64,000 bases of DNA, from positions 6,758,001 through 6,822,000 of the forward strand of contig NZ_CP063373.1 in NCBI RefSeq assembly GCF_015160855.1, written 5' to 3'. Positions 1 to 64,000 of this stretch are shown in pieces; positions within the stretch are counted from its first letter, which is position 1; every line of letters begins with the position of its first letter. Origin of the DNA: Streptomyces ferrugineus. Its GTDB lineage: Bacteria > Actinomycetota > Actinomycetes > Streptomycetales > Streptomycetaceae. The position numbers and the translations under genes were made by a program. The notes under the pieces are model-generated. The model was given only the letters and a program-made list of their open reading frames with translations. It was not told the DNA's origin and did not search any database.

Positions 1-1116
1 CAGCGCCTCGGGGGCCGGGAAGAGGTGGGTGAGGCCGCCCTCGGGGTCGTCGACCCGCTCGCCGTGCGCGGTGACCAGGCGGGCCGCGTGGGTGCGGGCG
101 GCCGCCGTGGAGACCTGTTGGCCGAGCACGGCCCGTACGGCGAACTCGGCCTCGTCGACCGTGCGCGGCACCCGGCGGCCGGGCGCCTTGTCGACCAGGG
201 GCGCCAGCAGCGGATCCGTGCGCAACTGGTCGTCGATCGCGACCGGATCGGCGTCCAGGTCGAGCATCCGGCGGCACCGGCTGATCGCGACGGTCAGATC
301 GCGCAGGTCGCCGAGGGTGAGGCGGCAGGCGATGTGGTCGGGGTGGGGGGTCAGGGACACGATGCCATGGGCGTACGGCAGCCTGAGCGTGCGCCGGTAG
401 GCGCCGTCCCGCCACTCCTCGACGCCGGGTACGGCGGTCGCCGCGAGGTGGCCGAAGAGGTTGTCGGGGTTGAGCGGGGCGCGGAACGGCAGGCGGAGCG
501 TGAGGGCTCCCCCTGTGTTCGTCGAGGTCCCCGGGTTGCCGCGCGGGGCACGGCCGCGCAGGTCCGTCGGCGAGAGGGCGAAGACCTCGCGGACGGTGTC
601 GTTGAAGGTGCGGACGGACGCGAATCCGGCCGCGAAGGCGATGTCCGCCATGGGCAGGGGCGTCGTCTCGATGAGGAGGCGGGCCGCCTGGGCGCGCTGG
701 GCGCGGGCCAGGGCGAGCGGGCCGGCGCCGAGTTCGGCCAGGAGCTGGCGTTCGATCTGCCGGGTGCTGTAGCCGAGCCGGGCGGCGAGGCCGGGCACGC
801 CCTCGCGGTCGACGACGCCGTCGGCGATCAGACGCATCGCGCGGGCCACCAGGTCGGCGCGCTGGTTCCACTGCGGGGAGCCGGGGCTGGTGTCCGGGCG
901 GCAGCGCTTGCAGGCCCTGAAACCGGCCTGCTGGCAGGCCGCCGCGCTCGGGTGGAACCGCATGTTCTCCGGCTTGGGCGGGACCACCGGGCAGCTCGGC
1001 CGGCAGTAGATCCCGGTCGTGACGACCGCCGTGAAGAACCAGCCGTCGAAGCGGGCGTCCTTGGACTGGACGGCGCGCACGCAGCGCTCCGTGTCGGTGT
1101 GCATCCCCTTCTGCAT
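1..1116 (-). CDS. alkA: Ada-type zinc domain / AraC HTH / AlkA DNA glycosylase fusion, 3' end off window
   Basis: This is the N-terminal 372 residues of a DNA alkylation repair protein; the frame stays open through base 1. An Ada-type zinc site is visible as C38, C42, C69 and C72 (motifs YCRPSC and CKRC). An AraC-type helix-turn-helix follows at about residues 85-165, then the AlkA N-terminal domain and the start of the HhH glycosylase fold. The usual reading is removal of alkylated bases (3-methyladenine) coupled to methyl-phosphotriester sensing for self-activation. The HhH catalytic Asp lies beyond the edge. The start is ATG 1116, with ATG 1104 possible. It is divergent from nmtR across 155 bp. 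Confidence 0.9.
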   Translation of the reverse strand, partial: MQKGMHTDTERCVRAVQSKDARFDGWFFTAVVTTGIYCRPSCPVVPPKPENMRFHPSAAACQQAGFRACKRCRPDTSPGSPQWNQRADLVARAMRLIADGVVDREGVPGLAARLGYSTRQIERQLLAELGAGPLALARAQRAQAARLLIETTPLPMADIAFAAGFASVRTFNDTVREVFALSPTDLRGRAPRGNPGTSTNTGGALTLRLPFRAPLNPDNLFGHLAATAVPGVEEWRDGAYRRTLRLPYAHGIVSLTPHPDHIACRLTLGDLRDLTVAISRCRRMLDLDADPVAIDDQLRTDPLLAPLVDKAPGRRVPRTVDEAEFAVRAVLGQQVSTAAARTHAARLVTAHGERVDDPEGGLTHLFPAPEAL

Positions 1117-1220
1117 GTGTCCAGCATCGGCCACGGGACAGGCCGGGGCTGGCGAGAATCCGACATCAACCTCGCGTGTCCTGGAAGCCGCCGGATCACC
1201 TGGCGAGGACCTGAAATGAA

Positions 1221-1244
1221 ATGCATGAATAATCCTTCATGCAT
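1221..1244 (+). promoter_or_regulatory. NmtR operator (perfect 9-6-9 inverted repeat)
   Basis: ATGCATGAA (1221-1229) and TTCATGCAT (1236-1244) form a perfect inverted repeat with a 6-base spacer. The TGAA-N6-TTCA core is typical of ArsR/SmtB operators. It sits 28 bp before the nmtR start and overlaps the -35 region, so autorepression relieved by metal is the simple reading. Confidence 0.75.
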
Positions 1245-1264
1245 CCATGGATGATGGGTAAGAT
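1236..1264 (+). promoter_or_regulatory. nmtR promoter, probably leaderless
   Basis: The -35-like TTCATG (1236-1241) and -10-like TAAGAT (1259-1264) are 17 bp apart. Transcription would start at about 1271-1272, on the A of the nmtR ATG. No Shine-Dalgarno sequence precedes that ATG, so a leaderless mRNA is inferred. Confidence 0.5.
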
Positions 1265-1271
1265 ACCCCTC

Positions 1272-1634
1272 ATGGGTCATGGAGCCGTCACCGCCGCACA
1301 GGACGCCCCCGAGCGCGTACGTCTCGACGCGGCCAACGTGACCAAGGTGGCCACCACCCTCCAGGCCCTGTCCACCCCCTCCCGCCTGCTGATCCTGGCG
1401 CGGCTGCGCGAGGGGCCGCTGCCGGCCACGGAGTTGGCGGCCGAGGTGGGCATGGAGCAGTCCGCCTGCTCGCACCAGCTCCGGCTGCTGCGCAATCTCG
1501 GCCTGGTCGTGGGCGAGCGGCGCGGGCGGTCGGTGGTGTACGCGCTGCACGACCACCATGTCGCCGAGCTGCTCGACCAGGCCGTGTACCACGTGGAGCA
1601 TCTGCGGCTGGGCATCAGCGACGCGGCCGAGTGA
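1272..1634 (+). CDS. nmtR: NmtR-type nickel/cobalt-sensing ArsR repressor
   Basis: This 120-residue winged-helix repressor closely resembles Mycobacterium NmtR. The C-terminal helix carries DHH then HVEH, giving the alpha-5 metal ligands in the D-x-H-x10-H-x2-H spacing of NmtR. With ATG 1272 the protein begins MGHG, and in NmtR the N-terminal Gly-His also takes part in nickel sensing; this decides the start against the in-frame ATG at 1239. The HTH segment is MEQSACSHQLRLLR. The known target is an efflux P-type ATPase (nmtA), which is not in this window, so it acts elsewhere or on itself. It is monocistronic and convergent with the next gene. Confidence 0.88.
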   Translation: MGHGAVTAAQDAPERVRLDAANVTKVATTLQALSTPSRLLILARLREGPLPATELAAEVGMEQSACSHQLRLLRNLGLVVGERRGRSVVYALHDHHVAELLDQAVYHVEHLRLGISDAAE

Positions 1635-1658
1635 GCCGCGCCGCTCCCCGGCCCGGCG

Positions 1659-2138
1659 TTACGATGCGCTCGGGCCCGGAGTCGGCCCCACGCCCCTCAA
1701 CTGCTGGATGGTCCCGCCCAGTCGGGGCCGGAGCTTTTCCAGCAGCGCCGGTTTGCCGCTGACCACCCAACGGGTGCCGACGAGGTACTTGCCGCCGTAG
1801 ACGGCGGCCGCGTCCAGCCAGGTCAGCTTGTACTTCTCCGCAGGGAACGTCGTGATGAGGTAGTCGCCCTTCGCCGTGTGGCACAGGCCCTCGCGCAGTT
1901 GGTCCGCCTCGGTCCGGATCTTGACCTTGCAGTCGGTCAGACCGGCGATCACCTCGACCTTCGCCGGCGCCACGACACCGGCCACGGTGGCCGAGACGTT
2001 CGCCGGGCTGTCCTTCGCGGAGGCTCCCTTGTCGTCACCGCCGCCGCACGCGGTGACGGTGAGCAGGAGAACCAGACTGCCGGCCGACGCGAGACGGCGG
2101 CCGGTCCTTCCTCTGCTGCTTCCTCTGTGTAGCTGCAC
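1659..2138 (-). CDS. small secreted lipoprotein of unknown function
   Basis: This is a 159-residue protein with an Arg-rich N-terminus, a hydrophobic stretch ending in the lipobox LTVTAC, and a Gly/Asp/Ser linker, so it should be exported and lipid-anchored at the Cys. The mature part (about 110 residues) has two further Cys (ADCKV-like and GLCHT contexts) that may form a disulfide, and a Pro-rich tail. I recognise no enzyme motif. The start is a GTG at 2138 with a poor ribosome site, so a slightly later start is possible. It is convergent with nmtR and 32 bp after the monooxygenase, possibly co-transcribed with it. Confidence 0.65.
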   Translation of the reverse strand: MQLHRGSSRGRTGRRLASAGSLVLLLTVTACGGGDDKGASAKDSPANVSATVAGVVAPAKVEVIAGLTDCKVKIRTEADQLREGLCHTAKGDYLITTFPAEKYKLTWLDAAAVYGGKYLVGTRWVVSGKPALLEKLRPRLGGTIQQLRGVGPTPGPSAS

Positions 2139-2170
2139 GAAGGGTGGTACGGATCAAGGGCGGCGGGTGT

Positions 2171-3712
2171 TCACCGCGTGCGTCGGGCCGGCTCGACCGG
2201 CAGCCAGTGGGCGGCGTAGGCCCGCAGGCCCTCCAGGTCCGCGCCGCGTGCGACGTAGCCGAGGTGGCCGTCGGGCCGTACGAGTCCCTGGGCGACGCCC
2301 GGCCAGGTGCCCCTCTCGCCGAGTCGGTGCACGGTGATCAGGTCGGTGCGGCCGCTCAGGACCGGGGCGAGCCGCTCGTCCGGCCACAGGTGCGGCGGTC
2401 CGGTCAGGAGCAGATGCCAGCCGGGTCCGGCGGTGCGGGCCTGGAGTCCGCTGGGCAGGTCGGGCAGCCGGTCACCGGCCCGTGGGCCGCGGCGGGGCGG
2501 TCGGGTGCCGGGGGTCGAGGCGGGGCTGCGGCGGTAGTGGATGCCCAGTTCGGAGACGGTGCGAAAGACCCGGCGGCGGGGCGCGGTCGCGTGTCGCGCC
2601 AGGGGGGCGAGGTGCGGGACGAGCCGGGAGCGGGCGAACCGCAGGACGGGGTGGGGGCTGGTGCCGATGACGAACGCGCGGTCGGTGAAGCGCCGCACGT
2701 CGCGGCCGACCGGGACGCGTTCGGCTCCGTACGTCTCCAGCAACTCCTCCGGCGCGGCGCCCCGGCACACCAGGGCCAGCTTCCAGCCCAGGTTGAGGGC
2801 GTCCTGGATGCCGGTGTTCATGCCCTGGGCCCCGGCCGGGCTGTGGATGTGGGCCGCGTCGCCGGCGAGGAAGAAGGGCCCGGAGCGGTAGCGGGCGGCG
2901 CCGCGGTTGTGGAGGCGGAAGTCGGTCATCCAGACGGGATCCCGCAGGGCCACCCCTCGCGCGCCGTACCGCTCGGCGATCCGCTGCAGCAGCGGCAACG
3001 TCACCTTGCCGTCGGGGGCGTCGGACGGCCGCATGGCGAGCATGCGCCAGGGGGCGGGCGCGCCGAGCGGGAAGAAGAACAGCATTCCGCGCCCCGACAT
3101 GTACGAGTGCACGGCACCCGGTTCCAGTCCGTCGACCTCCAGGTCGGCGAGCAGGTACGTCTGCGGATAGGCGTAGCCCTCGAAGCCGATGCCCGCCTGT
3201 GCGCGCACGGTGCTGTGGGCACCGTCGCACCCGACGACGTATCGGGCCGTCACGGTCTCCTCCCCGCCGCCGCGGCCGCGCAGCCGGCCCACCGCATGTG
3301 ATCCCCGCCGCTCCAGCCGGACGACCTCGACGCCGCGCTCGACCGTTGCGCCCCGCCGGGCCAGATGCTCTCCGAGCACGCTCTCCGTCTCGGCCTGGGA
3401 GAGGAACAGCAGGAAGGGGTACGGCGTGTCCGTCGCCCCGATGTCGAACAGCGGCACCGAGACGGTACGCCCGCTCAGGTGCAGGCGCAGCCGCATGGCG
3501 GGGTTGCCTCGGGCCACCAGTTCCTCCGTCACGCCGAAGCCCGCGAGCGCCTCCAGGGTGCGGGGCTGGATGCCGAGCGCCCGGGACTCGCGTACCCGGT
3601 CGAGGGAGCGGTCGACGATACGGAACGGGGTTCCGTGGGCGCTCAGTTGGGCGGCGAGCGCGAGCCCCGTGGGCCCGGCGCCCACGATCAGCACATCAGG
3701 CGGTGATGTCAT
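2171..3712 (-). CDS. FAD-dependent aromatic monooxygenase (PHBH/UbiH-like)
   Basis: This 513-residue class A flavin monooxygenase hydroxylates an unidentified aromatic or polyketide-like substrate using NAD(P)H and O2. The dinucleotide motif GAGPTG is at residues 11-16, the DG motif GCDGAHSTVR at about 161-170, and the FAD ribityl motif GDAAHIHSPAGAQG at about 284-297. A C-terminal thioredoxin-like domain (residues 400-513) matches the PheA/MhpA/RdmE group. The start ATG 3712 is chosen because the Rossmann strand begins at once; an open frame runs further upstream without family similarity. A TetR-like relic lies just upstream on the other strand. Confidence 0.85.
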   Translation of the reverse strand: MTSPPDVLIVGAGPTGLALAAQLSAHGTPFRIVDRSLDRVRESRALGIQPRTLEALAGFGVTEELVARGNPAMRLRLHLSGRTVSVPLFDIGATDTPYPFLLFLSQAETESVLGEHLARRGATVERGVEVVRLERRGSHAVGRLRGRGGGEETVTARYVVGCDGAHSTVRAQAGIGFEGYAYPQTYLLADLEVDGLEPGAVHSYMSGRGMLFFFPLGAPAPWRMLAMRPSDAPDGKVTLPLLQRIAERYGARGVALRDPVWMTDFRLHNRGAARYRSGPFFLAGDAAHIHSPAGAQGMNTGIQDALNLGWKLALVCRGAAPEELLETYGAERVPVGRDVRRFTDRAFVIGTSPHPVLRFARSRLVPHLAPLARHATAPRRRVFRTVSELGIHYRRSPASTPGTRPPRRGPRAGDRLPDLPSGLQARTAGPGWHLLLTGPPHLWPDERLAPVLSGRTDLITVHRLGERGTWPGVAQGLVRPDGHLGYVARGADLEGLRAYAAHWLPVEPARRTR

Positions 3713-3799
3713 GGGTCCACGGTAGACAGGGGAGCCGTCACTGGATCCACGGAGGACCTTCGAGAACCACTCCACGCTCCCCCGCGACCAGCCGCGCCG

Positions 3800-3865
3800 A
3801 CCGGCGTCGGCGCCCTGTACGCGAAGCCGGAGCTCCTCGCGGACATGGCGCCGTGGCAGGCGGCG
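3800..3865 (+). pseudogene. possible relic of a TetR-family HTH
   Basis: Within the 170 bp between the monooxygenase start and the purU stop, the + strand encodes TGVGALYAKPELLADMA. This resembles the TetR recognition helix (GVGALY..., then ...ELLADM) with about five residues missing. TetR genes often sit divergent to flavin monooxygenases. No start, stop or remaining domain is present. The match is short and could be chance. Confidence 0.3.
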
Positions 3866-3882
3866 GCCGCTGCCGGGAGCCG

Positions 3883-4742
3883 TCAGCGCAGTACCACCGT
3901 GCGTCTGCCCTGGACGAACACCCGGCCCTCGCAGTGCCACCGCACCGCGCGGGCCAGGGCCGCCGACTCCGCGTCGCGGCCGATGGCGGCCAGGTCGTCG
4001 GGGGCGTGGCTGTGGTCGACGTCGATGACCGCCTGGGCGATGATCGGGCCTTCGTCGAGGTCGGCGGTGACGTAGTGGGCGGTCGCGCCGACGAGCTTGA
4101 CGCCTCGTTCGTGTGCCTGGTGGTAGGGCTTGGCGCCCTTGAAGCTCGGCAGGAACGAGTGGTGGATGTTGATCGTCCGGCCGGCCAGCCGGGCGCACAG
4201 GTCGTCGGAGAGCACCTGCATGTAGCGCGCCAGCACCACCAGGTCCACGTCGAAGGAGTCGACGAGTTCCAGGAGCCGGGCCTCGGCGTCGGGCTTGGTC
4301 GCGGCGGTGACCGGCACATGGAAGAACGGGATGCCGTGCCAGGTGACGAGTGCCTCGTGGTCGCGGGGTTGGAGACCACCGCGACCACGTCGATGGGCAG
4401 ATCGCCGCTGCGGGTGCGGTACAGCAGGTCGTTCAGGCAGTGGCCGTAGCGGGACACCATGACCAGCACCCGGCGCCGGGTGCCGGCCGGTTCCAGATGC
4501 CAACGCATGGCGAACGGCGCGGCCACGGCGGCGAAGTCGCGGCGCAGGGCCTCGGTGGTGTTCTCGCTGCCGGAGGTGGCGAAGTGCACCCGCATGAAGA
4601 AGTGACCGTCGCGGCGGTCGCCGAACTGCTGGTTGTCGATGATGTCGCTGCCGTGGTCGAGAAGGAACCGCGAGACGGCGTGGACGATGCCGGGCGCCTC
4701 GGGGCAGTCGACGGTGAGCACATGCTCGACGGGTGTCTCCAT
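3883..4742 (-). pseudogene. purU: formyltetrahydrofolate deformylase with a one-base frameshift
   Basis: PurU hydrolyses 10-formyl-THF to THF and formate. The N-terminal ACT domain ([15 protein letters not shown]...) is read from ATG 4742, and the formyltransferase domain with NIHHSFLPSF and the DEGPII aspartate is read in another frame ending at 3883. The frames meet at SN/RDHE, in a run of four G (+ strand 4365-4368). Adding one base restores the expected SNHRDHEAL. Everything else is full length (about 286 residues) and catalytic residues are present, so this is either a recent mutation or a sequencing error. The start overlaps the soxG stop by one base (TGATG), so it ends the sarcosine operon. 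Confidence 0.85.
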
Positions 4743-5371
4743 CAGGGCACCTCCGGACGGCGGTACTCGCTCATCGCGTCGATGAGCCAGCGCGCCAGAT
4801 AGTCAGCGAACGAGGAACGTGGGAACAGGCGGTACGTGGGTGCGTCGTCGACCTGCCAGAGGAGCACGGCGACGGGGCCCACCGTGGTCGACACCGCCCG
4901 GCCGGGCCCGAAGGCCCGGGGGTGCAGGTCCAGCGGGCAGCCCTTCTCCAGGACCTGCCGGGCGGCCGGGCCGCTCAGCTCCAGTGTGGTGCGGTTCGCC
5001 GAGACGTCCACGACCGAGCCCGGGTCGCCGCCGAGTGCCTCGCGCAACTCGGCGGTCACAGCGCCGCTGTCGGCCTGGGACAGCACGAGCCACTCGTCCG
5101 GGCCGAGCCAGACGGCGGTGTGCGGGCCGGACGCGGTGGTGTGGCCGCACTGGCGCGGGAGCGGTGCGCCCAGGGTCTTGTCGATGCGGTCGGCCGCTAC
5201 GGAGGCGGGGTCGACGCGCAGGTTCACCATGGTGATGAACGGCCACTCGGTGAGCGCGACACCGCGCGCGCCGGTGACGGCGGCGGCCCGCATCCGCTCC
5301 TCCAGATGGGCCAGGGGGCTGGTGCGCAGGGCCACCGGGCCCGCGCCTGACTCGATCGTCGGCTCAGCCAT
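4742..5371 (-). CDS. soxG: sarcosine oxidase gamma subunit
   Basis: This 209-residue protein belongs to the SoxG family (about 200 residues), a GcvT-like fold without catalytic residues that completes the alpha-beta-gamma-delta sarcosine oxidase. Family features include RMRAAAVTG..., MVNLRVDP and the PDEWLVLS segment at about residues 92-99. The enzyme oxidises sarcosine to glycine and, with THF, makes 5,10-methylene-THF and H2O2 in the cytoplasm. It overlaps soxA by 8 nt and purU by 1 nt, so the genes are translationally coupled. Confidence 0.93.
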
Positions 5372-8207
5372 CGCGCTTGGTCCCTTCGGGGTCGTAGAGG
5401 ACGAAGTCGGCCACCTCGACGGACACCAGGTCGTCGCCCACCGGGGCGAGCAGGGTCTCGCCGATCCTGGCCCGCCCGTCGGCGACGAGGGCGAGGGCGA
5501 AGGGGCGGCCGAGGGCCGGGCTGTGGTAGCTGGAGGTGACGTGGCCGAGCATCGGCACCGGCACCGTGGCCAAGGAGGCTTCCGGCGCGACGAGTTGGGT
5601 GCCCTCGGGCAGCCGGGTGGTGCGGTCGCTCGGGAGCAGGCCGACCAGTTGCCTGCGGTCGGTGCGGGAGGTGTCGGCGCGGGCGAAGGACCGCTTGCCG
5701 ATGAAGTCCTTCTGCTTGGAGACCACCCACGACATGCCCGCGTCCTGCGGGGTGACGGTGCCGTCGGTGTCCTGGCCGACGATGATGTAGCCCTTCTCGG
5801 CCCGCAGCACGTGCATGGTCTCGGTGCCGTACGGGGTGATGTCGTACGGCCGGCCGACCGCGTACACCTCCTCCCAGACCGCGAGGCCGTACCAGGCCGG
5901 GACGTTGATCTCGTAGGCCAGTTCGCCGGAGAAGGAGATCCGGCAGATGCGGGCCGGGATGCCGGAGGCCAGGGTGGTCTCGCGGAAGGCCATGAACGGG
6001 AAGGCCTCGGCGGACAGGTCGACGTCGGGGGCGAGATGGCCGACGACCTCGCGGGACTGCGGGCCGACGACGGCGATCGTCGTCCACTGCTCGGTCACCG
6101 AGGTGCAGTGCACGTCGAGTTCGGGCCACTCGGTCTGCAGCCACTCCTCCAGCCAGTCCAGGACCCCGGCGGCGCCGCCGGTCGTGGTGGTCATGAAGTA
6201 GCGGTCGTCGTCGAGACGCAGGGTCACGCCGTCGTCGAAGATCATGCCGTCCGGCTTGCACATGACGCCGTAGCGGGCCATGCCGGGCTTGAGCTTCTTG
6301 AAGGCGTTGGTGTAGACGCGGTTGAGGAACTCGCCCGCGTCCGCGCCCCAGATCTCGATCTTGCCGAGGGTGGAGGCGTCCATGAACGCCACGCCCTCAC
6401 GGGCGGCGCGGCACTCGCGGGCGACGGCGGTGTCCATGTCCTCGCCGGGCCGCGGGTAGTACCAGGGGCGCTTCCACTGCCCGACGTCCTCGAACTCGGC
6501 GCCGTTCGCCACATGCCAGCCGTGGATGGAGGTGGTCCGCTCCGGGTCGAACAGCTCACCGCGCTCACGTCCGGCGAGGGCGGCGAAGGCCACCGGCGTG
6601 TACGGCGCCCGGTAGGCGGTGGTGCCGATCTCTCCCAGGGAACCGCCCAGCACCTCGGCGATCACGCCGATCGCGTTGACCCCGGACGTCTTGCCCTGGT
6701 CGTTGGCCGTGCCGAGGGAGGTGTAGCGCTTGACGTGCTCGACGCCGCGCATGCCGGCGCCGGTGGAGCGCCACACGTCGGCGACGGTGACATCGCGCTG
6801 GTGGTCGACGAAGTGGGTGTCCCAGCCGTCGTCGACGCCCGGCACCAGCCACAGGGCGCGCACCTCGGGACGGACTTCGTCGTACGACGCCGTCGGCACC
6901 GGCACCGGGAACCCGGCCTCCGTCGCCGCCAGCGCCCCGGCCCGCGCCCCCTCGGCCACACACCCGTCCAGGGTGGACGTGCCGCGCGCCGCACCCACGA
7001 CCTGCTGGTCGCGCACGGTCCCGTCCGGCACGAAGGCGACCCGCTCGGAGTCCCAGCGGAGCCTGCCCTGGCGCTGGCTGTGCAGGTGCACCACCGGGCT
7101 CCAGCCGCCGGAGACGGCGAGCAGATCGCAGTCGAACGACCGCGGGGCACCGGTGAGTCGACCGCTCTCGTCGATCCCCTGGACGGTGACACCGCTGACC
7201 CGGCGGTCCCCGGCGGTGTCGACCACCGCGCTGCCCGTCAGCACCCGCACCCCGGTCGCCACGGCGACCTCGGCGGCCCGCTGGGACAGCTCCGGGCGGG
7301 CGTCCACGACGGCGGCGATGTCGATGCCGGCGGCGTGGAGATCGGCGACGGTGTCGTACGCGCTGTCGTTGGTCGTGCTCACCACGGCCCGCGAACCCGG
7401 CGCCACGGCATACCGGTTGAGGTAGGTGCGCACCGCCCCGGCGAGCATCACCCCGGGCCGGTCGTTGCCGGCGAAGACCAGCGGACGCTCGTGCGCGCCG
7501 GTCGCGAGGATCACCTGGCGGGCCCGGATGTGCCACAGCCGCTGGCGCGAGACGCCCTCGGGAGCGGCGGACCCGAGGTGGTCGGTGCGCCGCTGCAGGG
7601 CCAGCACGTAGTTGTCGTCGTACGACCCGAAGGCCGTGGTGCGCTGCAGTACGACGACCTCGGGGGCGGCGTCGAGTGCCGCGCGCACGTCGGCGACCCA
7701 GTCGAGGTCGCGCCGCGCGCCGGAGAGCAGCGAACCGCCGGGCTCGGGCTGGTCGTCGACGAGGATCACCCGGGCACCGGCGCCGGCGGCAGCGGCGGTG
7801 GCCGCGAGTCCGGCCGGTCCGGCGCCGACGACCAGGACGTCGGTGTGGACGTACTTCTTGTCGTAGACGGCCGGGTCGGGGGTCGGGTCGAGCCGGCCCA
7901 TCCCGGACAGCGTGGTGGCGGACAGGCCGTCGTAGAGCTCGATGGTCGTCGCCGGGAGCATGCCCTCCGTGCACGGGCCGTCGAGCTGCACCAGGGCGTT
8001 GGGCTCCTCGACGCCCGCGGCGACGATGCCGCGCGGGCGGCCGCGGTAGAGCGACGGGGCGACCTCGATGAGACCGTGCGCCAGCATCGCCGAGGCGACG
8101 GTGTCGCCGGGGTGGCCGGTCAGCTCCCGCCCGTCGACGGTGAACCGCAGCACGGTGCCGCGGTCGACACGGCCGCCCTGCCGGAGCCGGAAGTGCTGGT
8201 CGGTCAT
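5364..8207 (-). CDS. soxA: sarcosine oxidase alpha subunit
   Basis: This 947-residue protein matches the usual length of heterotetrameric SoxA. The N-terminal Fer2-like domain (residues 10-100, [14 protein letters not shown]) is followed by a pyridine-nucleotide fold with [11 protein letters not shown] near residue 130, and a C-terminal GcvT-like aminomethyltransferase domain from about residue 575 that binds THF. SoxA binds NAD and transfers the methyl-derived carbon to THF. The start ATG 8207 overlaps the soxD stop (ATGA). An in-frame extension upstream lies inside soxD and is rejected. Confidence 0.95.
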
Positions 8208-8500
8208 CGGTTCCCTCCGGCCTGGGGCAGTTCGGGGCGGGGCTCGTCGAGCCGGTAGGAGGCGAGCACCTCGTAGGTGACGGTGTCGCGCAGGACGTTG
8301 AACCAGCGGCGGCAGCCGGTGCTGTGCACCCACCGCTCGGCGAAGGGGCCCTTGGGGTTGTCGCGGTAGAAGACGTACTCGGCCCACTGCCGGTCGTCGA
8401 GGTCCGCGGGGGTCTCGGGGTAGCGGACGTGGGCCTGTCCCCCGTAGTGGTACTCGGTCTCGTCACGCGGACCGCACCATGGGCAGCTGATCAGCAGCAC
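8204..8500 (-). CDS. soxD: sarcosine oxidase delta subunit
   Basis: This 98-residue protein is typical of SoxD, the small zinc-binding subunit. CPWCG near the N-terminus (C6, C9) and a later H..TGC supply the zinc ligands. It holds the alpha and beta subunits together. The start is GTG 8500, preceded by the ribosome site AGAAGGA; no ATG fits the family length. It is 44 bp after soxB and overlaps soxA by 4 nt. Confidence 0.93.
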
Positions 8501-8544
8501 GGTGTCCTTCTCTCGGCAGGCTCTCGGCGGGCTCTCGGCGGCTT

Positions 8545-9765
8545 TCAGTGGGCCACGGCTGCTGCGCCGTGCTCGTCGATCAAGGCGCCCGTCGTGAAGC
8601 GTTCGAGGGCGAAGGGGGCGTTCAGCGGATGCGGTTCGCCCGTGGCGATGGTGTGCGCGAAGGTCCAGCCGGCGGCCGGGGTGCCCTTGAATCCGCCGGT
8701 GCCCCAGCCGCAGTTGACGTAGAGGTTCTCGACCGGGGTGGTGCTGATGATCGGCGAGGCGTCCGGCGTGACGTCGACGACGCCGCCCCAGGTCCGCAGC
8801 ACGTGCGCGCGGGCGAAGATGGGGAACAGCTCGACGGCGGCGGCCATCTGGTGCTCGATCACGTGGAAGGAGCCGCGCTGCCCGTAGCCGTTGTAGGAGT
8901 CGACGCCCGCGCCCATCACCAGCTCGCCCTTGTGGGCCTGGGAGACGTAGACGTGCACGTGGTTCGACATGACGACCGTCGGGTGCACCGGCTCGTGCAG
9001 TTCGGAGACCAGCGCCTGCAGCGGGTACGACTGCACCGGCAGCCGTACGCCCGCCCGCTCGGCCAGCACGCTGCTGTGCCCGGCGGCCGCGAGACCGACC
9101 CGGCCCGCGTTGATGCGGCCGAGGTTGGTCTCGACGCCCACGACCCGGTCGCCGTCCTTGAGGAAGCCGGTGACCTCGCAGCCCTGGATCAGGTCCACGC
9201 CCAGCTCGTCGGCGCGGCGGGCCAGCGCCCAGGCGACGTGGTCGTGCTTGGCGATGCCGGCCCGCGGCTGGAAGGTGGCGCCGAGGACCGGATACCGGGT
9301 GCGCGGCGAGACGTTGAGGATGGGGCAGACCTTGGCGACCTCGTCCGGTTCGAGCCACTCGGCGTCGACTCCGTTGAGCCGGTTGGCGTTCGCCCGGCGC
9401 GTGCCCTCGCGGACGTCCTGGAGGGTGTGCGCGAGGTTGAGGACGCCGCGCTGGCTGAACAGGAAGTCATAGTCCAGCTCCTCCGGGAGCCGCTCCCACA
9501 GCTTCAGGGCGTGCTCGTAGATCGCCGCGCTCTCGTCCCACAGGTAGTTGGAGCGGATGATCGTGGTGTTGCGGGCCATGTTGCCGCCGGCCAGCCAGCC
9601 CTTCTCCAGGACGGCGACGTTGGTGATGCCGTGGTTCTTGGCGAGGTAGTAGGCGGTGGCCAGGCCGTGGCCGCCCGCGCCGACGATGACGACGTCGTAC
9701 GAGGAGCGCGGCTCGGGGTTGCGCCAGAGGAAGTCCGGGTGCTCCGGCAGCGGCTCGGTGCTCAC
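8545..9765 (-). CDS. soxB: sarcosine oxidase beta subunit
   Basis: This 406-residue DAO-fold flavoprotein is the catalytic subunit that oxidises sarcosine and carries FAD plus covalent FMN. The FAD motif [19 protein letters not shown] is at residues 25-43. His174 in [12 protein letters not shown] aligns with the FMN-linking His of characterised SoxB. The start ATG 9765 overlaps the glyA stop by ATGA, so glyA and soxB are coupled. A long + strand frame opposite is an antisense artefact. Confidence 0.95.
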
Positions 9766-11078
9766 GCCGCGTCTCCGTTCAGGTGGGACAGGTGGGGATA
9801 CAGGGGGAAGGCGGAGGCCAGCTTCGCGACCCGGCCGCGCAGTTCGTCGTCGGGCCGTTCGCCCTTGAGGGCCTCGGCGATGATGTCGGCGACCTCCCGG
9901 AACTCCGGGTCGCCGAAGCCTCGGGTGGCCAGGGCCGGGGTGCCGATCCGCAGCCCGGACGACACCATCGGCGGACGCGGGTCGAAGGGCACCGCGTTGC
10001 GGTTGACGGTGATGCCGATGCGGTGCAGCCGGTCCTCGGCCTGCTGCCCGTCGAGCGCGGAGCCCCGCAGGTCGACGAGGACCAGGTGGACCTCGGTGCC
10101 GCCGGTCAGGACCGTGATGCCGGCCTCGGCCACGTCGTCGGCCAGCAGCCGTCCGGCGAGGATGCGGGCGCCGTACAGCGTGCGCTGCTGGCGCTCCTTG
10201 AACTCCTCCCCCGCCGCCACCTTGAAGGCCACCGCCTTCGCCGCGATGACATGCTCCAGCGGGCCACCCTGCTGACCTGGGAAGACGGCCGAGTTGATCT
10301 TCTTGGCGAGGTCGGCGCGGCTGAGGATCACACCGCCGCGCGGGCCGCCGAGGGTCTTGTGGGTGGTGGTCGTCACGACGTCGGCGTACGGCACTGGGCT
10401 CGGGTGCAGCCCCGCGGCCACCAGACCGGCGAAGTGCGCCATGTCCACCATCAGGTACGCGCCCACCGCGTCGGCGATCCGCCGGAACGCGGCGAAGTCC
10501 AGCCGCCGGGGGTAGGCCGACCAGCCGGCGACGATCATCTTCGGCCGGTGCGCGAGCGCGAGCTGCTCGACCTCGTCCATGTCGATGCGCATGTCCGACT
10601 CGCGCACGTGGTAGGGCAAGACGTTGTACAGCTTGCCGGAGAAGTTGACGCGCATGCCGTGGGTCAGGTGGCCGCCGTGCGCCAGGTCGAGGCCGAGGAT
10701 CGTGTCGCCGGGCCTCAGCAGCGCGAACATCGCGGCGGCGTTGGCCTGGGCGCCCGAGTGGGGCTGTACGTTCGCGGCCTCGGCGCCGAACAGTTCCTTC
10801 ACCCGGGCGATGGCCAACTGCTCCACGACGTCGACGTGTTCGCAGCCGCCGTAGTAGCGGCGTCCCGGGTAGCCCTCGGCGTACTTATTGGTGAGGACCG
10901 AGCCCTGGGCCTCCATCACGGCGGCCGGGGCGAAGTTCTCCGAGGCGATCATCTCGAGCGTGGACTGTTGGCGATGCAGTTCGGCCGCCACCGCGGCGGC
11001 GACGTCCGGGTCGAGCTCGCCCAGCGGGAGGGAGAGGGCGGACGAGGCGAGTGTGCTGGTCGACGGGCTGGTTGCCAT
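9762..11078 (-). CDS. glyA: serine hydroxymethyltransferase
   Basis: This 438-residue PLP enzyme interconverts glycine plus 5,10-methylene-THF and serine plus THF. It is the first gene of the sarcosine operon and uses both products of sarcosine oxidase. The PLP lysine is K241 in [14 protein letters not shown], and other SHMT signatures include ASENFAP and [11 protein letters not shown]. The extra N-terminal 15 residues are poorly conserved. The upstream region (11079-11150) is AT-rich for this genome (TTTAATATATCAG on the coding strand) and probably holds the operon promoter. The GntR regulator expected nearby is only a relic. Confidence 0.95.
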
Positions 11079-11253
11079 CTGTGCACCATCCTGGGGGCCA
11101 ACTAATGCGCAACTGATATATTAAACTCTGCGGTACGATATGGGAGCTCGTGGGACAGGTCAAGGGGGCGTCCATGGAGCGGCCGGCGATCGAGCCCGGG
11201 GGCGAGGAACCACGCCTCGGCGTCGGGCCGCGGACCGGGCGCCCCTGAGCGCG

Positions 11254-11600
11254 CTACGCCGCCGCGCACAACTCGCATCGGGAGGACATCGGGAGGACAC
11301 CCTCGTCCGCCACGACAGCCTGGCCACGCGCATCTGGTGCCTGTTCATCGACCGCCTGTCCGACATGGCGGGCCATTCGCGAAGCCATCCGAGACGCGGC
11401 GGTGGTCCACAGCTGCGGGTCGGCGTCGTCCTCGGGGAGCTGGGCGATCATGTACCGGACACAGCGTTCGTTCTTGACCCGCCACAGGCGGGCCGCCTCG
11501 TTGCCGTCGGCGTTGAGCAGCGCGTCGAAGACGGCGGTGTCCTCGTTGGTGATGGTGTCGAAGGCCTGGCTGTAGTCCATGTCCAGGACCGTGGCGAACA
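11254..11600 (-). pseudogene. relic of a GntR/FadR-type regulator (FCD domain only)
   Basis: The - strand encodes about 100 residues resembling the last helices of an FCD ligand domain (...FDTITNEDTAVFDALLNADG..., then NEAARLWRVKNERCVRYMI). The N-terminal HTH is absent, and upstream the frame runs into unrelated sequence. It lies directly upstream of glyA on the same strand. FCD-type GntR proteins commonly control glycine betaine/sarcosine genes, so this may be the lost regulator of the adjacent operon. That link is inference. Confidence 0.55.
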
Positions 11601-11620
11601 TGCGCAGACGGGCAGTGGCC

Positions 11621-11750
11621 CCCACCGTCCTCGTCGACGTCCCCGAGGGCGCCGAGGTGGCCCGCGAGTCAACTCCCACCTCGTACTCGCCGGTGAAGTC
11701 CCCTGGGGCGGCTTCAAGGGCTCCGGCTACGGCCGCGACCTGTCCGGTGG
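11621..11750 (+). pseudogene. relic of an aldehyde dehydrogenase C-terminus with an internal deletion
   Basis: The + strand encodes PTVLVDVPEGAEVARE (11621-11668) in one frame and VNSHLVLAGEVPWGGFKGSG (from 11668) in another. These are the two conserved blocks that flank about 80-90 residues in gamma-aminobutyraldehyde or betaine-aldehyde dehydrogenases (PPTVL..., then INxH...E.P.GGFK.SGYG.DLS). The join at 11668 is therefore an out-of-frame deletion. It abuts the GntR relic and the aminotransferase gene. Confidence 0.65.
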
Positions 11751-11802
11751 GGCATGCATGCCGTACACGCCGCCGGGCCCCGGGCCCTTCGGATGTGCGG
11801 CG

Positions 11803-14439
11803 TCAGTGGGAGTGGCCGAGTTGGGTGAGGGCCAGGTCGAGCATGTCGGCGAAGAAGTCGGCCGCGGTGGTGTCGATGCACAGCGGTGGCTTGATCTTGA
11901 GGATGTTGAGGTGGTCCCCGGTGGGTTGGACGATCACGCCGAGGTCGAGCATGCGGTCGCAGAGTTCGGCGGTCTCTTCTGTGGCGGGTTCCAGGTGAAC
12001 GCGGTCCCGGACGAGTTCGAGGCCGAGGTAGAGGCCCGAGCCGTGGACGGCGCCGATGATGCCGTAGCGGTCGGCCAGTGCCTCCAGCCGGCTTTTCAGA
12101 TGGCCGCCGACGCGCACCGCGTTGCCCTGGAGGTCTTCGTCGCGCAGGGCGTCCAGGACGGTGAGGCCCACGATGCTGGAGACGGGGCTGCCGCCGGTGG
12201 AGGAGAAGAAGTAGCCCTGGTCGCGGTACCGGTCCGCGACCGCCTTGGACGTGATGACGGCGCCGAGGGGGTGTCCGTTGCCCATGGCCTTGGCGACACA
12301 GACGATGTCGGGGACGACCTGCTGCTGCTCGAAGCCCCAGAACCAGTGTCCCAGGCGGCCGTATCCGACCTGGACCTCGTCGGCGACGGCCAGGCCGCCG
12401 TGACGCCGTACCGCCGCGTACACCTGGGCGAGATAGCCGTCGGGAAGGGCGACCCCTCCGGCGTTGCCGTAGAAGGTCTCGCCGATGAATGCTCCCGCCG
12501 GGCGGCCTGCCGTGGCCAGTTCGTCGATCACCGCGACGGCCTCGGGTGCGTAGTGCACGGCATCCGGCCCGCGGTGGCGGCCGCGGTAGGAGTTGGGCGA
12601 GTCCACGGTGTGCACCCAGCTCGGGCGGGTGGCCAGGGCGTTCGGGTTGTCCTGGAGCGAGGTGGAGACCGCGTCGGAGGCGTACGTCCAGCCGTGGTAC
12701 GCCTCGCGCAGCGCGACGACGTCGGGCCGGCCGGAGGCCCCGATGGCCAGGCGAAGGCCCAGATCCACCGCTTCCGAACCGGAGTTGACCAGGAACACCG
12801 TGTCAAGAGGGTCGGGGAGGAGAGAGGCGAGGCGCTCGGTGAACTCCACCACGGAGGCGTAGTGGAAGCGCGAGTTGGTGTTGAGCCGCCGCAACTGCCG
12901 GGAGACCGCCTGCTCGACGCGGGGGTGGGCGTGGCCGAGTGGGGTGACGTTGTTGACGATGTCGAGGTACGACCGTCCGTCGGTGGACAGCAGATGGTGG
13001 CGCCAACCACGTTCGATACGCGGAGGGTTGGCGTAGTAGTGCTCCTGCACGGTGGCGAACGCGGCGTCACGCCGGTCGAGCAGGTCCCTCTCGTGCGTAC
13101 GGTCGGAGTCGGCCGGGAGGCCGAGGAGTGGGGCGGGGTCGGCGGTGAGCGCGAGCCAGCCGGCGGCGTACTCGGGACGGACCAGGCGCGGGGCAGCGGG
13201 GACGTCGGCGTCGCGCAGCGTGACGCGGACCGAGGCACCGGAGCCGAGGTGGATGATGTCCTCGCCCGCCTGCACCGTCGCACCGGCGGTGACCACGGGC
13301 CGGCCCGCGCGGGGGAAGGACAGCGACAGCACCTGCGCGCCGTAGGTGAGTTCCACATGGCGCGGTCCCGCGGCGAGGACCTTCCCCGCGGCGGGCGCCT
13401 GCACCACGGCATCCCGGCCGAGCCAAAGGTCGATCCCGGTGGGCACCGTGGCGGTGGACACCGCCGACAGCGCCGCTGTCCGAGTGAGTCGCGCATGGGC
13501 GTACCGGGTGGCGACGGCGGCCGCTCCGTCCGCGAGCGCGGAGGTCACCAGCCGGGCCTCGGTGCCGGCGTCCGTCCAGGCTCCGTGGTCCATGGAATCG
13601 GCGTCGGTGGACAGGTCGAGGAGGGCGATGTCGTCGGCGACGAGGTCCCGCAGGAGAGGACGCAGCGGTGCGTCGGCGCGCGCGGTCCGGGCGGGCATGT
13701 CGGCCATGCCGGTAGCGTCCCTGATGAGGCGGGTCATCACCGGCAGGGGCAGCCTGGTGGCCTGTTCGAATATGCGCCATTCGCGGTCGAGCGCGGCCTT
13801 GGCGTAGACGTTGTCCTCGTCGATGGCGGCCTGGTGCCGCCCGCTGGCCACCAGGACGGCGGCACGCAGGACCACGAGCGGCCACACCGCCTCGGCCTCC
13901 TCGGCGGAGAGCGGCCGAACGGCGTGGAAGGCGCGGACGGCCGGCAGCACGTGGTGAGGCTCGATGCCGTCGTGGTGGAGCATCGAGGACAGTGACACGG
14001 CGAGTTCGCCGACCGCCCAGCTCGTGGTCACGTCACCGAAGTCGATGACCCCGTCCGGCATGGGCGGACGGCTGTCGGGAGAGCGGACCAGATTGTCGTC
14101 CGTGAGGTCCAGGTGCACGGCCTGCGACGGCAGGGCGGCGGCGAGCTTGTGGACATGTGCCCAGGCCTCGGCGGTCGCGGTCTGGACGGCGCTGCGCCGG
14201 TCGGGTTCGGCGATGTGCCGGGCGAGCTTGGCGACGACGCGATCGGCGTGCTGCGGGTCCCACTGGAGCACGCGGTCGAGGCCCGGATGCCGGAAGTCGC
14301 GCAGGGCGGTGCTGACCTTTCCGGCGATCGTGCCCATGCCCGCCACGGTGCCGGGAGACAGGTGTCGTGGGCCCGAGAGCGTGCCGCCGGGCAGGTGGCG
14401 CAGCAGGCGCGCGACGGCCGGACCGTTCTCGGTGTCCAC
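11803..14439 (-). CDS. kinase (C-lobe) / M23-like / class III aminotransferase fusion, truncated at the 5' end
   Basis: This reading frame of 878 residues starts at a GTG inside a phosphotransferase domain. Residues 1-240 are an APH-type C-lobe with the catalytic loop HLDLTDDNL and Mg-binding IDFGD. Residues 330-410 resemble a duplicated-hybrid-motif (M23-like) fold. Residues 440-878 are a complete class III PLP enzyme, with the Schiff-base lysine in CVAKAMGNGHPLG and the Asp in VADEVQVGYG. Related fused proteins pair a kinase with an aminotransferase-like phospho-lyase acting on amino alcohols. The N-lobe with its ATP lysine is missing (see the adjacent pseudogene), so kinase activity is doubtful while the PLP part looks intact. 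An Lrp gene lies directly upstream. Confidence 0.8.
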   Translation of the reverse strand: MDTENGPAVARLLRHLPGGTLSGPRHLSPGTVAGMGTIAGKVSTALRDFRHPGLDRVLQWDPQHADRVVAKLARHIAEPDRRSAVQTATAEAWAHVHKLAAALPSQAVHLDLTDDNLVRSPDSRPPMPDGVIDFGDVTTSWAVGELAVSLSSMLHHDGIEPHHVLPAVRAFHAVRPLSAEEAEAVWPLVVLRAAVLVASGRHQAAIDEDNVYAKAALDREWRIFEQATRLPLPVMTRLIRDATGMADMPARTARADAPLRPLLRDLVADDIALLDLSTDADSMDHGAWTDAGTEARLVTSALADGAAAVATRYAHARLTRTAALSAVSTATVPTGIDLWLGRDAVVQAPAAGKVLAAGPRHVELTYGAQVLSLSFPRAGRPVVTAGATVQAGEDIIHLGSGASVRVTLRDADVPAAPRLVRPEYAAGWLALTADPAPLLGLPADSDRTHERDLLDRRDAAFATVQEHYYANPPRIERGWRHHLLSTDGRSYLDIVNNVTPLGHAHPRVEQAVSRQLRRLNTNSRFHYASVVEFTERLASLLPDPLDTVFLVNSGSEAVDLGLRLAIGASGRPDVVALREAYHGWTYASDAVSTSLQDNPNALATRPSWVHTVDSPNSYRGRHRGPDAVHYAPEAVAVIDELATAGRPAGAFIGETFYGNAGGVALPDGYLAQVYAAVRRHGGLAVADEVQVGYGRLGHWFWGFEQQQVVPDIVCVAKAMGNGHPLGAVITSKAVADRYRDQGYFFSSTGGSPVSSIVGLTVLDALRDEDLQGNAVRVGGHLKSRLEALADRYGIIGAVHGSGLYLGLELVRDRVHLEPATEETAELCDRMLDLGVIVQPTGDHLNILKIKPPLCIDTTAADFFADMLDLALTQLGHSH

Positions 14440-14642
14440 CGTCGTGCGCCGCGGGGAGCCGTCGGGGCGTCGTCGGCGTGCAGCAGGAAGTTGGCGTCCT
14501 GCTGGCTGCCCAGCGCCCGCGCGCGAGCAGAGATGCCGAGGTGTTCGGCAGCGATGAGCTCAGCCTCGGCCGGCGCCATGCGGGGTGCGGGAAGGGCGTC
14601 CTCGGTGAAGAAGTCGATCGTGCGGTGCTCGTCGGGCAGCAT
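14440..14642 (-). pseudogene. detached 5' end of the kinase-aminotransferase fusion gene
   Basis: ATG 14642 has a good ribosome site (GAGGAA) and encodes MLPDEHRTIDFFTEDALP..., then GSQQDANFLLHADDA, the start of an APH-like N-lobe. The downstream frame resumes with DGSPRRTTVDTENGPAV. Between LLHADD and RLLRHLPG the family normally has roughly 60 more residues, including the ATP-binding lysine strand. The join near 14455-14472 lies in GACG-rich sequence, so an out-of-frame deletion between short repeats is likely. An upstream ATG at 14684 is an alternative start. Confidence 0.65.
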
Positions 14643-14694
14643 GCGGGGTTCCTCGGCTGGTGCGGGCAAACAGGGCTCGGACACTCGGGACGCC

Positions 14695-15135
14695 TCAGTC
14701 GACGTGCCACAGGAAGCGGTGCGTGTGAATCGCGAAGTAGGGGAAGTTCTCCACGGATGCGACGCCCTCGACGGGCCGCACGATGTCGTTGATGAAGTCC
14801 AGAAGATCCCGGGGCTGAGGGCACACCACCTCCGCGAAAAGGTCGAAGCCGCCGGCCGTCAGGACCGTGTAGACGACTTCGTCGTGCCGGGACAGTTCAT
14901 CGGCGACCGCCCGGGGATCGCCGTCGATGCGCAAGCCCAGGAGTGCCATCGTCTGCCGGCCCATGGTCATCGGGTCGGTCACTCCGACGACCTGGACCGC
15001 CTTGGAGTCGATCAGCCGCTGCAGCCGGAGCCTCGCGGCCGAGGGTGACAACCCCACCTTCGGACCCAGATCGGCGTAAGGGATCCGGCCGTCGGCCTGC
15101 AGCTCCCGCAGGATGGCCCGGTCGATGTCGTCCAT
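14695..15135 (-). CDS. Lrp/AsnC-family regulator
   Basis: This 146-residue protein has an N-terminal HTH (MDDIDRAILRELQADGRIPY, with PSAARLRLQRL as recognition helix) and a C-terminal RAM effector domain (residues 65-140). Such proteins sense amino acids and regulate transport and catabolism genes. It precedes the aminotransferase fusion by about 53 bp on the same strand and probably controls it. ATG 15135 has the ribosome site GGAGAGAGG. Two similar palindromes upstream are probable autoregulatory sites. Confidence 0.92.
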   Translation of the reverse strand: MDDIDRAILRELQADGRIPYADLGPKVGLSPSAARLRLQRLIDSKAVQVVGVTDPMTMGRQTMALLGLRIDGDPRAVADELSRHDEVVYTVLTAGGFDLFAEVVCPQPRDLLDFINDIVRPVEGVASVENFPYFAIHTHRFLWHVD

Positions 15136-15172
15136 GCGGCACCTCTCTCCTGCGTGAACGGCAGGTCATTGC

Positions 15173-15216
15173 GCTTGTTTCAAGCACGATGCCCCATTGA
15201 TGTGCTCGATTCAAGC
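15173..15216. promoter_or_regulatory. tandem Lrp-type operators, 31 bp apart
   Basis: GCTTGTTTCAAGC (15173-15185) is a perfect 5-3-5 palindrome, and GCTCGATTCAAGC (15204-15216) is the same site with one mismatch. Their centres are 31 bp apart, about three helical turns, which suits binding of two dimers of one octamer. Both lie 38-81 bp upstream of the lrp ATG. Confidence 0.65.
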
Positions 15217-15296
15217 GTGAGGACGATGGAATCAATCGAATCGGGTGACGGTTTCCGTGAGCGTTCCAGAGCCCTGACGTTGCCTTGGAGGTGGGC

Positions 15297-15507
15297 TCAG
15301 GAGTCCGCGAGGAGGCTGTCGTCCAGGAACTCCCGTACGTGGCGCATGACTTGCGCCCGGTCCGGGTCGACCGGCCGGAACTCGCCCCTCGATCCCCCCT
15401 AGGAGATGGCCGCTGCTCATCCCGACCTCACGGCCGAGCGCCGCCATGGTGAGCTGCTCCAGTCCGCGCTCGGCGATCATCTCCATGGCGGCGGCGAGCA
15501 CGCGAGG
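15297..15507 (-). pseudogene. relic of a TetR-family regulator with a large internal deletion
   Basis: The - strand encodes a typical TetR N-terminus (LAAAMEMIAERGLEQLTMAA, then LGREVGMSSGHLL). It then jumps to another frame that reads EFRPVDPDRAQVMRHVREFL and a stop, a plausible C-terminal end. The YYHF segment and the ligand domain (about 130 residues) are missing. It lies downstream of the peptide transporter genes on the same strand. Confidence 0.6.
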
Positions 15508-15547
15508 CCCAGGCCCTCAGCGCCACACCGCACCGCGTCCGGTCGGT

Positions 15548-16372
15548 TCACACCGTGGCCGGCTCGTCGTCGAGGTGGAACCTCGGGTCACCCGGTACGG
15601 ACGCGAGGAGTTGAGCGGTGTACGGGTGGTTCGGCGCGGCAAAGGTGGCTCCGGTCGGGCCGAGCTCGACGAGGTCCCCGTGCAGCAGGACCGCGACCGT
15701 GTCGCTGACGTGCCGGACGACGGCCAGGTCGTGCGAGATGAACAGCATCGTCAGTGAGAGCCGACGGCGCAGATCGGCGAGCAGGTTGAGGATCTCGGCC
15801 TGGGTCGTCAGGTCCAGGGCCGAGGTGATCTCGTCGGCGATGACGAACCGGGGACGCGGCGCTAGGGCCCGTGCGATCGCCAGCCGCTGCCGTTGGCCGC
15901 CGGAGAACTCGTGCGGGTAGCGGTCCATGGTGTCCGGGTCGAGGCTCACCTGGCCGAGCAGCTCGGCGATCCGGGTCCGGACCGGTTTGACCCTGGCCCG
16001 GATCGGATCGAGTGCTTCGGCGAGTGACTGCGCGACGGTGCGCCGCGGGTCGAACGAGGAGTACGGGTCCTGCGGGATCATCTGGACCGTCGCGGCTCCC
16101 GCCCGTCCGCGCGAGGTGCGCAGCGGGGCGTCGTCCACGAGGATCCGGCCGCTCGACGGCCTGTGGACGCCGACGAGTGTCCGGGCCAGCGTCGTCTTGC
16201 CCGAACCGGACTCGCCGACGAGTGCGAGAGTGGTGCCCCGGGGGATGTCGAACGAGACTCCCTTGAGCACCCTGCGGGCCGCGGCGCCGTTGCCGAGCTC
16301 GACGGTGAGGTCCTCGACGCGCAGCAGCGGGGCGGCCGCCTGCGGGTCCGGTGCGGTTGCGGTGGCGGACAT
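15548..16372 (-). CDS. oligopeptide/nickel-type ABC transporter ATPase (DppF-like)
   Basis: This 274-residue ATPase energises a peptide-class importer at the inner face of the membrane. Walker A is GESGSGKTT (about residues 46-54), the signature is FSGGQRQRLAIARAL, Walker B is FVIADEITSALD, and the switch His is in LFISHD. The DppD/F-specific C-terminal motif HPYTAQLL is present. The start ATG 16372 shares one base with the stop of the permease-ATPase fusion (TGATG). It is the last gene of a five-gene operon. Confidence 0.9.
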   Translation of the reverse strand: MSATATAPDPQAAAPLLRVEDLTVELGNGAAARRVLKGVSFDIPRGTTLALVGESGSGKTTLARTLVGVHRPSSGRILVDDAPLRTSRGRAGAATVQMIPQDPYSSFDPRRTVAQSLAEALDPIRARVKPVRTRIAELLGQVSLDPDTMDRYPHEFSGGQRQRLAIARALAPRPRFVIADEITSALDLTTQAEILNLLADLRRRLSLTMLFISHDLAVVRHVSDTVAVLLHGDLVELGPTGATFAAPNHPYTAQLLASVPGDPRFHLDDEPATV

Positions 16373-18231
16373 CAGCGGCTCCCTTCCGCGGCCCGGGTTG
16401 GGCGGTCCGCGGTTTTGTCGGCAAGGTCGTCCGGCGGCGCCCCGTTCGGCTGCGCCGCATGCGCGTCGGCCGTCCACCGGACCGCGCTGAGGGTTCCACC
16501 GGCCTCGGCCGCGGCGGGCGTCGCCGCGAGCAGCGCGCGGGTGTACGGGTGGGTGACCGTCCCCCGGCGCAGGTCGTCGCCCGTCGTCCGGTCGACGACC
16601 CGGCCGCCGTGGAGCACCAGGACCGTGTCACAGAGCACGCCGACCACGCCGATGTCGTGCGAGATGAACAGCATCGCCGTACCGTGCTCGCGGTTGATGC
16701 GCCGGAACTGCCGCAGCACCTCCGCCTGGACGGTGACGTCGAGGGCGGTCGTCGGTTCGTCGGCGATGAGCAGGCGCGGGTTCGTCGTCATCGCGGAGGC
16801 GATCGAGGCGCGCTGGAGCATGCCGCCGCTCAGCTCGTGCGGGTGCTGGCGCAGCCGCCGCTCCGGCTCGGTGACGTGGATGTCGGCCAGGGCGCGGCCC
16901 ATGTCCTGCGCGGCCTGGCGCCGGGGCGTCCCCAGATGCACCCTGGCCACCTCGGTGAGCTGGGTGCCGAGCCGCAGCGCGGGGTTGAACGTGCCGATCG
17001 GGTCCTGGTAGACGATGCCGATCTCGGTCGCGAGGCGCCGCTCCGGCGGTGTGCCGAGCAGGTCGAGGTCGCCGAGGGCGAGGCGCGACGCGTTCGCCCG
17101 CACGCCCTCGGGGAGCAGGCCCGCGACCGCCATGGCGATGGTGGACTTGCCCGAGCCCGACTCCCCGACGAGGCCGACGATCTGGCCGGCCCCGATGGTG
17201 AACGACACGTCGTCGACGAGTGTCCGGTCACCGGCCCGCACGGTCAGCCCGGCGACGGTCAGCAGGCCGTCCGGCTCCGTGCCGGCCGCTGCCCCCGCAC
17301 CGCCCGACGCCGAAGACGCCTGCACCGCGTCGTCCTGTGCCGGGGCGGCCGGTCCCGCCGCGTCCGCCGTGTCCGCCGTCTTGGCCGGTGCGGGCGCTGT
17401 GCCACGGGTTCGCGGGTCGACGAGTGAGGCCACGCCGTCTCCGAGGAGCATGGCGCCCACACCTGTGACGATGAGCATGATCGACGGGGCGAGGACGATC
17501 GACGGCTGGGCGAAGATCGACGGCAGCGCCTCGTTGAGCAGCCGGCCCCAGTCGTACTGCGGGTTCTGCACACCGAGGCCGACGAAAGACAGACTGCTGA
17601 TGTCGAGCAGGGACAGGGTGAAGCTCGAACTGAGGAGCACCAGCAGCGGCCCGCTGATGTTCGGCAGGACATGTCGGCCCAGGATGCGCAGGCCGGGGAC
17701 GCCGAGCAGGCGCGCGGTGAGGACGTAGTCCTTGTCCGCGACGGTGGCGGCGAGATTCGCCGTCAGCCGTGCGAACCCGGGGACGCCGGCGACGGCGATC
17801 GCGACGATCGCGGACACCGTGCCCGGTCCGAGCACCGCCGCGATGACGAGGGCGAGCACGAGCGAGGGAAAAGCCACCGCCGAGTCGATGAGCCGCAGAC
17901 AGGTCTCGCGCAGCCACCCGGGTGCCAGGTGGACCAGCGCGCCGATCGCGACGCCGGCGACGAACGAGGTGGCGGTGGCGGCGGCGGCCATGAGCAGGGT
18001 GAGCCGGGTCGCGACGAGCGCCCGGGCGAGGACGTCACGGCCGAAGGCGTCGGTGCCGAGGAGATGCTCGGCGCCGGGCCCCAGCCGGGCGTCGCCGGTG
18101 AGGGTCTCGGCGGAGTCGCTCAGCAGCGGCGGGGCCACGACGGCCACGACGAGGAGCAGTCCGAGGATCACGGCGCCGGACAGCAGCGACGGGTTGCGGC
18201 GCCGTCGGCGCACGGTCGCTTCAGTGGCCAC
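16372..18231 (-). CDS. DppC permease fused to DppD ATPase
   Basis: This 619-residue protein joins two usually separate subunits. Residues 1-285 are a DppC-type permease with an N-terminal membrane segment, the LLGTDAFGRDVLARAL motif, and five further membrane spans. An Ala/Pro/Thr/Asp-rich linker covers about 286-325. Residues 326-619 are an ATPase with Walker A GESGSGKST, signature LSGGMLQRASIASAM and Walker B LLIADEPTTALD. The transporter then needs only DppB, DppF and the binding protein, all adjacent. The start overlaps dppB by 11 nt. Confidence 0.9.
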   Translation of the reverse strand: MATEATVRRRRRNPSLLSGAVILGLLLVVAVVAPPLLSDSAETLTGDARLGPGAEHLLGTDAFGRDVLARALVATRLTLLMAAAATATSFVAGVAIGALVHLAPGWLRETCLRLIDSAVAFPSLVLALVIAAVLGPGTVSAIVAIAVAGVPGFARLTANLAATVADKDYVLTARLLGVPGLRILGRHVLPNISGPLLVLLSSSFTLSLLDISSLSFVGLGVQNPQYDWGRLLNEALPSIFAQPSIVLAPSIMLIVTGVGAMLLGDGVASLVDPRTRGTAPAPAKTADTADAAGPAAPAQDDAVQASSASGGAGAAAGTEPDGLLTVAGLTVRAGDRTLVDDVSFTIGAGQIVGLVGESGSGKSTIAMAVAGLLPEGVRANASRLALGDLDLLGTPPERRLATEIGIVYQDPIGTFNPALRLGTQLTEVARVHLGTPRRQAAQDMGRALADIHVTEPERRLRQHPHELSGGMLQRASIASAMTTNPRLLIADEPTTALDVTVQAEVLRQFRRINREHGTAMLFISHDIGVVGVLCDTVLVLHGGRVVDRTTGDDLRRGTVTHPYTRALLAATPAAAEAGGTLSAVRWTADAHAAQPNGAPPDDLADKTADRPTRAAEGSR

Positions 18232-19252
18232 GACGACCTCCCTCGAGAGTGCGGGGGTCGACGATCCCGAGGACGACGTCGACGAGGAGGTTGACGAGCA
18301 GGGCGAGCATGCCGACGACGAGGATGATGCCCTGGATCACCGGATAGTCCTTGTAGATGATCGCCTGGACGACCTCGGTGCCGAGCCCCGGGTAGGTGAA
18401 GACGTTCTCCAGGATGATCGTCCCTCCGAGCAGGGACGTCAGGACGAGACCGCTCAGGGTGAGGACACTCGTCACGAGGTTGGGCAGCGCGTGGCGGAGG
18501 TGGAGACGCACGGATCCCAGGCGGTGGCCGCGAGCGGTCCTCATGTAGTCCTGGGCGAGCACCGAGGCCGTCTCCTGCCGGACGACGCGGGCGATGGCGA
18601 AGGCCGGGCCGATGCAGAGCGCGGCGATCGGCAGGACGAGCGCACTCGGCGTCGCGGCGCCGCCGGACGGCAGCAGCCCGAGACTGATCGAGAACAGGAC
18701 GATGAGGAGGGTCGCGACGACGTAGACCGGCGCCGACGCGAGGAGCCCGGCGACCGTGCCGAATCCGACGCCGAGCCGGCGGCGGCGTCCGTCACGGGTG
18801 AGGACGCCGACGGTCATGCCCAGCGGGACGGCGATGACCAGGGAGAGCAGGACGGCCGGGATGACGAGCTGGACGGTGTACGGCAACCGGGTCGCGACGA
18901 TGTCCGCGACCGGGGTGTCGAACCGGAACGAGGTGCCGAGCCGTCCGGACGCGATGTCGCCGAGGTAGTGGACGAACCGTGTCGTCAGCGGCTCGTCGAG
19001 GCCCAGTCGTTCGCGTATCGCCGCGAGCGTGGCCGGGGACGAGTTGGTGCCGGCGATCGCCCGGGCCGGGTCCCCGGGCAGCAGGGGCACGATGAGGAAC
19101 GTCACGAGGACGAGCAGCAGCATGGACATCAGCAGCCCGCCCGCCCTGCGGACGGCGAACCCGGCCCAGCCACCGCCCAGCCGCAGCCGGGGCACGCGCC
19201 GGGCGGGTGCGGCCGACAGCGGCCCGGTCGGGACCGCGGACCCGGCGCTCAC
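18221..19252 (-). CDS. peptide-type ABC transporter permease (DppB-like)
   Basis: This 343-residue permease has an N-terminal membrane segment (LLMSMLLLVLVTFLIVPLLP), the family region PGDPARAIAG, and the cytoplasmic EAA-like loop DYMRTARGHRLGSVRLHLRH followed by ALPN. Five more hydrophobic spans follow. The start is GTG 19252, which overlaps the amidase stop (GTGA). A longer in-frame extension would run through the amidase gene and is rejected. It pairs with the DppC half of the next protein. Confidence 0.9.
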   Translation of the reverse strand: MSAGSAVPTGPLSAAPARRVPRLRLGGGWAGFAVRRAGGLLMSMLLLVLVTFLIVPLLPGDPARAIAGTNSSPATLAAIRERLGLDEPLTTRFVHYLGDIASGRLGTSFRFDTPVADIVATRLPYTVQLVIPAVLLSLVIAVPLGMTVGVLTRDGRRRRLGVGFGTVAGLLASAPVYVVATLLIVLFSISLGLLPSGGAATPSALVLPIAALCIGPAFAIARVVRQETASVLAQDYMRTARGHRLGSVRLHLRHALPNLVTSVLTLSGLVLTSLLGGTIILENVFTYPGLGTEVVQAIIYKDYPVIQGIILVVGMLALLVNLLVDVVLGIVDPRTLEGGRRGH

Positions 19253-20679
19253 AGCGCCGCCGCCGTGAGCGCCGCGTCGTCCGGGTGCCGCTCGTACCAG
19301 CGGAACCGTGGTTCGAGCTGGGCCGAGAGCCGCAGCAGCGTCGCCTCGTCGAAGGGCGCGCCCACGAGTTGCGCGCCGACCGGCAGTCCGTCCGCGGTCG
19401 TGTGGACGGGCAGCGAGATCGCGGGCAGCCCGGCGATGTTGGCGAACGCGGTGAACGAGACCATCCGGGTCTCGGTGTGTCGCGGGCCGTCCGGGGCGGA
19501 GTTCGCCTCGTCGTACACGGGGCCGACCGGTGGCGCCACGACCGCGGTGGTCGGGGTGAGGAGGACGTCGAAGTCCCGGCCCCACTGGGCGACCACCTCG
19601 CGCGACTCGGCCTGCAGGCGGGCCGCCGTCCGGGCGTAGTCGCCCGCGGTGACCTCGAGGGCGGTTTCCCGGCGGCGCCGGATGTAGGGGTCCACCGCTT
19701 CGGGGTCATCGACCTCGATGGCGTAAGTGGAGGCACTGATGATCGTCCAGGTGAAGCCCATGATCGCCTCGTACGAGAACATCCTCGGACGGGCCTCGAC
19801 GACCTCGTGCCCCAGGTCGCGCAGTGCCTGCGCGGCCGTCAGCGCCGCTGTGCGGCACTCCTCGTCGACCGGCAGCCCGGTCGGCGCGTCGAGGAGCAGG
19901 CCGATCCGCAGCCGTCCGGGATCGGCACCGGCCTCCTCGATGTACGGGCGACCCGGTTCGGGCGCGCTGTACCAGGCGAGCCGGTCGGGACGGCCCATGA
20001 CGTCGAGCATGAGGGCCGCGTCGCGCACCGTGCGGGTGATGGCGCCTTCGGTCGTCGAGTGTTCCCAGCCCCGGACGAACGCGGGCACGCGTCCCCGGCT
20101 CGGTTTGAGGCCCACGAGGCCGGTGACGGACGCCGGGACCCGGATCGATCCGCCGCCGTCGGAGGCGTGCGCCACCGGGGCGAGCCCGGCCGCTACGGCC
20201 GCCGACGCGCCGCCGCTCGACCCGCCTGAGGTGTGCGCCGGGTTCCACGGGTTGCGCGTCTTGCCGTGCCGGGCGTTCTCGGAGACGGTCAGGGCGCCGA
20301 ACTCCGGTGAGTTCGTCCGGCCGAGGGGGATCGCCCCGGCATCGAGGAGGAGCTGGACGTCGGGGTCCGTGACGGTCCTCGGAGTGTCCCGGATGGCCAG
20401 TGAGGACATCGTGTTGGGTTGTCCCGCGACGGAGCTGAGGTCCTTGATGGGAACGGGGACGCCGTGCAGCGGGCCGAGCGGATCGCCGCGCAGCACCGCC
20501 TCCTCGGCCCGGGCGGCCGCCGCGCGCACGGCGTCGGCGTCGAGCCAGACGACGGCGTTGACGGCGGGATTGATCCGCTCGATGCGGTCGAGGTAGGTCT
20601 CGGCCACCTCCACCGGGCTGACCTCTTTGGTGCGCACGAGGTCGGCGATCTGCTGGGCGGTGCTGAATGGGTCGATCAC
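19249..20679 (-). CDS. amidase signature family hydrolase
   Basis: This 476-residue amidase has the Ser-cisSer-Lys triad: Lys in PVPIKDLS (about residue 78), the cis-Ser in HTSGGSSGGASAAVAAG, and the nucleophile in GGGSIRVPAS. No signal peptide is visible, so it is cytoplasmic. It sits between the binding protein and permease genes, which suggests it hydrolyses the imported amide or amidated peptide. The substrate cannot be told from sequence. It overlaps the dppB start by 4 nt. Confidence 0.88.
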   Translation of the reverse strand: MIDPFSTAQQIADLVRTKEVSPVEVAETYLDRIERINPAVNAVVWLDADAVRAAAARAEEAVLRGDPLGPLHGVPVPIKDLSSVAGQPNTMSSLAIRDTPRTVTDPDVQLLLDAGAIPLGRTNSPEFGALTVSENARHGKTRNPWNPAHTSGGSSGGASAAVAAGLAPVAHASDGGGSIRVPASVTGLVGLKPSRGRVPAFVRGWEHSTTEGAITRTVRDAALMLDVMGRPDRLAWYSAPEPGRPYIEEAGADPGRLRIGLLLDAPTGLPVDEECRTAALTAAQALRDLGHEVVEARPRMFSYEAIMGFTWTIISASTYAIEVDDPEAVDPYIRRRRETALEVTAGDYARTAARLQAESREVVAQWGRDFDVLLTPTTAVVAPPVGPVYDEANSAPDGPRHTETRMVSFTAFANIAGLPAISLPVHTTADGLPVGAQLVGAPFDEATLLRLSAQLEPRFRWYERHPDDAALTAAAL

Positions 20680-20805
20680 CAGGGGACTCCTGTCAAAACG
20701 GTGCGAGGATCTCGGTGCGGGGCGCCGGAACAGCGCGGGGATTCTCCGTGCCGGACGGTCGGGTCCGGCCGCGTGGGTCTCCGCCGCGTGCGGGCGGTGC
20801 GCCCG

Positions 20806-22386
20806 TCAGCCGGTGATGCGCAGGATGGGGTCGTCGAGCGAGCCGCCGAGCATCTGTGCGCTGAATCCCTTGCGCAGCGCGTAGATGAACGGGTCGTTGA
20901 CCAGCGGCACCGCGTCCACCTGCGAGATCAGGGCCTTGGCGGCCTTCTGGTAGGCGGCGCAGCGGGCCTTTTCGGTCGTCGCCTCGGCGCCCTCGGCGAA
21001 GGCCTTGTTCAGCACGGGGTTCTTCACCGCGCCGAGGTTGCCGCCGCCTTCGGGGACGGTCGGGCCCACGAAGTGGGCGAGCGGGTTGGCGAGGCTGCCG
21101 AGGAAGTTGAGGTCGGCGAAGACCGTGAGGTCCCAGGCGTCGGGCTTGCCGAACACGGTCCCGACCCAGGCCCCGACGTCGACGTTGGCGAGGGTGACGT
21201 CCGCGCCCGCGGCCCGCAGCGCCTCCTGGATGTACTGGTTTCCGGCGCCGGCGGGCCCGACGACCTGGGGGCCGACGAGGCGGATCTTCTTGCCCTTGAG
21301 CACGTTCGCCGCCGCGGCTTTGTCCGTCGGTACGAGGAAGGAGGTGCCGGGGTCGTTGCAGGGGATGCCCTTCTGCACGAACATCGTCGACGGCTCACCG
21401 GTGTCCTTCGAGACGACCTTGGTGAAGGCGGCGCGGTCGACGGCCTGGGCGACCGCCCGGCGGGTGGCGACGTCCGCGAAGACCGTGCCGGGTCGTTCGT
21501 TGAAGAGCAGGTAGAAGTCGGAGAACCGGCTGATGCTCACGCTGCGGCCGGCCACGCCGTCGAAGCGCGGGATGCCGGAGGCGTCGATCTTGCCGATGTC
21601 GAGCTGGCCGCTTGCCACGAGGTTGCCGGTCGCCGTCGGGTCGGGCGAGACCAGGTACTCCATCGTCGTGGCGACCTTGCCGGGGATCTTCGTGCGCCAG
21701 GCAGGCCACGCCTTGTATTCCGGGCGAAGTCTGTAGGAGTACGAGACGCCGGACTGGGACTTCTCAAGAAGGTACGGGCCGGACTGGGAGCCCTCGGCCT
21801 TACCGGCGGCGAGGGCCTTGAGGTCCTTGAGCCCCGCCGGGCAGACAATGCCCGTGCTCGCGACCGACAGGCCGGTGACCATGTCGCCCCACGGCCTGGC
21901 CAGCGTGATCTTCACCGTGTGCGCCGCGTCGTCGGCGGCCACTTTCACCTTGTTGCCGGGCCCGAACACCGTGGGGAGATCCGGCGCCGCCGTCTTCGGG
22001 TCGACGTAGCGGTCGAGGGAGGCCTTGACGACCTGCGGCGTGATCGGCGTCCCGTCGGCGCAGGTCGCGTCGGTGCGCAAGGTGAACGTGGCCGAGGTCG
22101 GCGTGTTCTTCCACTTGGTGGCGAGCCCGCCGACGAGCCCGCCGTCGTCCTTGCGCACGAGGGTGTCGTAACTGTTCCGGGCGAGCTGGTAGTCCGGCAG
22201 GGACAGAGCCTTGGCCGGGTCGAAACTTGCCGGCACGTCGATCGTCGTCCGGATCTTCTTCGCCGTGGCGGCCTCACCGCCGCTCGGGTCTCCGGACGTC
22301 GATCCCGTGGTGGTGCATCCGGCGAGTACGGCCGTCATGGCGACGGCCGCGGTCACGGGGACCGTGCGAGTACGGGTCTGGCGCAT
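20806..22386 (-). CDS. peptide-type ABC transporter substrate-binding lipoprotein (SBP_bac_5)
   Basis: This 526-residue lipoprotein has the lipobox VLAGC and belongs to the DppA/OppA/NikA family. Typical features are TFTLRTDATCADGTPITPQVV near residues 100-120 and a two-lobed fold of usual length. It captures the ligand outside the membrane for DppB/C. ATG 22386 has the ribosome site CAGGAGC. It is the first gene of the importer operon, and the amidase follows after 126 bp. Confidence 0.9.
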   Translation of the reverse strand: MRQTRTRTVPVTAAVAMTAVLAGCTTTGSTSGDPSGGEAATAKKIRTTIDVPASFDPAKALSLPDYQLARNSYDTLVRKDDGGLVGGLATKWKNTPTSATFTLRTDATCADGTPITPQVVKASLDRYVDPKTAAPDLPTVFGPGNKVKVAADDAAHTVKITLARPWGDMVTGLSVASTGIVCPAGLKDLKALAAGKAEGSQSGPYLLEKSQSGVSYSYRLRPEYKAWPAWRTKIPGKVATTMEYLVSPDPTATGNLVASGQLDIGKIDASGIPRFDGVAGRSVSISRFSDFYLLFNERPGTVFADVATRRAVAQAVDRAAFTKVVSKDTGEPSTMFVQKGIPCNDPGTSFLVPTDKAAAANVLKGKKIRLVGPQVVGPAGAGNQYIQEALRAAGADVTLANVDVGAWVGTVFGKPDAWDLTVFADLNFLGSLANPLAHFVGPTVPEGGGNLGAVKNPVLNKAFAEGAEATTEKARCAAYQKAAKALISQVDAVPLVNDPFIYALRKGFSAQMLGGSLDDPILRITG

Positions 22387-22542
22387 GGGTGCTCCTGGAG
22401 AGGGATGTCGCGCTCTGCGCAGGTCGCACGGGATCGGGCGGGACGAGCGCGAGCAGTTCGAGGTGGAGGCGGTGCGCGCGGCGCTCGGGACGCCGCTCGG
22501 GAGCGAGCCGTGGAGCGTTTGGTGTGGAGAGGATGCAGCCAA

Positions 22543-22569
22543 GTGAACGGCGTAGTCAATAGCATTCAC
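22543..22569. promoter_or_regulatory. possible TetR operator upstream of the importer operon
   Basis: GTGAA (22543-22547) and TTCAC (22565-22569) form an inverted repeat around 17 bases, and TTGACT lies within it on the - strand as a possible -35. It is in the 264 bp between the TetR gene and the binding-protein start. The arms are short, so this is tentative. Confidence 0.3.
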
Positions 22570-22650
22570 TAACTTTGCGTGCGCTGCGCTCGTCGCGGTT
22601 TTCGGCCGCGAGAAAACGCTGCTGGTGGCGGGCGCGAAGACTGACGCTTG

Positions 22651-23334
22651 TCAGTCGCGCGGGAGCGTCGCCGCCTCCGCCTCGAGGGCCGCGAGGAGGA
22701 TGTCCGTCTGCCGGCGGAAGACGTCGGTCATGTCGATGCTGCGCAGGTGCTCCTTCGCCGCCTCGGCGTAGGGGTACGCGTCAGGATCCGCCGACTGGTA
22801 CTCCTGCACCCAGTTCACCTTGGCGCCGAACCGCTGGTTGACGAGCCGCCAGGCGTTGTTGCTCGCCATGGCGAGGATGAAGTTCGAGAACGCCTGGTAG
22901 TGCAGGACGGCCTCCCGGCCGCGCCAGCCGCCGCGGTGGAACGCTTCCAGGACGGCGTCCACGGCGCGCAACTCGTGAACGCCCCGGGTGACTCTCCCCA
23001 TGCAGAGCGCGGCGGCCGCCGGGTGGTCCAGCGCGGTGTTCCAGGCACGGATCGCCAGGTCCCGCAGCGACTCGGTCCACGACTCGTGCGGCTCGTACCC
23101 CTCGAGGGAGATCCTGTCGAGCTCCTCCGCGACGGCGACCATGATGTGGTCGCGACTCGCGAAGTGCCGGTAGACCGCGGTCGCGGAGGAGGACAGTTCC
23201 TTGCCGAGTCGCTGGAAGGTCAGCGCGTCCGGCCCGTCCTCGTCGAGGATCCGCAGCGCAGCCCCCACGATGAGCCCCTGGGAAAGAGTGCCCCGCTGGA
23301 GCCGCTTCGTCGACCGGCCTCCGGCAACTGCCAC
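22651..23334 (-). CDS. TetR-family regulator
   Basis: This 227-residue protein has an N-terminal HTH (LTFQRLGKELSSSATAVYRHF) and an all-helical C-terminal ligand domain of normal length. It lies directly upstream of the binding-protein gene on the same strand, separated by a 264-bp promoter region, so control of the importer-amidase operon is likely. The C-terminal domain has many Trp/His residues but I cannot name its ligand. Confidence 0.88.
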   Translation of the reverse strand: MAVAGGRSTKRLQRGTLSQGLIVGAALRILDEDGPDALTFQRLGKELSSSATAVYRHFASRDHIMVAVAEELDRISLEGYEPHESWTESLRDLAIRAWNTALDHPAAAALCMGRVTRGVHELRAVDAVLEAFHRGGWRGREAVLHYQAFSNFILAMASNNAWRLVNQRFGAKVNWVQEYQSADPDAYPYAEAAKEHLRSIDMTDVFRRQTDILLAALEAEAATLPRD

Positions 23335-23671
23335 GCGAACGCCTCCCTCGGACGGACGGCGAGCGCACGCCGCCGCAGCCTGCGCCTCCTCACCGGCGAC
23401 AAGGAAACCAGCCTAAGCGACTGATGCTGAGCGGATCGTCCTGGGCCCGTCACCGGGATGGCCTTGCGCCCATGGGCAGGAGATCGGCGATCGGCCCGGC
23501 GACATGACCGCCTGAGACAACCGACGCTCGCCGTTCAGCCTCTACCGCACGAACGGCATCACCCTGCACAAGGACGGCTTCGCCACGCGCATTGCCTGCT
23601 CGACGGTCTCGGTCCAGGTGGGCCCCGCGGTGACGTAACCACCCTCCGAGGGGGGAAGGCACGGTTGCCGA
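23335..23671. other. gene-poor stretch without an intact gene
   Basis: These 337 bp precede the TetR gene. The + strand contains a short open stretch (...SLYRTNGITLHKDGFATRIA) near 23540-23630 that looks like decayed coding sequence but matches no family I recognise. No clear promoter was found. Confidence 0.4.
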
Positions 23672-23695
23672 CCGCAACCTCGCAGCAGGTTGCGG
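23672..23695 (-). terminator. stem-loop terminator of the decayed GH43 gene
   Basis: CCGCAACCT and AGGTTGCGG form a perfect 9-bp stem around a 6-base loop (CGCAGC), 39 bp beyond the GH43 relic stop on the - strand. There is no U-tract, as is common in Streptomyces. Confidence 0.55.
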
Positions 23696-23733
23696 CCGGC
23701 GCTCGTTGTGGCTTTGCCGTGCGGGGAACGCGA

Positions 23734-24780
23734 TCAGGCCCAGGGGCCGACCGCCGAGAAGGAACTGTCGGCGCGGAAGGTGGCGTTGTCCTGGAAGGGG
23801 TCGACGCGCAGCTCGTAGTTGTAGTGGCGGAGGTAGCGGCCAGGGTAGTTGTACGACTCCAGGCTGACCGAGCCGGTGGCCGAACCTGGCCGGGCGCAGT
23901 AGGTGGCGTCCTTGTTGAAGAGCGCCGTGCCGTTGCTCGCGTCGTAGCGGGTGCGGAGGTCCTTGTGCGGGTAGCGGCCGGGGAAGTTGACCGACCGGAG
24001 CGAGCGGCTGGTGTTCGTCGGCAGGGTGGTGCCGCCGGAGACCGGGTCGATGCTGCCCAGGGTGGGGACGACCTTCTTGATCAGGCCGTCGGCGTCGAAC
24101 TCCATCCTGTCGACGGTGGTTTCGCGGTCGGTGCCGTCACCGCCGGGGATGGCGAAACGGTGCCGGTGGCGTAGGCCACGCGGTAGTCCTCGTCCCGGGT
24201 GTCGTTCTCCGACCACATGAAGTTGGTGACCTTCGCGGCCATCGAAGGAGACCATGTCGTCGCTCAGCGGCACGACGTACGCCCGGCCCTGGCCCCAGTA
24301 GAGGTACGACTGGCCGTCGTCGTCGGTGAAGACCGCCGGGTCGATCATCTGGCCGGCGTAGGCGCCGCGGGCGATCAGCGGCCTGCCCAGGGGGCCCTTG
24401 AACGGGCCGGTGGGCGAGTCGGAGACCGCGACGCCGATGTTCGTGTCGGCGGAGTAGTTGCTCAGTTCGAGGACCTCGCCGGGCCAGCGCGCGGTTGTAG
24501 ACCCGGGAGTCACGCATCCTGCCCTTGAAGAGCTTGTCACCGCTGTAGAGCGACTTGCCGATGTGGTTGGCCGTGGTGACGCCGGACCCGATGGAACCGG
24601 GGGGTGACGGTGAAACCGACGGGTTGCGGGCCACCTCCACGCAGCGCGGCGGAGGTCCGGGTGTTCTGCTCGGTGGAGAAGCTCCCGGACGCGATGGCGG
24701 TCCGGAACGAGTCGCCGGTGGTGAACAGGTACCCGTTGCTTCCGATGCGTCGAACAACATTCTTCAGGGCAAGGCCGTTC
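23734..24780 (-). pseudogene. decayed LamG / GH43 / AbfB glycosidase gene
   Basis: In transcription order one sees a LamG-like segment (NHIGKSLYSGDKLFKGRMRD, then SRVYNRAL), a GH43 core (GQMIDPAVFTDDDGQSYLYW, then MWSENDTRDEDYRVAYAT, then TTVDRMEFDADGLIKKVVPT) and a C-terminal AbfB half (SLESYNYPGRYLRHYNY). These lie in at least three frames with missing sequence between them, so several frameshifts and deletions have occurred. The intact ancestor would have been a secreted arabinan- or xylan-side-chain hydrolase. It follows the sigma-AbfB gene on the same strand, and they were probably once co-transcribed. Confidence 0.8.
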
Positions 24781-24784
24781 AGCG

Positions 24785-26356
24785 TCAGGTCCAGGGCGCC
24801 TCGACGACGAAGGAGCGGCTGGCCCGGTGCGAGGCCGTGTTCTGCGAAGGGTCGAGCCACAGCTGGAGGTTGTCCCGGTGGCGGAGATAGCGGCCGGGGT
24901 AGTTGTACGACTCCAGGGAGACCGAACCGGCCGTGGAGCCGGAACGGGGGCAGAAGGTGGCGTCCTTCCGGAAGATGGCGGATCGGTCGTCGGGGTCCAG
25001 CCGGATACGGAAGGCGTAGTGCCGCAGGTACCTGCCCGTGGCGTCCCTGAGTGAGTAGCAGCGGGGGTCGGCCAGGCCGGGGACGAAGGTGAAGGTGGCT
25101 GCCTGCCGGGTGGCCGCGGAGCTGGTGGCTCTGACCGGGGCCAGGATGCCGAGTCGGCCGGACTGACTCACGTAGTCGCCGGGGTTGTCGACCGACCGTA
25201 GGGCATGCTGCCCCGAAACCCGCGCCGCAGCCGTCGTCGCCGGGGCTGATGTCGGCGTCGACGTCGGTGTCGGTGAGGCGGACGCTCTTGGGGACGACGG
25301 CACGGACGAGGCGGCTGGCGACAGCGGGGCCGCGACGGCGGGCCGCGGGGCCGTCTCGTGTGATCCCGTGGCGGTGTACCAGGCCACTGCGGCAGCCGCG
25401 AGCGTGACGGCACCCGCGGCTGCCGTAGCCGCGGGCTTGGCGGCCAGCCTCCCGATCGCCCGCGCCGTACGGCTCGCACCGCTCGCCGTACGCGCGCCCG
25501 CGCCCGAGCCCCCGCTTGCGCCGACGGTCGCCCCGGCCGATTCCGCCCCCAGCGCCCTGGCCAGTACCAGGCCGGCCAGGCCGACCGGCACCGGCACCAG
25601 CGCGAGGCCGGCCAGCAACCCCTCCGCCGGTATCAGGTCGGACGAGCTCAGCAGGCACTGCGGACAGTCGCGGACATGGCGTGCCAGCCGCTTGCGCCAC
25701 AGCGCGGACGGCCGCCCGTCCCACGAGGCGAGCACGGCGGCCAAGTCTGGGCAGCGCGGCGAGGCCGCCACGGCTCGTACGACGGTGCGCGCCGTCTCCA
25801 GCCGTTCCTTGACCCGCTGGATTCGGACCGCGGCATGCTGCGGTGTGAGGCCGCAGGCCGCCGAGAGCTCGCCGCGGGTCAGTTCACCGACGCTCTCCAT
25901 CCACCACAGCGCGAGTACCTCGCGTTCCTCGTCCTCCAGCCAGCGGGTCGCCTCCACCGCTTCACGCCGCTGGCCCGACAGCGCGAGCTGAAGAATCGCC
26001 AGGTCGGAGAAGTCGGCCTGCGGGTCTGGTTCGTGGGCGTTCCCCTCCAGGGGTTCCGTAGTGAGCCAGGGGTGCCCTCTGCGCCACCGGTCACGGATCT
26101 GTCGCACGGTGATGGCGACGAGCCAGGACCGGAACCGATCCGGTTGCTCCAGTCCGGGCAACCCGTCCAGGACTCGCATCATCGTCTCCTGGACCACGTC
26201 GTCGACGTCGCTGTGCCCGTCCAGCGCCCGCCCGACGATGTTGTAGACCAACGGCAGACAGTCCCGTATCAGCTGTTCCGAGGCCTGCCGGTCCCCGGCC
26301 CGCGCCGCCATGACGACGGCGACATCCGGCCGTTCCTGCCTGTTCTGCGAGCGCAC
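24785..26356 (-). CDS. membrane-anchored ECF sigma factor with zinc motif and extracytoplasmic AbfB domain
   Basis: This protein of about 523 residues combines functions usually split between several proteins. Sigma region 2 (about residues 24-92, with DVDDVVQETMMRVLDGL) and region 4 (about 132-188, with ELTRGELSAACGLTP) come first. An anti-sigma-like zinc motif HVRDCPQC (H227, C231, C234) follows. Hydrophobic stretches lie at about 245-267 and 308-326, then a Pro/Ser/Thr-rich linker (330-380), then an arabinofuranose-binding AbfB domain to the end (SLESYNYPGRYLRH). It probably senses arabinan outside the cell and transcribes arabinanase genes. GTG 26356 is the likely start, but a longer frame exists. 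It is divergent from a GH43-AbfB enzyme. Confidence 0.85.
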   Translation of the reverse strand: MRSQNRQERPDVAVVMAARAGDRQASEQLIRDCLPLVYNIVGRALDGHSDVDDVVQETMMRVLDGLPGLEQPDRFRSWLVAITVRQIRDRWRRGHPWLTTEPLEGNAHEPDPQADFSDLAILQLALSGQRREAVEATRWLEDEEREVLALWWMESVGELTRGELSAACGLTPQHAAVRIQRVKERLETARTVVRAVAASPRCPDLAAVLASWDGRPSALWRKRLARHVRDCPQCLLSSSDLIPAEGLLAGLALVPVPVGLAGLVLARALGAESAGATVGASGGSGAGARTASGASRTARAIGRLAAKPAATAAAGAVTLAAAAVAWYTATGSHETAPRPAVAAPLSPAASSVPSSPRASASPTPTSTPTSAPATTAAARVSGQHALRSVDNPGDYVSQSGRLGILAPVRATSSAATRQAATFTFVPGLADPRCYSLRDATGRYLRHYAFRIRLDPDDRSAIFRKDATFCPRSGSTAGSVSLESYNYPGRYLRHRDNLQLWLDPSQNTASHRASRSFVVEAPWT

Positions 26357-26540
26357 CCCGCCCCACCCGTCCCGTCGTCCTGCCGATGTGCCGAGGGCGA
26401 CAGTGTGCCAGGAGCGAATCCGGAGGATGCCCCGTGCCTTGGTCCGTGCCGCGTTTTCCGTTATGCGCGACGCGCCGGCGCGTCTCCTGTGTGTACGGCC
26501 CCGCACCGAGAACGGACGGAGCAACGCTGCTTCACCCCTC

Positions 26541-26570
26541 TTGACACCCGCTTTTACACCCCTCTAACTT
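26541..26570 (+). promoter_or_regulatory. promoter for the GH43-AbfB gene
   Basis: TTGACA (26541-26546) and TAACTT (26565-26570) are separated by 18 bp, a good vegetative-type promoter. The region also holds the direct repeat TTGACACCC/TTTACACCC. The predicted 5' UTR is over 300 nt, and the divergent sigma gene starts about 185 bp away. Confidence 0.5.
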
Positions 26571-26891
26571 TTGGCCGAATTCACGAACGATGTCCGACAT
26601 GTCGAACAAAGCAAAGCCCGTTGCCGGACCCCTCTGGCTCGCCTCCGCTTCCGCTCCGCGACGTGAAACAAGGATGTCTCTCTCATGAGCGATGCTCCCG
26701 CCGCTGCCGGCGTGGAACAGGTCGTCCGCCGACTCTTCGCCACGACGACGGCCGCGACAGGGGCAGCCGCTGCCACAGGCAACAGCCCAGTACCCCTGCC
26801 CCTGCGGCACAGCCACCGGCTTCCAGTGGTCACGCGTCCGGCACCCCGTTTCCACCCCGTCCCGGCACCCGTAGAAAGACAGGACACCCGC

Positions 26892-28322
26892 ATGTCAAGA
26901 CTGCTCACCCGGCTCGCGGCGATATTCGTCGCCGTCGGCCTCTTCTTCACCTCCCAATCCCTGGCCGCGCCTCAGCGGGCGGCCGCCGCCGACCCGGGCT
27001 ATCTGATGCTGCACTTCACCGGGGAGGGGTCGACCGGTCAGCAGATGTACCTCTCCCACAGTACGGACGGCCTGCACTGGAACGACCTCAACGACGGAGC
27101 GTCGATCCTGCGCTCCACGGTCGGCACGCGCGGGGTGCGTGACCCCGCACTGGTGAGATCCCCGAACGGTGACAAGTACTGGATCATCGCCACCGACCTG
27201 TGCATCGGCTGCGGGCAGAACTGGGAGGCCGCCGTGTACAACGGCAGCCGCAACCTCGTGGTGTGGGAGTCGACGGACCTGATCAACTGGTCGGAGCCGT
27301 GGCTGCTCAACGTCGCCGGCGCGATCCCCGACGGGCGCAACGCCTGGGCGCCGGAAGCAATCTGGGACCCGGCCTCCAACAACTACGTCCTGTACTGGGC
27401 GACGAACAAACCGGTCGACGGCGTGAAGAAGCACCGCATCTACTACGCCCACACCAGCGACTTCCGCTCCATCACCACCCCGCAGATCTACATCGAGCGC
27501 CCCGGCATGCAGGAAATCATCGACACCCAGATCGTCGAGATGCCGGCCGGCGTCGGCGACTACCGCTATGTGCGGGCCTCCGGCGACGGGCAGATCACCC
27601 TCGAAGGCAGCAACTCGATCCTCGGAACCTGGACCAACCTCGGCAACCTCTCCGGCATCGGCCTGACCGGTGCCCAGGTCGAGGGCCCGATGTGGATGAG
27701 GTTCCGCGACCGCGACGAGTGGGCGCTCTACCTCGACCAGTACTCCTCCGGACGCGGGTACATGCCGGTCACGACGGCCAACCCCTCCGCCCCCGGCACC
27801 TACCGGATTCCGGCGTCGGGAAGCTACTCCATGGGCGGCACCAAGAAGCGCCACGGCTCGATCCTGAATCTCACGGCCACCGAGGAGACCCGCGTCCTCG
27901 CACGCTGGGCCAGCACCCCGGCCAAGCGGCTCCAGTCGTACAACTTCCAGGACCGGTACGTGCGCCACGCCAACTTCGACGTACGCATCGACCAGAACAT
28001 CACCGGCCCCGACGCCCAGTTCCGGCTGCGGCCCGGCCTGGCAGGCTCCGGAACCGTCTCCTTCGAGTCGGTGAACTACCCCGGCTACTTCCTGCGGCAC
28101 GCCAACAACGACTTCCAGCTGGTCCGCAACGACGGCACCACCCAGTTCGCCGCTGACGCCACCTTCCGCCAGGTCGCCGGCCTCGCCGACGCCACCTGGT
28201 CCTCCTTCCAGTCCTACAACCACCCCGACCGCTACATCCGCCACTACGCCTACCAACTCCGCCTCGACCCGATCACCACCGCGACAGGACGCGCCGACGC
28301 CACCTTCCGCGTGACGAACTGA
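26892..28322 (+). CDS. secreted GH43 arabinofuranosidase-like enzyme with C-terminal AbfB domain
   Basis: This 476-residue protein has a signal peptide (MSRLLTRLAAIFVAVGLFFT..., cleavage near AAAAD). A five-blade GH43 domain covers residues 35-330, with GVRDPALVRSPNGDKYW supplying an acidic residue, NAWAPEAIWD, and the general acid likely in QVEGPMWMRF. An AbfB (CBM42) domain with two clear repeats (QSYNFQDRYVRH, ESVNYPGYFLRH) and a third (QSYNHPDRYIRH) follows. It should remove or bind arabinofuranosyl residues outside the cell. ATG 26892 is chosen for the signal peptide; an in-frame ATG at 26685 would bury it behind 69 residues. It faces the sigma-AbfB gene. Confidence 0.88.
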   Translation: MSRLLTRLAAIFVAVGLFFTSQSLAAPQRAAAADPGYLMLHFTGEGSTGQQMYLSHSTDGLHWNDLNDGASILRSTVGTRGVRDPALVRSPNGDKYWIIATDLCIGCGQNWEAAVYNGSRNLVVWESTDLINWSEPWLLNVAGAIPDGRNAWAPEAIWDPASNNYVLYWATNKPVDGVKKHRIYYAHTSDFRSITTPQIYIERPGMQEIIDTQIVEMPAGVGDYRYVRASGDGQITLEGSNSILGTWTNLGNLSGIGLTGAQVEGPMWMRFRDRDEWALYLDQYSSGRGYMPVTTANPSAPGTYRIPASGSYSMGGTKKRHGSILNLTATEETRVLARWASTPAKRLQSYNFQDRYVRHANFDVRIDQNITGPDAQFRLRPGLAGSGTVSFESVNYPGYFLRHANNDFQLVRNDGTTQFAADATFRQVAGLADATWSSFQSYNHPDRYIRHYAYQLRLDPITTATGRADATFRVTN

Positions 28323-28334
28323 CCCGCACCGACA

Positions 28335-28370
28335 GGGACGCCGGCGCCTCCACGAGAGCGCCGGCGTCCC
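28335..28370 (+). terminator. terminator of the GH43-AbfB gene
   Basis: GGGACGCCGGCGC (28335-28347) and GCGCCGGCGTCCC (28358-28370) form a perfect 13-bp stem with a 10-base loop, 12 bp after the stop codon and followed by a C/T-rich run. Confidence 0.8.
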
Positions 28371-28653
28371 CTTCCTCTGCATCCCCATGCTGACGGAGGT
28401 GGCCGTCGGCGTCTGCTCACGGGCCCGCGCCCACCCGCCGGTCGCACGACACTCGACATAGCGAACACCCGGAGAGGAAGTACCGTGACCCTCCGCCACC
28501 TCAGGTCGTGGTTGGCCGGCGCCGCGGCCGCCCGACGCTACTTCCGCTCTCCGGCGGCGAGCGCGGTGCCGGCCGTGCCGAGTGAGCTTGTAATGGATCT
28601 GGACGGTACGAGGGCTGCGCTCGAACGTCCTATCGTCAACTATCCGGGGGATG
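28371..28653. other. intergenic stretch without a supported gene
   Basis: These 283 bp lie between the GH43 terminator and the convergent HAD gene. A GTG at 28485 with an AGAGGAAG ribosome-like site opens a short + strand frame (MTLRHLRSWLAGAAAARRYF...) that runs into the antisense of the HAD gene. I find no domain and regard it as a relic or chance frame. Confidence 0.4.
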
Positions 28654-29373
28654 TCAGCGCTTCGCCTCCCGCGCCGCTCGCGCGAACGAGATCATGTCCG
28701 GGAACTCAAGAGCGTAGGAGTACTCCGCCGCGGGCTCGGGAGTGGCGCCCCAGCCCGGACGGTCGTGCCGGCGATTGATCCACACCGACGGCAGACCATG
28801 ACGCTTGGCAGGCACGTGGTCGTGGAAGAGGCTCTGCGCGACATGCAGCACCCGCTCGCGCGGGACGCCCATCTCCTCCAGCGCCTCGTCAAGGGCCTCG
28901 AAGTGGTTCGGAGCCGGCTTGTACGCCTTGACGTCCTCGGCCGTGATGATCCGGTCGAACTCAACACCCAGACGCTTGTTCGACCCTGCGAAGCCCGCCC
29001 GGTGAACGTTGGACAGGATGATGAGCTTGTAGTCCTCGGCCAGGAGGGCGAGCGCTTCGGCCGAGTCGTCGAAGGCCGGCCAGTCCGGAACAGAGTTGCC
29101 CAGTCGCTGCGCCCACTCCTCGCTCACGGGCCGTCCGAGCTTGTCCCCGGTGCGTCGGAACGCCTCGGCGAGAACCGCCGAGTAGAGGGCATCGGGCATG
29201 TCCACTGCGGCCTGGGCCTCGTTATCCGCGTAGGCGAGCAGCAGTTCCTCGTCGGAGAGGTCGAGAGCAGCTTCCTTCGCCCACGGGGCCAGCACGGCGG
29301 CGATGCCGGCCTCCCAGTCGATAAGCGTGCCGTAACAATCGAAGCTCAGCGCGTCGTAGTCGGCGAGATTCAT
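28654..29373 (-). CDS. HAD-superfamily hydrolase (haloacid dehalogenase type II-like)
   Basis: This 239-residue protein has the nucleophile motif SFDCYGTLIDW (Asp12), motif II LSNV, and motif III lysine KAYKPAPNHF with downstream VLHVAQSLFHDH. It resembles L-2-haloacid dehalogenases and related phosphatases. It follows the kinase gene (63-bp gap) in the operon with the phospho-lyase-like enzyme, so dephosphorylation of a by-product is as plausible as dehalogenation. ATG 29373 has a strong AAGGAGGA site. A second HAD gene of the same subfamily lies at 47340-48005. Confidence 0.85.
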   Translation of the reverse strand: MNLADYDALSFDCYGTLIDWEAGIAAVLAPWAKEAALDLSDEELLLAYADNEAQAAVDMPDALYSAVLAEAFRRTGDKLGRPVSEEWAQRLGNSVPDWPAFDDSAEALALLAEDYKLIILSNVHRAGFAGSNKRLGVEFDRIITAEDVKAYKPAPNHFEALDEALEEMGVPRERVLHVAQSLFHDHVPAKRHGLPSVWINRRHDRPGWGATPEPAAEYSYALEFPDMISFARAAREAKR

Positions 29374-29436
29374 GGATCCTCCTTGGAGTGTGGTGACCGT
29401 GCGCGGACGCAACTGCACATGTTCGGGACTGGCTTT

Positions 29437-30519
29437 TCAGGCATGCCCGTGACGGGCTTCCCTGAGGTACTCGACGACGTCGTCCAGGCTCACGGTCAAG
29501 GAACGCCCGATATTGATCCAGTCGTCCTTGGCGTGACCGAGGAGGTACTCACGCCGTTCAGGTGCGCGCTCCGCGCGCCAGTTCGTGATCAGCGCACGCA
29601 GTGTGAGTCGTGCCAACGCGGCAACCGGGAGCAGCGGGAGTTCCGAGGCCTGGATCGGCCGCTTGCGTTGGTAGCCGGCGGCGAAGGCGCAGGCGTCCCG
29701 CCAGGGATGATCCGGTGTCCTGCCGAGCAGGTTCGCCATGGGAACGGCGGGATCGAAGATCACCGCACTGCGCACCGTGTCGCCGAAGTCGATGACACCG
29801 GTGACGAAGTGATCGCTCTTCTCTGGGTCCACCACGATGTTGTAAGGGCTGAAGTCTCCGTGGATCACTTGCGTTTCGAGATCACTCAGCCTCGGGACGA
29901 CGTTTTCGCCGAAGAGCCGGAAGACCGACTGGGCCAACTGGCGGTGCTCGGGGCTCGGCGTGTGCTCGACCAGTTCGGTCAGTTGGTGGAAATGCCGGAT
30001 GTCCCATGCCAGTCGTCGTCGGTCCGCCGGGTGTGTGAACGGCCTGAGCGCCACGTCGATCAGCCCCAGCATCTCGCCCGCCTCGGCGAGCCGCTCCGTG
30101 TCCGGGTTCGCATCGGCCAGGACCTGGCCTTCGACGAAGTCGAACACCCGCAGGGTGCGCGTCCTGCCGTCGTTCAGCCTGATCGTGACATGGTCGTCTC
30201 CGTCGGCGGTCAGCTTCACCCGCTGGACGGGCAAGTGCGGGGCGGTGGTTTCGAGGTGGCGCATCGCGGCGGTCTGGAGGGCGACGACCGCCTCCGCCTC
30301 GTCAGGTGGTGAGACCTTCACGAGGTAGTTGCTCGAGTCGGTGCTGAGTCGGAACGTGTCGTCCTTCTCGGTCGCCAGTCGCCCCAAGCGTCCGGTCAGG
30401 CGGTAGTGCTCCTCGAGGAGAATGCTCACCAGCATCACGTCGATGGGCTCGTGGGACGACGTCAGGCCGCTCTCATGGAGGAGCCGCTGAGCATGGTTCG
30501 CGGCTGGTGAGGTGTTCAC
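29437..30519 (-). CDS. APH-family kinase, hydroxylysine-kinase-like
   Basis: This 360-residue cytoplasmic kinase has the APH fold: ATP lysine K68 in NYLVKVS, catalytic loop HGDFSPYN (D222, N227), and Mg-binding VIDFGD (D244). It is close in design to the hydroxylysine kinase (AGPHD1) and homoserine kinase II type. Its neighbour resembles the phospho-lyases that remove phosphate and ammonia from phosphorylated amino alcohols, so the pair probably degrades an amino alcohol such as hydroxylysine or ethanolamine. GTG 30519 has the ribosome site GAAGGGA and lies 23 bp after that gene. Confidence 0.82.
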   Translation of the reverse strand: MNTSPAANHAQRLLHESGLTSSHEPIDVMLVSILLEEHYRLTGRLGRLATEKDDTFRLSTDSSNYLVKVSPPDEAEAVVALQTAAMRHLETTAPHLPVQRVKLTADGDDHVTIRLNDGRTRTLRVFDFVEGQVLADANPDTERLAEAGEMLGLIDVALRPFTHPADRRRLAWDIRHFHQLTELVEHTPSPEHRQLAQSVFRLFGENVVPRLSDLETQVIHGDFSPYNIVVDPEKSDHFVTGVIDFGDTVRSAVIFDPAVPMANLLGRTPDHPWRDACAFAAGYQRKRPIQASELPLLPVAALARLTLRALITNWRAERAPERREYLLGHAKDDWINIGRSLTVSLDDVVEYLREARHGHA

Positions 30520-30542
30520 GGTCAGTCCCTTCGGTCAGCCTG

Positions 30543-31892
30543 TCACAGACGGTTCTTCGCGACCTCGGCGAAGGTCTCGAGGAATCGCGTCACATCGGCG
30601 GAGTCGAAGGCCAGCGGAGGGCGGATCTTCAGCGTGTTCGCCGACGTGCCCGTGCCGCTGATCAGGACGCGGCGATCGCGCATGTCGTTGATGACGTCCT
30701 CGGCACGTGCGCGGTCGGGCTCGAGGGTCTGGCGGTCCTTGACGATCTCCACGCCGACGTAGAGACCGGCGCCGCGGACTTCGGCGACGTAGGGGGAGTC
30801 CTTGGTGATCTCCCGCAGCCCCGCGCGCAGAGCGTTGCCGCTCTCCAGGACGCGCTGCTGCACGTTCTCCTTCTCGAAGACGTCCAGCACCGCGGCGCCT
30901 GCGGCCACGGGGATGGAACTGCCGCCGAAGGTGTTGAAGTAGCGGACGTTGCGTCCGAACTCCTCGCAGACCTCGGGGCGGAAGACCACACCCGAGATCG
31001 GCAGGCCGTTGCCCATCGGCTTGCCCATGGTGACGATGTCCGGCAGCACACCGTGGCGGCTGAAGCCCCACATCGACTCCCCGAGCCGGGCGAATCCCGA
31101 CTGGACCTCGTCCGCGATGTAGACACCGCCGGCCGCGTGCACCTCCTCCACCACGGCCTGCATGTAGCCGGGGGGGTCGGTGAAGATGCCATCGCTGCTG
31201 TAGGCGCAGTCGGTGATCAGGGCCGCGAGCCGGTATCCGTGGCGCTCGAGGTCGTCGATCGCGCCGCGCACCTGCTGCCGCATGTGCTCGTCGAGCGTGG
31301 ATCCGGGAGCGACGTGGCGCGGGTCAGGAGCGTCGATGAGCCGGACGTTCGGGCCCAGCGGCGAGCCCGCACCGAGGGTCGGTGAGAAGCTCGCCACCTC
31401 ACGAGTGAGGCCGTGGTAAGCCCAGCGGGTGACGATGATGCCCTCACCGCCCGTGTGGAACCGCGCCACCCGAACCGCCAGGTCGTTCGCCTCCGACCCG
31501 CTGCACGCGATGCTCAGCCTGGACAGCTCCTCGGGGAAGGTCGCGAGGAGCCGCTCCGCGTAGTCGACCAGTGCTTCCTGGACGTAGCGCGTGTTGGTGT
31601 TGACCGCGGTCATCTGGCGGGCGACGGCCTCGGCCACGTGGGGGTGGGCGTGCCCGACGCAGGGGACGTTGTTGTAGGCGTCGAGGTAGTCGTTGCCGTC
31701 ACGGTCGATCAGGTGGGCGCCGCGGCCGGAGACGAACTCGACCGGCTCCCTGTAGATCAGCGTGTAGCCAGGGCCCAGCACCTTGTTCCGGCGCTGGATG
31801 GTCTCTTGGAGGTGCTCGGGGAGTTCGCTCAGTACCCCGGGGTCGAACCGGTTGGGGTAGTGAGCTATCGCCCGACTCAGCGTCGAAGTCAT
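30543..31892 (-). CDS. class III PLP enzyme, phospho-lyase (AGXT2L)-like aminotransferase family
   Basis: This 449-residue fold-type I PLP enzyme has the Schiff-base lysine K291 in VTMGKPMGNGLPISG and D261 in YIADEVQSGFARLG. The AYNNVPCVGHAHPHVA segment and the TNTRY context match the AGXT2-like group, which includes ethanolamine-phosphate and 5-phosphohydroxylysine phospho-lyases. Coupling to an APH kinase supports that role over ordinary transamination. ATG 31892 is preferred; GTG 31904 has its ribosome site too close. The upstream region holds an operator-like repeat shared with the ROK gene. Confidence 0.85.
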   Translation of the reverse strand: MTSTLSRAIAHYPNRFDPGVLSELPEHLQETIQRRNKVLGPGYTLIYREPVEFVSGRGAHLIDRDGNDYLDAYNNVPCVGHAHPHVAEAVARQMTAVNTNTRYVQEALVDYAERLLATFPEELSRLSIACSGSEANDLAVRVARFHTGGEGIIVTRWAYHGLTREVASFSPTLGAGSPLGPNVRLIDAPDPRHVAPGSTLDEHMRQQVRGAIDDLERHGYRLAALITDCAYSSDGIFTDPPGYMQAVVEEVHAAGGVYIADEVQSGFARLGESMWGFSRHGVLPDIVTMGKPMGNGLPISGVVFRPEVCEEFGRNVRYFNTFGGSSIPVAAGAAVLDVFEKENVQQRVLESGNALRAGLREITKDSPYVAEVRGAGLYVGVEIVKDRQTLEPDRARAEDVINDMRDRRVLISGTGTSANTLKIRPPLAFDSADVTRFLETFAEVAKNRL

Positions 31893-31955
31893 CGGCAGGC
31901 ACACCTTCAGTCTCGTTCCGGGTTGCTCGCTGCGTTGGCCGGAACCATACCACCA

Positions 31956-31982
31956 TTAATTCCAGTTCCAATCTGAAACTAG
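31956..31982 (-). promoter_or_regulatory. putative ROK operator upstream of the phospho-lyase operon
   Basis: On the - strand this reads TTTCAGATTGGAACTGGAA within a longer AT-rich element. A near copy, TTTCGGACTGGAACTGCAA, occurs at 33592-33610. TTTCAG and CTGGAA form an imperfect inverted repeat around 7 bases. It lies about 65-90 bp before the start codon. Confidence 0.55.
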
Positions 31983-32116
31983 AAACTCCTGTGTCCGCCC
32001 CGATGATCGCCACAGGCGAGAGGCGCCGGCCGGCCGTTGCTGTCGTGGGCTCCGTCTGATGGCGGGACCCGTGTCCTCACCTGCGCCCGGAAGCGTCTCG
32101 CCTGCCGGCGGTCGGC

Positions 32117-33283
32117 TCAGAAGGCCGGTGCGGACTTCTGCGAGAGCCGGTTCTGTTGCCGTGCTCCGAGCACGGCGTCGCGCAGCCGTTCCTGAACGAT
32201 CGTCAGGCATGCGTAGACCGCGCCTTGTGCCGTCGACAGACCGATCTGATGCGGACCCGTCCTGATCTCCGGCACCGCCGGAAGGCTCTGGTCGAGCCGC
32301 CCGCGCACCTGGGGAAGGACGACGTCGACGAGCGGGCGCAGTCGGCCCACGAAGTACACCGACTCCGGGTCGAGCGTCACGGCGACGACGCTGACAGCGG
32401 TCACGATCGCGGTGGTGAACGCCTGCAGCACTTCGGCGTGCGGCGCCTCCGTGTGCGGTTGCAGCCAGAGATCCTCGATGCGCTCCAGGTCGAGCCCCCG
32501 CTTGCGGGCGAACCGGAGGAGACCTCGGGTGCTCAGCAGGTCGTCAAGGCTCTCGTCGCCGACTCCGGAGGAGAGCACACCGATGTCGCCGAAGGTGGGT
32601 GTACTTCCCCGGGCGAGCTCGTGATCCGTGCAGCTGGCGAAGTTCAGTATGGTGCTGACGCTGAAAAGCGCGGCGTTCCTGATGGTGGCGTCGTTCGTGA
32701 GGATCCCGAGCAGGGACGCGTTGGCGTCGCTGTCGAGGAGCACGGGGGCCTCCACGAGGTTTTCGACGGCTTGCTGGAGGCCTGGGCCCGCGAAGATTTT
32801 CATCGACTCCGCGGGGCCGAAGATCTCGGTGCCGCCCCGGACCCGGCCGGGCACTGCGGCGACGATCTGACGCAGAGGACCCTGCGCGGATCGGGCGGCC
32901 TCCGCGATGAGGTCGACCAGCCATCGCGCGGCGTCCTCGACCTCCTGGTGATCGGCGGTGGGAACCGTCACGTGCTGGATCTCACGACCCCTCAGGTCGG
33001 TCACCAGCACACCCGTGGTCTGGGCACCGAAGCTGACACCGGCGACATGCCCGGTCGTGCCGGGCAGGTCCAGATAGGTGGAGCGGCGGCCGCGGCCGGT
33101 GATCTCGTCGACCCCGCCGTCGACGACGAAGCCGTCGGCACGGAGCTCCTCCACCGCTCTGGACACCGTGGCCTTGCTCAGGCCCGTCAGCTCGATGAGC
33201 TGGTTCCGCGTCAAGGGCGCGTGGGAGAGGACCACGTCGAGGACTGATGCCTTGTTGTAGTCGCGCGAGGTCGGATTGGTCAC
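32117..33283 (-). CDS. ROK-family transcriptional regulator
   Basis: This 388-residue protein has an N-terminal MarR-like HTH (LTRNQLIELTGLSKATVSRA) and a ROK domain (residues 75-370). The sugar-kinase ATP and zinc motifs are poorly kept, which fits a ligand-sensing repressor of the NagC/XylR type. GTG 33283 places the HTH at the N-terminus as usual; a frame open to ATG 33460 would add 59 residues of low-complexity sequence and is less likely. It lies upstream of the phospho-lyase, kinase and HAD genes on the same strand. Confidence 0.85.
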   Translation of the reverse strand: MTNPTSRDYNKASVLDVVLSHAPLTRNQLIELTGLSKATVSRAVEELRADGFVVDGGVDEITGRGRRSTYLDLPGTTGHVAGVSFGAQTTGVLVTDLRGREIQHVTVPTADHQEVEDAARWLVDLIAEAARSAQGPLRQIVAAVPGRVRGGTEIFGPAESMKIFAGPGLQQAVENLVEAPVLLDSDANASLLGILTNDATIRNAALFSVSTILNFASCTDHELARGSTPTFGDIGVLSSGVGDESLDDLLSTRGLLRFARKRGLDLERIEDLWLQPHTEAPHAEVLQAFTTAIVTAVSVVAVTLDPESVYFVGRLRPLVDVVLPQVRGRLDQSLPAVPEIRTGPHQIGLSTAQGAVYACLTIVQERLRDAVLGARQQNRLSQKSAPAF

Positions 33284-33590
33284 GTGATGACCATAGCGAG
33301 CCCGGTACGTCGATCGGGCAGGGACCGGTTTGGGCAGTACGACCAGGGGTTTCGACGCGGTGACAAGCAGGTGCTTCGGCGGATCCGCCGCTCCCGCCCG
33401 GGCGCGCTCGAAGGGGTCCGTATCGGCTTCCTCCGCCTTGCCGGACGGTTCTCGACTCATCTGTCATGAACTCCGTAGGTCCCCCAAGCGCTCCAGGGGC
33501 GCATCGCCGCGTTGCGGAGAAGGGCAGGAAGCCCGGGGCCGGCGCCCTGCCTTAGGGCGGCTTGACCTCTGCACGAGCGTAACAGCTTTT

Positions 33591-33613
33591 GTTTCGGACT
33601 GGAACTGCAACAA
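33591..33613 (+). promoter_or_regulatory. second copy of the putative ROK operator
   Basis: GTTTCGGACTGGAACTGCAA begins here and matches the element at 31956-31982 (opposite strand) at 16 of the 19 core positions. It lies 308 bp upstream of the proposed ROK start (131 bp from the alternative start), consistent with autoregulation. Confidence 0.5.
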
Positions 33614-33759
33614 ATAGTGCTGGCTGAGCCCAGCATCGAGCACCTTCCGACGCGCCTGACGGAAGCTGCCCATGCCCTGATGCCCTGGGCGGCCCACCGC
33701 CTGATCAGCCGCGGCAGCCTCCACGGGGCCGGGCACAGGCACCGTGGGCCGCTGCGACG

Positions 33760-33945
33760 GCAAGAGAAAGGTGGGAGTTCATGGCCAGCGCGGACTGGGG
33801 CAGGTGCAGGGCGAGCATGGAGGCGTCCTGGAACTCCTTGTCGGAGCCGGTCAGCCCGCCGTCCTTGCCGTAGAACATCGTGGTGGTCGGCGGACTTCCA
33901 GTTCTCCACGCCCTGGAGCCCGGCCCGGCGGATCACCCGCGCGGT
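33760..33945 (-). pseudogene. relic of a Tn3-family transposase C-terminus
   Basis: The - strand encodes VIRRAGLQGVENWKSA in one frame, then TTTMFYGKDGGLTGSDKEFQ followed by DASMLALHLPQSAL in another. This order matches the Tn3-family TnpA C-terminal block (GLNVVENWNSAN..., YGKDG.LTG.DKE, SMLALHLLQSALV). The VNTLLLQ end is replaced by unrelated sequence, and the rest of TnpA and the terminal repeats are absent. It shows past transposon activity at this locus. Confidence 0.65.
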
Positions 33946-34147
33946 GCACGGCGTCATCCGCGGCCAGCGGCTGCTGACCACAGTGCCCGAGCCGTCGGCG
34001 CCACGCTCCCCGGACCGCGCCCGCGCCTCTCGGCGGCAGGTCCCAGGTGACGAGTCCGCTCGGACCACCTCGGCGAGACCGCGGTGCACCGGCGCGGCGA
34101 TGACAAGCCGCTGCCCGGTGCGGTACGGCCTCACCGAGGTCGGAGGA
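33946..34147. other. decayed or non-coding stretch
   Basis: The 202 bp upstream of the Tn3 relic have an open - strand frame (...LVIAAPVHRGLAEVVRAD...) that matches no family I know. No promoter or repeat stands out. It may be more of the degenerated element. Confidence 0.35.
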
Positions 34148-35347
34148 TCAGTGGCCCGCGACGGTGCCGGACAGTTCGTTCGTGCTCTTCGGCAGGGTCA
34201 CGGACGTGACCTTCTCGCCCGATTCGATGTCGACGGCGTGCAGCTTGCGCTTGCCCGGCTCGGAGACGTACGCGATGTGGTCGCGGACGAAGAGGGTGGG
34301 CCGGGGCTGCTGCCAGTCCAGCGGCTCCTGCCACTCGTCCACGACGGGGATCTTCTTGTCCACCTTGCCCGTCTCCGGGTCGATGACATGGAGGGCGCCG
34401 TTGGTGCCGAGGAGGAGGGCCTCCCCCTGGGGTCCGCGGCCGAGCGAGCGGAAGGAGTAGCTGGTGCCCAGGTCGACCAGGCGCAGCTTCCCCGTCTCGG
34501 TGTCGATGAGGGAGATGCGGGTCGGCCGCTCCAGTTCGGCCTCCGGGTCGGTCTTGTAGTCGCCCAGGAGGATGGGGGATGTGTCGCTGCCGCGCTGGTT
34601 GCCGATGCGGCCGTAGTCGTCGGGGGCGTCGACCTTGGTGAACTTGCCGTCCTTGTAGATCAGGAGGCCGTCCTCGCAGCCGATGCCGATGGCCTCGCCC
34701 TTGGCGGCGGCCTCGCCGTGGACGCCGGGGCAGTTCTCGTTGCGCTTGATCTCCTTGTTGTTCTTGTCGAGGACGAGGGCGCCGGTGCGCTTTTCCTCGG
34801 TGCCGAGGGTGCTGAGGAGTTCGCCGTTGCTCAGTTCGATGGCGACGCCGTGGTGCGGCTCGGCGGAGGTGTAGGTGCGGCCTTGCGGCTTCTTGCCGCC
34901 CTTGAGGTCGTCGGGGTCGAAGACGTTGACCTCGCCGGTGCCGTCGGTGAACAGGACCGTCTTGCCGGCGTGCTGGACGACGTGGCCCGGCTTTGCGCCC
35001 TTGTACTCGATGTCGGTGAGGGTCTGCTCGGTGGCGTTCAGGACGCGGAAGCCGGCGTCGGTGGAGACGATGACGTGGGAGTCGTCGCCGGCGGAGTTGA
35101 GGCGGTTGAAGCCGGGCAGCTCGATCGTGTTGGCGAGCTTCAGACTCTCGCCGTCCAGGATGTACAGTCCGCCGTCGAACGTGGCGACCAGCGGGTCCTT
35201 GACCGCCACGGCCTTCGTGCTCGGCGCCGCCTTGGCCTTCGCGTCGGACGAGGAGCTGTCCTCCCCTCCGCAGGCGGTCAGAACCGCGGCGGCCGCCAGG
35301 GCGAGGGCCGTCCCCGTGACGGCTCTGTTGCGTATCGGCTTGTTCAC
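34148..35347 (-). CDS. aztD: zinc metallochaperone lipoprotein AztD
   Basis: This 399-residue lipoprotein (lipobox VLTAC) has a beta-propeller built from repeats such as DGGLYILDGESL, DAGFRVLNATEQ and TNGALHVIDPETG. AztD binds zinc outside the membrane and hands it to the AztC binding protein. His residues in AEPHHGVAIE, CPGVHGE and the C-terminal GH are candidate ligands. ATG 35347 begins a clear signal peptide. It is the last gene of aztB-(propeller)-aztC-aztD, 93 bp after aztC. Confidence 0.85.
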   Translation of the reverse strand: MNKPIRNRAVTGTALALAAAAVLTACGGEDSSSSDAKAKAAPSTKAVAVKDPLVATFDGGLYILDGESLKLANTIELPGFNRLNSAGDDSHVIVSTDAGFRVLNATEQTLTDIEYKGAKPGHVVQHAGKTVLFTDGTGEVNVFDPDDLKGGKKPQGRTYTSAEPHHGVAIELSNGELLSTLGTEEKRTGALVLDKNNKEIKRNENCPGVHGEAAAKGEAIGIGCEDGLLIYKDGKFTKVDAPDDYGRIGNQRGSDTSPILLGDYKTDPEAELERPTRISLIDTETGKLRLVDLGTSYSFRSLGRGPQGEALLLGTNGALHVIDPETGKVDKKIPVVDEWQEPLDWQQPRPTLFVRDHIAYVSEPGKRKLHAVDIESGEKVTSVTLPKSTNELSGTVAGH

Positions 35348-35440
35348 CGGTGTGTTCCTTTCTGTGCCGCGCGTGCGCGGCGTCGGGTGGGAGTGTGTGA
35401 TGGCCGTGGTCGGCCGGTGTCCACGTCAGGTGGCGCTGGT

Positions 35441-36400
35441 TCAGGCGCCGGTCAGGCCCTCGGTCATGGCGGTGGTGTTGGCGCGCATCATCTGCAGGTA
35501 GGTGCCGGCGCCCTTGGCCTTCTCGGTCAGCGATTCGGAGTAGAGCTCGACGACCCGCACCTGGCCGCCCAGTTCGGTGCGCAGGACCTCGGCCAGCCGC
35601 TTGGGCTGAGAGGAGTCCGCGAACACGGTTTGTACGCCTGCCTGCCGCATCGCCCGGGTGAGCGAGCGCAGGTCGGAGGAGCTGGGCGAGGCCAGCGTCG
35701 TACCGCTCGGGATCACCGCGCCGATGACGCGGAAGCCGAAGCGTTCGGCGAGGTAGCCGAAGACGTGGTGGTTGGTCACCAACGCGCGCCGCTGTTCGGG
35801 TACGCGGTCGAAGGACTTCTCCATCCAGGCGGTGAGGTCGGCGAGTCGGCCGTCGTAGCGGTCGGCGTTGGCGCGGACCGTCTTCTCGTCCACGCCGTCC
35901 ACGTGCTTGACGACCTGGTCGGCGATCAGGCGGGCGGCCTTGCGGACGCGGTCGGGGTCGGTCCAGAAGTGCGGGTCGGACTGCCCGGCCTCCCCCTCGG
36001 GCCCGCCGTCGTCGTGCGCCTGGAAGGTGAGTGGGTCGACCGCCTTGCCGGCCTCGAAGGTGGGCACCCCGGACTCGCGGGCGGCGTCCACGTGCCGCAG
36101 TACGTTCTCCTCCAGGCCCAGCCCGTTGAAGACCACCAGGTCCGCGCGCTCCAACTCGGCGGCCTGCACGGCCGACAGGCCGAAGGAGTGCGGGTCGGCG
36201 TTCGGCTTCATCAGCACGGTGACGTCGGCTTCGTCGCCGACGATCTCCTGGGTGATGTCGCCCAGGATGTTGGTCGTCACGACCACCCGGGGCCGGTCGT
36301 CGCTGCTCCTGCAGCCGGTGCCAGCACCGGCCAAGGCGAGGGTGAGCAGGACCAGCAGGAGGGTGCGCGGCCGCCGCGGCCCTCGCGTACGTCTCGTCAT
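35441..36400 (-). CDS. aztC: zinc ABC transporter substrate-binding lipoprotein AztC
   Basis: This 319-residue cluster A-I metal-binding protein has the lipobox LAGAGTGC. The metal ligands expected for the family are His in NADPHSFGLS, His in SDPHFWTDPDRV, His in VTNHHVFGYLAERFGF and an Asp in VFADSSQPKRL. The loop between the first two sites is short, with few His, as in AztC and unlike ZnuA. It delivers zinc to AztB. The start ATG 36400 overlaps the preceding gene by ATGA. Confidence 0.92.
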   Translation of the reverse strand: MTRRTRGPRRPRTLLLVLLTLALAGAGTGCRSSDDRPRVVVTTNILGDITQEIVGDEADVTVLMKPNADPHSFGLSAVQAAELERADLVVFNGLGLEENVLRHVDAARESGVPTFEAGKAVDPLTFQAHDDGGPEGEAGQSDPHFWTDPDRVRKAARLIADQVVKHVDGVDEKTVRANADRYDGRLADLTAWMEKSFDRVPEQRRALVTNHHVFGYLAERFGFRVIGAVIPSGTTLASPSSSDLRSLTRAMRQAGVQTVFADSSQPKRLAEVLRTELGGQVRVVELYSESLTEKAKGAGTYLQMMRANTTAMTEGLTGA

Positions 36401-37626
36401 CGTCCGGTCTCCACCATCAGGGCCGGCTCGATGTCCAGGTCGAAGGTGCGCGCGATGCGCAGGTTGTCGTTGTAGTCGATCTCGTACACGCGTTTGCCCT
36501 TGGGGTCGTTGAGGTAGGCGCGGCTGCGGTCGACTTCGATGACCGGTCCCGCGTTCGCGTCGGTACGGGTCTCGGGGGCGCCCGTCAGAAGCGGCTTTGT
36601 CCTGGAGACCTGCTTGCCGGTGGCGATGTCGTAGCCGTGGAGTGCTCCGTCGGCCTCGAGGACGATCAGGACGGAGCCCTCGCCGGCGGTGTTGGCGGAG
36701 ACGACGGGCCCGGTCTTCACCCGTGTCCAGGTGCGCTCGGTGACGTCCAGGACCCACACGGCCCGGTCCCCGGCCGACGCTGTGAGCGTGTCGCTGCCGG
36801 GCCGGTGCCGGAAGGCCGTGGCCCGTTCCTTTTCGGGTACGTCGCTGCCGTACGGGATCTTCTCGGCGGTGAAGGTGCCGTCGGTCTCACGGACGAGCAG
36901 GGCGCCGTCGGCGCAGCCGAGGACGACTCCGCGGCGGGTGACGGCGTCGCCCCGCGCCTCCTCGCACCGGGCGTCCGGCGACGCGGCCCGCCGGCCATCG
37001 CGGTCGTACACCGCGACCTTCCCGTCGTCCGTGACGCCGAGCAGGTGCTCCGCGTACGGCACGACGGCTCCCGTGTGCGTCCCGCGAAGCGTGCGGGCGG
37101 AGCCGACCTCGCCCTTCTCCAGACCGGCCCGGCGGTAGATCCTGGCGCGACCGTCCTCGTCGGTCACCGCTGTGACGGCGGCGTCGCTGCGGACGCGGGT
37201 GCCCGGGCCTGCGGGCAGCCGACCCACGTCACGTATCGCCGCGCGGTAGTAGTGGACGTGGTCGCCGTGGTCGACCATCCAGGCGCCGCTGTCCAGGACG
37301 TGCGTGCCGCCCGCGGTGTGGAAGTAGCCGAACCGGCCGTCCGTGGTCAGTTCCGTGGCGCCCGCCGTCCGGGACACCTCGTGCGTCTTCCCGGTGATCA
37401 GATCGAGTACCCGACTGTCGCCGGTGACCGGGTCGTTCAGCAGCAGCCGGGACTGCTGCTCGGCCTTCTCCTGGGCCCCCTCGACGTAACCGTGCGGAGC
37501 GGAGGCCGAGGCGGTGGCCCGCGGGGCTGACGCGGTGTCGTCGTGACTCGCGCAACTCGTGGTGAGCAGGGAGATCGCCACGAGCGCGGCGGGCGCCCAA
37601 GGCATGACGTTACTTCGGACGAGCAA
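36397..37626 (-). CDS. AztD-like beta-propeller lipoprotein, second copy in the zinc operon
   Basis: This 409-residue protein has the lipobox LLTTSC and propeller-like repeats (GYFHTAGGTHVLDSGAW, DGALHGYDIATGKQ, AVWVLDVTERTW). It has the architecture of AztD but low similarity to it. His-rich stretches (VDHGDHVHYYRA) could bind zinc. It lies between aztB and aztC and overlaps aztC by 4 nt. The start is uncertain: TTG 37626 follows a GAGG site, while ATG 37605 lacks one. Its role as a second chaperone or a structural accessory is inferred. Confidence 0.78.
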   Translation of the reverse strand: MLVRSNVMPWAPAALVAISLLTTSCASHDDTASAPRATASASAPHGYVEGAQEKAEQQSRLLLNDPVTGDSRVLDLITGKTHEVSRTAGATELTTDGRFGYFHTAGGTHVLDSGAWMVDHGDHVHYYRAAIRDVGRLPAGPGTRVRSDAAVTAVTDEDGRARIYRRAGLEKGEVGSARTLRGTHTGAVVPYAEHLLGVTDDGKVAVYDRDGRRAASPDARCEEARGDAVTRRGVVLGCADGALLVRETDGTFTAEKIPYGSDVPEKERATAFRHRPGSDTLTASAGDRAVWVLDVTERTWTRVKTGPVVSANTAGEGSVLIVLEADGALHGYDIATGKQVSRTKPLLTGAPETRTDANAGPVIEVDRSRAYLNDPKGKRVYEIDYNDNLRIARTFDLDIEPALMVETGR

Positions 37627-37646
37627 AGGGATCGCCTCAGGTTCTT

Positions 37647-38504
37647 TCAGTCGGTCGCTGTGGCGTGAGCGCCGAGGAGGCGCGCACGGCGGTGGTGGCG
37701 GAGAGCGGATGCCAGGTGGGAGAGGAAGAACAGGCTCACCGCGAGAGCCGAGATGGTCGCGCCGGCCGCGGTGCTCAGGTGCCAGGACAGCAGCAGGCCA
37801 CCGAAGGTGGCGGTGACACCGAGGAGCGCCGCGAGGGTCATCACGCCCCGCACACTGCGCGCCCAGGGCAGCGCTGCGGCCGGCGGAGCGATGAGCAGGC
37901 CCAGCACCAGCAGCGTGCCCACGATGTGGAAGGAGGCGACGATGGCCAGCGCCAGCAAGCCGAGCAGCACGGCGTGGGCCAGGCGGGGCCGCAGGCCGAG
38001 CGTCTGGGCCTTGCGTGCGTCGAAGGCCAGGACGAGGAAGGCCCGGTGGCCGAGGACCGAGACGGACAGTGCCAGCAGCAGCGCCACACCCAGCAACAGC
38101 AAGTCCTGCTCACGGACGGCGAGGACGTCACCGAAGAGGAACCCGGTCAGGTCGACCGCGAAGGACTGCGACCGCGACACGATGATGACACCGAGCGACA
38201 GCATCCCCACGAACAGCAGCCCGATCCCGGTGTCCTGAGACAGCCGCGGGGTGCGGCCGAGAGCCGTGACGCCGACTGTCATGACGGCCGCGCTCAACAG
38301 CGCCCCCAGCAGCAGGTTGCCGCCGAACAGCGCGGCGAGCGCGACTCCGGGCAACAGCCCGTGCGACATGGCGTCACCGAGGAAGGCCATTCCCCTGAGC
38401 ACCACCCAGGTGCCGGCCAGGGCACAGATCGCCGACACCAACATTCCGCCCCACAGCGCCCTCTGCACGAAGGTCACCTCGAAAGGGCCCGTCAACCACT
38501 CCAT
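37647..38504 (-). CDS. aztB: zinc ABC transporter permease AztB
   Basis: This 285-residue permease of the ABC-3 (ZnuB/MntB) family has eight or so hydrophobic spans. The conserved GDAMSHGLLPGVALA segment lies near residues 43-57, and the FHIVGTLLVLGLLIAPPAAA segment near 200-219. The C-terminus is basic and cytoplasmic. ATG 38504 lies only 14 bp from the divergent aztA start region and has no ribosome site; a -10-like TATAGT (38518-38513, - strand) would give a leaderless message. Confidence 0.92.
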   Translation of the reverse strand: MEWLTGPFEVTFVQRALWGGMLVSAICALAGTWVVLRGMAFLGDAMSHGLLPGVALAALFGGNLLLGALLSAAVMTVGVTALGRTPRLSQDTGIGLLFVGMLSLGVIIVSRSQSFAVDLTGFLFGDVLAVREQDLLLLGVALLLALSVSVLGHRAFLVLAFDARKAQTLGLRPRLAHAVLLGLLALAIVASFHIVGTLLVLGLLIAPPAAALPWARSVRGVMTLAALLGVTATFGGLLLSWHLSTAAGATISALAVSLFFLSHLASALRHHRRARLLGAHATATD

Positions 38505-38514
38505 ATAAACGCAC

Positions 38515-38534
38515 TATAATGAAAACCATGTTCA
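38515..38534. promoter_or_regulatory. Zur-like box over the aztA/aztB divergent promoters
   Basis: TGAAAACCATGTTCA (38520-38534) matches the Streptomyces Zur-box core as I know it (TGAAAATCATTTTCA) at 13 of 15 positions. It follows a perfect TATAAT at 38515-38520 (+ strand). Zinc-bound Zur here would block both genes. Transcription would start near 38528, on the second in-frame ATG of aztA. Confidence 0.72.
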
Positions 38535-39262
38535 AAACACAGGGGCCCTCTCCCGCCCTCACCGAGGCCAGGTCGCCCCGGGTCCGCTTCACGGAGCTCT
38601 CCGCCGGATATCCCGGCCGCCCCGTTCTGCATCAACTAGACGCGGAGATACCGGCGTTGGCGATCACGGCGCTCGTCGGCCCGAACGGGAGCGGGAAGTC
38701 CACGCTGCTCGGAGTCATGGCCGGAGTGATCCAACCCACATCAGGCCGGCTCCACCACGCCGGCGACCGGCCGCCGGCGTTCGTCCCGCAGCGCGGCGCC
38801 GTCGCCGACACACTGCCGCTCACGGTCAGGCAGACAGTGGAGATGGGACGCTGGGGCGACCGCGGGCCGTGGCGCCGACTGAACCGGCAGGACCGAGCCA
38901 CCGTGGACCAGGCCATGGAGAGGCTCGGCATCACTGACCTCGCCACCCGCCAACTCGGAGAACTGTCCGGCGGACAGCGGCAACGCGCCCTGATCGCCCA
39001 AGGACTCGCCCAGGAATCGGACCTGCTCCTCCTGGACGAACCGACCACGGGCCTGGACCCCGAAGCAAGGGACCGGATCGCCGCGCTGCTGACGGAGCTG
39101 GTCGCCGACGGCAGGACCGTCGTCGAGGCCACACACGACCTGGAAGCCGCACGCTCGGCGGACGCCTGCCTCCTGCTCCGCGACGGCCGGCTGGCGGGGC
39201 AGGGACACCCCGAGCAACTTCTCACCGCCTCAACGCTCGCCCGGATCTGGCAACCGGTGTGA
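38519..39262 (+). CDS. aztA: zinc ABC transporter ATPase AztA
   Basis: This 247-residue ATPase has Walker A GPNGSGKST (residues 55-63), signature LSGGQRQRALIAQGL, Walker B LLLLDEPTTGLDP and switch His in VEATHDLE. It powers AztB. Two starts are possible: ATG 38519 lies inside the -10 box, so ATG 38528 (MFKTQGPS), at the predicted transcription start, is more likely the true one (leaderless, 244 residues). It is divergent from aztB and shares the Zur-like box. Confidence 0.92.
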   Translation: MKTMFKTQGPSPALTEARSPRVRFTELSAGYPGRPVLHQLDAEIPALAITALVGPNGSGKSTLLGVMAGVIQPTSGRLHHAGDRPPAFVPQRGAVADTLPLTVRQTVEMGRWGDRGPWRRLNRQDRATVDQAMERLGITDLATRQLGELSGGQRQRALIAQGLAQESDLLLLDEPTTGLDPEARDRIAALLTELVADGRTVVEATHDLEAARSADACLLLRDGRLAGQGHPEQLLTASTLARIWQPV

Positions 39263-39776
39263 GGCGACGGCCCTCTTCCTTTCTCGTGGCGATGGTGCTC
39301 ACGTGCCGTCGACGGGCCCACGCCGATGAGAGCCGGCGCACCCTTCGAGCGCTCCCCCGCAGTCCCGCATGGAGTCGGTTCACCGAAGTGCTGGCTACGA
39401 GTGGATCCTGCTGGGCGCTGGCGGGCCGCCTGAAACGTACGCCGGTAAGCCTGGGGCGAGATGCCGATCGCCGCGTGCCGATGCTGGCGTAGGGAGGCGC
39501 CCGTGGCGAAGCCGACCCGGCCGGCGATCTGGTCCGCCGACACGGCACCGTCAAATCGCCCCTGACCGTTGCCCCATCACCCGCGCCTCCGTCGCGTCGT
39601 CGCCGCCAGCGACATCGGCCCACCATCGAGTGGTACGACCTCTCCCGGTGAGGCTCGCCCTGCCGGCGCGACACGCCATCGGGGATCCTCAGACCCCAGT
39701 GCCCTCACACGCTCTCGCGACAAGCCACCCGCCCCTCGTCCTCATGCACCGCCGATTCAGCAGGGCAGCATGATTC
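39263..39776. other. gene-poor stretch with an AraC-type relic
   Basis: Apart from the AraC-type fragment listed separately, these 514 bp hold no intact gene, stem-loop or promoter that I can support. A peptide-type importer follows whose ATPase genes are absent, so they could have been lost here. Confidence 0.45.
39400..39558 (-). pseudogene. relic of an AraC-family regulator (second HTH)
   Basis: The - strand encodes VSADQIAGRVGFATGASLRQ followed by HRHAAIGISPQAYRRTFQA, the second HTH and end of a GlxA/FtrA-like AraC protein. The preceding domain is absent, the upstream frame is unrelated, and no stop follows at the normal distance. Confidence 0.6.
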
Positions 39777-41549
39777 TCATCGGTCGGCCGCCCGTCGAAG
39801 CAAGCTCCGTCCCGAGGCCGTACCGGACACGGCGAGAACGGACAGCAGGACGAGGGCGAAGGCCGGGCCGAGTACCGTCCAGGGCGCCAGCTCCGCATAC
39901 GGCTGGTTCTCCGACAGCAGGCGGCCCCACTCCGCGGTGGGCGGCTGCTCCCCCAGACCGAGGAAGCCTAGGGAGGCCAGTACGAGGACCGTGGTCGGCA
40001 GACGCAGAAGGGCGTTGCGCAGGACGGCGGGCAGTACGGCGGGCAGCAGGTGATGGCGGAGCAGATACCCCGGGCCGGCGCCGAAGGAGATGGACGCGAG
40101 CATGTGGCCGCTGGCCCGTTCCTGTTCGAGCAGCGCCGCGGACTGGGCGGCGTAGGGGGTCCAGCCGACCAGGCAGACCGCCAGCGCGGCACCCCAGACC
40201 GACGGGCCGGTCACAGCGGTCGTCAGCAGTCCGGCGAGGACGGCCGGCATCGTCGACACCACTTCCGTCAGGCCCGCGCCGACCTGTGCCGCCATGCCGA
40301 GCAGCAGCCCGGTGAGGGTGCACACGGCGGTCACCGCGAGGGCCACGCCCACCGTGCGCAGCGCTCCGTGGCCCAGCCGGGCCAGCAGATCCCGGCCGAG
40401 TGAGTCCGTGCCCAACGGGTGCGCGGCGGAGGGCGGGAGCAGTCGGGCCGCCGTGTCCACGTGCAGGGGGTCGCGCAGCAGTCCGGCGATGATCAGGGCG
40501 ATCAGGGCGATGGCGCAGGCTCCGGCGGCCCAGCGCGTGGAGCGCCCTCGGGCGAGGGTGGGCGCGTGCAGGGTGGGCAGGGCCCTGTCCCGCAGGGCGG
40601 GGCCGAGCAGGGCGCGACGCAGGGCCTGGATGAGGAGGCCGGCGGCGACGCCGAGCAGGATGAGGGCCAGTGTCGCGGTCTGCAGGGGCGGGAGATCCTG
40701 GGCGATGGCGGCGTCCAGGGCCAGGCGGCCGAGCCCGGGAATGTTGAAGATCTTCTCCACCGCGACCGCGCCTCCGACCAGGGCCACGACGGTCGGCAGG
40801 AGTTGGGGGAGGACACCGGCCAGCGCGCGACGCAGCGCATGCCGGGCGACGTGGTTGGGTGCGAAGCCGTGGGCGTGCCAGGTCCGGGCCCACGGCTCGT
40901 TGAAGGCGGCGGGCAGCGACTGGTCGAGCAGACCGCCGATCATCGCCCCGGACGGCACGCCGAGGGCGAGCGCGGGCAGCACCATCGACGCAGGTCCCTG
41001 CCATCCGCTGGACGGGAACCAGCCCAGCCACACCCCGCACACCGTGGCGAGCAGCGAGGCCAGCAGGAACTTCGGCAGCGCCGCGAGAACGGCCGCCGCG
41101 GTGCCCGCCCGCGCCCGCCGCAGCCGTCGCCGGGCGCCGAGGTACAGAGTGCGGGTGCAGACCAGCGCGGCCACCGCGACCGTGACCAGGAGCGCCCCGA
41201 GCATCAGCGTCACCGACACCGCGAACGCGGTCGTCACCTGGGGCAGAACCGGTTCGCCCGACACCCAGGACGTGCCCGCGTCACCGCGCGGCAGCCCGCC
41301 GAGCCAGCCCACGAGGTGACTGAACGGCCCCTCGTCCAAGCCCAGTTGCTCCCGTACGGTCGCCATCTGCGCGGGCGTCGGGTCCTGGTCGGCGGAGCGG
41401 GCCCGCAGGACCGTCAGCGCGGGGTCGTTGCCGGACAGCCAGGGCAGCAGGGCTACGGCCGTCAGCAGCGCGGTCCCTGCGAAGAGGCGGCCGACGCCCG
41501 TGCCCCATGAGGAGTGACGGGCATCGGCGCCGGCCGATGTCACGCTCAT
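39777..41549 (-). CDS. fused DppB-DppC ABC transporter permease
   Basis: This 590-residue membrane protein joins both permease halves of a peptide/metallophore-type importer. The DppB half (residues 1-325) has MATVREQLGLDEGPFSHLVG and the loop EPWARTWHAHGFAPNHVARH. The DppC half (about 335-590) has HPLGTDSLGRDLLARLGHGA and an EAA-like loop ERASGHMLASISFGAGPGYL. The binding protein gene precedes it directly. No ATPase gene is adjacent, so it must share ATPases encoded elsewhere or be incomplete. ATG 41549 directly adjoins the binding-protein stop. Confidence 0.88.
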   Translation of the reverse strand: MSVTSAGADARHSSWGTGVGRLFAGTALLTAVALLPWLSGNDPALTVLRARSADQDPTPAQMATVREQLGLDEGPFSHLVGWLGGLPRGDAGTSWVSGEPVLPQVTTAFAVSVTLMLGALLVTVAVAALVCTRTLYLGARRRLRRARAGTAAAVLAALPKFLLASLLATVCGVWLGWFPSSGWQGPASMVLPALALGVPSGAMIGGLLDQSLPAAFNEPWARTWHAHGFAPNHVARHALRRALAGVLPQLLPTVVALVGGAVAVEKIFNIPGLGRLALDAAIAQDLPPLQTATLALILLGVAAGLLIQALRRALLGPALRDRALPTLHAPTLARGRSTRWAAGACAIALIALIIAGLLRDPLHVDTAARLLPPSAAHPLGTDSLGRDLLARLGHGALRTVGVALAVTAVCTLTGLLLGMAAQVGAGLTEVVSTMPAVLAGLLTTAVTGPSVWGAALAVCLVGWTPYAAQSAALLEQERASGHMLASISFGAGPGYLLRHHLLPAVLPAVLRNALLRLPTTVLVLASLGFLGLGEQPPTAEWGRLLSENQPYAELAPWTVLGPAFALVLLSVLAVSGTASGRSLLRRAADR

Positions 41550-43073
41550 CTACTTCAGACGCGTGTCGACGTCGACCAGCGACCGCTCGCGCGGGTCGAG
41601 GAGCACGCCCTCGACATCGGCGCTGATGCCCTGCACGACCTTCTCGTGGACCAGCGGCACGACGGCGTCCGTGCGCAGGATCTCCGCCTCGGCCCGCATG
41701 GTCTTCTGCTGCCGCTGCGCGGTGTCGCTTTCCTCGGCGGCGGCCTTGATGGCCTGGTCGACCTTGGTGTCCTTCAGACCCGCGATGTTGTAGACGCCGT
41801 CGCTGGTGAAGTCGCTCGCGAGGTAGGCGACCGCGTCACCGGTGTCGAGGAGCGTCACACGGGAGAAGACGAGCGCGTCGTACTTGCCCGCGAGGAGGTC
41901 GGCCTCCATCTGCGTGTACTCGCGCACGTCCTGCTTCACCGTGAACCCGGCCTTCTCCATCTGCTGCTGCAGCACGGTCGCGGCCTCGGGCAGTTCGGCC
42001 CTGTTGGTGTAGGTGGCCAGGCGCAGGGTCTTGCCCTTGGTCTCTGCCTTCACCTGCGCGGTGGTCCCGGCCTTCGCGCGACCCGTCACTTCGACGCGCT
42101 TGTCGGCCGCCCAGGGGACCGCCGGCCCGAACAGGCCCTGCGCGCGGTCGGCGTACCCGCCGAAGACCGAGTCGACGAGGGCGGAACCGTCCACGGACTC
42201 GCGGGCAGCCGCCCGCAGCGACGCGTCGGCGAAGATGCCGCTGCCGGTGTTGAGAATCAGGCTGTCGGTCCGCACGGAGGGGACTTCGTGGCGGGTGCCC
42301 TTCTTCAGCAGCTTCGCCTGGGCGGTGGGGATCCACTCGGCGACGTCGACGTCGCCGCTGCGCAGGGCGTTGGCGCGGGCGCTGCCGTCGGCGATCCACG
42401 TGACGTCGACGCCGGACGACTTGGCCGTGCCGCCCCAGTAGCCGTCGTAGCGGTCGAGCGTGGCCTTGGACTTGCCGGTGAGCTTGGTGATCTTGAAGGG
42501 GCCGGTTCCGGTGCCGATCGGGCTGGCGGTGCCGTCCTTCGCGTACGCCTTGGCGGCGAGGATGGCCAGCGCCGGGCTGGCCAGGCGCAGCGGGAGCACC
42601 GGGTCGGCGGCCTTGGTGCTGATGGTGACGGTGTCGGCGTCGTCGGCCTTCGCGGTGAGGGTGACGTCGCTGAGGACGCGGGGTTTGGGTTCGGCGGCAC
42701 TCGCGTGGTCGAGCGCGTTGACGACGGACTCGGCGGTGACCTGGGTGCCGTCCTGGAAGGTGGCCTTGCGCAGTTCGAAGGTCCAGGTGGTGTCGTTCGT
42801 CTGCTTCCAGGACTTCGCCAAGGCGGGTGCGGCGGCGCCGTCCTTGTCCAGCGCGGTGAGGCCTTCGGCCACGGAGAGCTTGCTCAGCACGGTGGCGTCA
42901 TTGCTGTACGGGGACAGCGACTGCACCGGCGGCACGGCGAGGGCCACCCGCAGCCGACCGCCCGAGCCGCCCTTGTCGCCCGTACCCGAGCCGCCCTCCC
43001 CTGACACGAAACAGCCGGCCAGCAACGGAGTGAGAGCAAGCGCCGCGATGAGACGGCGGGAGGTCGTACGCAT
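41550..43073 (-). CDS. peptide/metallophore-type ABC substrate-binding lipoprotein (SBP_bac_5)
   Basis: This 507-residue lipoprotein has the lipobox PLLAGC and the NikA/DppA fold (TTWTFELRKATFQDGTQVTA near residues 100-120, then ATLDRYDGYWGG). It captures a peptide, nickel complex or metallophore. ATG 43073 has the ribosome site AGGACC. A palindrome resembling a DmdR/IdeR iron box lies 77 bp upstream, and zinc uptake genes are adjacent, so a metal-linked substrate is favoured over a nutrient peptide. That is inference from context. Confidence 0.85.
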   Translation of the reverse strand: MRTTSRRLIAALALTPLLAGCFVSGEGGSGTGDKGGSGGRLRVALAVPPVQSLSPYSNDATVLSKLSVAEGLTALDKDGAAAPALAKSWKQTNDTTWTFELRKATFQDGTQVTAESVVNALDHASAAEPKPRVLSDVTLTAKADDADTVTISTKAADPVLPLRLASPALAILAAKAYAKDGTASPIGTGTGPFKITKLTGKSKATLDRYDGYWGGTAKSSGVDVTWIADGSARANALRSGDVDVAEWIPTAQAKLLKKGTRHEVPSVRTDSLILNTGSGIFADASLRAAARESVDGSALVDSVFGGYADRAQGLFGPAVPWAADKRVEVTGRAKAGTTAQVKAETKGKTLRLATYTNRAELPEAATVLQQQMEKAGFTVKQDVREYTQMEADLLAGKYDALVFSRVTLLDTGDAVAYLASDFTSDGVYNIAGLKDTKVDQAIKAAAEESDTAQRQQKTMRAEAEILRTDAVVPLVHEKVVQGISADVEGVLLDPRERSLVDVDTRLK

Positions 43074-43147
43074 GGAGGTCCTGTCGCGCGGGATAAGGGG
43101 ATACGGCCCCCGTGCACGCCAGGCGGCTCGAGGAGGCTGCGTCAGCA

Positions 43148-43168
43148 TATAAGGCAAGCCTTACTTGA
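43148..43168. promoter_or_regulatory. iron-box-like palindrome (DmdR/IdeR type)
   Basis: TAAGGCAAGCCTTA (43150-43163) is a perfect palindrome. The 19-mer around it on the - strand agrees with the remembered iron-box consensus TTAGGTTAGGCTAACCTAA at about 13 positions. A second partial site, ACCTTGTTAGGT, lies at 43172-43183. The position is right for repression of the binding-protein gene. Confidence 0.5.
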
Positions 43169-43266
43169 TCTACCTTGTTAGGTGAATTCTCAATCAATGG
43201 ACGGCTCGTGAAGGGCCCTTCGACGCGCCGACGCGCCTCGCACGGCTTCGCAGGAGGCATACGGTG

Positions 43267-43757
43267 ATGGACGTCAGGCTCGACCGCAGAGCCTTCCTAC
43301 GCGGGATCGGCTCCGTCGCGGCAGGCGCCGCCGCCACTTCGTTCACCGCATGCGGAGGCCGTACCGACCGGAGGACCAACGACGCCGGGAGCAGCAAGAC
43401 CCAGAGACCGGCATCCGGGTCAGCGTGGTCAACATCCCCTTCTACGCGCAGATCCTTGCGCAGATCAAGGAAGGTCGCCCGCGGTTCGACGTCATCGACA
43501 TCGACATGAGCGCCCTGGCACGCTTCGCGGGGGACGAGGCCACGCAGGAGCTCGACTACGACCGGCTGAAGAGCACGAGGAACGCCGGCATCGCCGAGTC
43601 GCTGCTCACCTCGTACGGCGTCGGCAAGAACTACTGGGCCAGCGTCATGGCGTTCCGCACCGACGCCTTCGGCGGGAAGACGCCGCGGTCCTGAACCGAA
43701 CCTGACGCGGACACGGCCGACGCCCTGCTGGACCAATGGGGCGACGCGGACTGGTGA
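43267..43757 (+). pseudogene. relic of a PotD-type polyamine-binding lipoprotein
   Basis: A Tat/lipoprotein start (LDRRAFLRGIGSVAAGAAAT, then FTACGG) is followed in another frame by ETGIRVSVVNIPFYAQILAQ, IKEGRPRFDVIDIDMS and VMAFRTDAFGGKTP. These segments match the intact PotD-like protein encoded at 55707-56813 (RRLFLRGIGGVTAG, ETGIQVKVLN, AQIKQGRP, MAYRTDAFGGKKP). A piece is missing after the signal peptide and everything after TDAFGGK is lost, except perhaps the end DALLDQWGDADW. It marks a duplicated ancestor of the neighbouring transporter. Confidence 0.75.
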
Positions 43758-43758
43758 C

Positions 43759-44493
43759 TCAGAACGCCGTGTAGCCGCCGTCCACGGGAAGCACGGCACC
43801 GGTGATGTACGACGACTCCGGACAGGCGAGGAAGAGGACCGCGTCGGCGACCTCCTCGGGTGTGGCGAGCCGGCGCAGCGGTATGGAGTCCTCTCTGGCG
43901 CGCCGGTAGGCGGCGGGGTCGGGACGTCGCTGGAACGAGGCCTCGATGAGCGGCGTCACGGTCAGACCTGGCGCGACCACGTTGACGCGGATGTTGCGGG
44001 ACGCCCATTCGATGGCAGCGCCGCGGGCGAGCGCGATGAGACCGCCCTTGGCGGCGGAGTACAAGGTCTGGTTCGGCATGCCGACCATGCCGAGGCGCGA
44101 ACTGACGCACACCATCGACGCCCCCGACTCCGGAGCCAGCGGCATCAGGTGCTTCATGACCAGGAACGCGCTCAGGAGGTTGCTGTGGAGCAGGTCGCGT
44201 GCGTCGTCGGCAGTCGTCTCTGCGAGCGGGCTGGACTGCTGGAGTCCGTGGCAGAGGACGACGACTCCCACTTCCCCCAGGTGATCCGCCGCTCTGGTGG
44301 CGAGCCCGGAGACGAAGGTCTCGTCGTTGAGGTCCCCCGCGAGGTAGAGATCGTCCGGATGGCTCTCGGGCAACTCGGGTCGCCGTCCGGTGAGCAGGAG
44401 GTTGGCGCCCTCGCGGCGGAAGTGGGAGGCGACCGCCTGACCGATCCCGCTCGATGCTCCGGTGATCACGGCGTTGACCTTCTGGAGTCTCAT
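43759..44493 (-). CDS. short-chain dehydrogenase/reductase
   Basis: This 244-residue classical SDR has the cofactor motif TGASSGIG (11-18), catalytic S132, Y145 and K149 (YSAAK), and the C-terminal TGAVLPVDGGYTAF. It oxidises or reduces an alcohol/keto group with NAD(P); the substrate is not evident. It is the last gene of the long - strand catabolic cluster, 12 bp after aspA, so probably co-transcribed. Confidence 0.9.
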   Translation of the reverse strand: MRLQKVNAVITGASSGIGQAVASHFRREGANLLLTGRRPELPESHPDDLYLAGDLNDETFVSGLATRAADHLGEVGVVVLCHGLQQSSPLAETTADDARDLLHSNLLSAFLVMKHLMPLAPESGASMVCVSSRLGMVGMPNQTLYSAAKGGLIALARGAAIEWASRNIRVNVVAPGLTVTPLIEASFQRRPDPAAYRRAREDSIPLRRLATPEEVADAVLFLACPESSYITGAVLPVDGGYTAF

Positions 44494-44505
44494 ATTCGTT
44501 CCCTG

Positions 44506-45915
44506 TCAGGCCGGCACCTGGCCGTTGCCCGCCACGGCCTCGGGCCGCAGCAGGTCGGCAAGGGTCTCGGCGGGCAACAGGCCCTTCTCCAGGACGAGTT
44601 CGGCCACGCCCCGGCCGGTGACGAGGGCCTCCTTGGCGATGTCGGTGGCTGCCGTGTACCCGATGTACGGGTTCAACGCGGTCACCAGACCGATGGAGGT
44701 CTCCACCGCCGCGCGGAGTTCGTCCTTGTTGGCGGTGATGCCGTCCACGCACCGCTCGGCCAGCGTGAGACAGGCTGCGCGGAGGTGCGTGAGGGACTCC
44801 GACAGCGAGTGCAGGATGATCGGCTCGAAGGCGTTGAGCTGGAGCTGGCCGGCCTCGGCGGCCATGGTGATGGCGACGTCGTTGCCGATCGCCTCGAAGG
44901 CGACCTGGTTGACGACCTCGGGGATCACCGGGTTGACCTTGCCGGGCATGATCGACGAACCGGCCTGTACGGGCGGCAGGTTGATCTCGTTGAGGCCGGC
45001 CCGGGGACCGGAGGAGAGCAGGCGCAGGTCATTGCAGCTCTTGGACAGCTTCACGGCGATGCGCTTGAGGACGCCCGACATCTGGACGAAGGCGCCGCAG
45101 TCCTGGGTGGCCTCGACCAGGTTGGCGGCGGTGACCAGCGGCAGCCCGGTGATCTCGGCGAGGTGGCGGCGCGCCGACTCGGCGTATCCGGCAGGTGCGT
45201 TCAGTCCGGTGCCGATGGCGGTGGCGCCGAGGTTGATCTCATGGACAAGCTCCACGGCCTCGGCGAGGCGGGACCGGTCCTCGTCCAGCATCACCGCGAA
45301 CGTGGAGAACTCCTGGCCCAGAGTCATCGGCACGGCATCCTGGAGCTGGGTGCGCCCCATCTTCAGCACATCGCGGAACTCCACTGCCTTACGGGCGAAG
45401 GAGTCCTGCAGAACCGCCATCGCCTTGAGCAGCTCACGCACCGCGAACACGATGGCGATCTTCACGGCGGTCGGATACACGTCGTTGGTGGACTGACCGA
45501 GGTTGACGTCCTCGTTGGGGTGCAGGTACCGGTACTCGCCCTTGGCGTGGCCCAGCAGCTCCAACGCCCGGTTCGCGATGACCTCGTTGGCGTTCATGTT
45601 GGTCGAGGTGCCGGCGCCGCCCTGGATGACGTCGACGACGAACTCCTCGTGCAGCTTGCCGGAGCGGATCTCCCGGCAGGCGGCGACGATCGCGGCCGCC
45701 TTCTCCGGCGCCAGCAGCCCCAGCTCCTCATTCGCCTCAGCGGCGGCCTCCTTGACGGCGGCCAGGGCGTCGATCAGGTGCGGATAAGCGGAGATGGGCG
45801 TGCCGGTGATCGGGAAGTTCTCCGTGGCACGCAGGGTGTGAACACCCCAGTAGGCGTCGACGGGTACATCCCGGTCACCGAGCAAGTCGTGCTCAATGCG
45901 GGTGACGGCGTTCAT
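44506..45915 (-). CDS. aspA: aspartate ammonia-lyase
   Basis: This 469-residue member of the fumarase/aspartase family has the signature GSSIMPGKVNPVIPE (around residue 320) with its catalytic Ser loop, the TSTNMNANEVIANRA and NLGQSTNDVYPTAVK blocks, and the normal AspA length. It deaminates aspartate to fumarate and ammonia in the cytoplasm. In this cluster it would feed the carbon of an aspartate-forming pathway into the TCA cycle. A 90-bp gap separates it from the oxidoreductase gene upstream. Confidence 0.93.
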   Translation of the reverse strand: MNAVTRIEHDLLGDRDVPVDAYWGVHTLRATENFPITGTPISAYPHLIDALAAVKEAAAEANEELGLLAPEKAAAIVAACREIRSGKLHEEFVVDVIQGGAGTSTNMNANEVIANRALELLGHAKGEYRYLHPNEDVNLGQSTNDVYPTAVKIAIVFAVRELLKAMAVLQDSFARKAVEFRDVLKMGRTQLQDAVPMTLGQEFSTFAVMLDEDRSRLAEAVELVHEINLGATAIGTGLNAPAGYAESARRHLAEITGLPLVTAANLVEATQDCGAFVQMSGVLKRIAVKLSKSCNDLRLLSSGPRAGLNEINLPPVQAGSSIMPGKVNPVIPEVVNQVAFEAIGNDVAITMAAEAGQLQLNAFEPIILHSLSESLTHLRAACLTLAERCVDGITANKDELRAAVETSIGLVTALNPYIGYTAATDIAKEALVTGRGVAELVLEKGLLPAETLADLLRPEAVAGNGQVPA

Positions 45916-46005
45916 GAGGCTGGGGTCTTCTCTCGGGAGGCATGGTGGGGGCCTTCCACGCTGCTGCGCGGAAGGCCCCGCGGTGTCACCGGTGTCGGTA
46001 CCTGC

Positions 46006-47289
46006 TCAGAGCAGGCGGTCCTTGGCCTGGTAGTAGGCGCCGCCGAACGGCAGGAACCAGGCGGTGCCGTTGTAGAAGGGGACGGGGACCTTGGGGAAGC
46101 CGAGGCCGCGCAGGGGGTTGGCCTCCGGCTTGCCGTCCATCATCTCGGCGACCGCACGGCCCATGTAGGTGGCCATCTGGACGCCGTGGCCGCAGTAACC
46201 CATGGAGTAGTACAGGCCGTTGACCTCGCCGGCGTGCGGAATGCGGTCCCAGGAGAAACCGACCATGCCGCCCCACACGTAGTCGATGCGCACCCCTGCC
46301 AGCTGCGGGAAGATCTCGGTCATCTCCCGCTTGAGGATGTCGCCGCTCTTGATGTCGGAGGCCGGGTTGGAGGGGGCGAAGCGGGCCCGGCCGCCGAAGG
46401 CGAGGCGGTTGTCCGGGGTGAGGCGGACGTAGTGGCCGACGTTCTTGTGGGCGACCATCAGCCGGCCGTTCGGGATCAGCTCCTTGGCGCGCGCCTCCCC
46501 CAGCGGCTCGGTCACGATGATGAAGCTGCCGACGTTGATCAGCCGCTTGCGGAACCACGGCATCGACTTGTCGGTGTAGGCGTCGGTGGCCGCCATGACC
46601 TGCTTGGCGCGGATGGTGCCGTGCAGGGTCTCCACCAGGAAGCCGCCGCCGGGGAGGCGGGTGAGGCCGGTGGCGGCGTTGCGCTCGTGGATCTCGGCGC
46701 CGGCACGTTCGGCGGCGTCCGCCAGGCCGTGGACGTACTTGCCGACGTGGAGGGCGGCGCTGTCCGGGTCGAGCAGGGCGCCGTGGTAGTAGTCCGAGCC
46801 GAGTTCGGCCCGCAGTTCGCTCTTGCTCAGGACGATCGTCTCGTGGCCGAAGTTGTCGGCCAGGTCGCGTTGCTTGGCGCGCAGGCCGTCGAAGTGCTGG
46901 GGCTTGCAGACCAGGCCGAGGCGCCCGGCGCGGTGGAAGTCGCAGTCGATCTGTTCCGTCCGCGTGAGGTCCTCGACGAGGTCGACGGCCTCGCGGAAGG
47001 CGTCGTACAGCTCCAGTGCGCGCTCCTGGCCGTAGCGCTTGCGCGCCTCGGCGGGGCTGATGGTGATGCCCTGGGTGCACATACTGCCGTTGCGCCCGGA
47101 GGCACCCGAGCCGACCTTGTCCTTTTCCACGAGGACGACCCGGGCGCCCTTGCGGGCGGTGTGGTAGGCGGTGGACAGGCCGGTGAGACCGCCGCCGATC
47201 ACCACCACGTCCGCCTCGTCGGGCAGGTCCTTTCCGGAACGGTCGGGCAGGGCGGGGGCTGTGTCCAGCCAGTAGGGGATCTGCTTCAT
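46006..47289 (-). CDS. FAD-dependent amine/amino acid oxidoreductase (PuuB/OrdL-like)
   Basis: This 427-residue DAO-family flavoprotein has the FAD motif VVVIGGGLTGLSTAYHTAR at about residues 28-46, the GASGRNGSMC motif, and the C-terminal flavin loop MGYCGHGVQMATYMGRAVAE. Its closest known relatives by layout are gamma-glutamylputrescine oxidase and OrdL, which oxidise secondary or primary amines. It is in the cluster with an aminotransferase and an aldehyde dehydrogenase, so it may oxidise the imported amine. The N-terminal PYWLDTAPAL is typical. Confidence 0.88.
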   Translation of the reverse strand: MKQIPYWLDTAPALPDRSGKDLPDEADVVVIGGGLTGLSTAYHTARKGARVVLVEKDKVGSGASGRNGSMCTQGITISPAEARKRYGQERALELYDAFREAVDLVEDLTRTEQIDCDFHRAGRLGLVCKPQHFDGLRAKQRDLADNFGHETIVLSKSELRAELGSDYYHGALLDPDSAALHVGKYVHGLADAAERAGAEIHERNAATGLTRLPGGGFLVETLHGTIRAKQVMAATDAYTDKSMPWFRKRLINVGSFIIVTEPLGEARAKELIPNGRLMVAHKNVGHYVRLTPDNRLAFGGRARFAPSNPASDIKSGDILKREMTEIFPQLAGVRIDYVWGGMVGFSWDRIPHAGEVNGLYYSMGYCGHGVQMATYMGRAVAEMMDGKPEANPLRGLGFPKVPVPFYNGTAWFLPFGGAYYQAKDRLL

Positions 47290-47339
47290 GGCGTACGTCC
47301 TCTGTGTTTCTCGGTCCTGTGTCGCCGGTGTGCCGCAGG

Positions 47340-48005
47340 TCAGCAGCCGAGCAGCTTCGGCAGGCCTGACAGGTCACGCAGCTCGTCGTACGGCTGGTAG
47401 TCGGCGCTGCCCTTGCGGCCGTAACGGTTGATCCACACCCGGCGCTTCAGGCCCAGGTCGCGGGTCGGGATGTGGTCGTACTCCCAGCCCTGGGCGACGT
47501 GGATGACCTGCGAGGGCTCGACGCCCATGGTCTTGAACGCGTACTCGAAGGTCTGGCGGTCCGGCTTGTAGGCGCCGGCCTGCTGGGCGGTGATGACGTA
47601 GTCGAACTCGACGCCGATGTTCTCGACGTTCCGCGCGATCAGGTTGTCGTCGGTGTTGGAGATGATGGCGATCTCGTACTTGGTCTTCAGGGCGCGCAGC
47701 GCGTCCGGGACCTCCGGGTGGGGACCGAAGGTGGGGACGGCCTCGACCAGGGCGTCGCCGTCGGACTCGCGGTACTCCAGGCCGTGCAGGCGCATGGCGT
47801 TGCGCAGGCTGGAGTGCAGGACCTCGTGGTAGGGGCGGTAGGCCTCCAGGACGGCCTGGAAGCGCATGACGCGGAAGTCGTCGAGGAACTCGTCGACATC
47901 CAGGTTGTCCAGGTCCAGCCGGTCCTCCAGGACCTTCAGGGTCGTGGGGCCGAGCTCGAAGTTGATCAGGGTCGCGTAGGCGTCGAAGGTGACGATCTCT
48001 CGCAT
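47340..48005 (-). CDS. HAD-superfamily hydrolase (haloacid dehalogenase type II-like)
   Basis: This 221-residue protein has nucleophile motif TFDAYATLINF (Asp8), motif II IISNTDDN, lysine motif GAYKPDRQTFEYA and VIHVAQGWEYDHIP. It is close in layout to the HAD protein at 28654-29373, which also sits beside a class III PLP enzyme. Whether it removes halide or phosphate cannot be decided. It lies 46 bp after the aldo/keto reductase gene in the cluster. Confidence 0.87.
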   Translation of the reverse strand: MREIVTFDAYATLINFELGPTTLKVLEDRLDLDNLDVDEFLDDFRVMRFQAVLEAYRPYHEVLHSSLRNAMRLHGLEYRESDGDALVEAVPTFGPHPEVPDALRALKTKYEIAIISNTDDNLIARNVENIGVEFDYVITAQQAGAYKPDRQTFEYAFKTMGVEPSQVIHVAQGWEYDHIPTRDLGLKRRVWINRYGRKGSADYQPYDELRDLSGLPKLLGC

Positions 48006-48051
48006 GGTGTCCAGCCTTGGTCTCTCGCGGTTTTCAGAGGGGGTGGGGGCT

Positions 48052-48990
48052 TCAGACGACGCGTTCGCCGGGGGCGACGATCGCGTCGAGCACGGCCAGG
48101 TCGGCCGGGCTCGGTATCCAGTCGGCCGCCGCCGCGTTGGCGGTGACCTGGTGGGGTGTCATGGCGCCGCAGATGACGGAGCCGACGGCGGGCAGGGCCG
48201 CCAGTGCGCCGACCGCGACTTGGAGGAGGGTCAGGCCGCGGTCGGCGCCGTACGAGGTGAGCGCCTCGACCCTGTCGAGGGCCGCGTCGGTGAGCCAGCC
48301 CCGGCGCCAGGACAGGCGGCTGCCGGGCGGGGGCTCCTCGCCGCGCCGGTACTTTCCGCTGAGCAGGCCGTTGGCCAGCGGGTAGTACGGCAGCAGGCCG
48401 ACGCCGTGGTGCAGGCAGGCCGGGATCAGGTCCCGTTCCGCACCGCGGTCGAGCAGGTGGTAGGGCGCCTGGGTGGACACGAAGGCGTCCGTGACGTGCT
48501 CGGCCGGGAGGTTGGAGCAGCCGATGTACCGGATCTTGCCCTCGGCGACCAGCTCCCGGAGCGCGGCGACTGTCTCCGCCAACGGCGTGACACCGTCCGG
48601 CTCGTGGTACTGGTACAGGTCGATCCGGTCGGTGCCGAGCCGGCGCAGCGACGCCTCCACCGCGTACCGGATGTAGGCGCGGGATCCGCGCGGACCGCAC
48701 AGGTCGGCATCCCTGCTCATCTCCATGCCGAACTTGGTGGCGAGCACGATGTCGTCGCGGTGGCCCTTGAGGGCGGCACCCAGCAGGCGTTCGCCGTCGC
48801 CGCGCGAGCCACCCCGCTCACCGGACCCGCCGTACATGTCGGCGGTGTCGAACAGGGTGATCCCGGCGTCGAGGGCGGCGTGGACGACGGCCTTCGTGCC
48901 GTCCTCGTCGAGACGGCTGCCGAAGTTGTTGCCGCCCACGCCGACCACCGAGACGGTCGGGCCGCGCTCACCGAGGGTGCGGTATCTCAT
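48052..48990 (-). CDS. aldo/keto reductase
   Basis: This 312-residue TIM-barrel NADPH-dependent reductase has the DTADMYGGSGERG segment (catalytic Asp/Tyr), a Lys in DIVLATKFGMEM, and LYQYHEPDGVTPLAETVAAL. It probably reduces an aldehyde or ketone made in the pathway. The start overlaps the aldehyde dehydrogenase stop (ATGA), so the two are coupled. An aldehyde could thus be oxidised or reduced as needed. Confidence 0.9.
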   Translation of the reverse strand: MRYRTLGERGPTVSVVGVGGNNFGSRLDEDGTKAVVHAALDAGITLFDTADMYGGSGERGGSRGDGERLLGAALKGHRDDIVLATKFGMEMSRDADLCGPRGSRAYIRYAVEASLRRLGTDRIDLYQYHEPDGVTPLAETVAALRELVAEGKIRYIGCSNLPAEHVTDAFVSTQAPYHLLDRGAERDLIPACLHHGVGLLPYYPLANGLLSGKYRRGEEPPPGSRLSWRRGWLTDAALDRVEALTSYGADRGLTLLQVAVGALAALPAVGSVICGAMTPHQVTANAAAADWIPSPADLAVLDAIVAPGERVV

Positions 48991-50447
48991 GACCGGTTTC
49001 CGAACCCGATGCAGACGTTCTTGGTCTGCAGGTAGCTGGCCAGGCCCTCAAGGCCCTTCTCCCGGCCCCAGCCGCTGTGCTTGTAGCCGCCGAAGGGGAG
49101 CTCGACGCCCGTGCCGACGCCGGTGGCGTTGACATAGACCTGGCCGGCCCGGATGCCCTCGGCCATCCGCATCGCCTTGTCGATGTCGCGGGTCCACACG
49201 TACGAGGCGAGGCCGTACGGACTGTCGTTGGCGATCTCCAGCGCCTCGTCGGCGTCGTCGAACTCGATGACCGTGACGACGGGACCGAAGATCTCCTCGC
49301 GGGCGCAACGGGCCTGGTTGTCGAGCCCGGTGAGGACGGTCGGCTCGACGAAGTAGCCGTCGGCCAGCTCGGGGTCCGAGGGGGCGCCTCCGCCGGCCCG
49401 TGCCACGGCGCCCTCTTCCCGCGCCAGCTCCAGGTAGCCGAGGACCCGGTCCCGCTGCCGTGCGGCGACCAGCGGGCCGACGTCGGGGTCGGCGAGGCCT
49501 GGGCCGACGCGCAGGGAGGCGGCGTGCGCGACGAGCTTGTCCAGGAACTCCTCGGCGCCACGCTGGAGCAGCAGCCGGGTGCCGGCCGAGCAGGTCTGCC
49601 CGGCGTTGCCGAACGCGGAGGCGGCGACCGCGCCGAGCGCCAGGTCGAAGTCGGCGTCCGCGAAGACGACGACCGGCGACTTGCCGCCCAGTTCGGTGAC
49701 CGAGGGCACCACGTTCGCGGCGGCGGCCTGCGCGACCTTGATGCCGGTCGGCACGGACCCGGTGAAGGTGACCTGGTCGATGTCGGGGTGGCCGGCGAGG
49801 GCCGCGCCGGTCTCGCCGTCGCCGGGGACGACGTTCAGCACGCCCGGCGGAAGACCGCACTCCAGGGCGATCCTGCCGATCTCCAGCGGGGTGAGCGGCG
49901 CCTCGGGCGACGGCTTGAGCACCACCGTGCAGCCGGCGGCCAGCGCCGGGGCGGAGCCTCTCGCGGTGTTCTGCAGCGGGTAGTTGAACGGGATGATCTG
50001 GCCGGACACGCCGATCGGCTCACGGACCGTGTAGTCGATCAGGCCGGGGCCGAGCGGGATCGTCGAGCCGCCGAGCTTGTCGGCGACGCCCGCGTAGAAC
50101 TCGAAGTAGCGGGCCGCGGCCTCGACATCGGCCTTCGCCTGGCGGAGCGGCTTGCCGACGTCCTGGCTCTCCAGGCGGGCCAGCCGTTCGCCCTGGTAAC
50201 GGATGGCCTCGGCGATCCGGTACAGGATCCGGCCGCGATCGGCGGCACGCATCCGGGCCCACTCGGGTGCGGTGAAGGCCGCGCGCGCCGCCGCCACCGC
50301 CTGGTCCACATCGGCCTTGCCGCCCAGCGCCACCTGGGCGATGGCCATGCCGTTCGACGGGTCGAGGACGGTGAAGGTGCGGCCGTCGACGGCGGGGACC
50401 TGCTTGCCGTCGATCAGCAGCTCGCTCAGCTGCAGTTCGCCGCTCAT
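48987..50447 (-). CDS. NAD(P)-dependent aldehyde dehydrogenase
   Basis: This 486-residue enzyme has catalytic C286 in NAGQTCSAG, general base E252 in VTELGGKSP, and cofactor motif FTGSVPTG. The family layout fits betaine-aldehyde, aminobutyraldehyde or aspartate-semialdehyde type enzymes. It would oxidise the aldehyde made by the neighbouring aminotransferase. ATG 50447 overlaps the AstE-like gene stop by ATGA; an open frame continuing further upstream is antisense-free but lacks similarity. Confidence 0.92.
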   Translation of the reverse strand: MSGELQLSELLIDGKQVPAVDGRTFTVLDPSNGMAIAQVALGGKADVDQAVAAARAAFTAPEWARMRAADRGRILYRIAEAIRYQGERLARLESQDVGKPLRQAKADVEAAARYFEFYAGVADKLGGSTIPLGPGLIDYTVREPIGVSGQIIPFNYPLQNTARGSAPALAAGCTVVLKPSPEAPLTPLEIGRIALECGLPPGVLNVVPGDGETGAALAGHPDIDQVTFTGSVPTGIKVAQAAAANVVPSVTELGGKSPVVVFADADFDLALGAVAASAFGNAGQTCSAGTRLLLQRGAEEFLDKLVAHAASLRVGPGLADPDVGPLVAARQRDRVLGYLELAREEGAVARAGGGAPSDPELADGYFVEPTVLTGLDNQARCAREEIFGPVVTVIEFDDADEALEIANDSPYGLASYVWTRDIDKAMRMAEGIRAGQVYVNATGVGTGVELPFGGYKHSGWGREKGLEGLASYLQTKNVCIGFGNRS

Positions 50448-51397
50448 GGCTGGATCTCCCCCAGCACCTCGCCGAAGATGACGACCTCGTCGCCGGGACG
50501 GACCGTGCGGATCCGGCGCACCCAGAGCACGATGCCCTCCTGCGGGGCAGTGACCTCCTCCAGCGTGTTGCCGTAGTGGTCGGTGATGGTGGCGATCAGG
50601 TCGCCTTCCTTGCAGGTCTCCCCCGGCTCGGCGCGGGCGACGAAGAAGCCGCCGGCGGCGGAGCGGGCGAAGGTGCCGGAGACCGTCGTGTAGGTGTCCC
50701 GCAGCTCCGCCTCGCCGTCGATCATGCCGAGGCTGCGCAGGATGTTGCGGATCGAGTGCATGTGGTGCTCGACGTTGGTCTCGCGGTACGTGGCGCCACC
50801 GCACTCGATGGTGATGGCGGGCTTGCCGGCTTCGAGGACGGGGTGGCGGACCGTGCCGCCCCACTTGCCGCCCTTCCAGACCAGCTCGTGCCCGGCGGCC
50901 AGCGCCAGGTCCGTCGCCAGTTCCTCGTAGCCGCCCTGGAGGATGACCAGTGGGGCGATCTCGCCGTAGGCGCCACCGGTGTGCAGGTCGACCACGGCGT
51001 CGACGGCGGGGACGACCTGCTCGACGAAGGTGGCGGCCAGACGCTGCGAGTACGAGCCCTCGGCGTCGCCCGGGAAGATGCGGTTGAGGTTGAGGTGGTC
51101 GATGCCGCTGGCGCGGGCGGCCGCCTCGAAGGCCGGGGTGTTCATGCAGGGGATGCCGACGACGGTGCCGCGCAGCGTGGCCGGGTCGATCTCGGCGAGC
51201 ACGCGGCGGATGGCCTCCTGGCCGTCGTACTCGTCGCCGTGCACGCCCGCGTCCACACACAGGACCGGGCCGTCCTGCGCGCCGTTGACGACGATCAGCG
51301 GAATGCCGAGCTCCACGCCGTAGCTGCTGGTGCCGACCGGGATCAGGCCCTGGGCGCGCTCGCCCGGGGCGACGGTCAGCGGACCGATGGAGTACAT
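50444..51397 (-). CDS. succinylglutamate desuccinylase/aspartoacylase-family deacylase (DoeB-like), copy 1
   Basis: This 317-residue M14-like zinc enzyme has ligands H53 and E56 in VHGDEYDG and a third His in VVDLHTGGAYGE. A C-terminal barrel-sandwich region (RAEPGETCKEGDLIATITD) is like that of the AstE/DoeB group. It removes an acyl group from an N-acyl amino acid such as N-acetyl-diaminobutyrate. ATG 51397 has the ribosome site GGAAGGAA. It follows the class III aminotransferase gene, which would act on the freed amine. Confidence 0.87.
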   Translation of the reverse strand: MYSIGPLTVAPGERAQGLIPVGTSSYGVELGIPLIVVNGAQDGPVLCVDAGVHGDEYDGQEAIRRVLAEIDPATLRGTVVGIPCMNTPAFEAAARASGIDHLNLNRIFPGDAEGSYSQRLAATFVEQVVPAVDAVVDLHTGGAYGEIAPLVILQGGYEELATDLALAAGHELVWKGGKWGGTVRHPVLEAGKPAITIECGGATYRETNVEHHMHSIRNILRSLGMIDGEAELRDTYTTVSGTFARSAAGGFFVARAEPGETCKEGDLIATITDHYGNTLEEVTAPQEGIVLWVRRIRTVRPGDEVVIFGEVLGEIQP

Positions 51398-51438
51398 GTG
51401 GTTCCTTCCCAAAACGTGGGCCAGATGCGGAACGTGGA

Positions 51439-52821
51439 TCAGATGCGGGCGGACGCCTCGGCGAGGGTGCCCGCGATGATCGCGGCGATACGGTCGAGGA
51501 CGGCACGGTCGCTGATCAGCGGGGGCGCGATCTGGACCAGGGGCCTGGAGCGGTCGTAGACGCGGGCCAGCAGGCCGGCCTCGCGCAGCCGACGCGGGAT
51601 CAGGTCGCCGATCAGAGCGGCTCGGGCGGTGGCGCTGAAGCCGCCGTCGTCCAGGTCGCCCACGAGTTCGCAGGAGTAGAAGAACCCGGTGCCGCGGACG
51701 TCGCCGACGATCGGCAGGTCCTTGAGCGCCGCCATGCGCTTGGCCAAGTCCCCCTGGAGACCGCGGACGTTGTCCAGGATGCGGTCCCGCTCCATGATCT
51801 CCAGGTTGCGCAGGGCGATGGCCGTGCTCAGCGGGTGCCCGGCGAAGGTGTAGCCGTGGTTGAGGACCGCGCCGGGCCGGTTGATGACCTCGGTGACCTT
51901 GGTGCCGACCAGGGTCGCACCCAGGGGTGCGTATCCGGCGGTGATGCCCTTGGCGACGGTGACCATGTCCGGGCGGGCGCCGTAGCGGTCCCCGCCGAAC
52001 CACTCCCCGATCCGGCCGAAGGCCGTGATGACCTCGTCGGCGACGAGCAGGAAGCCGTACCGGTCGGCCAGCGCCCGCAACCCCTGCCAGTAACCCTGGG
52101 GCGGCGTGATGCAGCCACCCCGGTTCTGCACCGGCTCGGCGATGAGCATCGCGACGGTCTCCGGGCCCTCGGTCAGGATCGCGGTCTCCAACTCCGCGAG
52201 CAGCCATGCCGTGTACACCTCGTCGTCCGCGAACTCCGGTGCGAGGCCGAGACGGTTGGTGTTGGACACGAACCGGGTGTCGATGGCCGGCGGTCCGTAC
52301 GGCTCCGTCAGGCCGGGGTCGTCGTTGAACGACAGGGTGCCGATGGTCAGGCCGTGGTAGGCGCCGCGCCGGGCGATCGCCTTGGTGCGGCCCGGCTCGC
52401 CGCGCAGGGCGTGGTAACGACGGGCTATCTTCCAGGCGGTCTCGACGGCTTCGGCGCCACCGCTCGAGAAGAAGGTGTGCTCGATGTCGACGGGGGCGAT
52501 CCAGGACAGTCGCTCGGCGAGTTCGATGGCCGACGGGTGCGCGGAGCCGGTCCACAGCGGGCTGTAACACAGCTCGCTCAGCTGCCGTTCGGCTGCCTCG
52601 GCGAACTCGGGCCCGTAGGAGTAGCCGAGCTGGCAGCAGTACAGCCCTGACAGGCCGTCGATGTAGCGCCTGCCTTCGGCGTCATCGACGTACGGGCCCT
52701 CCCCTCGCTGGACGACGAGAAGGTCTTCGCCCCGGTCGCCGAGCGATCCGTTGGCGGTCATGTTCAGCAGCAGGTGCCGCTGAGCGGTGGCCGCGGTCAG
52801 CTGAGTGGCGGCGGTGGTCAT
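51439..52821 (-). CDS. class III aminotransferase (diamine/omega-amino acid type)
   Basis: This 460-residue PLP enzyme has Schiff-base K291 in VTVAKGITAGYAPLGA and D262 in LVADEVITAFGRIGEWFGG. The WTGSAHPSAIELAERL and AYHGLTIGTLSFN blocks fit the subgroup containing putrescine-, taurine- and diaminobutyrate-pyruvate aminotransferases. It would convert a terminal amine to an aldehyde for the adjacent dehydrogenase. ATG 52821 overlaps the PotC-like stop by 4 nt, tying uptake to catabolism. Confidence 0.9.
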   Translation of the reverse strand: MTTAATQLTAATAQRHLLLNMTANGSLGDRGEDLLVVQRGEGPYVDDAEGRRYIDGLSGLYCCQLGYSYGPEFAEAAERQLSELCYSPLWTGSAHPSAIELAERLSWIAPVDIEHTFFSSGGAEAVETAWKIARRYHALRGEPGRTKAIARRGAYHGLTIGTLSFNDDPGLTEPYGPPAIDTRFVSNTNRLGLAPEFADDEVYTAWLLAELETAILTEGPETVAMLIAEPVQNRGGCITPPQGYWQGLRALADRYGFLLVADEVITAFGRIGEWFGGDRYGARPDMVTVAKGITAGYAPLGATLVGTKVTEVINRPGAVLNHGYTFAGHPLSTAIALRNLEIMERDRILDNVRGLQGDLAKRMAALKDLPIVGDVRGTGFFYSCELVGDLDDGGFSATARAALIGDLIPRRLREAGLLARVYDRSRPLVQIAPPLISDRAVLDRIAAIIAGTLAEASARI

Positions 52822-53684
52822 ACGGCGTCGCCTCCGGGGTTGGCGACGCCGACGGTGTTCTCGACGGAGAGCAGGGATTGCTGTCGTCCGGAGCCGATCC
52901 AGCGGACGAGGGCGACGAGGCCGAGGGCGAGGATGGCGAAGGCGGTCAGGAGTGCGCTGACGGCGGTGACGCTGGGGTCGATTTCGAAGGTGAGGGAGTT
53001 GTAGACGCGTACGGGCAGGGTGACGGTGTCGACGGAGGAGAGGAACTGGGCGATGTAGAACTCGTCGAAGCTGGTGATGAAGGAGAAGATCGCGGCGGCG
53101 ATCATGCCGGGTGCGGCGAGGGGGAAGGTGATCTTCCGGGCGATGGTGAGGCGGCCGGCGCCCATGCTGGCGGCGGCGTCTTCGAGGCGTTCGTCGATGC
53201 CGCGCAGGGTCGCGATCAGGATGAGGACGGCGATCGGTGCGGCGAGCACGGTGTGGCCGAGGGCGATGGCGATGGGGCTGCCCAGCATCGCGGCGGGTTC
53301 GAAGAGCAGGAACAGGCCGAGTGCGGTGACGATCTGGGGGATGAGCAGTGGTCCGAGGACCAGGGCGAAGACCGCGGAGCGCAGGGGGAGTTCGCTGCGG
53401 GTCAGGGCGGTCGCGGCGGTCACGCCGATGATGAGGGAGAAGACGGTGCTCAGGGCGGCGACGAGTGCGCTCAGGGAGAGTGCGGCGGGCCATTTGCTGC
53501 CGTCGGCGAACAGGGCCTTGTACCAGTTCAGTGTCCATGCCTCGGGTGGGAAGGCGGCGAAGGCGTTGTTGCTGAAGGAGGTGACGAGGATGACGACGAT
53601 CGGCAGCGCCAAAAACAGCAGGATGATGGTGGCGACGGCGGTCAGGGCGATCCGTCCGGCGAGGGTCTTGCGCAGCTCCATCAT
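52818..53684 (-). CDS. spermidine/putrescine-type ABC permease (PotC-like)
   Basis: This 288-residue permease has six hydrophobic spans (first: LTAVATIILLFLALPIVVIL) and the EAA loop ERLEDAAASMGAGRLTIARK. It forms the channel with PotB. ATG 53684 overlaps the potB stop (ATGA); the next codon is also ATG. The C-terminal tail is longer than usual and cytoplasmic. Confidence 0.9.
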   Translation of the reverse strand: MMELRKTLAGRIALTAVATIILLFLALPIVVILVTSFSNNAFAAFPPEAWTLNWYKALFADGSKWPAALSLSALVAALSTVFSLIIGVTAATALTRSELPLRSAVFALVLGPLLIPQIVTALGLFLLFEPAAMLGSPIAIALGHTVLAAPIAVLILIATLRGIDERLEDAAASMGAGRLTIARKITFPLAAPGMIAAAIFSFITSFDEFYIAQFLSSVDTVTLPVRVYNSLTFEIDPSVTAVSALLTAFAILALGLVALVRWIGSGRQQSLLSVENTVGVANPGGDAV

Positions 53685-54571
53685 GAGGCGCTCCTCTTCT
53701 TGCGGCTGGCGCCCAGGGAGGTCACGGCCTTGACCAGGAGCAGTCCGGCCAGGGTGAGGACCAGCAGGATGACGCCCTGGGCGGCGGCCCCGTTCCACTG
53801 GTTCTCTTTCGTGACCTGCTGGTTGATGAGGGTGGCGATCATCGTCTGGTTGGGTCCGCCCATCAGGGCGGGGGTGATGTAGTAGCCCAGGGAGAGGATG
53901 AAGCTGAGCAGTCCGGCGCTGGCCAGGCCGGGGGCGACCAGCGGCAGGTAGATGCGGCGGAAGATGGTCACGCGTTTCGCGCCCATGCTGGACGCGGCGG
54001 CGAGCAGGCGGCGGTCCACGCCGCGCATCACGCCGTACAGCAGCAGCACCGTATAGGGCAGCATCATGGAGGTGGTGCCGATGACCACACCGAGCTCGTT
54101 GTAGAGCAGCCGGAACGGTGCGCCCGGTGCCCACGCCAGGGACTCGTTCACCAGGCCCTTGTCGCCGAGCATGATGATCCAGCCGTAGGTGCGTACCAGG
54201 GCGCTGACGAAGTGCGGGACGACCACGACCAGCATGGCCAGCCCGGCCAGGAGGGGCTTGAGTCGGCAGATCGCCTGGGCCAGGACGAAGCCGAAGACCA
54301 GGCTCAACAGCGCTGTCTCGGCGGAGATCCGCAGCGTGGTGAACAGTACCGACAGGTTGACCCCGGTCAGTGCGTCGGCGTACCAGTGCAGGGTGAAGGA
54401 GCCGTCGGCGTTCTGCAGGCTGAGCAGCAGGGTGCTGAAGATCGGGTAGACGAACAGCACCAGCAGGTAGACGACGACCGGCAGCGCGTACAGGATCCCG
54501 ACCCGCGTCCGGCGCGAGGCCAGGAGCTTGCGCGGACGGGCGGGTGCCCCCGCGGTGAGGGTGGCGGCCAT
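53681..54571 (-). CDS. spermidine/putrescine-type ABC permease (PotB-like)
   Basis: This 296-residue permease has six spans (first: ILYALPVVVYLLVLFVYPIF) and the EAA loop RRLLAAASSMGAKRVTIFRR. It pairs with PotC. It lies 3 bp after potA and overlaps potC by 4 nt. The family imports polyamines or, in actinomycetes, assorted amines and amino acid derivatives. Confidence 0.9.
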   Translation of the reverse strand: MAATLTAGAPARPRKLLASRRTRVGILYALPVVVYLLVLFVYPIFSTLLLSLQNADGSFTLHWYADALTGVNLSVLFTTLRISAETALLSLVFGFVLAQAICRLKPLLAGLAMLVVVVPHFVSALVRTYGWIIMLGDKGLVNESLAWAPGAPFRLLYNELGVVIGTTSMMLPYTVLLLYGVMRGVDRRLLAAASSMGAKRVTIFRRIYLPLVAPGLASAGLLSFILSLGYYITPALMGGPNQTMIATLINQQVTKENQWNGAAAQGVILLVLTLAGLLLVKAVTSLGASRKKRSAS

Positions 54572-54574
54572 GGC

Positions 54575-55714
54575 TCACCCTGCCTGTTCGCTGGGGAAGA
54601 GGTTGACGTCGCCGGCATCGGCGGTGATCCCGACCCGCTCGCCGGCGACGGGACCCCGGCCTGCCGGTACTTCCAGGCGCAGCAGCGGCGCCTGGCCGCC
54701 GTCGATGCGTACGCCGGCGCGGACCAGGGTGCCCACGTAGGTGGCCGTCTCGACGGTGCCGGAACAGAACCCGTCATCACTGGCGCAGGCCCGCAGCCGG
54801 CCCGGCTGAACAGCCACCTTGACCTGCGTACCAGGGGCCAGCTCGTGGCGGCGCGCCTTCAGCAGCCCGCCACTGCCATCGAGGCGGACCAGGGTGTGCT
54901 CGCCGTCCTGTTTCTCGATGCGGCCGTCAAGGAAGTTGGCCGCGCCGAGGAAGTCCGCCACGAACGGCGTCTTGGGCCGTTCGAACAGCTCCCTCGGGGT
55001 GTCGAACTGCTCGATCAGGCCGTTGCGCATCACCGCGATACGGTCCGACATGACCAGCGCTTCTTCCTGATCGTGCGTCACGTAGATGACGGTCAGGCCC
55101 AGTTCCTGCTGGATGGTCTTGATCTCGACCTGGAGCTGGTCACGCAGCTTCTTGTCCAGCGCGCCCAGCGGCTCGTCCATCAGGATGACCGGCGGGCGGT
55201 AGACCAGCGCCCGGCACAACGCCACCCGCTGCTGCTGACCACCCGACAGCTCACGCGGCTTACGCCCGCCGAACCCGGACAGGCCGGCGATCTCCAGCGT
55301 CTCCCCCACCCGGCGCCGGATCTCGTCCTTCGGCACCCCGCGCAGGGTGAGCGGGAAGGCGACGTTCTCGGCGACCGTCATGTGCGGGAACAGCAGGTAC
55401 TGCTGGAACACGAAACCCAGGCCCCGCTTCTGCGGCGCCAGCCGCGTCACATCGCGGCCCCCGACGGTGATGGTGCCGGAGTCCGGCTCGCAGAACCCGG
55501 CGATCATCATCAACGTCGTGGTCTTGCCCGACCCGGAGGCGCCGAGGAAGGTGACGAACTCCCCGGCCGCGATCTCCATCGACGCCTCGTCGACCGCGAC
55601 GACATCCCCGTACGTCTTGCGCAGAGCCACCACCGACAGCGACTTGCCGCTCCCGGCGGCCGGCGTGGCGCCGGACATCTTCACCGACGGTGCGGCGATA
55701 CCGAATTCAGCCAC
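54575..55714 (-). CDS. spermidine/putrescine-type ABC ATPase (PotA-like)
   Basis: This 379-residue ATPase has Walker A GASGSGKTT, Q-loop FVFQQYLLFPHM, signature LSGGQQQRVALCRAL, Walker B VILMDEPLGALD and switch His in YVTHDQEEAL. A C-terminal TOBE regulatory domain (residues 260-375) completes the CUT1/Pot architecture. It overlaps potD by 8 nt. Confidence 0.93.
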   Translation of the reverse strand: MAEFGIAAPSVKMSGATPAAGSGKSLSVVALRKTYGDVVAVDEASMEIAAGEFVTFLGASGSGKTTTLMMIAGFCEPDSGTITVGGRDVTRLAPQKRGLGFVFQQYLLFPHMTVAENVAFPLTLRGVPKDEIRRRVGETLEIAGLSGFGGRKPRELSGGQQQRVALCRALVYRPPVILMDEPLGALDKKLRDQLQVEIKTIQQELGLTVIYVTHDQEEALVMSDRIAVMRNGLIEQFDTPRELFERPKTPFVADFLGAANFLDGRIEKQDGEHTLVRLDGSGGLLKARRHELAPGTQVKVAVQPGRLRACASDDGFCSGTVETATYVGTLVRAGVRIDGGQAPLLRLEVPAGRGPVAGERVGITADAGDVNLFPSEQAG

Positions 55715-56813
55715 GAGCCCACTCCAGCCAGCGCTTGGTGACGGCCGATTCGTTCTTCAGCCACCAGTCGATATCCGCGTCAAAGCCCTTGTCGTAGTAC
55801 TTGGGCGCACCCGCCAGCGCGTCGCGCTCCTCCTCGGTGAGCTTCTCGTAAGCCAGCGGGGAGGCCGGGTTCGAGGGGAAGGCCTTCGCCAGAGCGGCCT
55901 GGCTCTCCGCACGCAGCGAGAAGTCCATCAGCTGGTAGGCGGCGTCCACATTGGCCGCGCCCTTGGCGATGGCATAGCCCTGGAACTGCCGGCGCATACC
56001 GTTGAGCTGCCTGGTGACCGGAACGCCCTGCTTCTGCAGATCGGCGATACGACCGTCCCACACGGTGGACATCGTCACCTCCTCGCGGCTGAGCAGAACG
56101 CCGGGGAGCGGGCCGCTGTCCCAGAACTTCTTGATGTCACCCCGCAGCCGGGTCAGCACCTTGAACGCGCGGTCCACATCCAGCGGATACAGCTTGTCCA
56201 TCGGGACACCGTCGGCCAGCAGCGCGAACTCCAGCTCCGGCAGATCACCGTCCGGGTTGCACATCGAACGGCCGCCCTGGAACGCCCCGGTGTCCCAGAA
56301 GTCCGCCCATGACTCCGGCTTCTTACCGCCGAACGCATCCGTGCGGTATGCCATACAGGCGCCGTAGAAGCTGCTGCCGATGGCATGGTCGGTGATCTGG
56401 TTGTCGGGGAGCTTCGCGCTCTTCACGCTCTTGACCCGGTCGAGGTCCAGCGCCTCCAGCGCGTCCTGGGCCACGTACTTGTGGTGAGACGTCATCGAGT
56501 TGTTGATGAGGTCACACTGCGGCCGGCCCTGCTTGATCTGCGCCAGCAGCGGAGCGTCGTCCAGGTTCAGCACCTTCACCTGGATACCGGTCTCCTGCGT
56601 GAACGGCGTGTAGATCGCCTTCTGCAGAGCCGCACCATAGGAACCGCCGCTGTCACGGACGACCACCGTCTTCCCGCCCTTGCCACCGCTGCCGGCGCCG
56701 GACCGGCTGGTACCGGTACCGCAGGCGGAGAGGGCGGTCGCGGCGGCGACACCCGCAGTGACCCCGCCTATTCCTCGCAGGAACAGTCTGCGGTCTATTC
56801 GGGCATCTTTCAT
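55707..56813 (-). CDS. PotD-type substrate-binding protein, Tat lipoprotein
   Basis: This 368-residue protein has a twin-arginine-like signal (DRRLFLRGIGG) followed by lipobox ALSAC. The mature fold is the extracellular solute-binding type of PotD (VVRDSGGSYGAALQKAIYTP, CMAYRTDAFGGKKPESWADF, VSTVWDGR-like region). It binds the substrate of this cluster. ATG 56813 has a strong AGGAGG site. A decayed relative is at 43267-43757. It is the first of the transporter genes, and the 77-bp gap upstream could hold an internal promoter. Confidence 0.92.
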   Translation of the reverse strand: MKDARIDRRLFLRGIGGVTAGVAAATALSACGTGTSRSGAGSGGKGGKTVVVRDSGGSYGAALQKAIYTPFTQETGIQVKVLNLDDAPLLAQIKQGRPQCDLINNSMTSHHKYVAQDALEALDLDRVKSVKSAKLPDNQITDHAIGSSFYGACMAYRTDAFGGKKPESWADFWDTGAFQGGRSMCNPDGDLPELEFALLADGVPMDKLYPLDVDRAFKVLTRLRGDIKKFWDSGPLPGVLLSREEVTMSTVWDGRIADLQKQGVPVTRQLNGMRRQFQGYAIAKGAANVDAAYQLMDFSLRAESQAALAKAFPSNPASPLAYEKLTEEERDALAGAPKYYDKGFDADIDWWLKNESAVTKRWLEWARG

Positions 56814-56890
56814 CGTGTGCCTCCTGGGTGGTGCTGGCCGTGAAGGGGAGCGGCTGGGGACGTGGAAAGGGGGGCGGCTGGAATGGGGGT

Positions 56891-57958
56891 CTAGGGGCGG
56901 GGGCCCGCCTCGTCGGATCCGGCACCCAGACCGGGGGCCCGGAGGGTGTCGGCCCGCGCGGCCGTGTCGGGGTCCCACGGGACGGCGAGGGCGGCGAGTT
57001 CGGTACCGGTGGCGACGGTGAGGCCATGCATGCCGTAGAAGATCCGGCCGTCTGCCGGGGCGTGGACGGTGTGCTCGGTGCCGTCGGTCGGGTCGATGAT
57101 GCGGCCGAGGAGGTCGCCCTCGGCCACTTCGCCGATGACGTCGGCGTCGAAGGAGAACTCCGGGTACCACAGGCCGGTGGCCTCGGCGGTGACGCCGGCG
57201 GACCAGACCCACTCGCGGATCGGTGCCGGGGCGGAACCGTCCTGGTCGAGGACGCCCAGATGGCGCAGTGCCTTCAGCAGTCCGTCGACACGGCGGAGGG
57301 CGGTGGCCTCGTCCCGCTGACCGAGCTGGCCCACCTCGACGAGGACCGCCGAGATACCCCGGCGGGCGGCGGCCGCGTGGCTGTTGCCGCCCTCGGGCGT
57401 CAGCCCGAGGATGACGTCCTGGATGCCGAAGGAGCCTGCCAGTTCGGCCGTCGCCTTGTCCAGGTCCGGGTCACCGGTGAGGCGGTAGCCGACGAAGTCC
57501 CGCAGGACCTGGTCGATGCCGGCGCAGTGCAGGTCGATGTAGACGTCGGCGCCGTCGACGAGGTGGGTGAAGAGCCAGGCGGCCAGCCGTTCGGTGGGGC
57601 CGCCGGCCGGGTCGCCGGGGAAGACACGGTTGAGGTTCACGCCGTCGACCGGGGAGACGTTGAGCCGGCCCTGGTACACGGCGGGAGGGTTGGCGACCGG
57701 GCAGACGGTCACCTGCCCGCTCACCTCGCCGGGCTCCAGCAGGTCTGCCAGGCGCGCGGCGGCTTCGATGGGAGTGAACTCGCCGCCGTGCACACCGGCG
57801 GTGATGACGACCCGGGGTCCCGGGCGGGTTCCGTTGACCAGGGTCACCGGGATGTCCGCGGTGCGGGTGCCGAGATCGGCCTGGACGGTGCCGCGGGCCT
57901 TGGTGCCGGGCCGGGCCGCCAGAGAGCCGACGGAGAGGGTGGCGTCCTGCATGGTCAT
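56891..57958 (-). CDS. succinylglutamate desuccinylase/aspartoacylase-family deacylase (DoeB-like), copy 2
   Basis: This 355-residue zinc enzyme has H57 and E60 in VHGGEFTPIEAA and a later His in YIDLHCAGIDQVL. As in copy 1, a C-terminal sandwich domain (DVIGEVAEGDLLGRIIDPTD) is present. The two copies differ clearly and may act on different acyl groups or steps. The start ATG 57958 overlaps the oxidase stop by ATGA. The C-terminal 25 residues are low-complexity. Confidence 0.87.
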   Translation of the reverse strand: MTMQDATLSVGSLAARPGTKARGTVQADLGTRTADIPVTLVNGTRPGPRVVITAGVHGGEFTPIEAAARLADLLEPGEVSGQVTVCPVANPPAVYQGRLNVSPVDGVNLNRVFPGDPAGGPTERLAAWLFTHLVDGADVYIDLHCAGIDQVLRDFVGYRLTGDPDLDKATAELAGSFGIQDVILGLTPEGGNSHAAAARRGISAVLVEVGQLGQRDEATALRRVDGLLKALRHLGVLDQDGSAPAPIREWVWSAGVTAEATGLWYPEFSFDADVIGEVAEGDLLGRIIDPTDGTEHTVHAPADGRIFYGMHGLTVATGTELAALAVPWDPDTAARADTLRAPGLGAGSDEAGPRP

Positions 57959-59094
57959 GCCTCCGTACGGCCGACGGTGGAGAGGAAGTCGATGGGCTGG
58001 GGCGAGGCGCCGTCCAGCGCGAGGTCCGCGGCGATGTCGCCGAAGGCGGGCGAGAGCTTGAAGCCGTGGCCGGAGAAGCCGGCGAGCAGGATCACGTTCT
58101 CGGCGCCGGGCAGCGGACCGACCAGCGGGCGGGAACTTTCGGTGTAGCCCTCCATGTAGGCGGAGAGACGGGTCGGGTCCGGGTGCAGGTCGGGCATGTA
58201 GCGGCCGATCAACTCGCTGAAGATTTCGAGCTCTTCCGGCTGCACAGTCCGCTCCAGCTGGTTCGGGTCGCCGACGACCCGGTGCAGCACGCGGTTCAGT
58301 CCGAGCTTGACCGAGATGCCGTCCGGGGAGGGCAGGCCGTACCAGTGGGTGGGCGCCGTGCGGATGAACGCCGGGCGCTCCTCGCCGAACCAGGCGTCGG
58401 GGGCGGTGGGCACGTACCAGGCGCTGACGACGCGGCGGACTTCCACCTCCCACGGCAGGTCGGGCAGCAGGTCGTTGACCCAGGGGCCGGGCGTGACGAC
58501 GGCGGTGTCGAAGCGCTCGCTGCCGGAGTCGGTGCGGATCTCCACGCCGCCCGCGACGGGGACGATCTCGCGGACCGTGCTGTAGCGGTGGATCACGGCG
58601 CCCAGCTGCTCTGCGCGGCGGGCGGCGGTCTGGATGGTCAGCTCCGGGCGGATGAACCCGGCGCGGCGGTCGAGTACGGCCGCGTCGCCGTCCTCGAGGC
58701 GGTACTGCGGGAAGCGCTTGGCGAGTGCCTCGGCGTCGAGCACCTCGTGGTCGAGGTCGTGCTCGGCGATGGACTGAAGGACGGTGGCCATCTGCTGGTG
58801 GTCGGTCGGCCCCATGAGCAGGCACCCGGTCAGGCGGCGCAGCTCGCGGCCGGTCTCCTGCTGCAGCTGCTCCCAGAGGGCGTCGGCGTGCTTGAGGAGC
58901 GGGACGTACCGGGAGTCCTCGAAGTGCGCGCTGCGGAAGATGCGGGTCTCGCCGCCGGCGGCGCTGCGGTCGTGGCCGGGGGCGAACCGGTCGTAGCCGA
59001 CGACCTCGGCGCCGCGGGCCGCCAGCCGCCAGGCGGCCTGGCTGCCCATCGTTCCGACCCCGACCACCGCGACGCGCTTCCTGGCAGCTGACAC
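57955..59094 (-). CDS. monomeric sarcosine / N-methyl amino acid oxidase family protein (SolA-like)
   Basis: This 379-residue flavoprotein has the dinucleotide motif VVGVGTMGSQAAW (10-22), the GETRIFRSAHFED motif of the MSOX/MTOX group and the C-terminal GFSGHGFKLSPAFGDIAADL. It would demethylate an N-methyl amino acid or oxidise a cyclic amine, giving H2O2. In MSOX the FAD is bound to a Cys 26-27 residues before GFSGHGFK; here that region (AYMEGYTESS) has no Cys, so FAD is probably non-covalent. It is first in the cluster and divergent from iclR-1. Confidence 0.88.
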   Translation of the reverse strand: MSAARKRVAVVGVGTMGSQAAWRLAARGAEVVGYDRFAPGHDRSAAGGETRIFRSAHFEDSRYVPLLKHADALWEQLQQETGRELRRLTGCLLMGPTDHQQMATVLQSIAEHDLDHEVLDAEALAKRFPQYRLEDGDAAVLDRRAGFIRPELTIQTAARRAEQLGAVIHRYSTVREIVPVAGGVEIRTDSGSERFDTAVVTPGPWVNDLLPDLPWEVEVRRVVSAWYVPTAPDAWFGEERPAFIRTAPTHWYGLPSPDGISVKLGLNRVLHRVVGDPNQLERTVQPEELEIFSELIGRYMPDLHPDPTRLSAYMEGYTESSRPLVGPLPGAENVILLAGFSGHGFKLSPAFGDIAADLALDGASPQPIDFLSTVGRTEA

Positions 59095-59259
59095 AGGGCT
59101 TTCCTTTCGTATCGCCGAGGCGCATGCTGGGCCTTCGACGTGAGAATGTTCGATTCGGGATGGTTTGAGCGGGAGCCAGGTCCTCCTTGTGAACCTGCGG
59201 CTCGCAACCGCCGCACCTCGCAGTCCGGCTCACTTCCGGGGGATCCCCCCAAGGCTGCC

Positions 59260-59296
59260 GTGCCACTATGTGGAATGCTGTGCTAGAATCTGGCAC
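59260..59296 (+). promoter_or_regulatory. IclR-1 promoter with shared 37-bp element
   Basis: The element runs from GTGCCA to TGGCAC (inverted ends) and contains TAGAAT (59284-59289) as -10. It matches the element before the second iclR gene at 28 of 37 positions with the same spacing. It also lies between iclR-1 and the divergent oxidase gene, so it may regulate both. Confidence 0.65.
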
Positions 59297-59373
59297 AGAG
59301 AATGACAGTGGCTTCAGCGAGGAGTCAAGAGGGTGTCCGGCGGAAATTTTGATAATCAACAGGGGGAAATCGG

Positions 59374-60126
59374 ATGGAAATGAAGAGCGTCACCAGGTCG
59401 CTGCGGATCCTGGAGGCGGTCGCCCAGCATCAGCCCGTGACCGTAGGGGAGTTGACGAAGCTCTTCGGGCTGCCGAAGTCCACCGTGCAGCGCACCTTGG
59501 TCACGCTGGCGGAGGCCGGCTGGCTGCGCGCCAACCGCAAGGACACCACCCGCTGGGAGATCGGCGCCCGCGTCCTGGCCGTACGACCCGCCGCCCTCCA
59601 GGGCTCCAGCCTGTTCGCCGCCGCACGTGAACCCATGGTTCGCCTTCGGGACGCGGTGAACGAGACCATCCACCTGTCGGTGCCGGACGCCCTCCAGTGC
59701 ATGGTCGTGGTGGACCGCGTCGACTGCGACCACCCGGTACGCACCTTCCACACGATCGGCGACACCTCACCCCTGCACGCCACCGCCGTCGGGCGTGCCG
59801 TCCTCGCCCACCTGCCGAGGCGGGACGTCGAAGACCTCATCGCGGCGGGACTGGAGCGGTTCAGCGACACGACCCCCGTCGAGCCCGAGGAGTTGCGCAC
59901 CGAGCTGGACCGGGTCCGCACCGACGGCTACGCGATCAACCGCAACCAGTACCGGCCCGGCGTCTGCGCCGTCGCCGCACCTGTGCTCGACGAGGACGGC
60001 ACCCCGCTGGCCGCCGTGGCCGTCTCCATGCCCGAGGCGCGGTACGACGGTGCACAGGCATCCAAGTGGGGCCGCCTCGTCGCCGACACAGCCGCGGAGA
60101 TCTCTCAGCGCCGCCTGGGCGTCTGA
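59374..60126 (+). CDS. IclR-family regulator, copy 1
   Basis: This 250-residue protein has an N-terminal winged HTH (VGELTKLFGLPKSTVQRTLV) and a C-terminal IclR effector domain (residues 75-250). It is nearly identical in its first 130 residues to the next gene. IclR proteins repress or activate catabolic operons in response to small acids; the target is probably the divergent cluster at 43759-59094. ATG 59374 has the ribosome site AGGGGGAA. Confidence 0.92.
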   Translation: MEMKSVTRSLRILEAVAQHQPVTVGELTKLFGLPKSTVQRTLVTLAEAGWLRANRKDTTRWEIGARVLAVRPAALQGSSLFAAAREPMVRLRDAVNETIHLSVPDALQCMVVVDRVDCDHPVRTFHTIGDTSPLHATAVGRAVLAHLPRRDVEDLIAAGLERFSDTTPVEPEELRTELDRVRTDGYAINRNQYRPGVCAVAAPVLDEDGTPLAAVAVSMPEARYDGAQASKWGRLVADTAAEISQRRLGV

Positions 60127-60157
60127 ACGGCAGACGACGACCCCCGAGCCGTCGACC

Positions 60158-60197
60158 GAGGGCCGGCTCGCACGCGTCAGCGCTCGAGCCGGCCCTC
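60158..60197 (+). terminator. terminator between the twin iclR genes
   Basis: GAGGGCCGGCTCG (60158-60170) and CGAGCCGGCCCTC (60185-60197) form a perfect 13-bp stem with a 14-base loop, 32 bp after the iclR-1 stop. The two regulators are therefore transcribed separately. Confidence 0.8.
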
Positions 60198-60227
60198 AGC
60201 CATGCCCGACCACCGCCCTCAAGCTTC

Positions 60228-60264
60228 GTGCCATATAGTGGAACGCTATGCTAGAGTACGGCAC
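60228..60264 (+). promoter_or_regulatory. IclR-2 promoter with shared 37-bp element
   Basis: This is the counterpart of the element at 59260-59296, with inverted GTGCCA/GGCAC ends, conserved GTGGAA and TGCTAGA blocks, and TAGAGT (60252-60257) as -10. Equal spacing argues that one or both IclR proteins bind both sites. Confidence 0.65.
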
Positions 60265-60336
60265 GACCATGGCCGTGAACCGGTGCTGGAGTCACGAGGT
60301 GAGAACCAGGAATCCACCGGTCCGAGGGGGCATCGA

Positions 60337-61086
60337 ATGGAAATGAAGAGCGTCACCAGGTCGCTGCGGGTTCTGGAGGCGGTCGCCCGACATCAACCCG
60401 TGACCGTCGGGGAGCTGACAAAGATATTCGGGCTGCCGAAGTCCACCGTGCAGCGCACGCTGATCACGCTCAATGAGGCGGGCTGGCTACGGGCGAACCG
60501 CAAGGACACCACACGCTGGGAGATCGGCGCCCGCGTCCTGGCCGTACGACCCGCCGCCCTGCAGGGCTCCAGCCTGTTCGCCGCCGCGCGTGAACCCATG
60601 ATCCGGCTCCGCGACGCGGTGAACGAGACCATCCACCTGTCCGTGCCGGACGCCCTCCAGGGCATGGTCGTCGTCGACCGCGTCGACTGCGACCACGCCG
60701 TACGGACCTTCCACGCCATCGGTGACACCTCGCCCCTGCACGCCACCGCCGCCGGAAACGCCGTCCTCGCCCATCTGAGGAAGTCCGAGATAGACGAGGT
60801 CACCGCGGGGACGCTGGAGGGTTACGGCGAAGAGACCATCACCGACCCGGAGCAACTGCGGGCGGAACTCCACCGCGTGAGAGAGCGTGGCTACGCCGTC
60901 AACCACAACCAGTACCTTCAGGGTGTCAGCGCCATCGCGGCACCGGTGCTGGACGGTGAGGGCGCAGCACTGGCCGCCGTGGCCGTCTCCCTGCCCGACT
61001 CGCGCTTCGAGGCCGGCCGGCTGCCCGAGATGGGTCGGCTGGTCGCCGAGACGGCGGCGGAGATCACCGCCCGGCACCTGGCCTGA
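60337..61086 (+). CDS. IclR-family regulator, copy 2
   Basis: This 249-residue paralogue of the previous gene shares MEMKSVTRSLR at the start, the HTH (VGELTKIFGLPKSTVQRTLI) and WEIGARVLAVRPAALQGSSL, and diverges more in the last 100 residues of the effector domain. The pattern suggests a recent tandem duplication followed by ligand-domain change. ATG 60337 is chosen by match to copy 1; an upstream frame to 60202 is not conserved. It converges with the cupin relic. Confidence 0.92.
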   Translation: MEMKSVTRSLRVLEAVARHQPVTVGELTKIFGLPKSTVQRTLITLNEAGWLRANRKDTTRWEIGARVLAVRPAALQGSSLFAAAREPMIRLRDAVNETIHLSVPDALQGMVVVDRVDCDHAVRTFHAIGDTSPLHATAAGNAVLAHLRKSEIDEVTAGTLEGYGEETITDPEQLRAELHRVRERGYAVNHNQYLQGVSAIAAPVLDGEGAALAAVAVSLPDSRFEAGRLPEMGRLVAETAAEITARHLA

Positions 61087-61105
61087 CGACGGTCCCGGCG
61101 CCGTA

Positions 61106-61430
61106 TCACTTCACGATCACGTAGATCTTGCGCACGGTTTCCACGGTCTTCCAGACACCGACGAAGCCCGGCTTCATGACAAAGCCGTCGCCTGCCTGTA
61201 GACCACCGGCTCGCCACCTTCCGGCGTGAGTTCGACGATGCCGGCGAGGATGTGGCAGAACTCGAAGGTCTCGCCCTTGATCGAGCGCGTCTCGCCGGGT
61301 GTCGCTTCCCAGACTCCCGTATGGATCATCTCCCCGCGGGCGATGTCCTGGGGCCAGGTCATGAACGCGGGGTCGCCGGAGATCAGACGTTCGGTCGAGC
61401 TTTCTTGGAGTCGAGAAATTGATGGCCGTC
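61106..61430 (-). pseudogene. broken cupin (DUF861/EutQ-like) gene
   Basis: The - strand encodes a small cupin: STERLISGDPAFMTWPQD, then HTGVWEATPGETRSIKGETF, then EFCHILAGIVELTPEGGEP, then after a frame change GDGFVMKPGFVGVWKTVETV with RKIYVI. One base is missing near 61199-61205 (YR/AGDG). The N-terminus is also damaged, since a segment QFLDSKKARP lies in another frame near 61395-61420. The fold is otherwise complete. It lies beyond a strong terminator and seems to lack a promoter. Confidence 0.7.
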
Positions 61431-61468
61431 CACCCGTGCCCGGCGGCGTGGAAAACCGGGCACGGGTG
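61431..61468 (-). terminator. terminator of the aldehyde dehydrogenase/Fe-S operon
   Basis: CACCCGTGCCCGG (61431-61443) and CCGGGCACGGGTG (61456-61468) form a perfect 13-bp stem with a 12-base loop, 48 bp beyond the dehydrogenase stop on the - strand. A smaller stem (GCGGTCA/TGACCGC, 61495-61513) lies between. Confidence 0.75.
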
Positions 61469-61515
61469 AGGCCCGCCACGATGCGTGCTGCGGCGCGGTC
61501 AGGGCATGACCGCCG

Positions 61516-62955
61516 TCATCGCACCGGCACCGCGAGGTACTGGTACTCCAGGAACTCGTCGATCCCCACCCGGCCACCCTCGCGACCGAGCCCGGACTGC
61601 TTGACGCCGCCGAAGGGTGCGGCCGGGTTGGACACGAGACCCGTGTTCAGCCCCACCATGCCCACCTCCAGCCGCTCACTCACCCGCAAGGCGCGGTCCA
61701 GTCCCTCGGTGAAGACGTAGCCGACGAGGCCCCAGGGGGTGTCGTTGGCCCGGCGGATCACCTCGTCCTCGTCGTCGAAGGTGAGGATCGCGGCGACGGG
61801 GCCGAAGATCTCCGTGTCCATCAGGCGACTGCCGGGATCGACGTCTGCCAGCACGGTCGGCGGGTAGAAGCAGCCGGGGCCCTCGGGCGTACGGCCGCCG
61901 ACGAGCACCTGCGCCCCGCGCTCCACCGCGTCGGCGACCAGCTCCTCCACCTTGGCGCGTCCCCTCCTGTCGATCAGGGGGCCGACGTCGACGCCGTCCC
62001 GGGTGCCCGGACCGACGACCAGCGCGCCCATCCGCTCGGCCAGCCGCCGCCCGAACTCCTCCGCCACCGACCGGTGCACGAAGAAGCGGTTGGCGGCCGT
62101 GCAGGCCTCGCCCATGTTGCGCATCTTGGCGACCATCGCGCCGTCCACGGCCTTGTCCAGGTCGGCGTCCTCGAAGACGACGAACGGCGCGTTGCCGCCC
62201 AGCTCCATCGAGGTCCGTACGACCGCCTGCGCGCTCTGGGCGAGCAGCAGCTGTCCGACGGCCGTGGAGCCGGTGAAGGAGAGCTTGCGAATCCGCCCGC
62301 CGCGCAGGAGCGGTTCGCACACCTCCCCCGCACGGGAGGTGGTGACGACGTTCAGCACGCCGTCCGGCAGCCCGGCCTCCTTGAGGATCGCGGCGAGAGC
62401 CAGGCTGGACAGCGGGGTCTGCGGGGCGGGCTTGAGCACCATCGTGCAGCCGGCCGCGACGGCCGGGCCGATCTTGCGGGTGCCCATGGCCAGCGGGAAG
62501 TTCCACGGGGTGATCAGCAGGCAGGGACCGACGGGGCGGCGGGAGAGCAGCATGCGGTTGCGGCCGTCCGGCAGGGTGGCGAGACCACCGTCGATACGGA
62601 CGGCCTCCTCGGAGAACCACCGGAAGAACTCCGCCGCGTACGCCACCTCTCCCCTGGCCTCGGCCAGCGGCTTGCCCATCTCGGCCGTCATCAGGTGGGC
62701 GAGCTCGTCGGTGCGCCCGACGATGATCTCGTAGGCGCGGCGCAGGATCTCACTGCGCACCCGGGGCGCCGTACGCGCCCACTCCTCCTGCGCCTGAACC
62801 GCCGCGTCCTCCGCGAGCTTCGCGTCCTTGGGGCCGGCGTCCGCGACGTGGCAGAGGATGTCGCCGGTCGCGGGGTCGTCGACGGGCATGGTGGCGCCGT
62901 CCGCGGCGTCCACCCAGGCACCGCCGATGAACAACTGCGTGGGTGTGTCGGTCAT
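61516..62955 (-). CDS. succinate-semialdehyde-type aldehyde dehydrogenase
   Basis: This 479-residue enzyme has catalytic C285 in MGEACTAAN, general base E251 in SMELGGNAP, and cofactor motif FTGSTAVG. The sequence type (MTAEMGKPLAEARGEVAYAA, PWNFPLAMGTRKIGPAVAAG) fits NADP-dependent succinate-semialdehyde or related dehydrogenases (GabD). ATG 62955 overlaps the stop of the Fe-S gene by ATGA, so both are co-transcribed and end at the terminator below. Its substrate may come from the neighbouring amine pathway. Confidence 0.92.
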   Translation of the reverse strand: MTDTPTQLFIGGAWVDAADGATMPVDDPATGDILCHVADAGPKDAKLAEDAAVQAQEEWARTAPRVRSEILRRAYEIIVGRTDELAHLMTAEMGKPLAEARGEVAYAAEFFRWFSEEAVRIDGGLATLPDGRNRMLLSRRPVGPCLLITPWNFPLAMGTRKIGPAVAAGCTMVLKPAPQTPLSSLALAAILKEAGLPDGVLNVVTTSRAGEVCEPLLRGGRIRKLSFTGSTAVGQLLLAQSAQAVVRTSMELGGNAPFVVFEDADLDKAVDGAMVAKMRNMGEACTAANRFFVHRSVAEEFGRRLAERMGALVVGPGTRDGVDVGPLIDRRGRAKVEELVADAVERGAQVLVGGRTPEGPGCFYPPTVLADVDPGSRLMDTEIFGPVAAILTFDDEDEVIRRANDTPWGLVGYVFTEGLDRALRVSERLEVGMVGLNTGLVSNPAAPFGGVKQSGLGREGGRVGIDEFLEYQYLAVPVR

Positions 62956-64000
62956 GAGTTCTCTCCTGGTTGTCCGGGCCGGTCGGCGGCGGGGTCGAGC
63001 AGTTCCGCGAGGTGCAGGGCGCGGATGCCCCGGTCTCCGGCGAGGTGGTCGATCTGGGTGGCGCAGCTGAAGCCGTCGGCCACCACGACTGCCCGTGTGC
63101 GCGGGTCGATGCCGTCGAGGCGTGGCTTCAAGGCCAGGTCGGCGACGGCCATCGAGGTGTCGTAGTGCTGTGCCTCGAAGCCGAAGTTCCCGGCGAGTCC
63201 GCAGCAGCCCTCGGCCTCGTCGACCTTGTGTACGCCGAGGCGACTGAGCAGGTCGCGAGGGTGGCGGCCCTTGAAGGTGGCGTACTCGTGGCAGTGGGTC
63301 TGCAGCACGACGTCGTCCGGCAGAGCGGGCGGGCGCCAGCCGGGGGCGGCGAGATCGTTCAGGGCCCCGGTGAGGGTGTGGACCCGGGCCGCGACGCGGC
63401 GGGCAGCGTCGGTGCCAAGGAGTTCGGGGACGTCGCGTTTGAGGGCGGCGGCGCAGCTGGGTTCGGCCACGACGATGGGCCGGTCGTCGCCGTTGTCCAG
63501 GCGGGCGACCGTGCGGGCCATGATGCGCCGCGCGTGGGACAGCTGTCCGGTGCTCACCCAGGTCAGGCCACAGCACAGATCGTCCTCCGCCGTGCAGGGG
63601 AGGCCGGCGTCGGCGAGTACGCGGCTCGCCGCCCCGGCCACCTCGGGGCGGAAGGCGCGGGTGAAGCTGTCCACGAAGAGCAGCGTCTTCGCCGGTTCGC
63701 CGGTCCTTTCCGTGCGCAGGGCCCGGCGCAGCGCATGCCGGGAGGCGAAGGCGGGCATCCGGCGTTTCGTGGTCACGCCGCCGAGGCGCGCGAGCAGCTT
63801 CCCGAGAGGGCCGCGCAGCAGCGTGTTCACCGGGCGGGCCACGTATCCGACGAGCCTGGACGTCAGGGGAAGCCAGCCCAGGGAGTAATGGGAGCGGGGT
63901 CTGACTCTGCCCTTGTAGTGCTGGTGCAGGAACTCCGCCTTGTACGTGGCCATGTCGACGCCGACCGGACAGTCGCTGGAGCAGGCCTTGCAGGACAGGC
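62952..64000 (-). CDS. Fe-S (CCG-domain) part of a D-lactate/glycolate dehydrogenase-like oxidase, 5' end off window
   Basis: This is the C-terminal 349 residues of a larger protein. It begins with a 4Fe-4S motif (SCKACSSDCPVGVD) near the edge, then two cysteine-rich CCG domains (DLCCGLTW and EGCCGLAGNFG with HCHEYATF). In the FAD-linked oxidases of this family an N-terminal FAD_binding_4 domain precedes this part. Such enzymes pass electrons from D-lactate, glycolate or D-2-hydroxyglutarate to the respiratory chain. It heads the pair with the aldehyde dehydrogenase. Confidence 0.85.
   Translation of the reverse strand, partial: LSCKACSSDCPVGVDMATYKAEFLHQHYKGRVRPRSHYSLGWLPLTSRLVGYVARPVNTLLRGPLGKLLARLGGVTTKRRMPAFASRHALRRALRTERTGEPAKTLLFVDSFTRAFRPEVAGAASRVLADAGLPCTAEDDLCCGLTWVSTGQLSHARRIMARTVARLDNGDDRPIVVAEPSCAAALKRDVPELLGTDAARRVAARVHTLTGALNDLAAPGWRPPALPDDVVLQTHCHEYATFKGRHPRDLLSRLGVHKVDEAEGCCGLAGNFGFEAQHYDTSMAVADLALKPRLDGIDPRTRAVVVADGFSCATQIDHLAGDRGIRALHLAELLDPAADRPGQPGENS

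Follow-up and report, generated by a model that had tools for sequence, protein, structure and literature searches.

ECF sigma factors with long C-terminal extensions, which a sequence-only reading of this DNA had mentioned for actinomycetes, are indeed described as groups ECF52 and ECF53 (PMC5826349, PMC8999054, PMC10766802; all published work is cited here from excerpts). In ECF52, a sigma factor, a zinc finger, a TM segment, a proline-rich stretch and a carbohydrate-binding domain lie in one chain, and release via proteolysis or conformational change has been proposed for SCO4117 of Streptomyces coelicolor (PMC5826349). Fused zinc-finger/TM extensions are reported for ECF52 and ECF53, and also for ECF48, with predicted GH and carbohydrate-binding domains in some ECF52/53 members (PMC8999054, PMC10766802), which according to PMC10766802 lack experimental validation. 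A second relevant system is that of Clostridium thermocellum, where a CBM42 forms the end of the anti-sigma factor RsgI5 (PMC4711584); for RsgI6, the proteases RseP and ClpXP have been identified, the latter also degrading a fragment of RsgI5 in vitro (PMC12203970).

The one-chain architecture considered here is thus known in outline from ECF52/ECF53. Within the window, the stretch of 64,000 nucleotides from Streptomyces ferrugineus analysed here, the sigma-AbfB gene lies at 24785-26356 on the minus strand. In our view, which we hold with moderate confidence, it would encode a receptor-type ECF sigma factor that inhibits itself, displays its AbfB domain outside the cell and drives a divergent GH43-AbfB gene via a promoter-like motif.

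Domains and predicted membrane part of the sigma-AbfB protein

The gene has a GTG start and encodes 523 aa, a length shared by its relatives, and the parts that the sequence-only reading had made out in it (sigma regions 2 and 4, an HxxxCxxC zinc motif, hydrophobic segments, a Pro/Ser/Thr linker and a terminal AbfB domain) were all recovered, on the minus strand throughout. The N-terminal half is of ECF type: sigma region 2 lies at residues 29-93 (26078-26272; Pfam PF04542, Sigma70_r2, E 1.6e-14), and TIGR02937 (sigma70-ECF) matches residues 25-188 with 63.2 bits against a cut-off of 42.9, its span, together with helices in the AF2 model, placing region 4 at residues about 129-190 (25787-25972). 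Neither the region-4 model nor zf-HC2 was matched in a Pfam search of the protein, so region 4 is assigned from TIGR02937 and the zinc motif from conservation. This anti-sigma-like motif, behind the sigma part as in ECF52, joins HVRDCPQC with C202 in the form C202-X24-H227-X3-C231-X2-C234 (25655-25753), and all four ligands are invariant in the aligned relatives (45/45). When 8000 candidates were scored, 4636 passed the threshold; in 113 of the best 120 of these homologues, window protein included, the sigma-region-2 and AbfB models occur together.

The AbfB/CBM42 domain at residues 386-518 (24803-25201) is matched by PF05270 with E 9.4e-43, is modelled by AF2 with a pLDDT of about 90, and has the PDB relatives 2d43, 3akf and 9fnk, the last being an entry under the name of RsgI5, which binds arabinoxylan. 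The residues that we take to form its ligand sites were compared among 45 relatives: H446 is present in 45/45, D457 in 44/45, D502 in 39/45 (E in 6) and H493 in 28/45 (Y in 15). By its AbfB sequence and these His/Asp sites the domain belongs to CBM42, and its predicted ligand would be arabinofuranosyl groups.

In front of this domain, a Pro/Ser/Thr-rich linker (residues about 333-381; 25214-25360) has a median P+S+T content of 55% across 45 aligned relatives, and two hydrophobic stretches precede it. Stretch 2 (residues 308-327; 25376-25435; Kyte-Doolittle up to 1.47) is, by hydropathy, likely the single TM segment, N-in/C-out; the nature of stretch 1 (residues 240-271; 25544-25639; Kyte-Doolittle up to 2.34) is uncertain, and it may be an anti-sigma helix, a membrane hairpin or a TM segment. 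Because there are two such stretches, an even number of TM segments is possible, AbfB then lying in the cytoplasm, where it might sense an imported arabino-oligosaccharide or have another role. We regard this arrangement as rather improbable. Both stretches are hydrophobic in 45 relatives, and stretch 1 scores higher, in line with two crossings; against them speak the outer domains of the paralogues, which are of secreted-enzyme or lectin type, an Arg-rich run directly before stretch 2 in the sigma-CAP paralogues L003/L127 and L118 (not seen in the other CAP paralogues viewed), and a K+R content per residue that is higher between the stretches than in the linker in 37/45, an argument which is weak since the raw K+R count is higher in only 23/45. 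AF2 confidence falls below 50 for residues 250-378, which leaves the membrane part poorly modelled, and no topology was drawn from it.

An AbfB domain might also serve cell adhesion to plant polysaccharide rather than signalling, as could be imagined from L154 in the same genome, which combines AbfB and one hydrophobic segment with no sigma part. Such a role seems very improbable for the window protein, whose AbfB domain is fused to a sigma/anti-sigma half conserved across many species, the same half bearing several unrelated outer domains elsewhere.

The divergent enzyme and the promoter-like motif

The divergent enzyme does carry the same sugar-binding domain, as had been claimed: its gene (26892-28322, plus strand) is intact and encodes an AbfB domain (E 3.3e-47) and an N-terminal hydrophobic signal-like segment. 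The ORF spans 26685-28322, and 26892 is the conserved start, at which most orthologues align from residue 1. Its label as a GH43-type arabinofuranosidase comes from a single model, NCBIfam NF052546 (alpha-arabinofuranosidase), with 205.7 bits, below the cut-off of 500, and the GH43 model had no match in a Pfam search of the enzyme. The downstream LamG-GH43-AbfB hydrolase (23734-24640, minus strand) is indeed decayed: fragments of the intact L011 protein align at 24640-24482, 24456-24232 and 24162-23737, the remainder is missing, and long intact relatives are found in L011, L012 and L014.

The sigma/GH43-AbfB neighbourhood on which the earlier reading depended is conserved, GH43-AbfB being found within a flank of at most 10 kb in 17/25 clade-1 loci, which are orthologues and not independent cases, several contigs ending before 10 kb. 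With ORFs called by our own script, 19/73 loci have an AbfB neighbour: 17/25 in clade 1, L045 (matching the sigma protein through its AbfB end alone), 0/7 other sigma-AbfB loci and 1/40 loci with other tails (L126), so that an AbfB neighbour was rejected as a general sign. A conserved block directly upstream of the sigma-AbfB gene (CTCCTGGCACACTGTCG...) is strong in clade 1 and was not found before the other paralogues.

A shared promoter motif, for which the sequence-only reading had suggested looking, was found in the form TTTCYGTTA-N18/19-GTCTCC. Its copy in the window, TTTCCGTTATGCGCGACGCGCCGGCGCGTCTCC (26455-26487, plus strand), points to the GH43 gene, an orientation seen in 16 of the 17 clade-1 loci with GH43, 14 by the strict pattern and L023 and L028 with one base off in the -35 half. 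From the end of the motif to the GH43 start there are 405 bp in the window; elsewhere, where GH43 adjoins sigma, the distance is 93-630 bp. In L028 the two are separated by a further gene, and in L017 and L020 the motif sits 174 bp before GH43, yet at 4.4 and 7.4 kb from where the sigma gene starts. The 25 clade-1 loci include 8 without GH43-AbfB and 5 without the motif; it precedes a PF05426 gene near sigma-AbfB in L025 and L026, with no recognised enzyme behind it in L018 and L027. In clade 2, the sigma-AbfB loci L033, L034, L035 and L037 have the exact -35 core TTTTCYGTTR with GCCTCC before a GH10-RicinB-GH62 gene (domains from a Pfam run on L034), and L149 has this pair before a gene resembling it. 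No such motif is present in L036 and L044. At sigma-beta-helix loci it points to the divergent gene in 3/4 (L038 with the exact core, L041 with one mismatch, L040 with two) and is absent from L043. No strict motif in the loci examined points to the sigma-AbfB gene itself. The loose pair form gave 117 matches against 49 for its reversed control, so weight is placed only on the strict form.

Between the motif and the GH43 gene lie the candidate TTGACA-N18-TAACTT (26541-26570, plus strand), presumably a housekeeping-type promoter, and, directly behind it, an operator-like dyad (26584-26607, no strand assigned). Among 16 aligned sequences of 330 bases upstream of GH43, 7 have the former element and 10 a dyad of similar form; the former also occurs in L028. 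Both elements favour a reading, unlikely in our opinion, in which the protein is likewise a receptor-type sigma factor but does not have GH43 as a target, transcription of GH43 depending on the housekeeping sigma factor and on a repressor that binds the dyad, and a different sigma factor recognising the motif. Against it stand the positions of the motif itself: it keeps its place before GH43 where the sigma gene is distant (L017, L020), faces an enzyme gene next to sigma in clade 2 and at three sigma-beta-helix loci, and precedes the PF05426 gene (L025, L026); GH43 could also be under dual control.

From a mechanistic point of view, the cytoplasmic N-terminal half, in the reading that we prefer, would be a sigma factor silenced by the zinc anti-sigma segment of the same chain, and a single membrane helix with the Pro/Ser/Thr stalk would present the CBM42 outside the cell, where its ligands may be the arabinofuranosyl branches of arabinan or arabinoxylan. 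Ligand binding would then lead, by cleavage or conformational change, to release of the sigma half, which would start transcription at TTTCYGTTA-N18/19-GTCTCC sequences, putative promoters read by sigma-AbfB, here that of the divergent GH43-AbfB gene. A sigma factor, its own inhibitor and a receptor in one chain, as proposed earlier, is supported as the best model.

Motif sites and outer domains across genomes

The long form of the motif occurs once in its own genome (reversed control 0) and had therefore looked like no regulon; the -35/-10 form reversed that view, and the idea of a block specific to one gene pair was rejected. The strict motif has 33 sites in 26/101 Streptomyces genomes, against 1 for the reversed control pattern. 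Among the 31/33 sites inspected (all except G001:C480 and G086:C1:1830198), the spacer is 18 at 18 sites and 19 at 13, though 16-19 was permitted, and 30 lead to a sigma gene of the family (7), a secreted protein of type b (13) or type c (9, of which 8 were assigned by phmmer and L179 by inspection), or GH43 (1); at L163 nothing was recognised behind the site. Several motif sites have a possible start codon just 5-6 bases behind the -10 element.

Genome-wide, the type b/c sites accompany a paralogue with an unnamed tail, not sigma-AbfB. This paralogue is present in 15/16 genomes with such sites and in 1/17 without (Fisher p 2.5e-7, kinship-uncorrected, shared inheritance being possible), which adds to the case for another sigma factor as reader of the motif. 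These 33 Streptomyces genomes from the 101 were picked by hand or as first relatives, and the set left out G086 and G106 (both with b/c sites), relatives from other genera and genomes whose sole sites precede sigma genes. The exceptions are G108, which has a site and lacks an unnamed-tail sigma, and G012, where such a tail occurs without a site; L122 and L145 have tails that match no reference tail.

Homologous sigma/anti-sigma halves bear CAP, beta-helix, GH-like, RicinB or unnamed outer domains, the window protein being 55% identical to these paralogues, several of which adjoin enzymes of fitting substrate. When 67 outer parts were compared with neighbouring gene products, own-locus copies were found for 14/29 AbfB tails, 1/17 CAP tails (L125) and the sole RicinB tail (L129); beta-helix, GH-like, L126 and unnamed tails had none there, so that the idea of an enzyme with the same domain beside every outer domain holds only in part. 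Function rather than domain fits in the case of pectin enzymes beside beta-helix paralogues and of a type b protein beside the unnamed tail of L042.

Tentatively, and with rather less confidence than for the locus itself, we see here a modular actinomycete receptor-sigma family in which the outer domain (CBM42, beta-helix, GH-like, RicinB, CAP or an unnamed domain) can be exchanged and one promoter type, TTTCYGTTATC-N-CGTCTCC, is read at its own genes and at fitting secreted polysaccharide-degrading genes. The recurrence of this promoter-like sequence suggests that plant-polysaccharide breakdown genes are activated directly by such proteins. If this modular reading is true, the transmembrane receptor would be the transcription initiation factor itself, and should a single conserved sigma half act at one promoter type, with the signal determined by the outer domain, sugar-gated gene switches could be made by swapping domains. 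The sensing of insoluble plant polysaccharide by Gram-positive soil bacteria is poorly known, and the locus offers a compact test case: a single gene for which a class of ligand and a target next door can be proposed, together with a defined promoter-like motif.

Comparison with known systems

The window protein resembles ECF52 in its sigma part, zinc motif, Pro-rich stretch and carbohydrate-binding end, a TM segment being predicted here from hydropathy, and differs from it in having AbfB as outer domain. A separate protein of ECF52 build (sigma, weak zf-HC2, NPCBM end) is encoded in the same genome at L153; identity between the product of this NPCBM-bearing locus and the window protein is 28%, against the 55% for the paralogues with other tails. 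The motif published for SCO4117, CSGYN-17-SRHA, also differs from TTTCYGTTA-N18/19-GTCTCC. Our guess is that the window protein belongs to ECF53, for which the excerpts of PMC8999054 and PMC10766802 give no AbfB, neighbour matching or promoter motif. Among the literature matches listed (titles and abstract openings), neither an AbfB-bearing ECF nor the motif appeared, and the excerpts of PMC6767563 (sigma-E regulon), PMC8103513 and PMC6056542 yielded nothing decisive.

The earlier statement that direct sensing through AbfB had not been worked out was only partly right, a CBM42 sensor being already present in RsgI5 (PMC4711584). The likeness lies in a membrane anti-sigma factor with a CBM42 end, in a system for plant-cell-wall enzymes (excerpts of PMC4711584). 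The SigI/RsgI systems differ in that they consist of two proteins, with a sigma-I type sigma factor and another promoter; the window protein is one chain with an ECF sigma part and a zinc anti-sigma motif, and the locus is not built from a sigma-I factor and a separate RsgI anti-sigma gene. New in relation to these known systems are the homologous sigma halves with other outer domains, several of them beside fitting enzymes, and the TTTCYGTTA-N18/19-GTCTCC motif that points to GH43 and, at other sites, to sigma genes of the family and two types of secreted protein.

One chain from sigma region to AbfB domain

The open reading frame at 24785-26356 (minus strand, GTG start) encodes a 523-aa protein, sigma-AbfB, in which residues 25-188 match the TIGR02937 model of ECF sigma factors above cut-off, residues 29-93 match Pfam Sigma70_r2 and residues 386-518 form an AbfB/CBM42 domain; the proposal of a sigma part and AbfB in a single chain was thus borne out. 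The expected HxxxCxxC is present within a larger motif, C202-X24-H227-X3-C231-X2-C234, invariant in 45/45 aligned relatives, a set of ligands seen also in RsrA and other zinc anti-sigma domains. Two stretches of hydrophobic residues and then a linker rich in Pro/Ser/Thr come after it, as the sequence-only reading had also described.

The outer domain is plausibly an arabinofuranose binder. Among its relatives with solved structures are the CBM42 domains of arabinofuranosidases and of RsgI5, an anti-sigma factor from C. thermocellum. Two AbfB repeats retain a His and an Asp of the ligand-site type: H446 (45/45 aligned relatives) and D457 (44/45) in the kept repeat, H493 (28/45, Tyr in 15) and D502 (39/45, Glu in 6) in the variable one. 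By inspection, the first repeat of the window's protein has neither such a His nor such an Asp.

The second hydrophobic stretch (residues 308-327) is read as the one transmembrane helix, N-in/C-out, because an Arg-rich run directly precedes it in two paralogues with a CAP outer domain (sigma-CAP), and because paralogues bear secreted-enzyme or lectin domains C-terminal to it. This topology is tentative. The first stretch (residues 240-271) is the more hydrophobic and, if it crossed the membrane too, the AbfB domain would be inside; the AF2 model gave no confident placement for this part of the protein.

A modular family and its neighbouring enzymes

Sigma-AbfB belongs to a modular family. Two further members are encoded in the S. 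ferrugineus genome, sigma-CAP and one whose tail is unnamed, and both are 55% identical to sigma-AbfB over the matched part; in other genomes the sigma/anti-sigma half is joined to CAP, a GH 'catalytic core' (PF11790), a GH99 match, RicinB, a beta-helix or AbfB. A homologous sigma half is present in 19/21 genomes, and in 18/20 of another set picked by hand. Of the tails on family members seen in Streptomyces, CAP is the most frequent (about 20/45, genomes partly hand-picked; L003/L127, L118 and others). The unnamed outer domain (~200 aa, no Pfam match) is carried by the sigma genes at L134:8766-10454 (-), L042:9833-11707 (+) and L119:8694-10550 (-). Short sigma genes without an outer domain (L129:7897-8718 (+), 273 aa; L136:1484-2368 (+), 294 aa) lie near full-length members, on the opposite strand. 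A 283-aa protein of the S. ferrugineus genome (L154:1553-2404, minus strand) has one hydrophobic segment and AbfB, without a sigma part; matches limited to query residues 305-523 in other Streptomyces (L046-L061) may resemble it.

Neighbouring genes match the outer domain of the sigma in several subfamilies. The divergent gene (26892-28322, plus strand, conserved start 26892) encodes a complete AbfB enzyme, as had been claimed; its GH43 identity stood less firmly, NCBIfam assigning it below that model's cut-off and the Pfam GH43 model giving no match, a reservation which the name GH43-AbfB carries. The hydrolase behind sigma-AbfB (23734-24640, minus strand), described earlier as decayed and AbfB-bearing, was confirmed as a LamG-GH43-AbfB remnant whose AbfB is 56% identical to that of sigma-AbfB over 84 residues; L011, L012 and L014 contain long relatives of it that are intact. 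Conservation of the neighbourhood was also found, with GH43-AbfB in the available flank (<=10 kb) at 17/25 loci of the first sigma-AbfB subgroup, clade 1. Clade-2 genes are directly followed by a GH10-RicinB-GH62 gene in L033, L034, L035 and L037 (Pfam run on L034), with a resembling gene in L149. The beta-helix sigma has a divergent pectinesterase in L038 and L043, and a pectate lyase next to it in L038, a reading drawn from these two of the four beta-helix loci (L038, L040, L041, L043); the RicinB sigma (L129) has RicinB-bearing neighbours, one a GH3-RicinB. By contrast, a CAP partner was absent beside sigma-CAP in 16/17 loci compared, and the seven other sigma-AbfB loci had no AbfB neighbour.

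A promoter-like motif within and beyond the sigma loci

A candidate promoter motif provides the strongest new evidence. Upstream alignments revealed TTTTCYGTTR, with 17 exact matches in ~1.4 Mb of family loci versus 3 for the reversed pattern (56 versus 13 with one mismatch), 8 of the 17 copies being clade-1 orthologues, window included. Defined as GTCTCC preceded by a -35 half with one mismatch or none, the pair was found in 20/25 clade-1 loci (26455-26487, plus strand, in the window). The shared motif that had been suggested therefore exists, and of the 17 clade-1 loci having GH43-AbfB, it points at this gene in 16, of which 14 fit the strict form. Its distance to GH43-AbfB is 174 bp in both L017 and L020, where the motif is 4.4 and 7.4 kb away from the start of the sigma gene. 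A GH43-RicinB gene intervenes in L028, a PF05426 gene near the sigma gene follows the motif in L025 and L026, and in L018 and L027 the motif leads to no recognised enzyme of this sort. A loose pair with high background (117 matches versus 49 in the reversed control) precedes, and points at, sigma genes of other subfamilies (L120, L126, L128, L130, L142, L143, L145, L148, L152).

Between the motif and GH43-AbfB lie TTGACA-N18-TAACTT and a dyad, CGAACAATGTC-C-GACATTTCGAAC (26541-26607). The dyad is likely the repressor site of a second control, and its combination with TTGACA-N18-TAACTT, a housekeeping-like promoter, suggests dual control. A block beginning CTCCTGGCACACTGTCG, just upstream of sigma-AbfB (26357-26430), is strongly conserved in clade 1, even where sequence further out diverges.

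Strict TTTCYGTTA-N16-19-GTCTCC gave 33 sites in 26/101 Streptomyces genomes, versus 1 for the reversed pattern. We inspected 31 of them. Seven lie before sigma genes of the family and 13 before a secreted-type protein (type b), about 700 aa long where complete. Nine lead to type c, a protein of the PF05426 kind that has a TAT-type signal (8 assigned by phmmer and L179 by inspection, with Pfam applied to L157), one leads to GH43-AbfB, and behind one (L163) nothing was recognised. Conservation extends outside the pattern (T after TTA, 31/31; next C, 28/31; C before GTCTCC, 28/31), and the only spacer lengths seen are 18 and 19, though 16-19 were permitted. An in-frame start codon stands 5-6 bases behind GTCTCC in 12/13 type b genes (predicted starts), a placement that fits a -10 element and a leaderless message. 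When K replaces the second T of TT, the pattern has three sites in the S. ferrugineus genome (none when reversed). One is that of the window, another belongs to a type b gene that adjoins two GH43 genes and a PL4 rhamnogalacturonan lyase, and the third to a PF05426 gene. For the 705-aa type b protein at L159:5030-7147 (+), Pfam gives no more than a weak match to PATR, and type b is possibly an undescribed polysaccharide-acting protein.

Assignment of sigma factors and relation to known systems

We infer the assignment of each sigma to its motif sites. The proposed link between sigma-AbfB and GH43-AbfB is drawn from their adjacency, from orientation and from the motif keeping its place before GH43-AbfB when that gene lies elsewhere. 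The genomes with the unnamed-tail sigma are largely those with type b/c sites, as this sigma occurs in 15/16 genomes with such sites versus 1/17 without (Fisher p 2.5e-7, not corrected for kinship); in L042, a type b gene directly adjoins it.

Among the literature matches listed, none described an AbfB-bearing ECF, the outer-domain/neighbour fit or TTTCYGTTA-N-GTCTCC, which is weak evidence that they are unreported since subscription journals were mostly outside the search. AbfB sensing had been called not worked out; within that search this stands for AbfB on an ECF, but a membrane protein of a sigma system that bears CBM42 is already known in Clostridium. The one-chain architecture is likewise known in outline (ECF52/53), and a protein of ECF52 build, with an NPCBM end, is encoded in the S. 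ferrugineus genome by a gene separate from sigma-AbfB. Sugar binding outside would, as proposed here, release the sigma half, by analogy with RsgI proteins (PMC12203970); sigma release is likewise proposed for ECF52 (PMC5826349).
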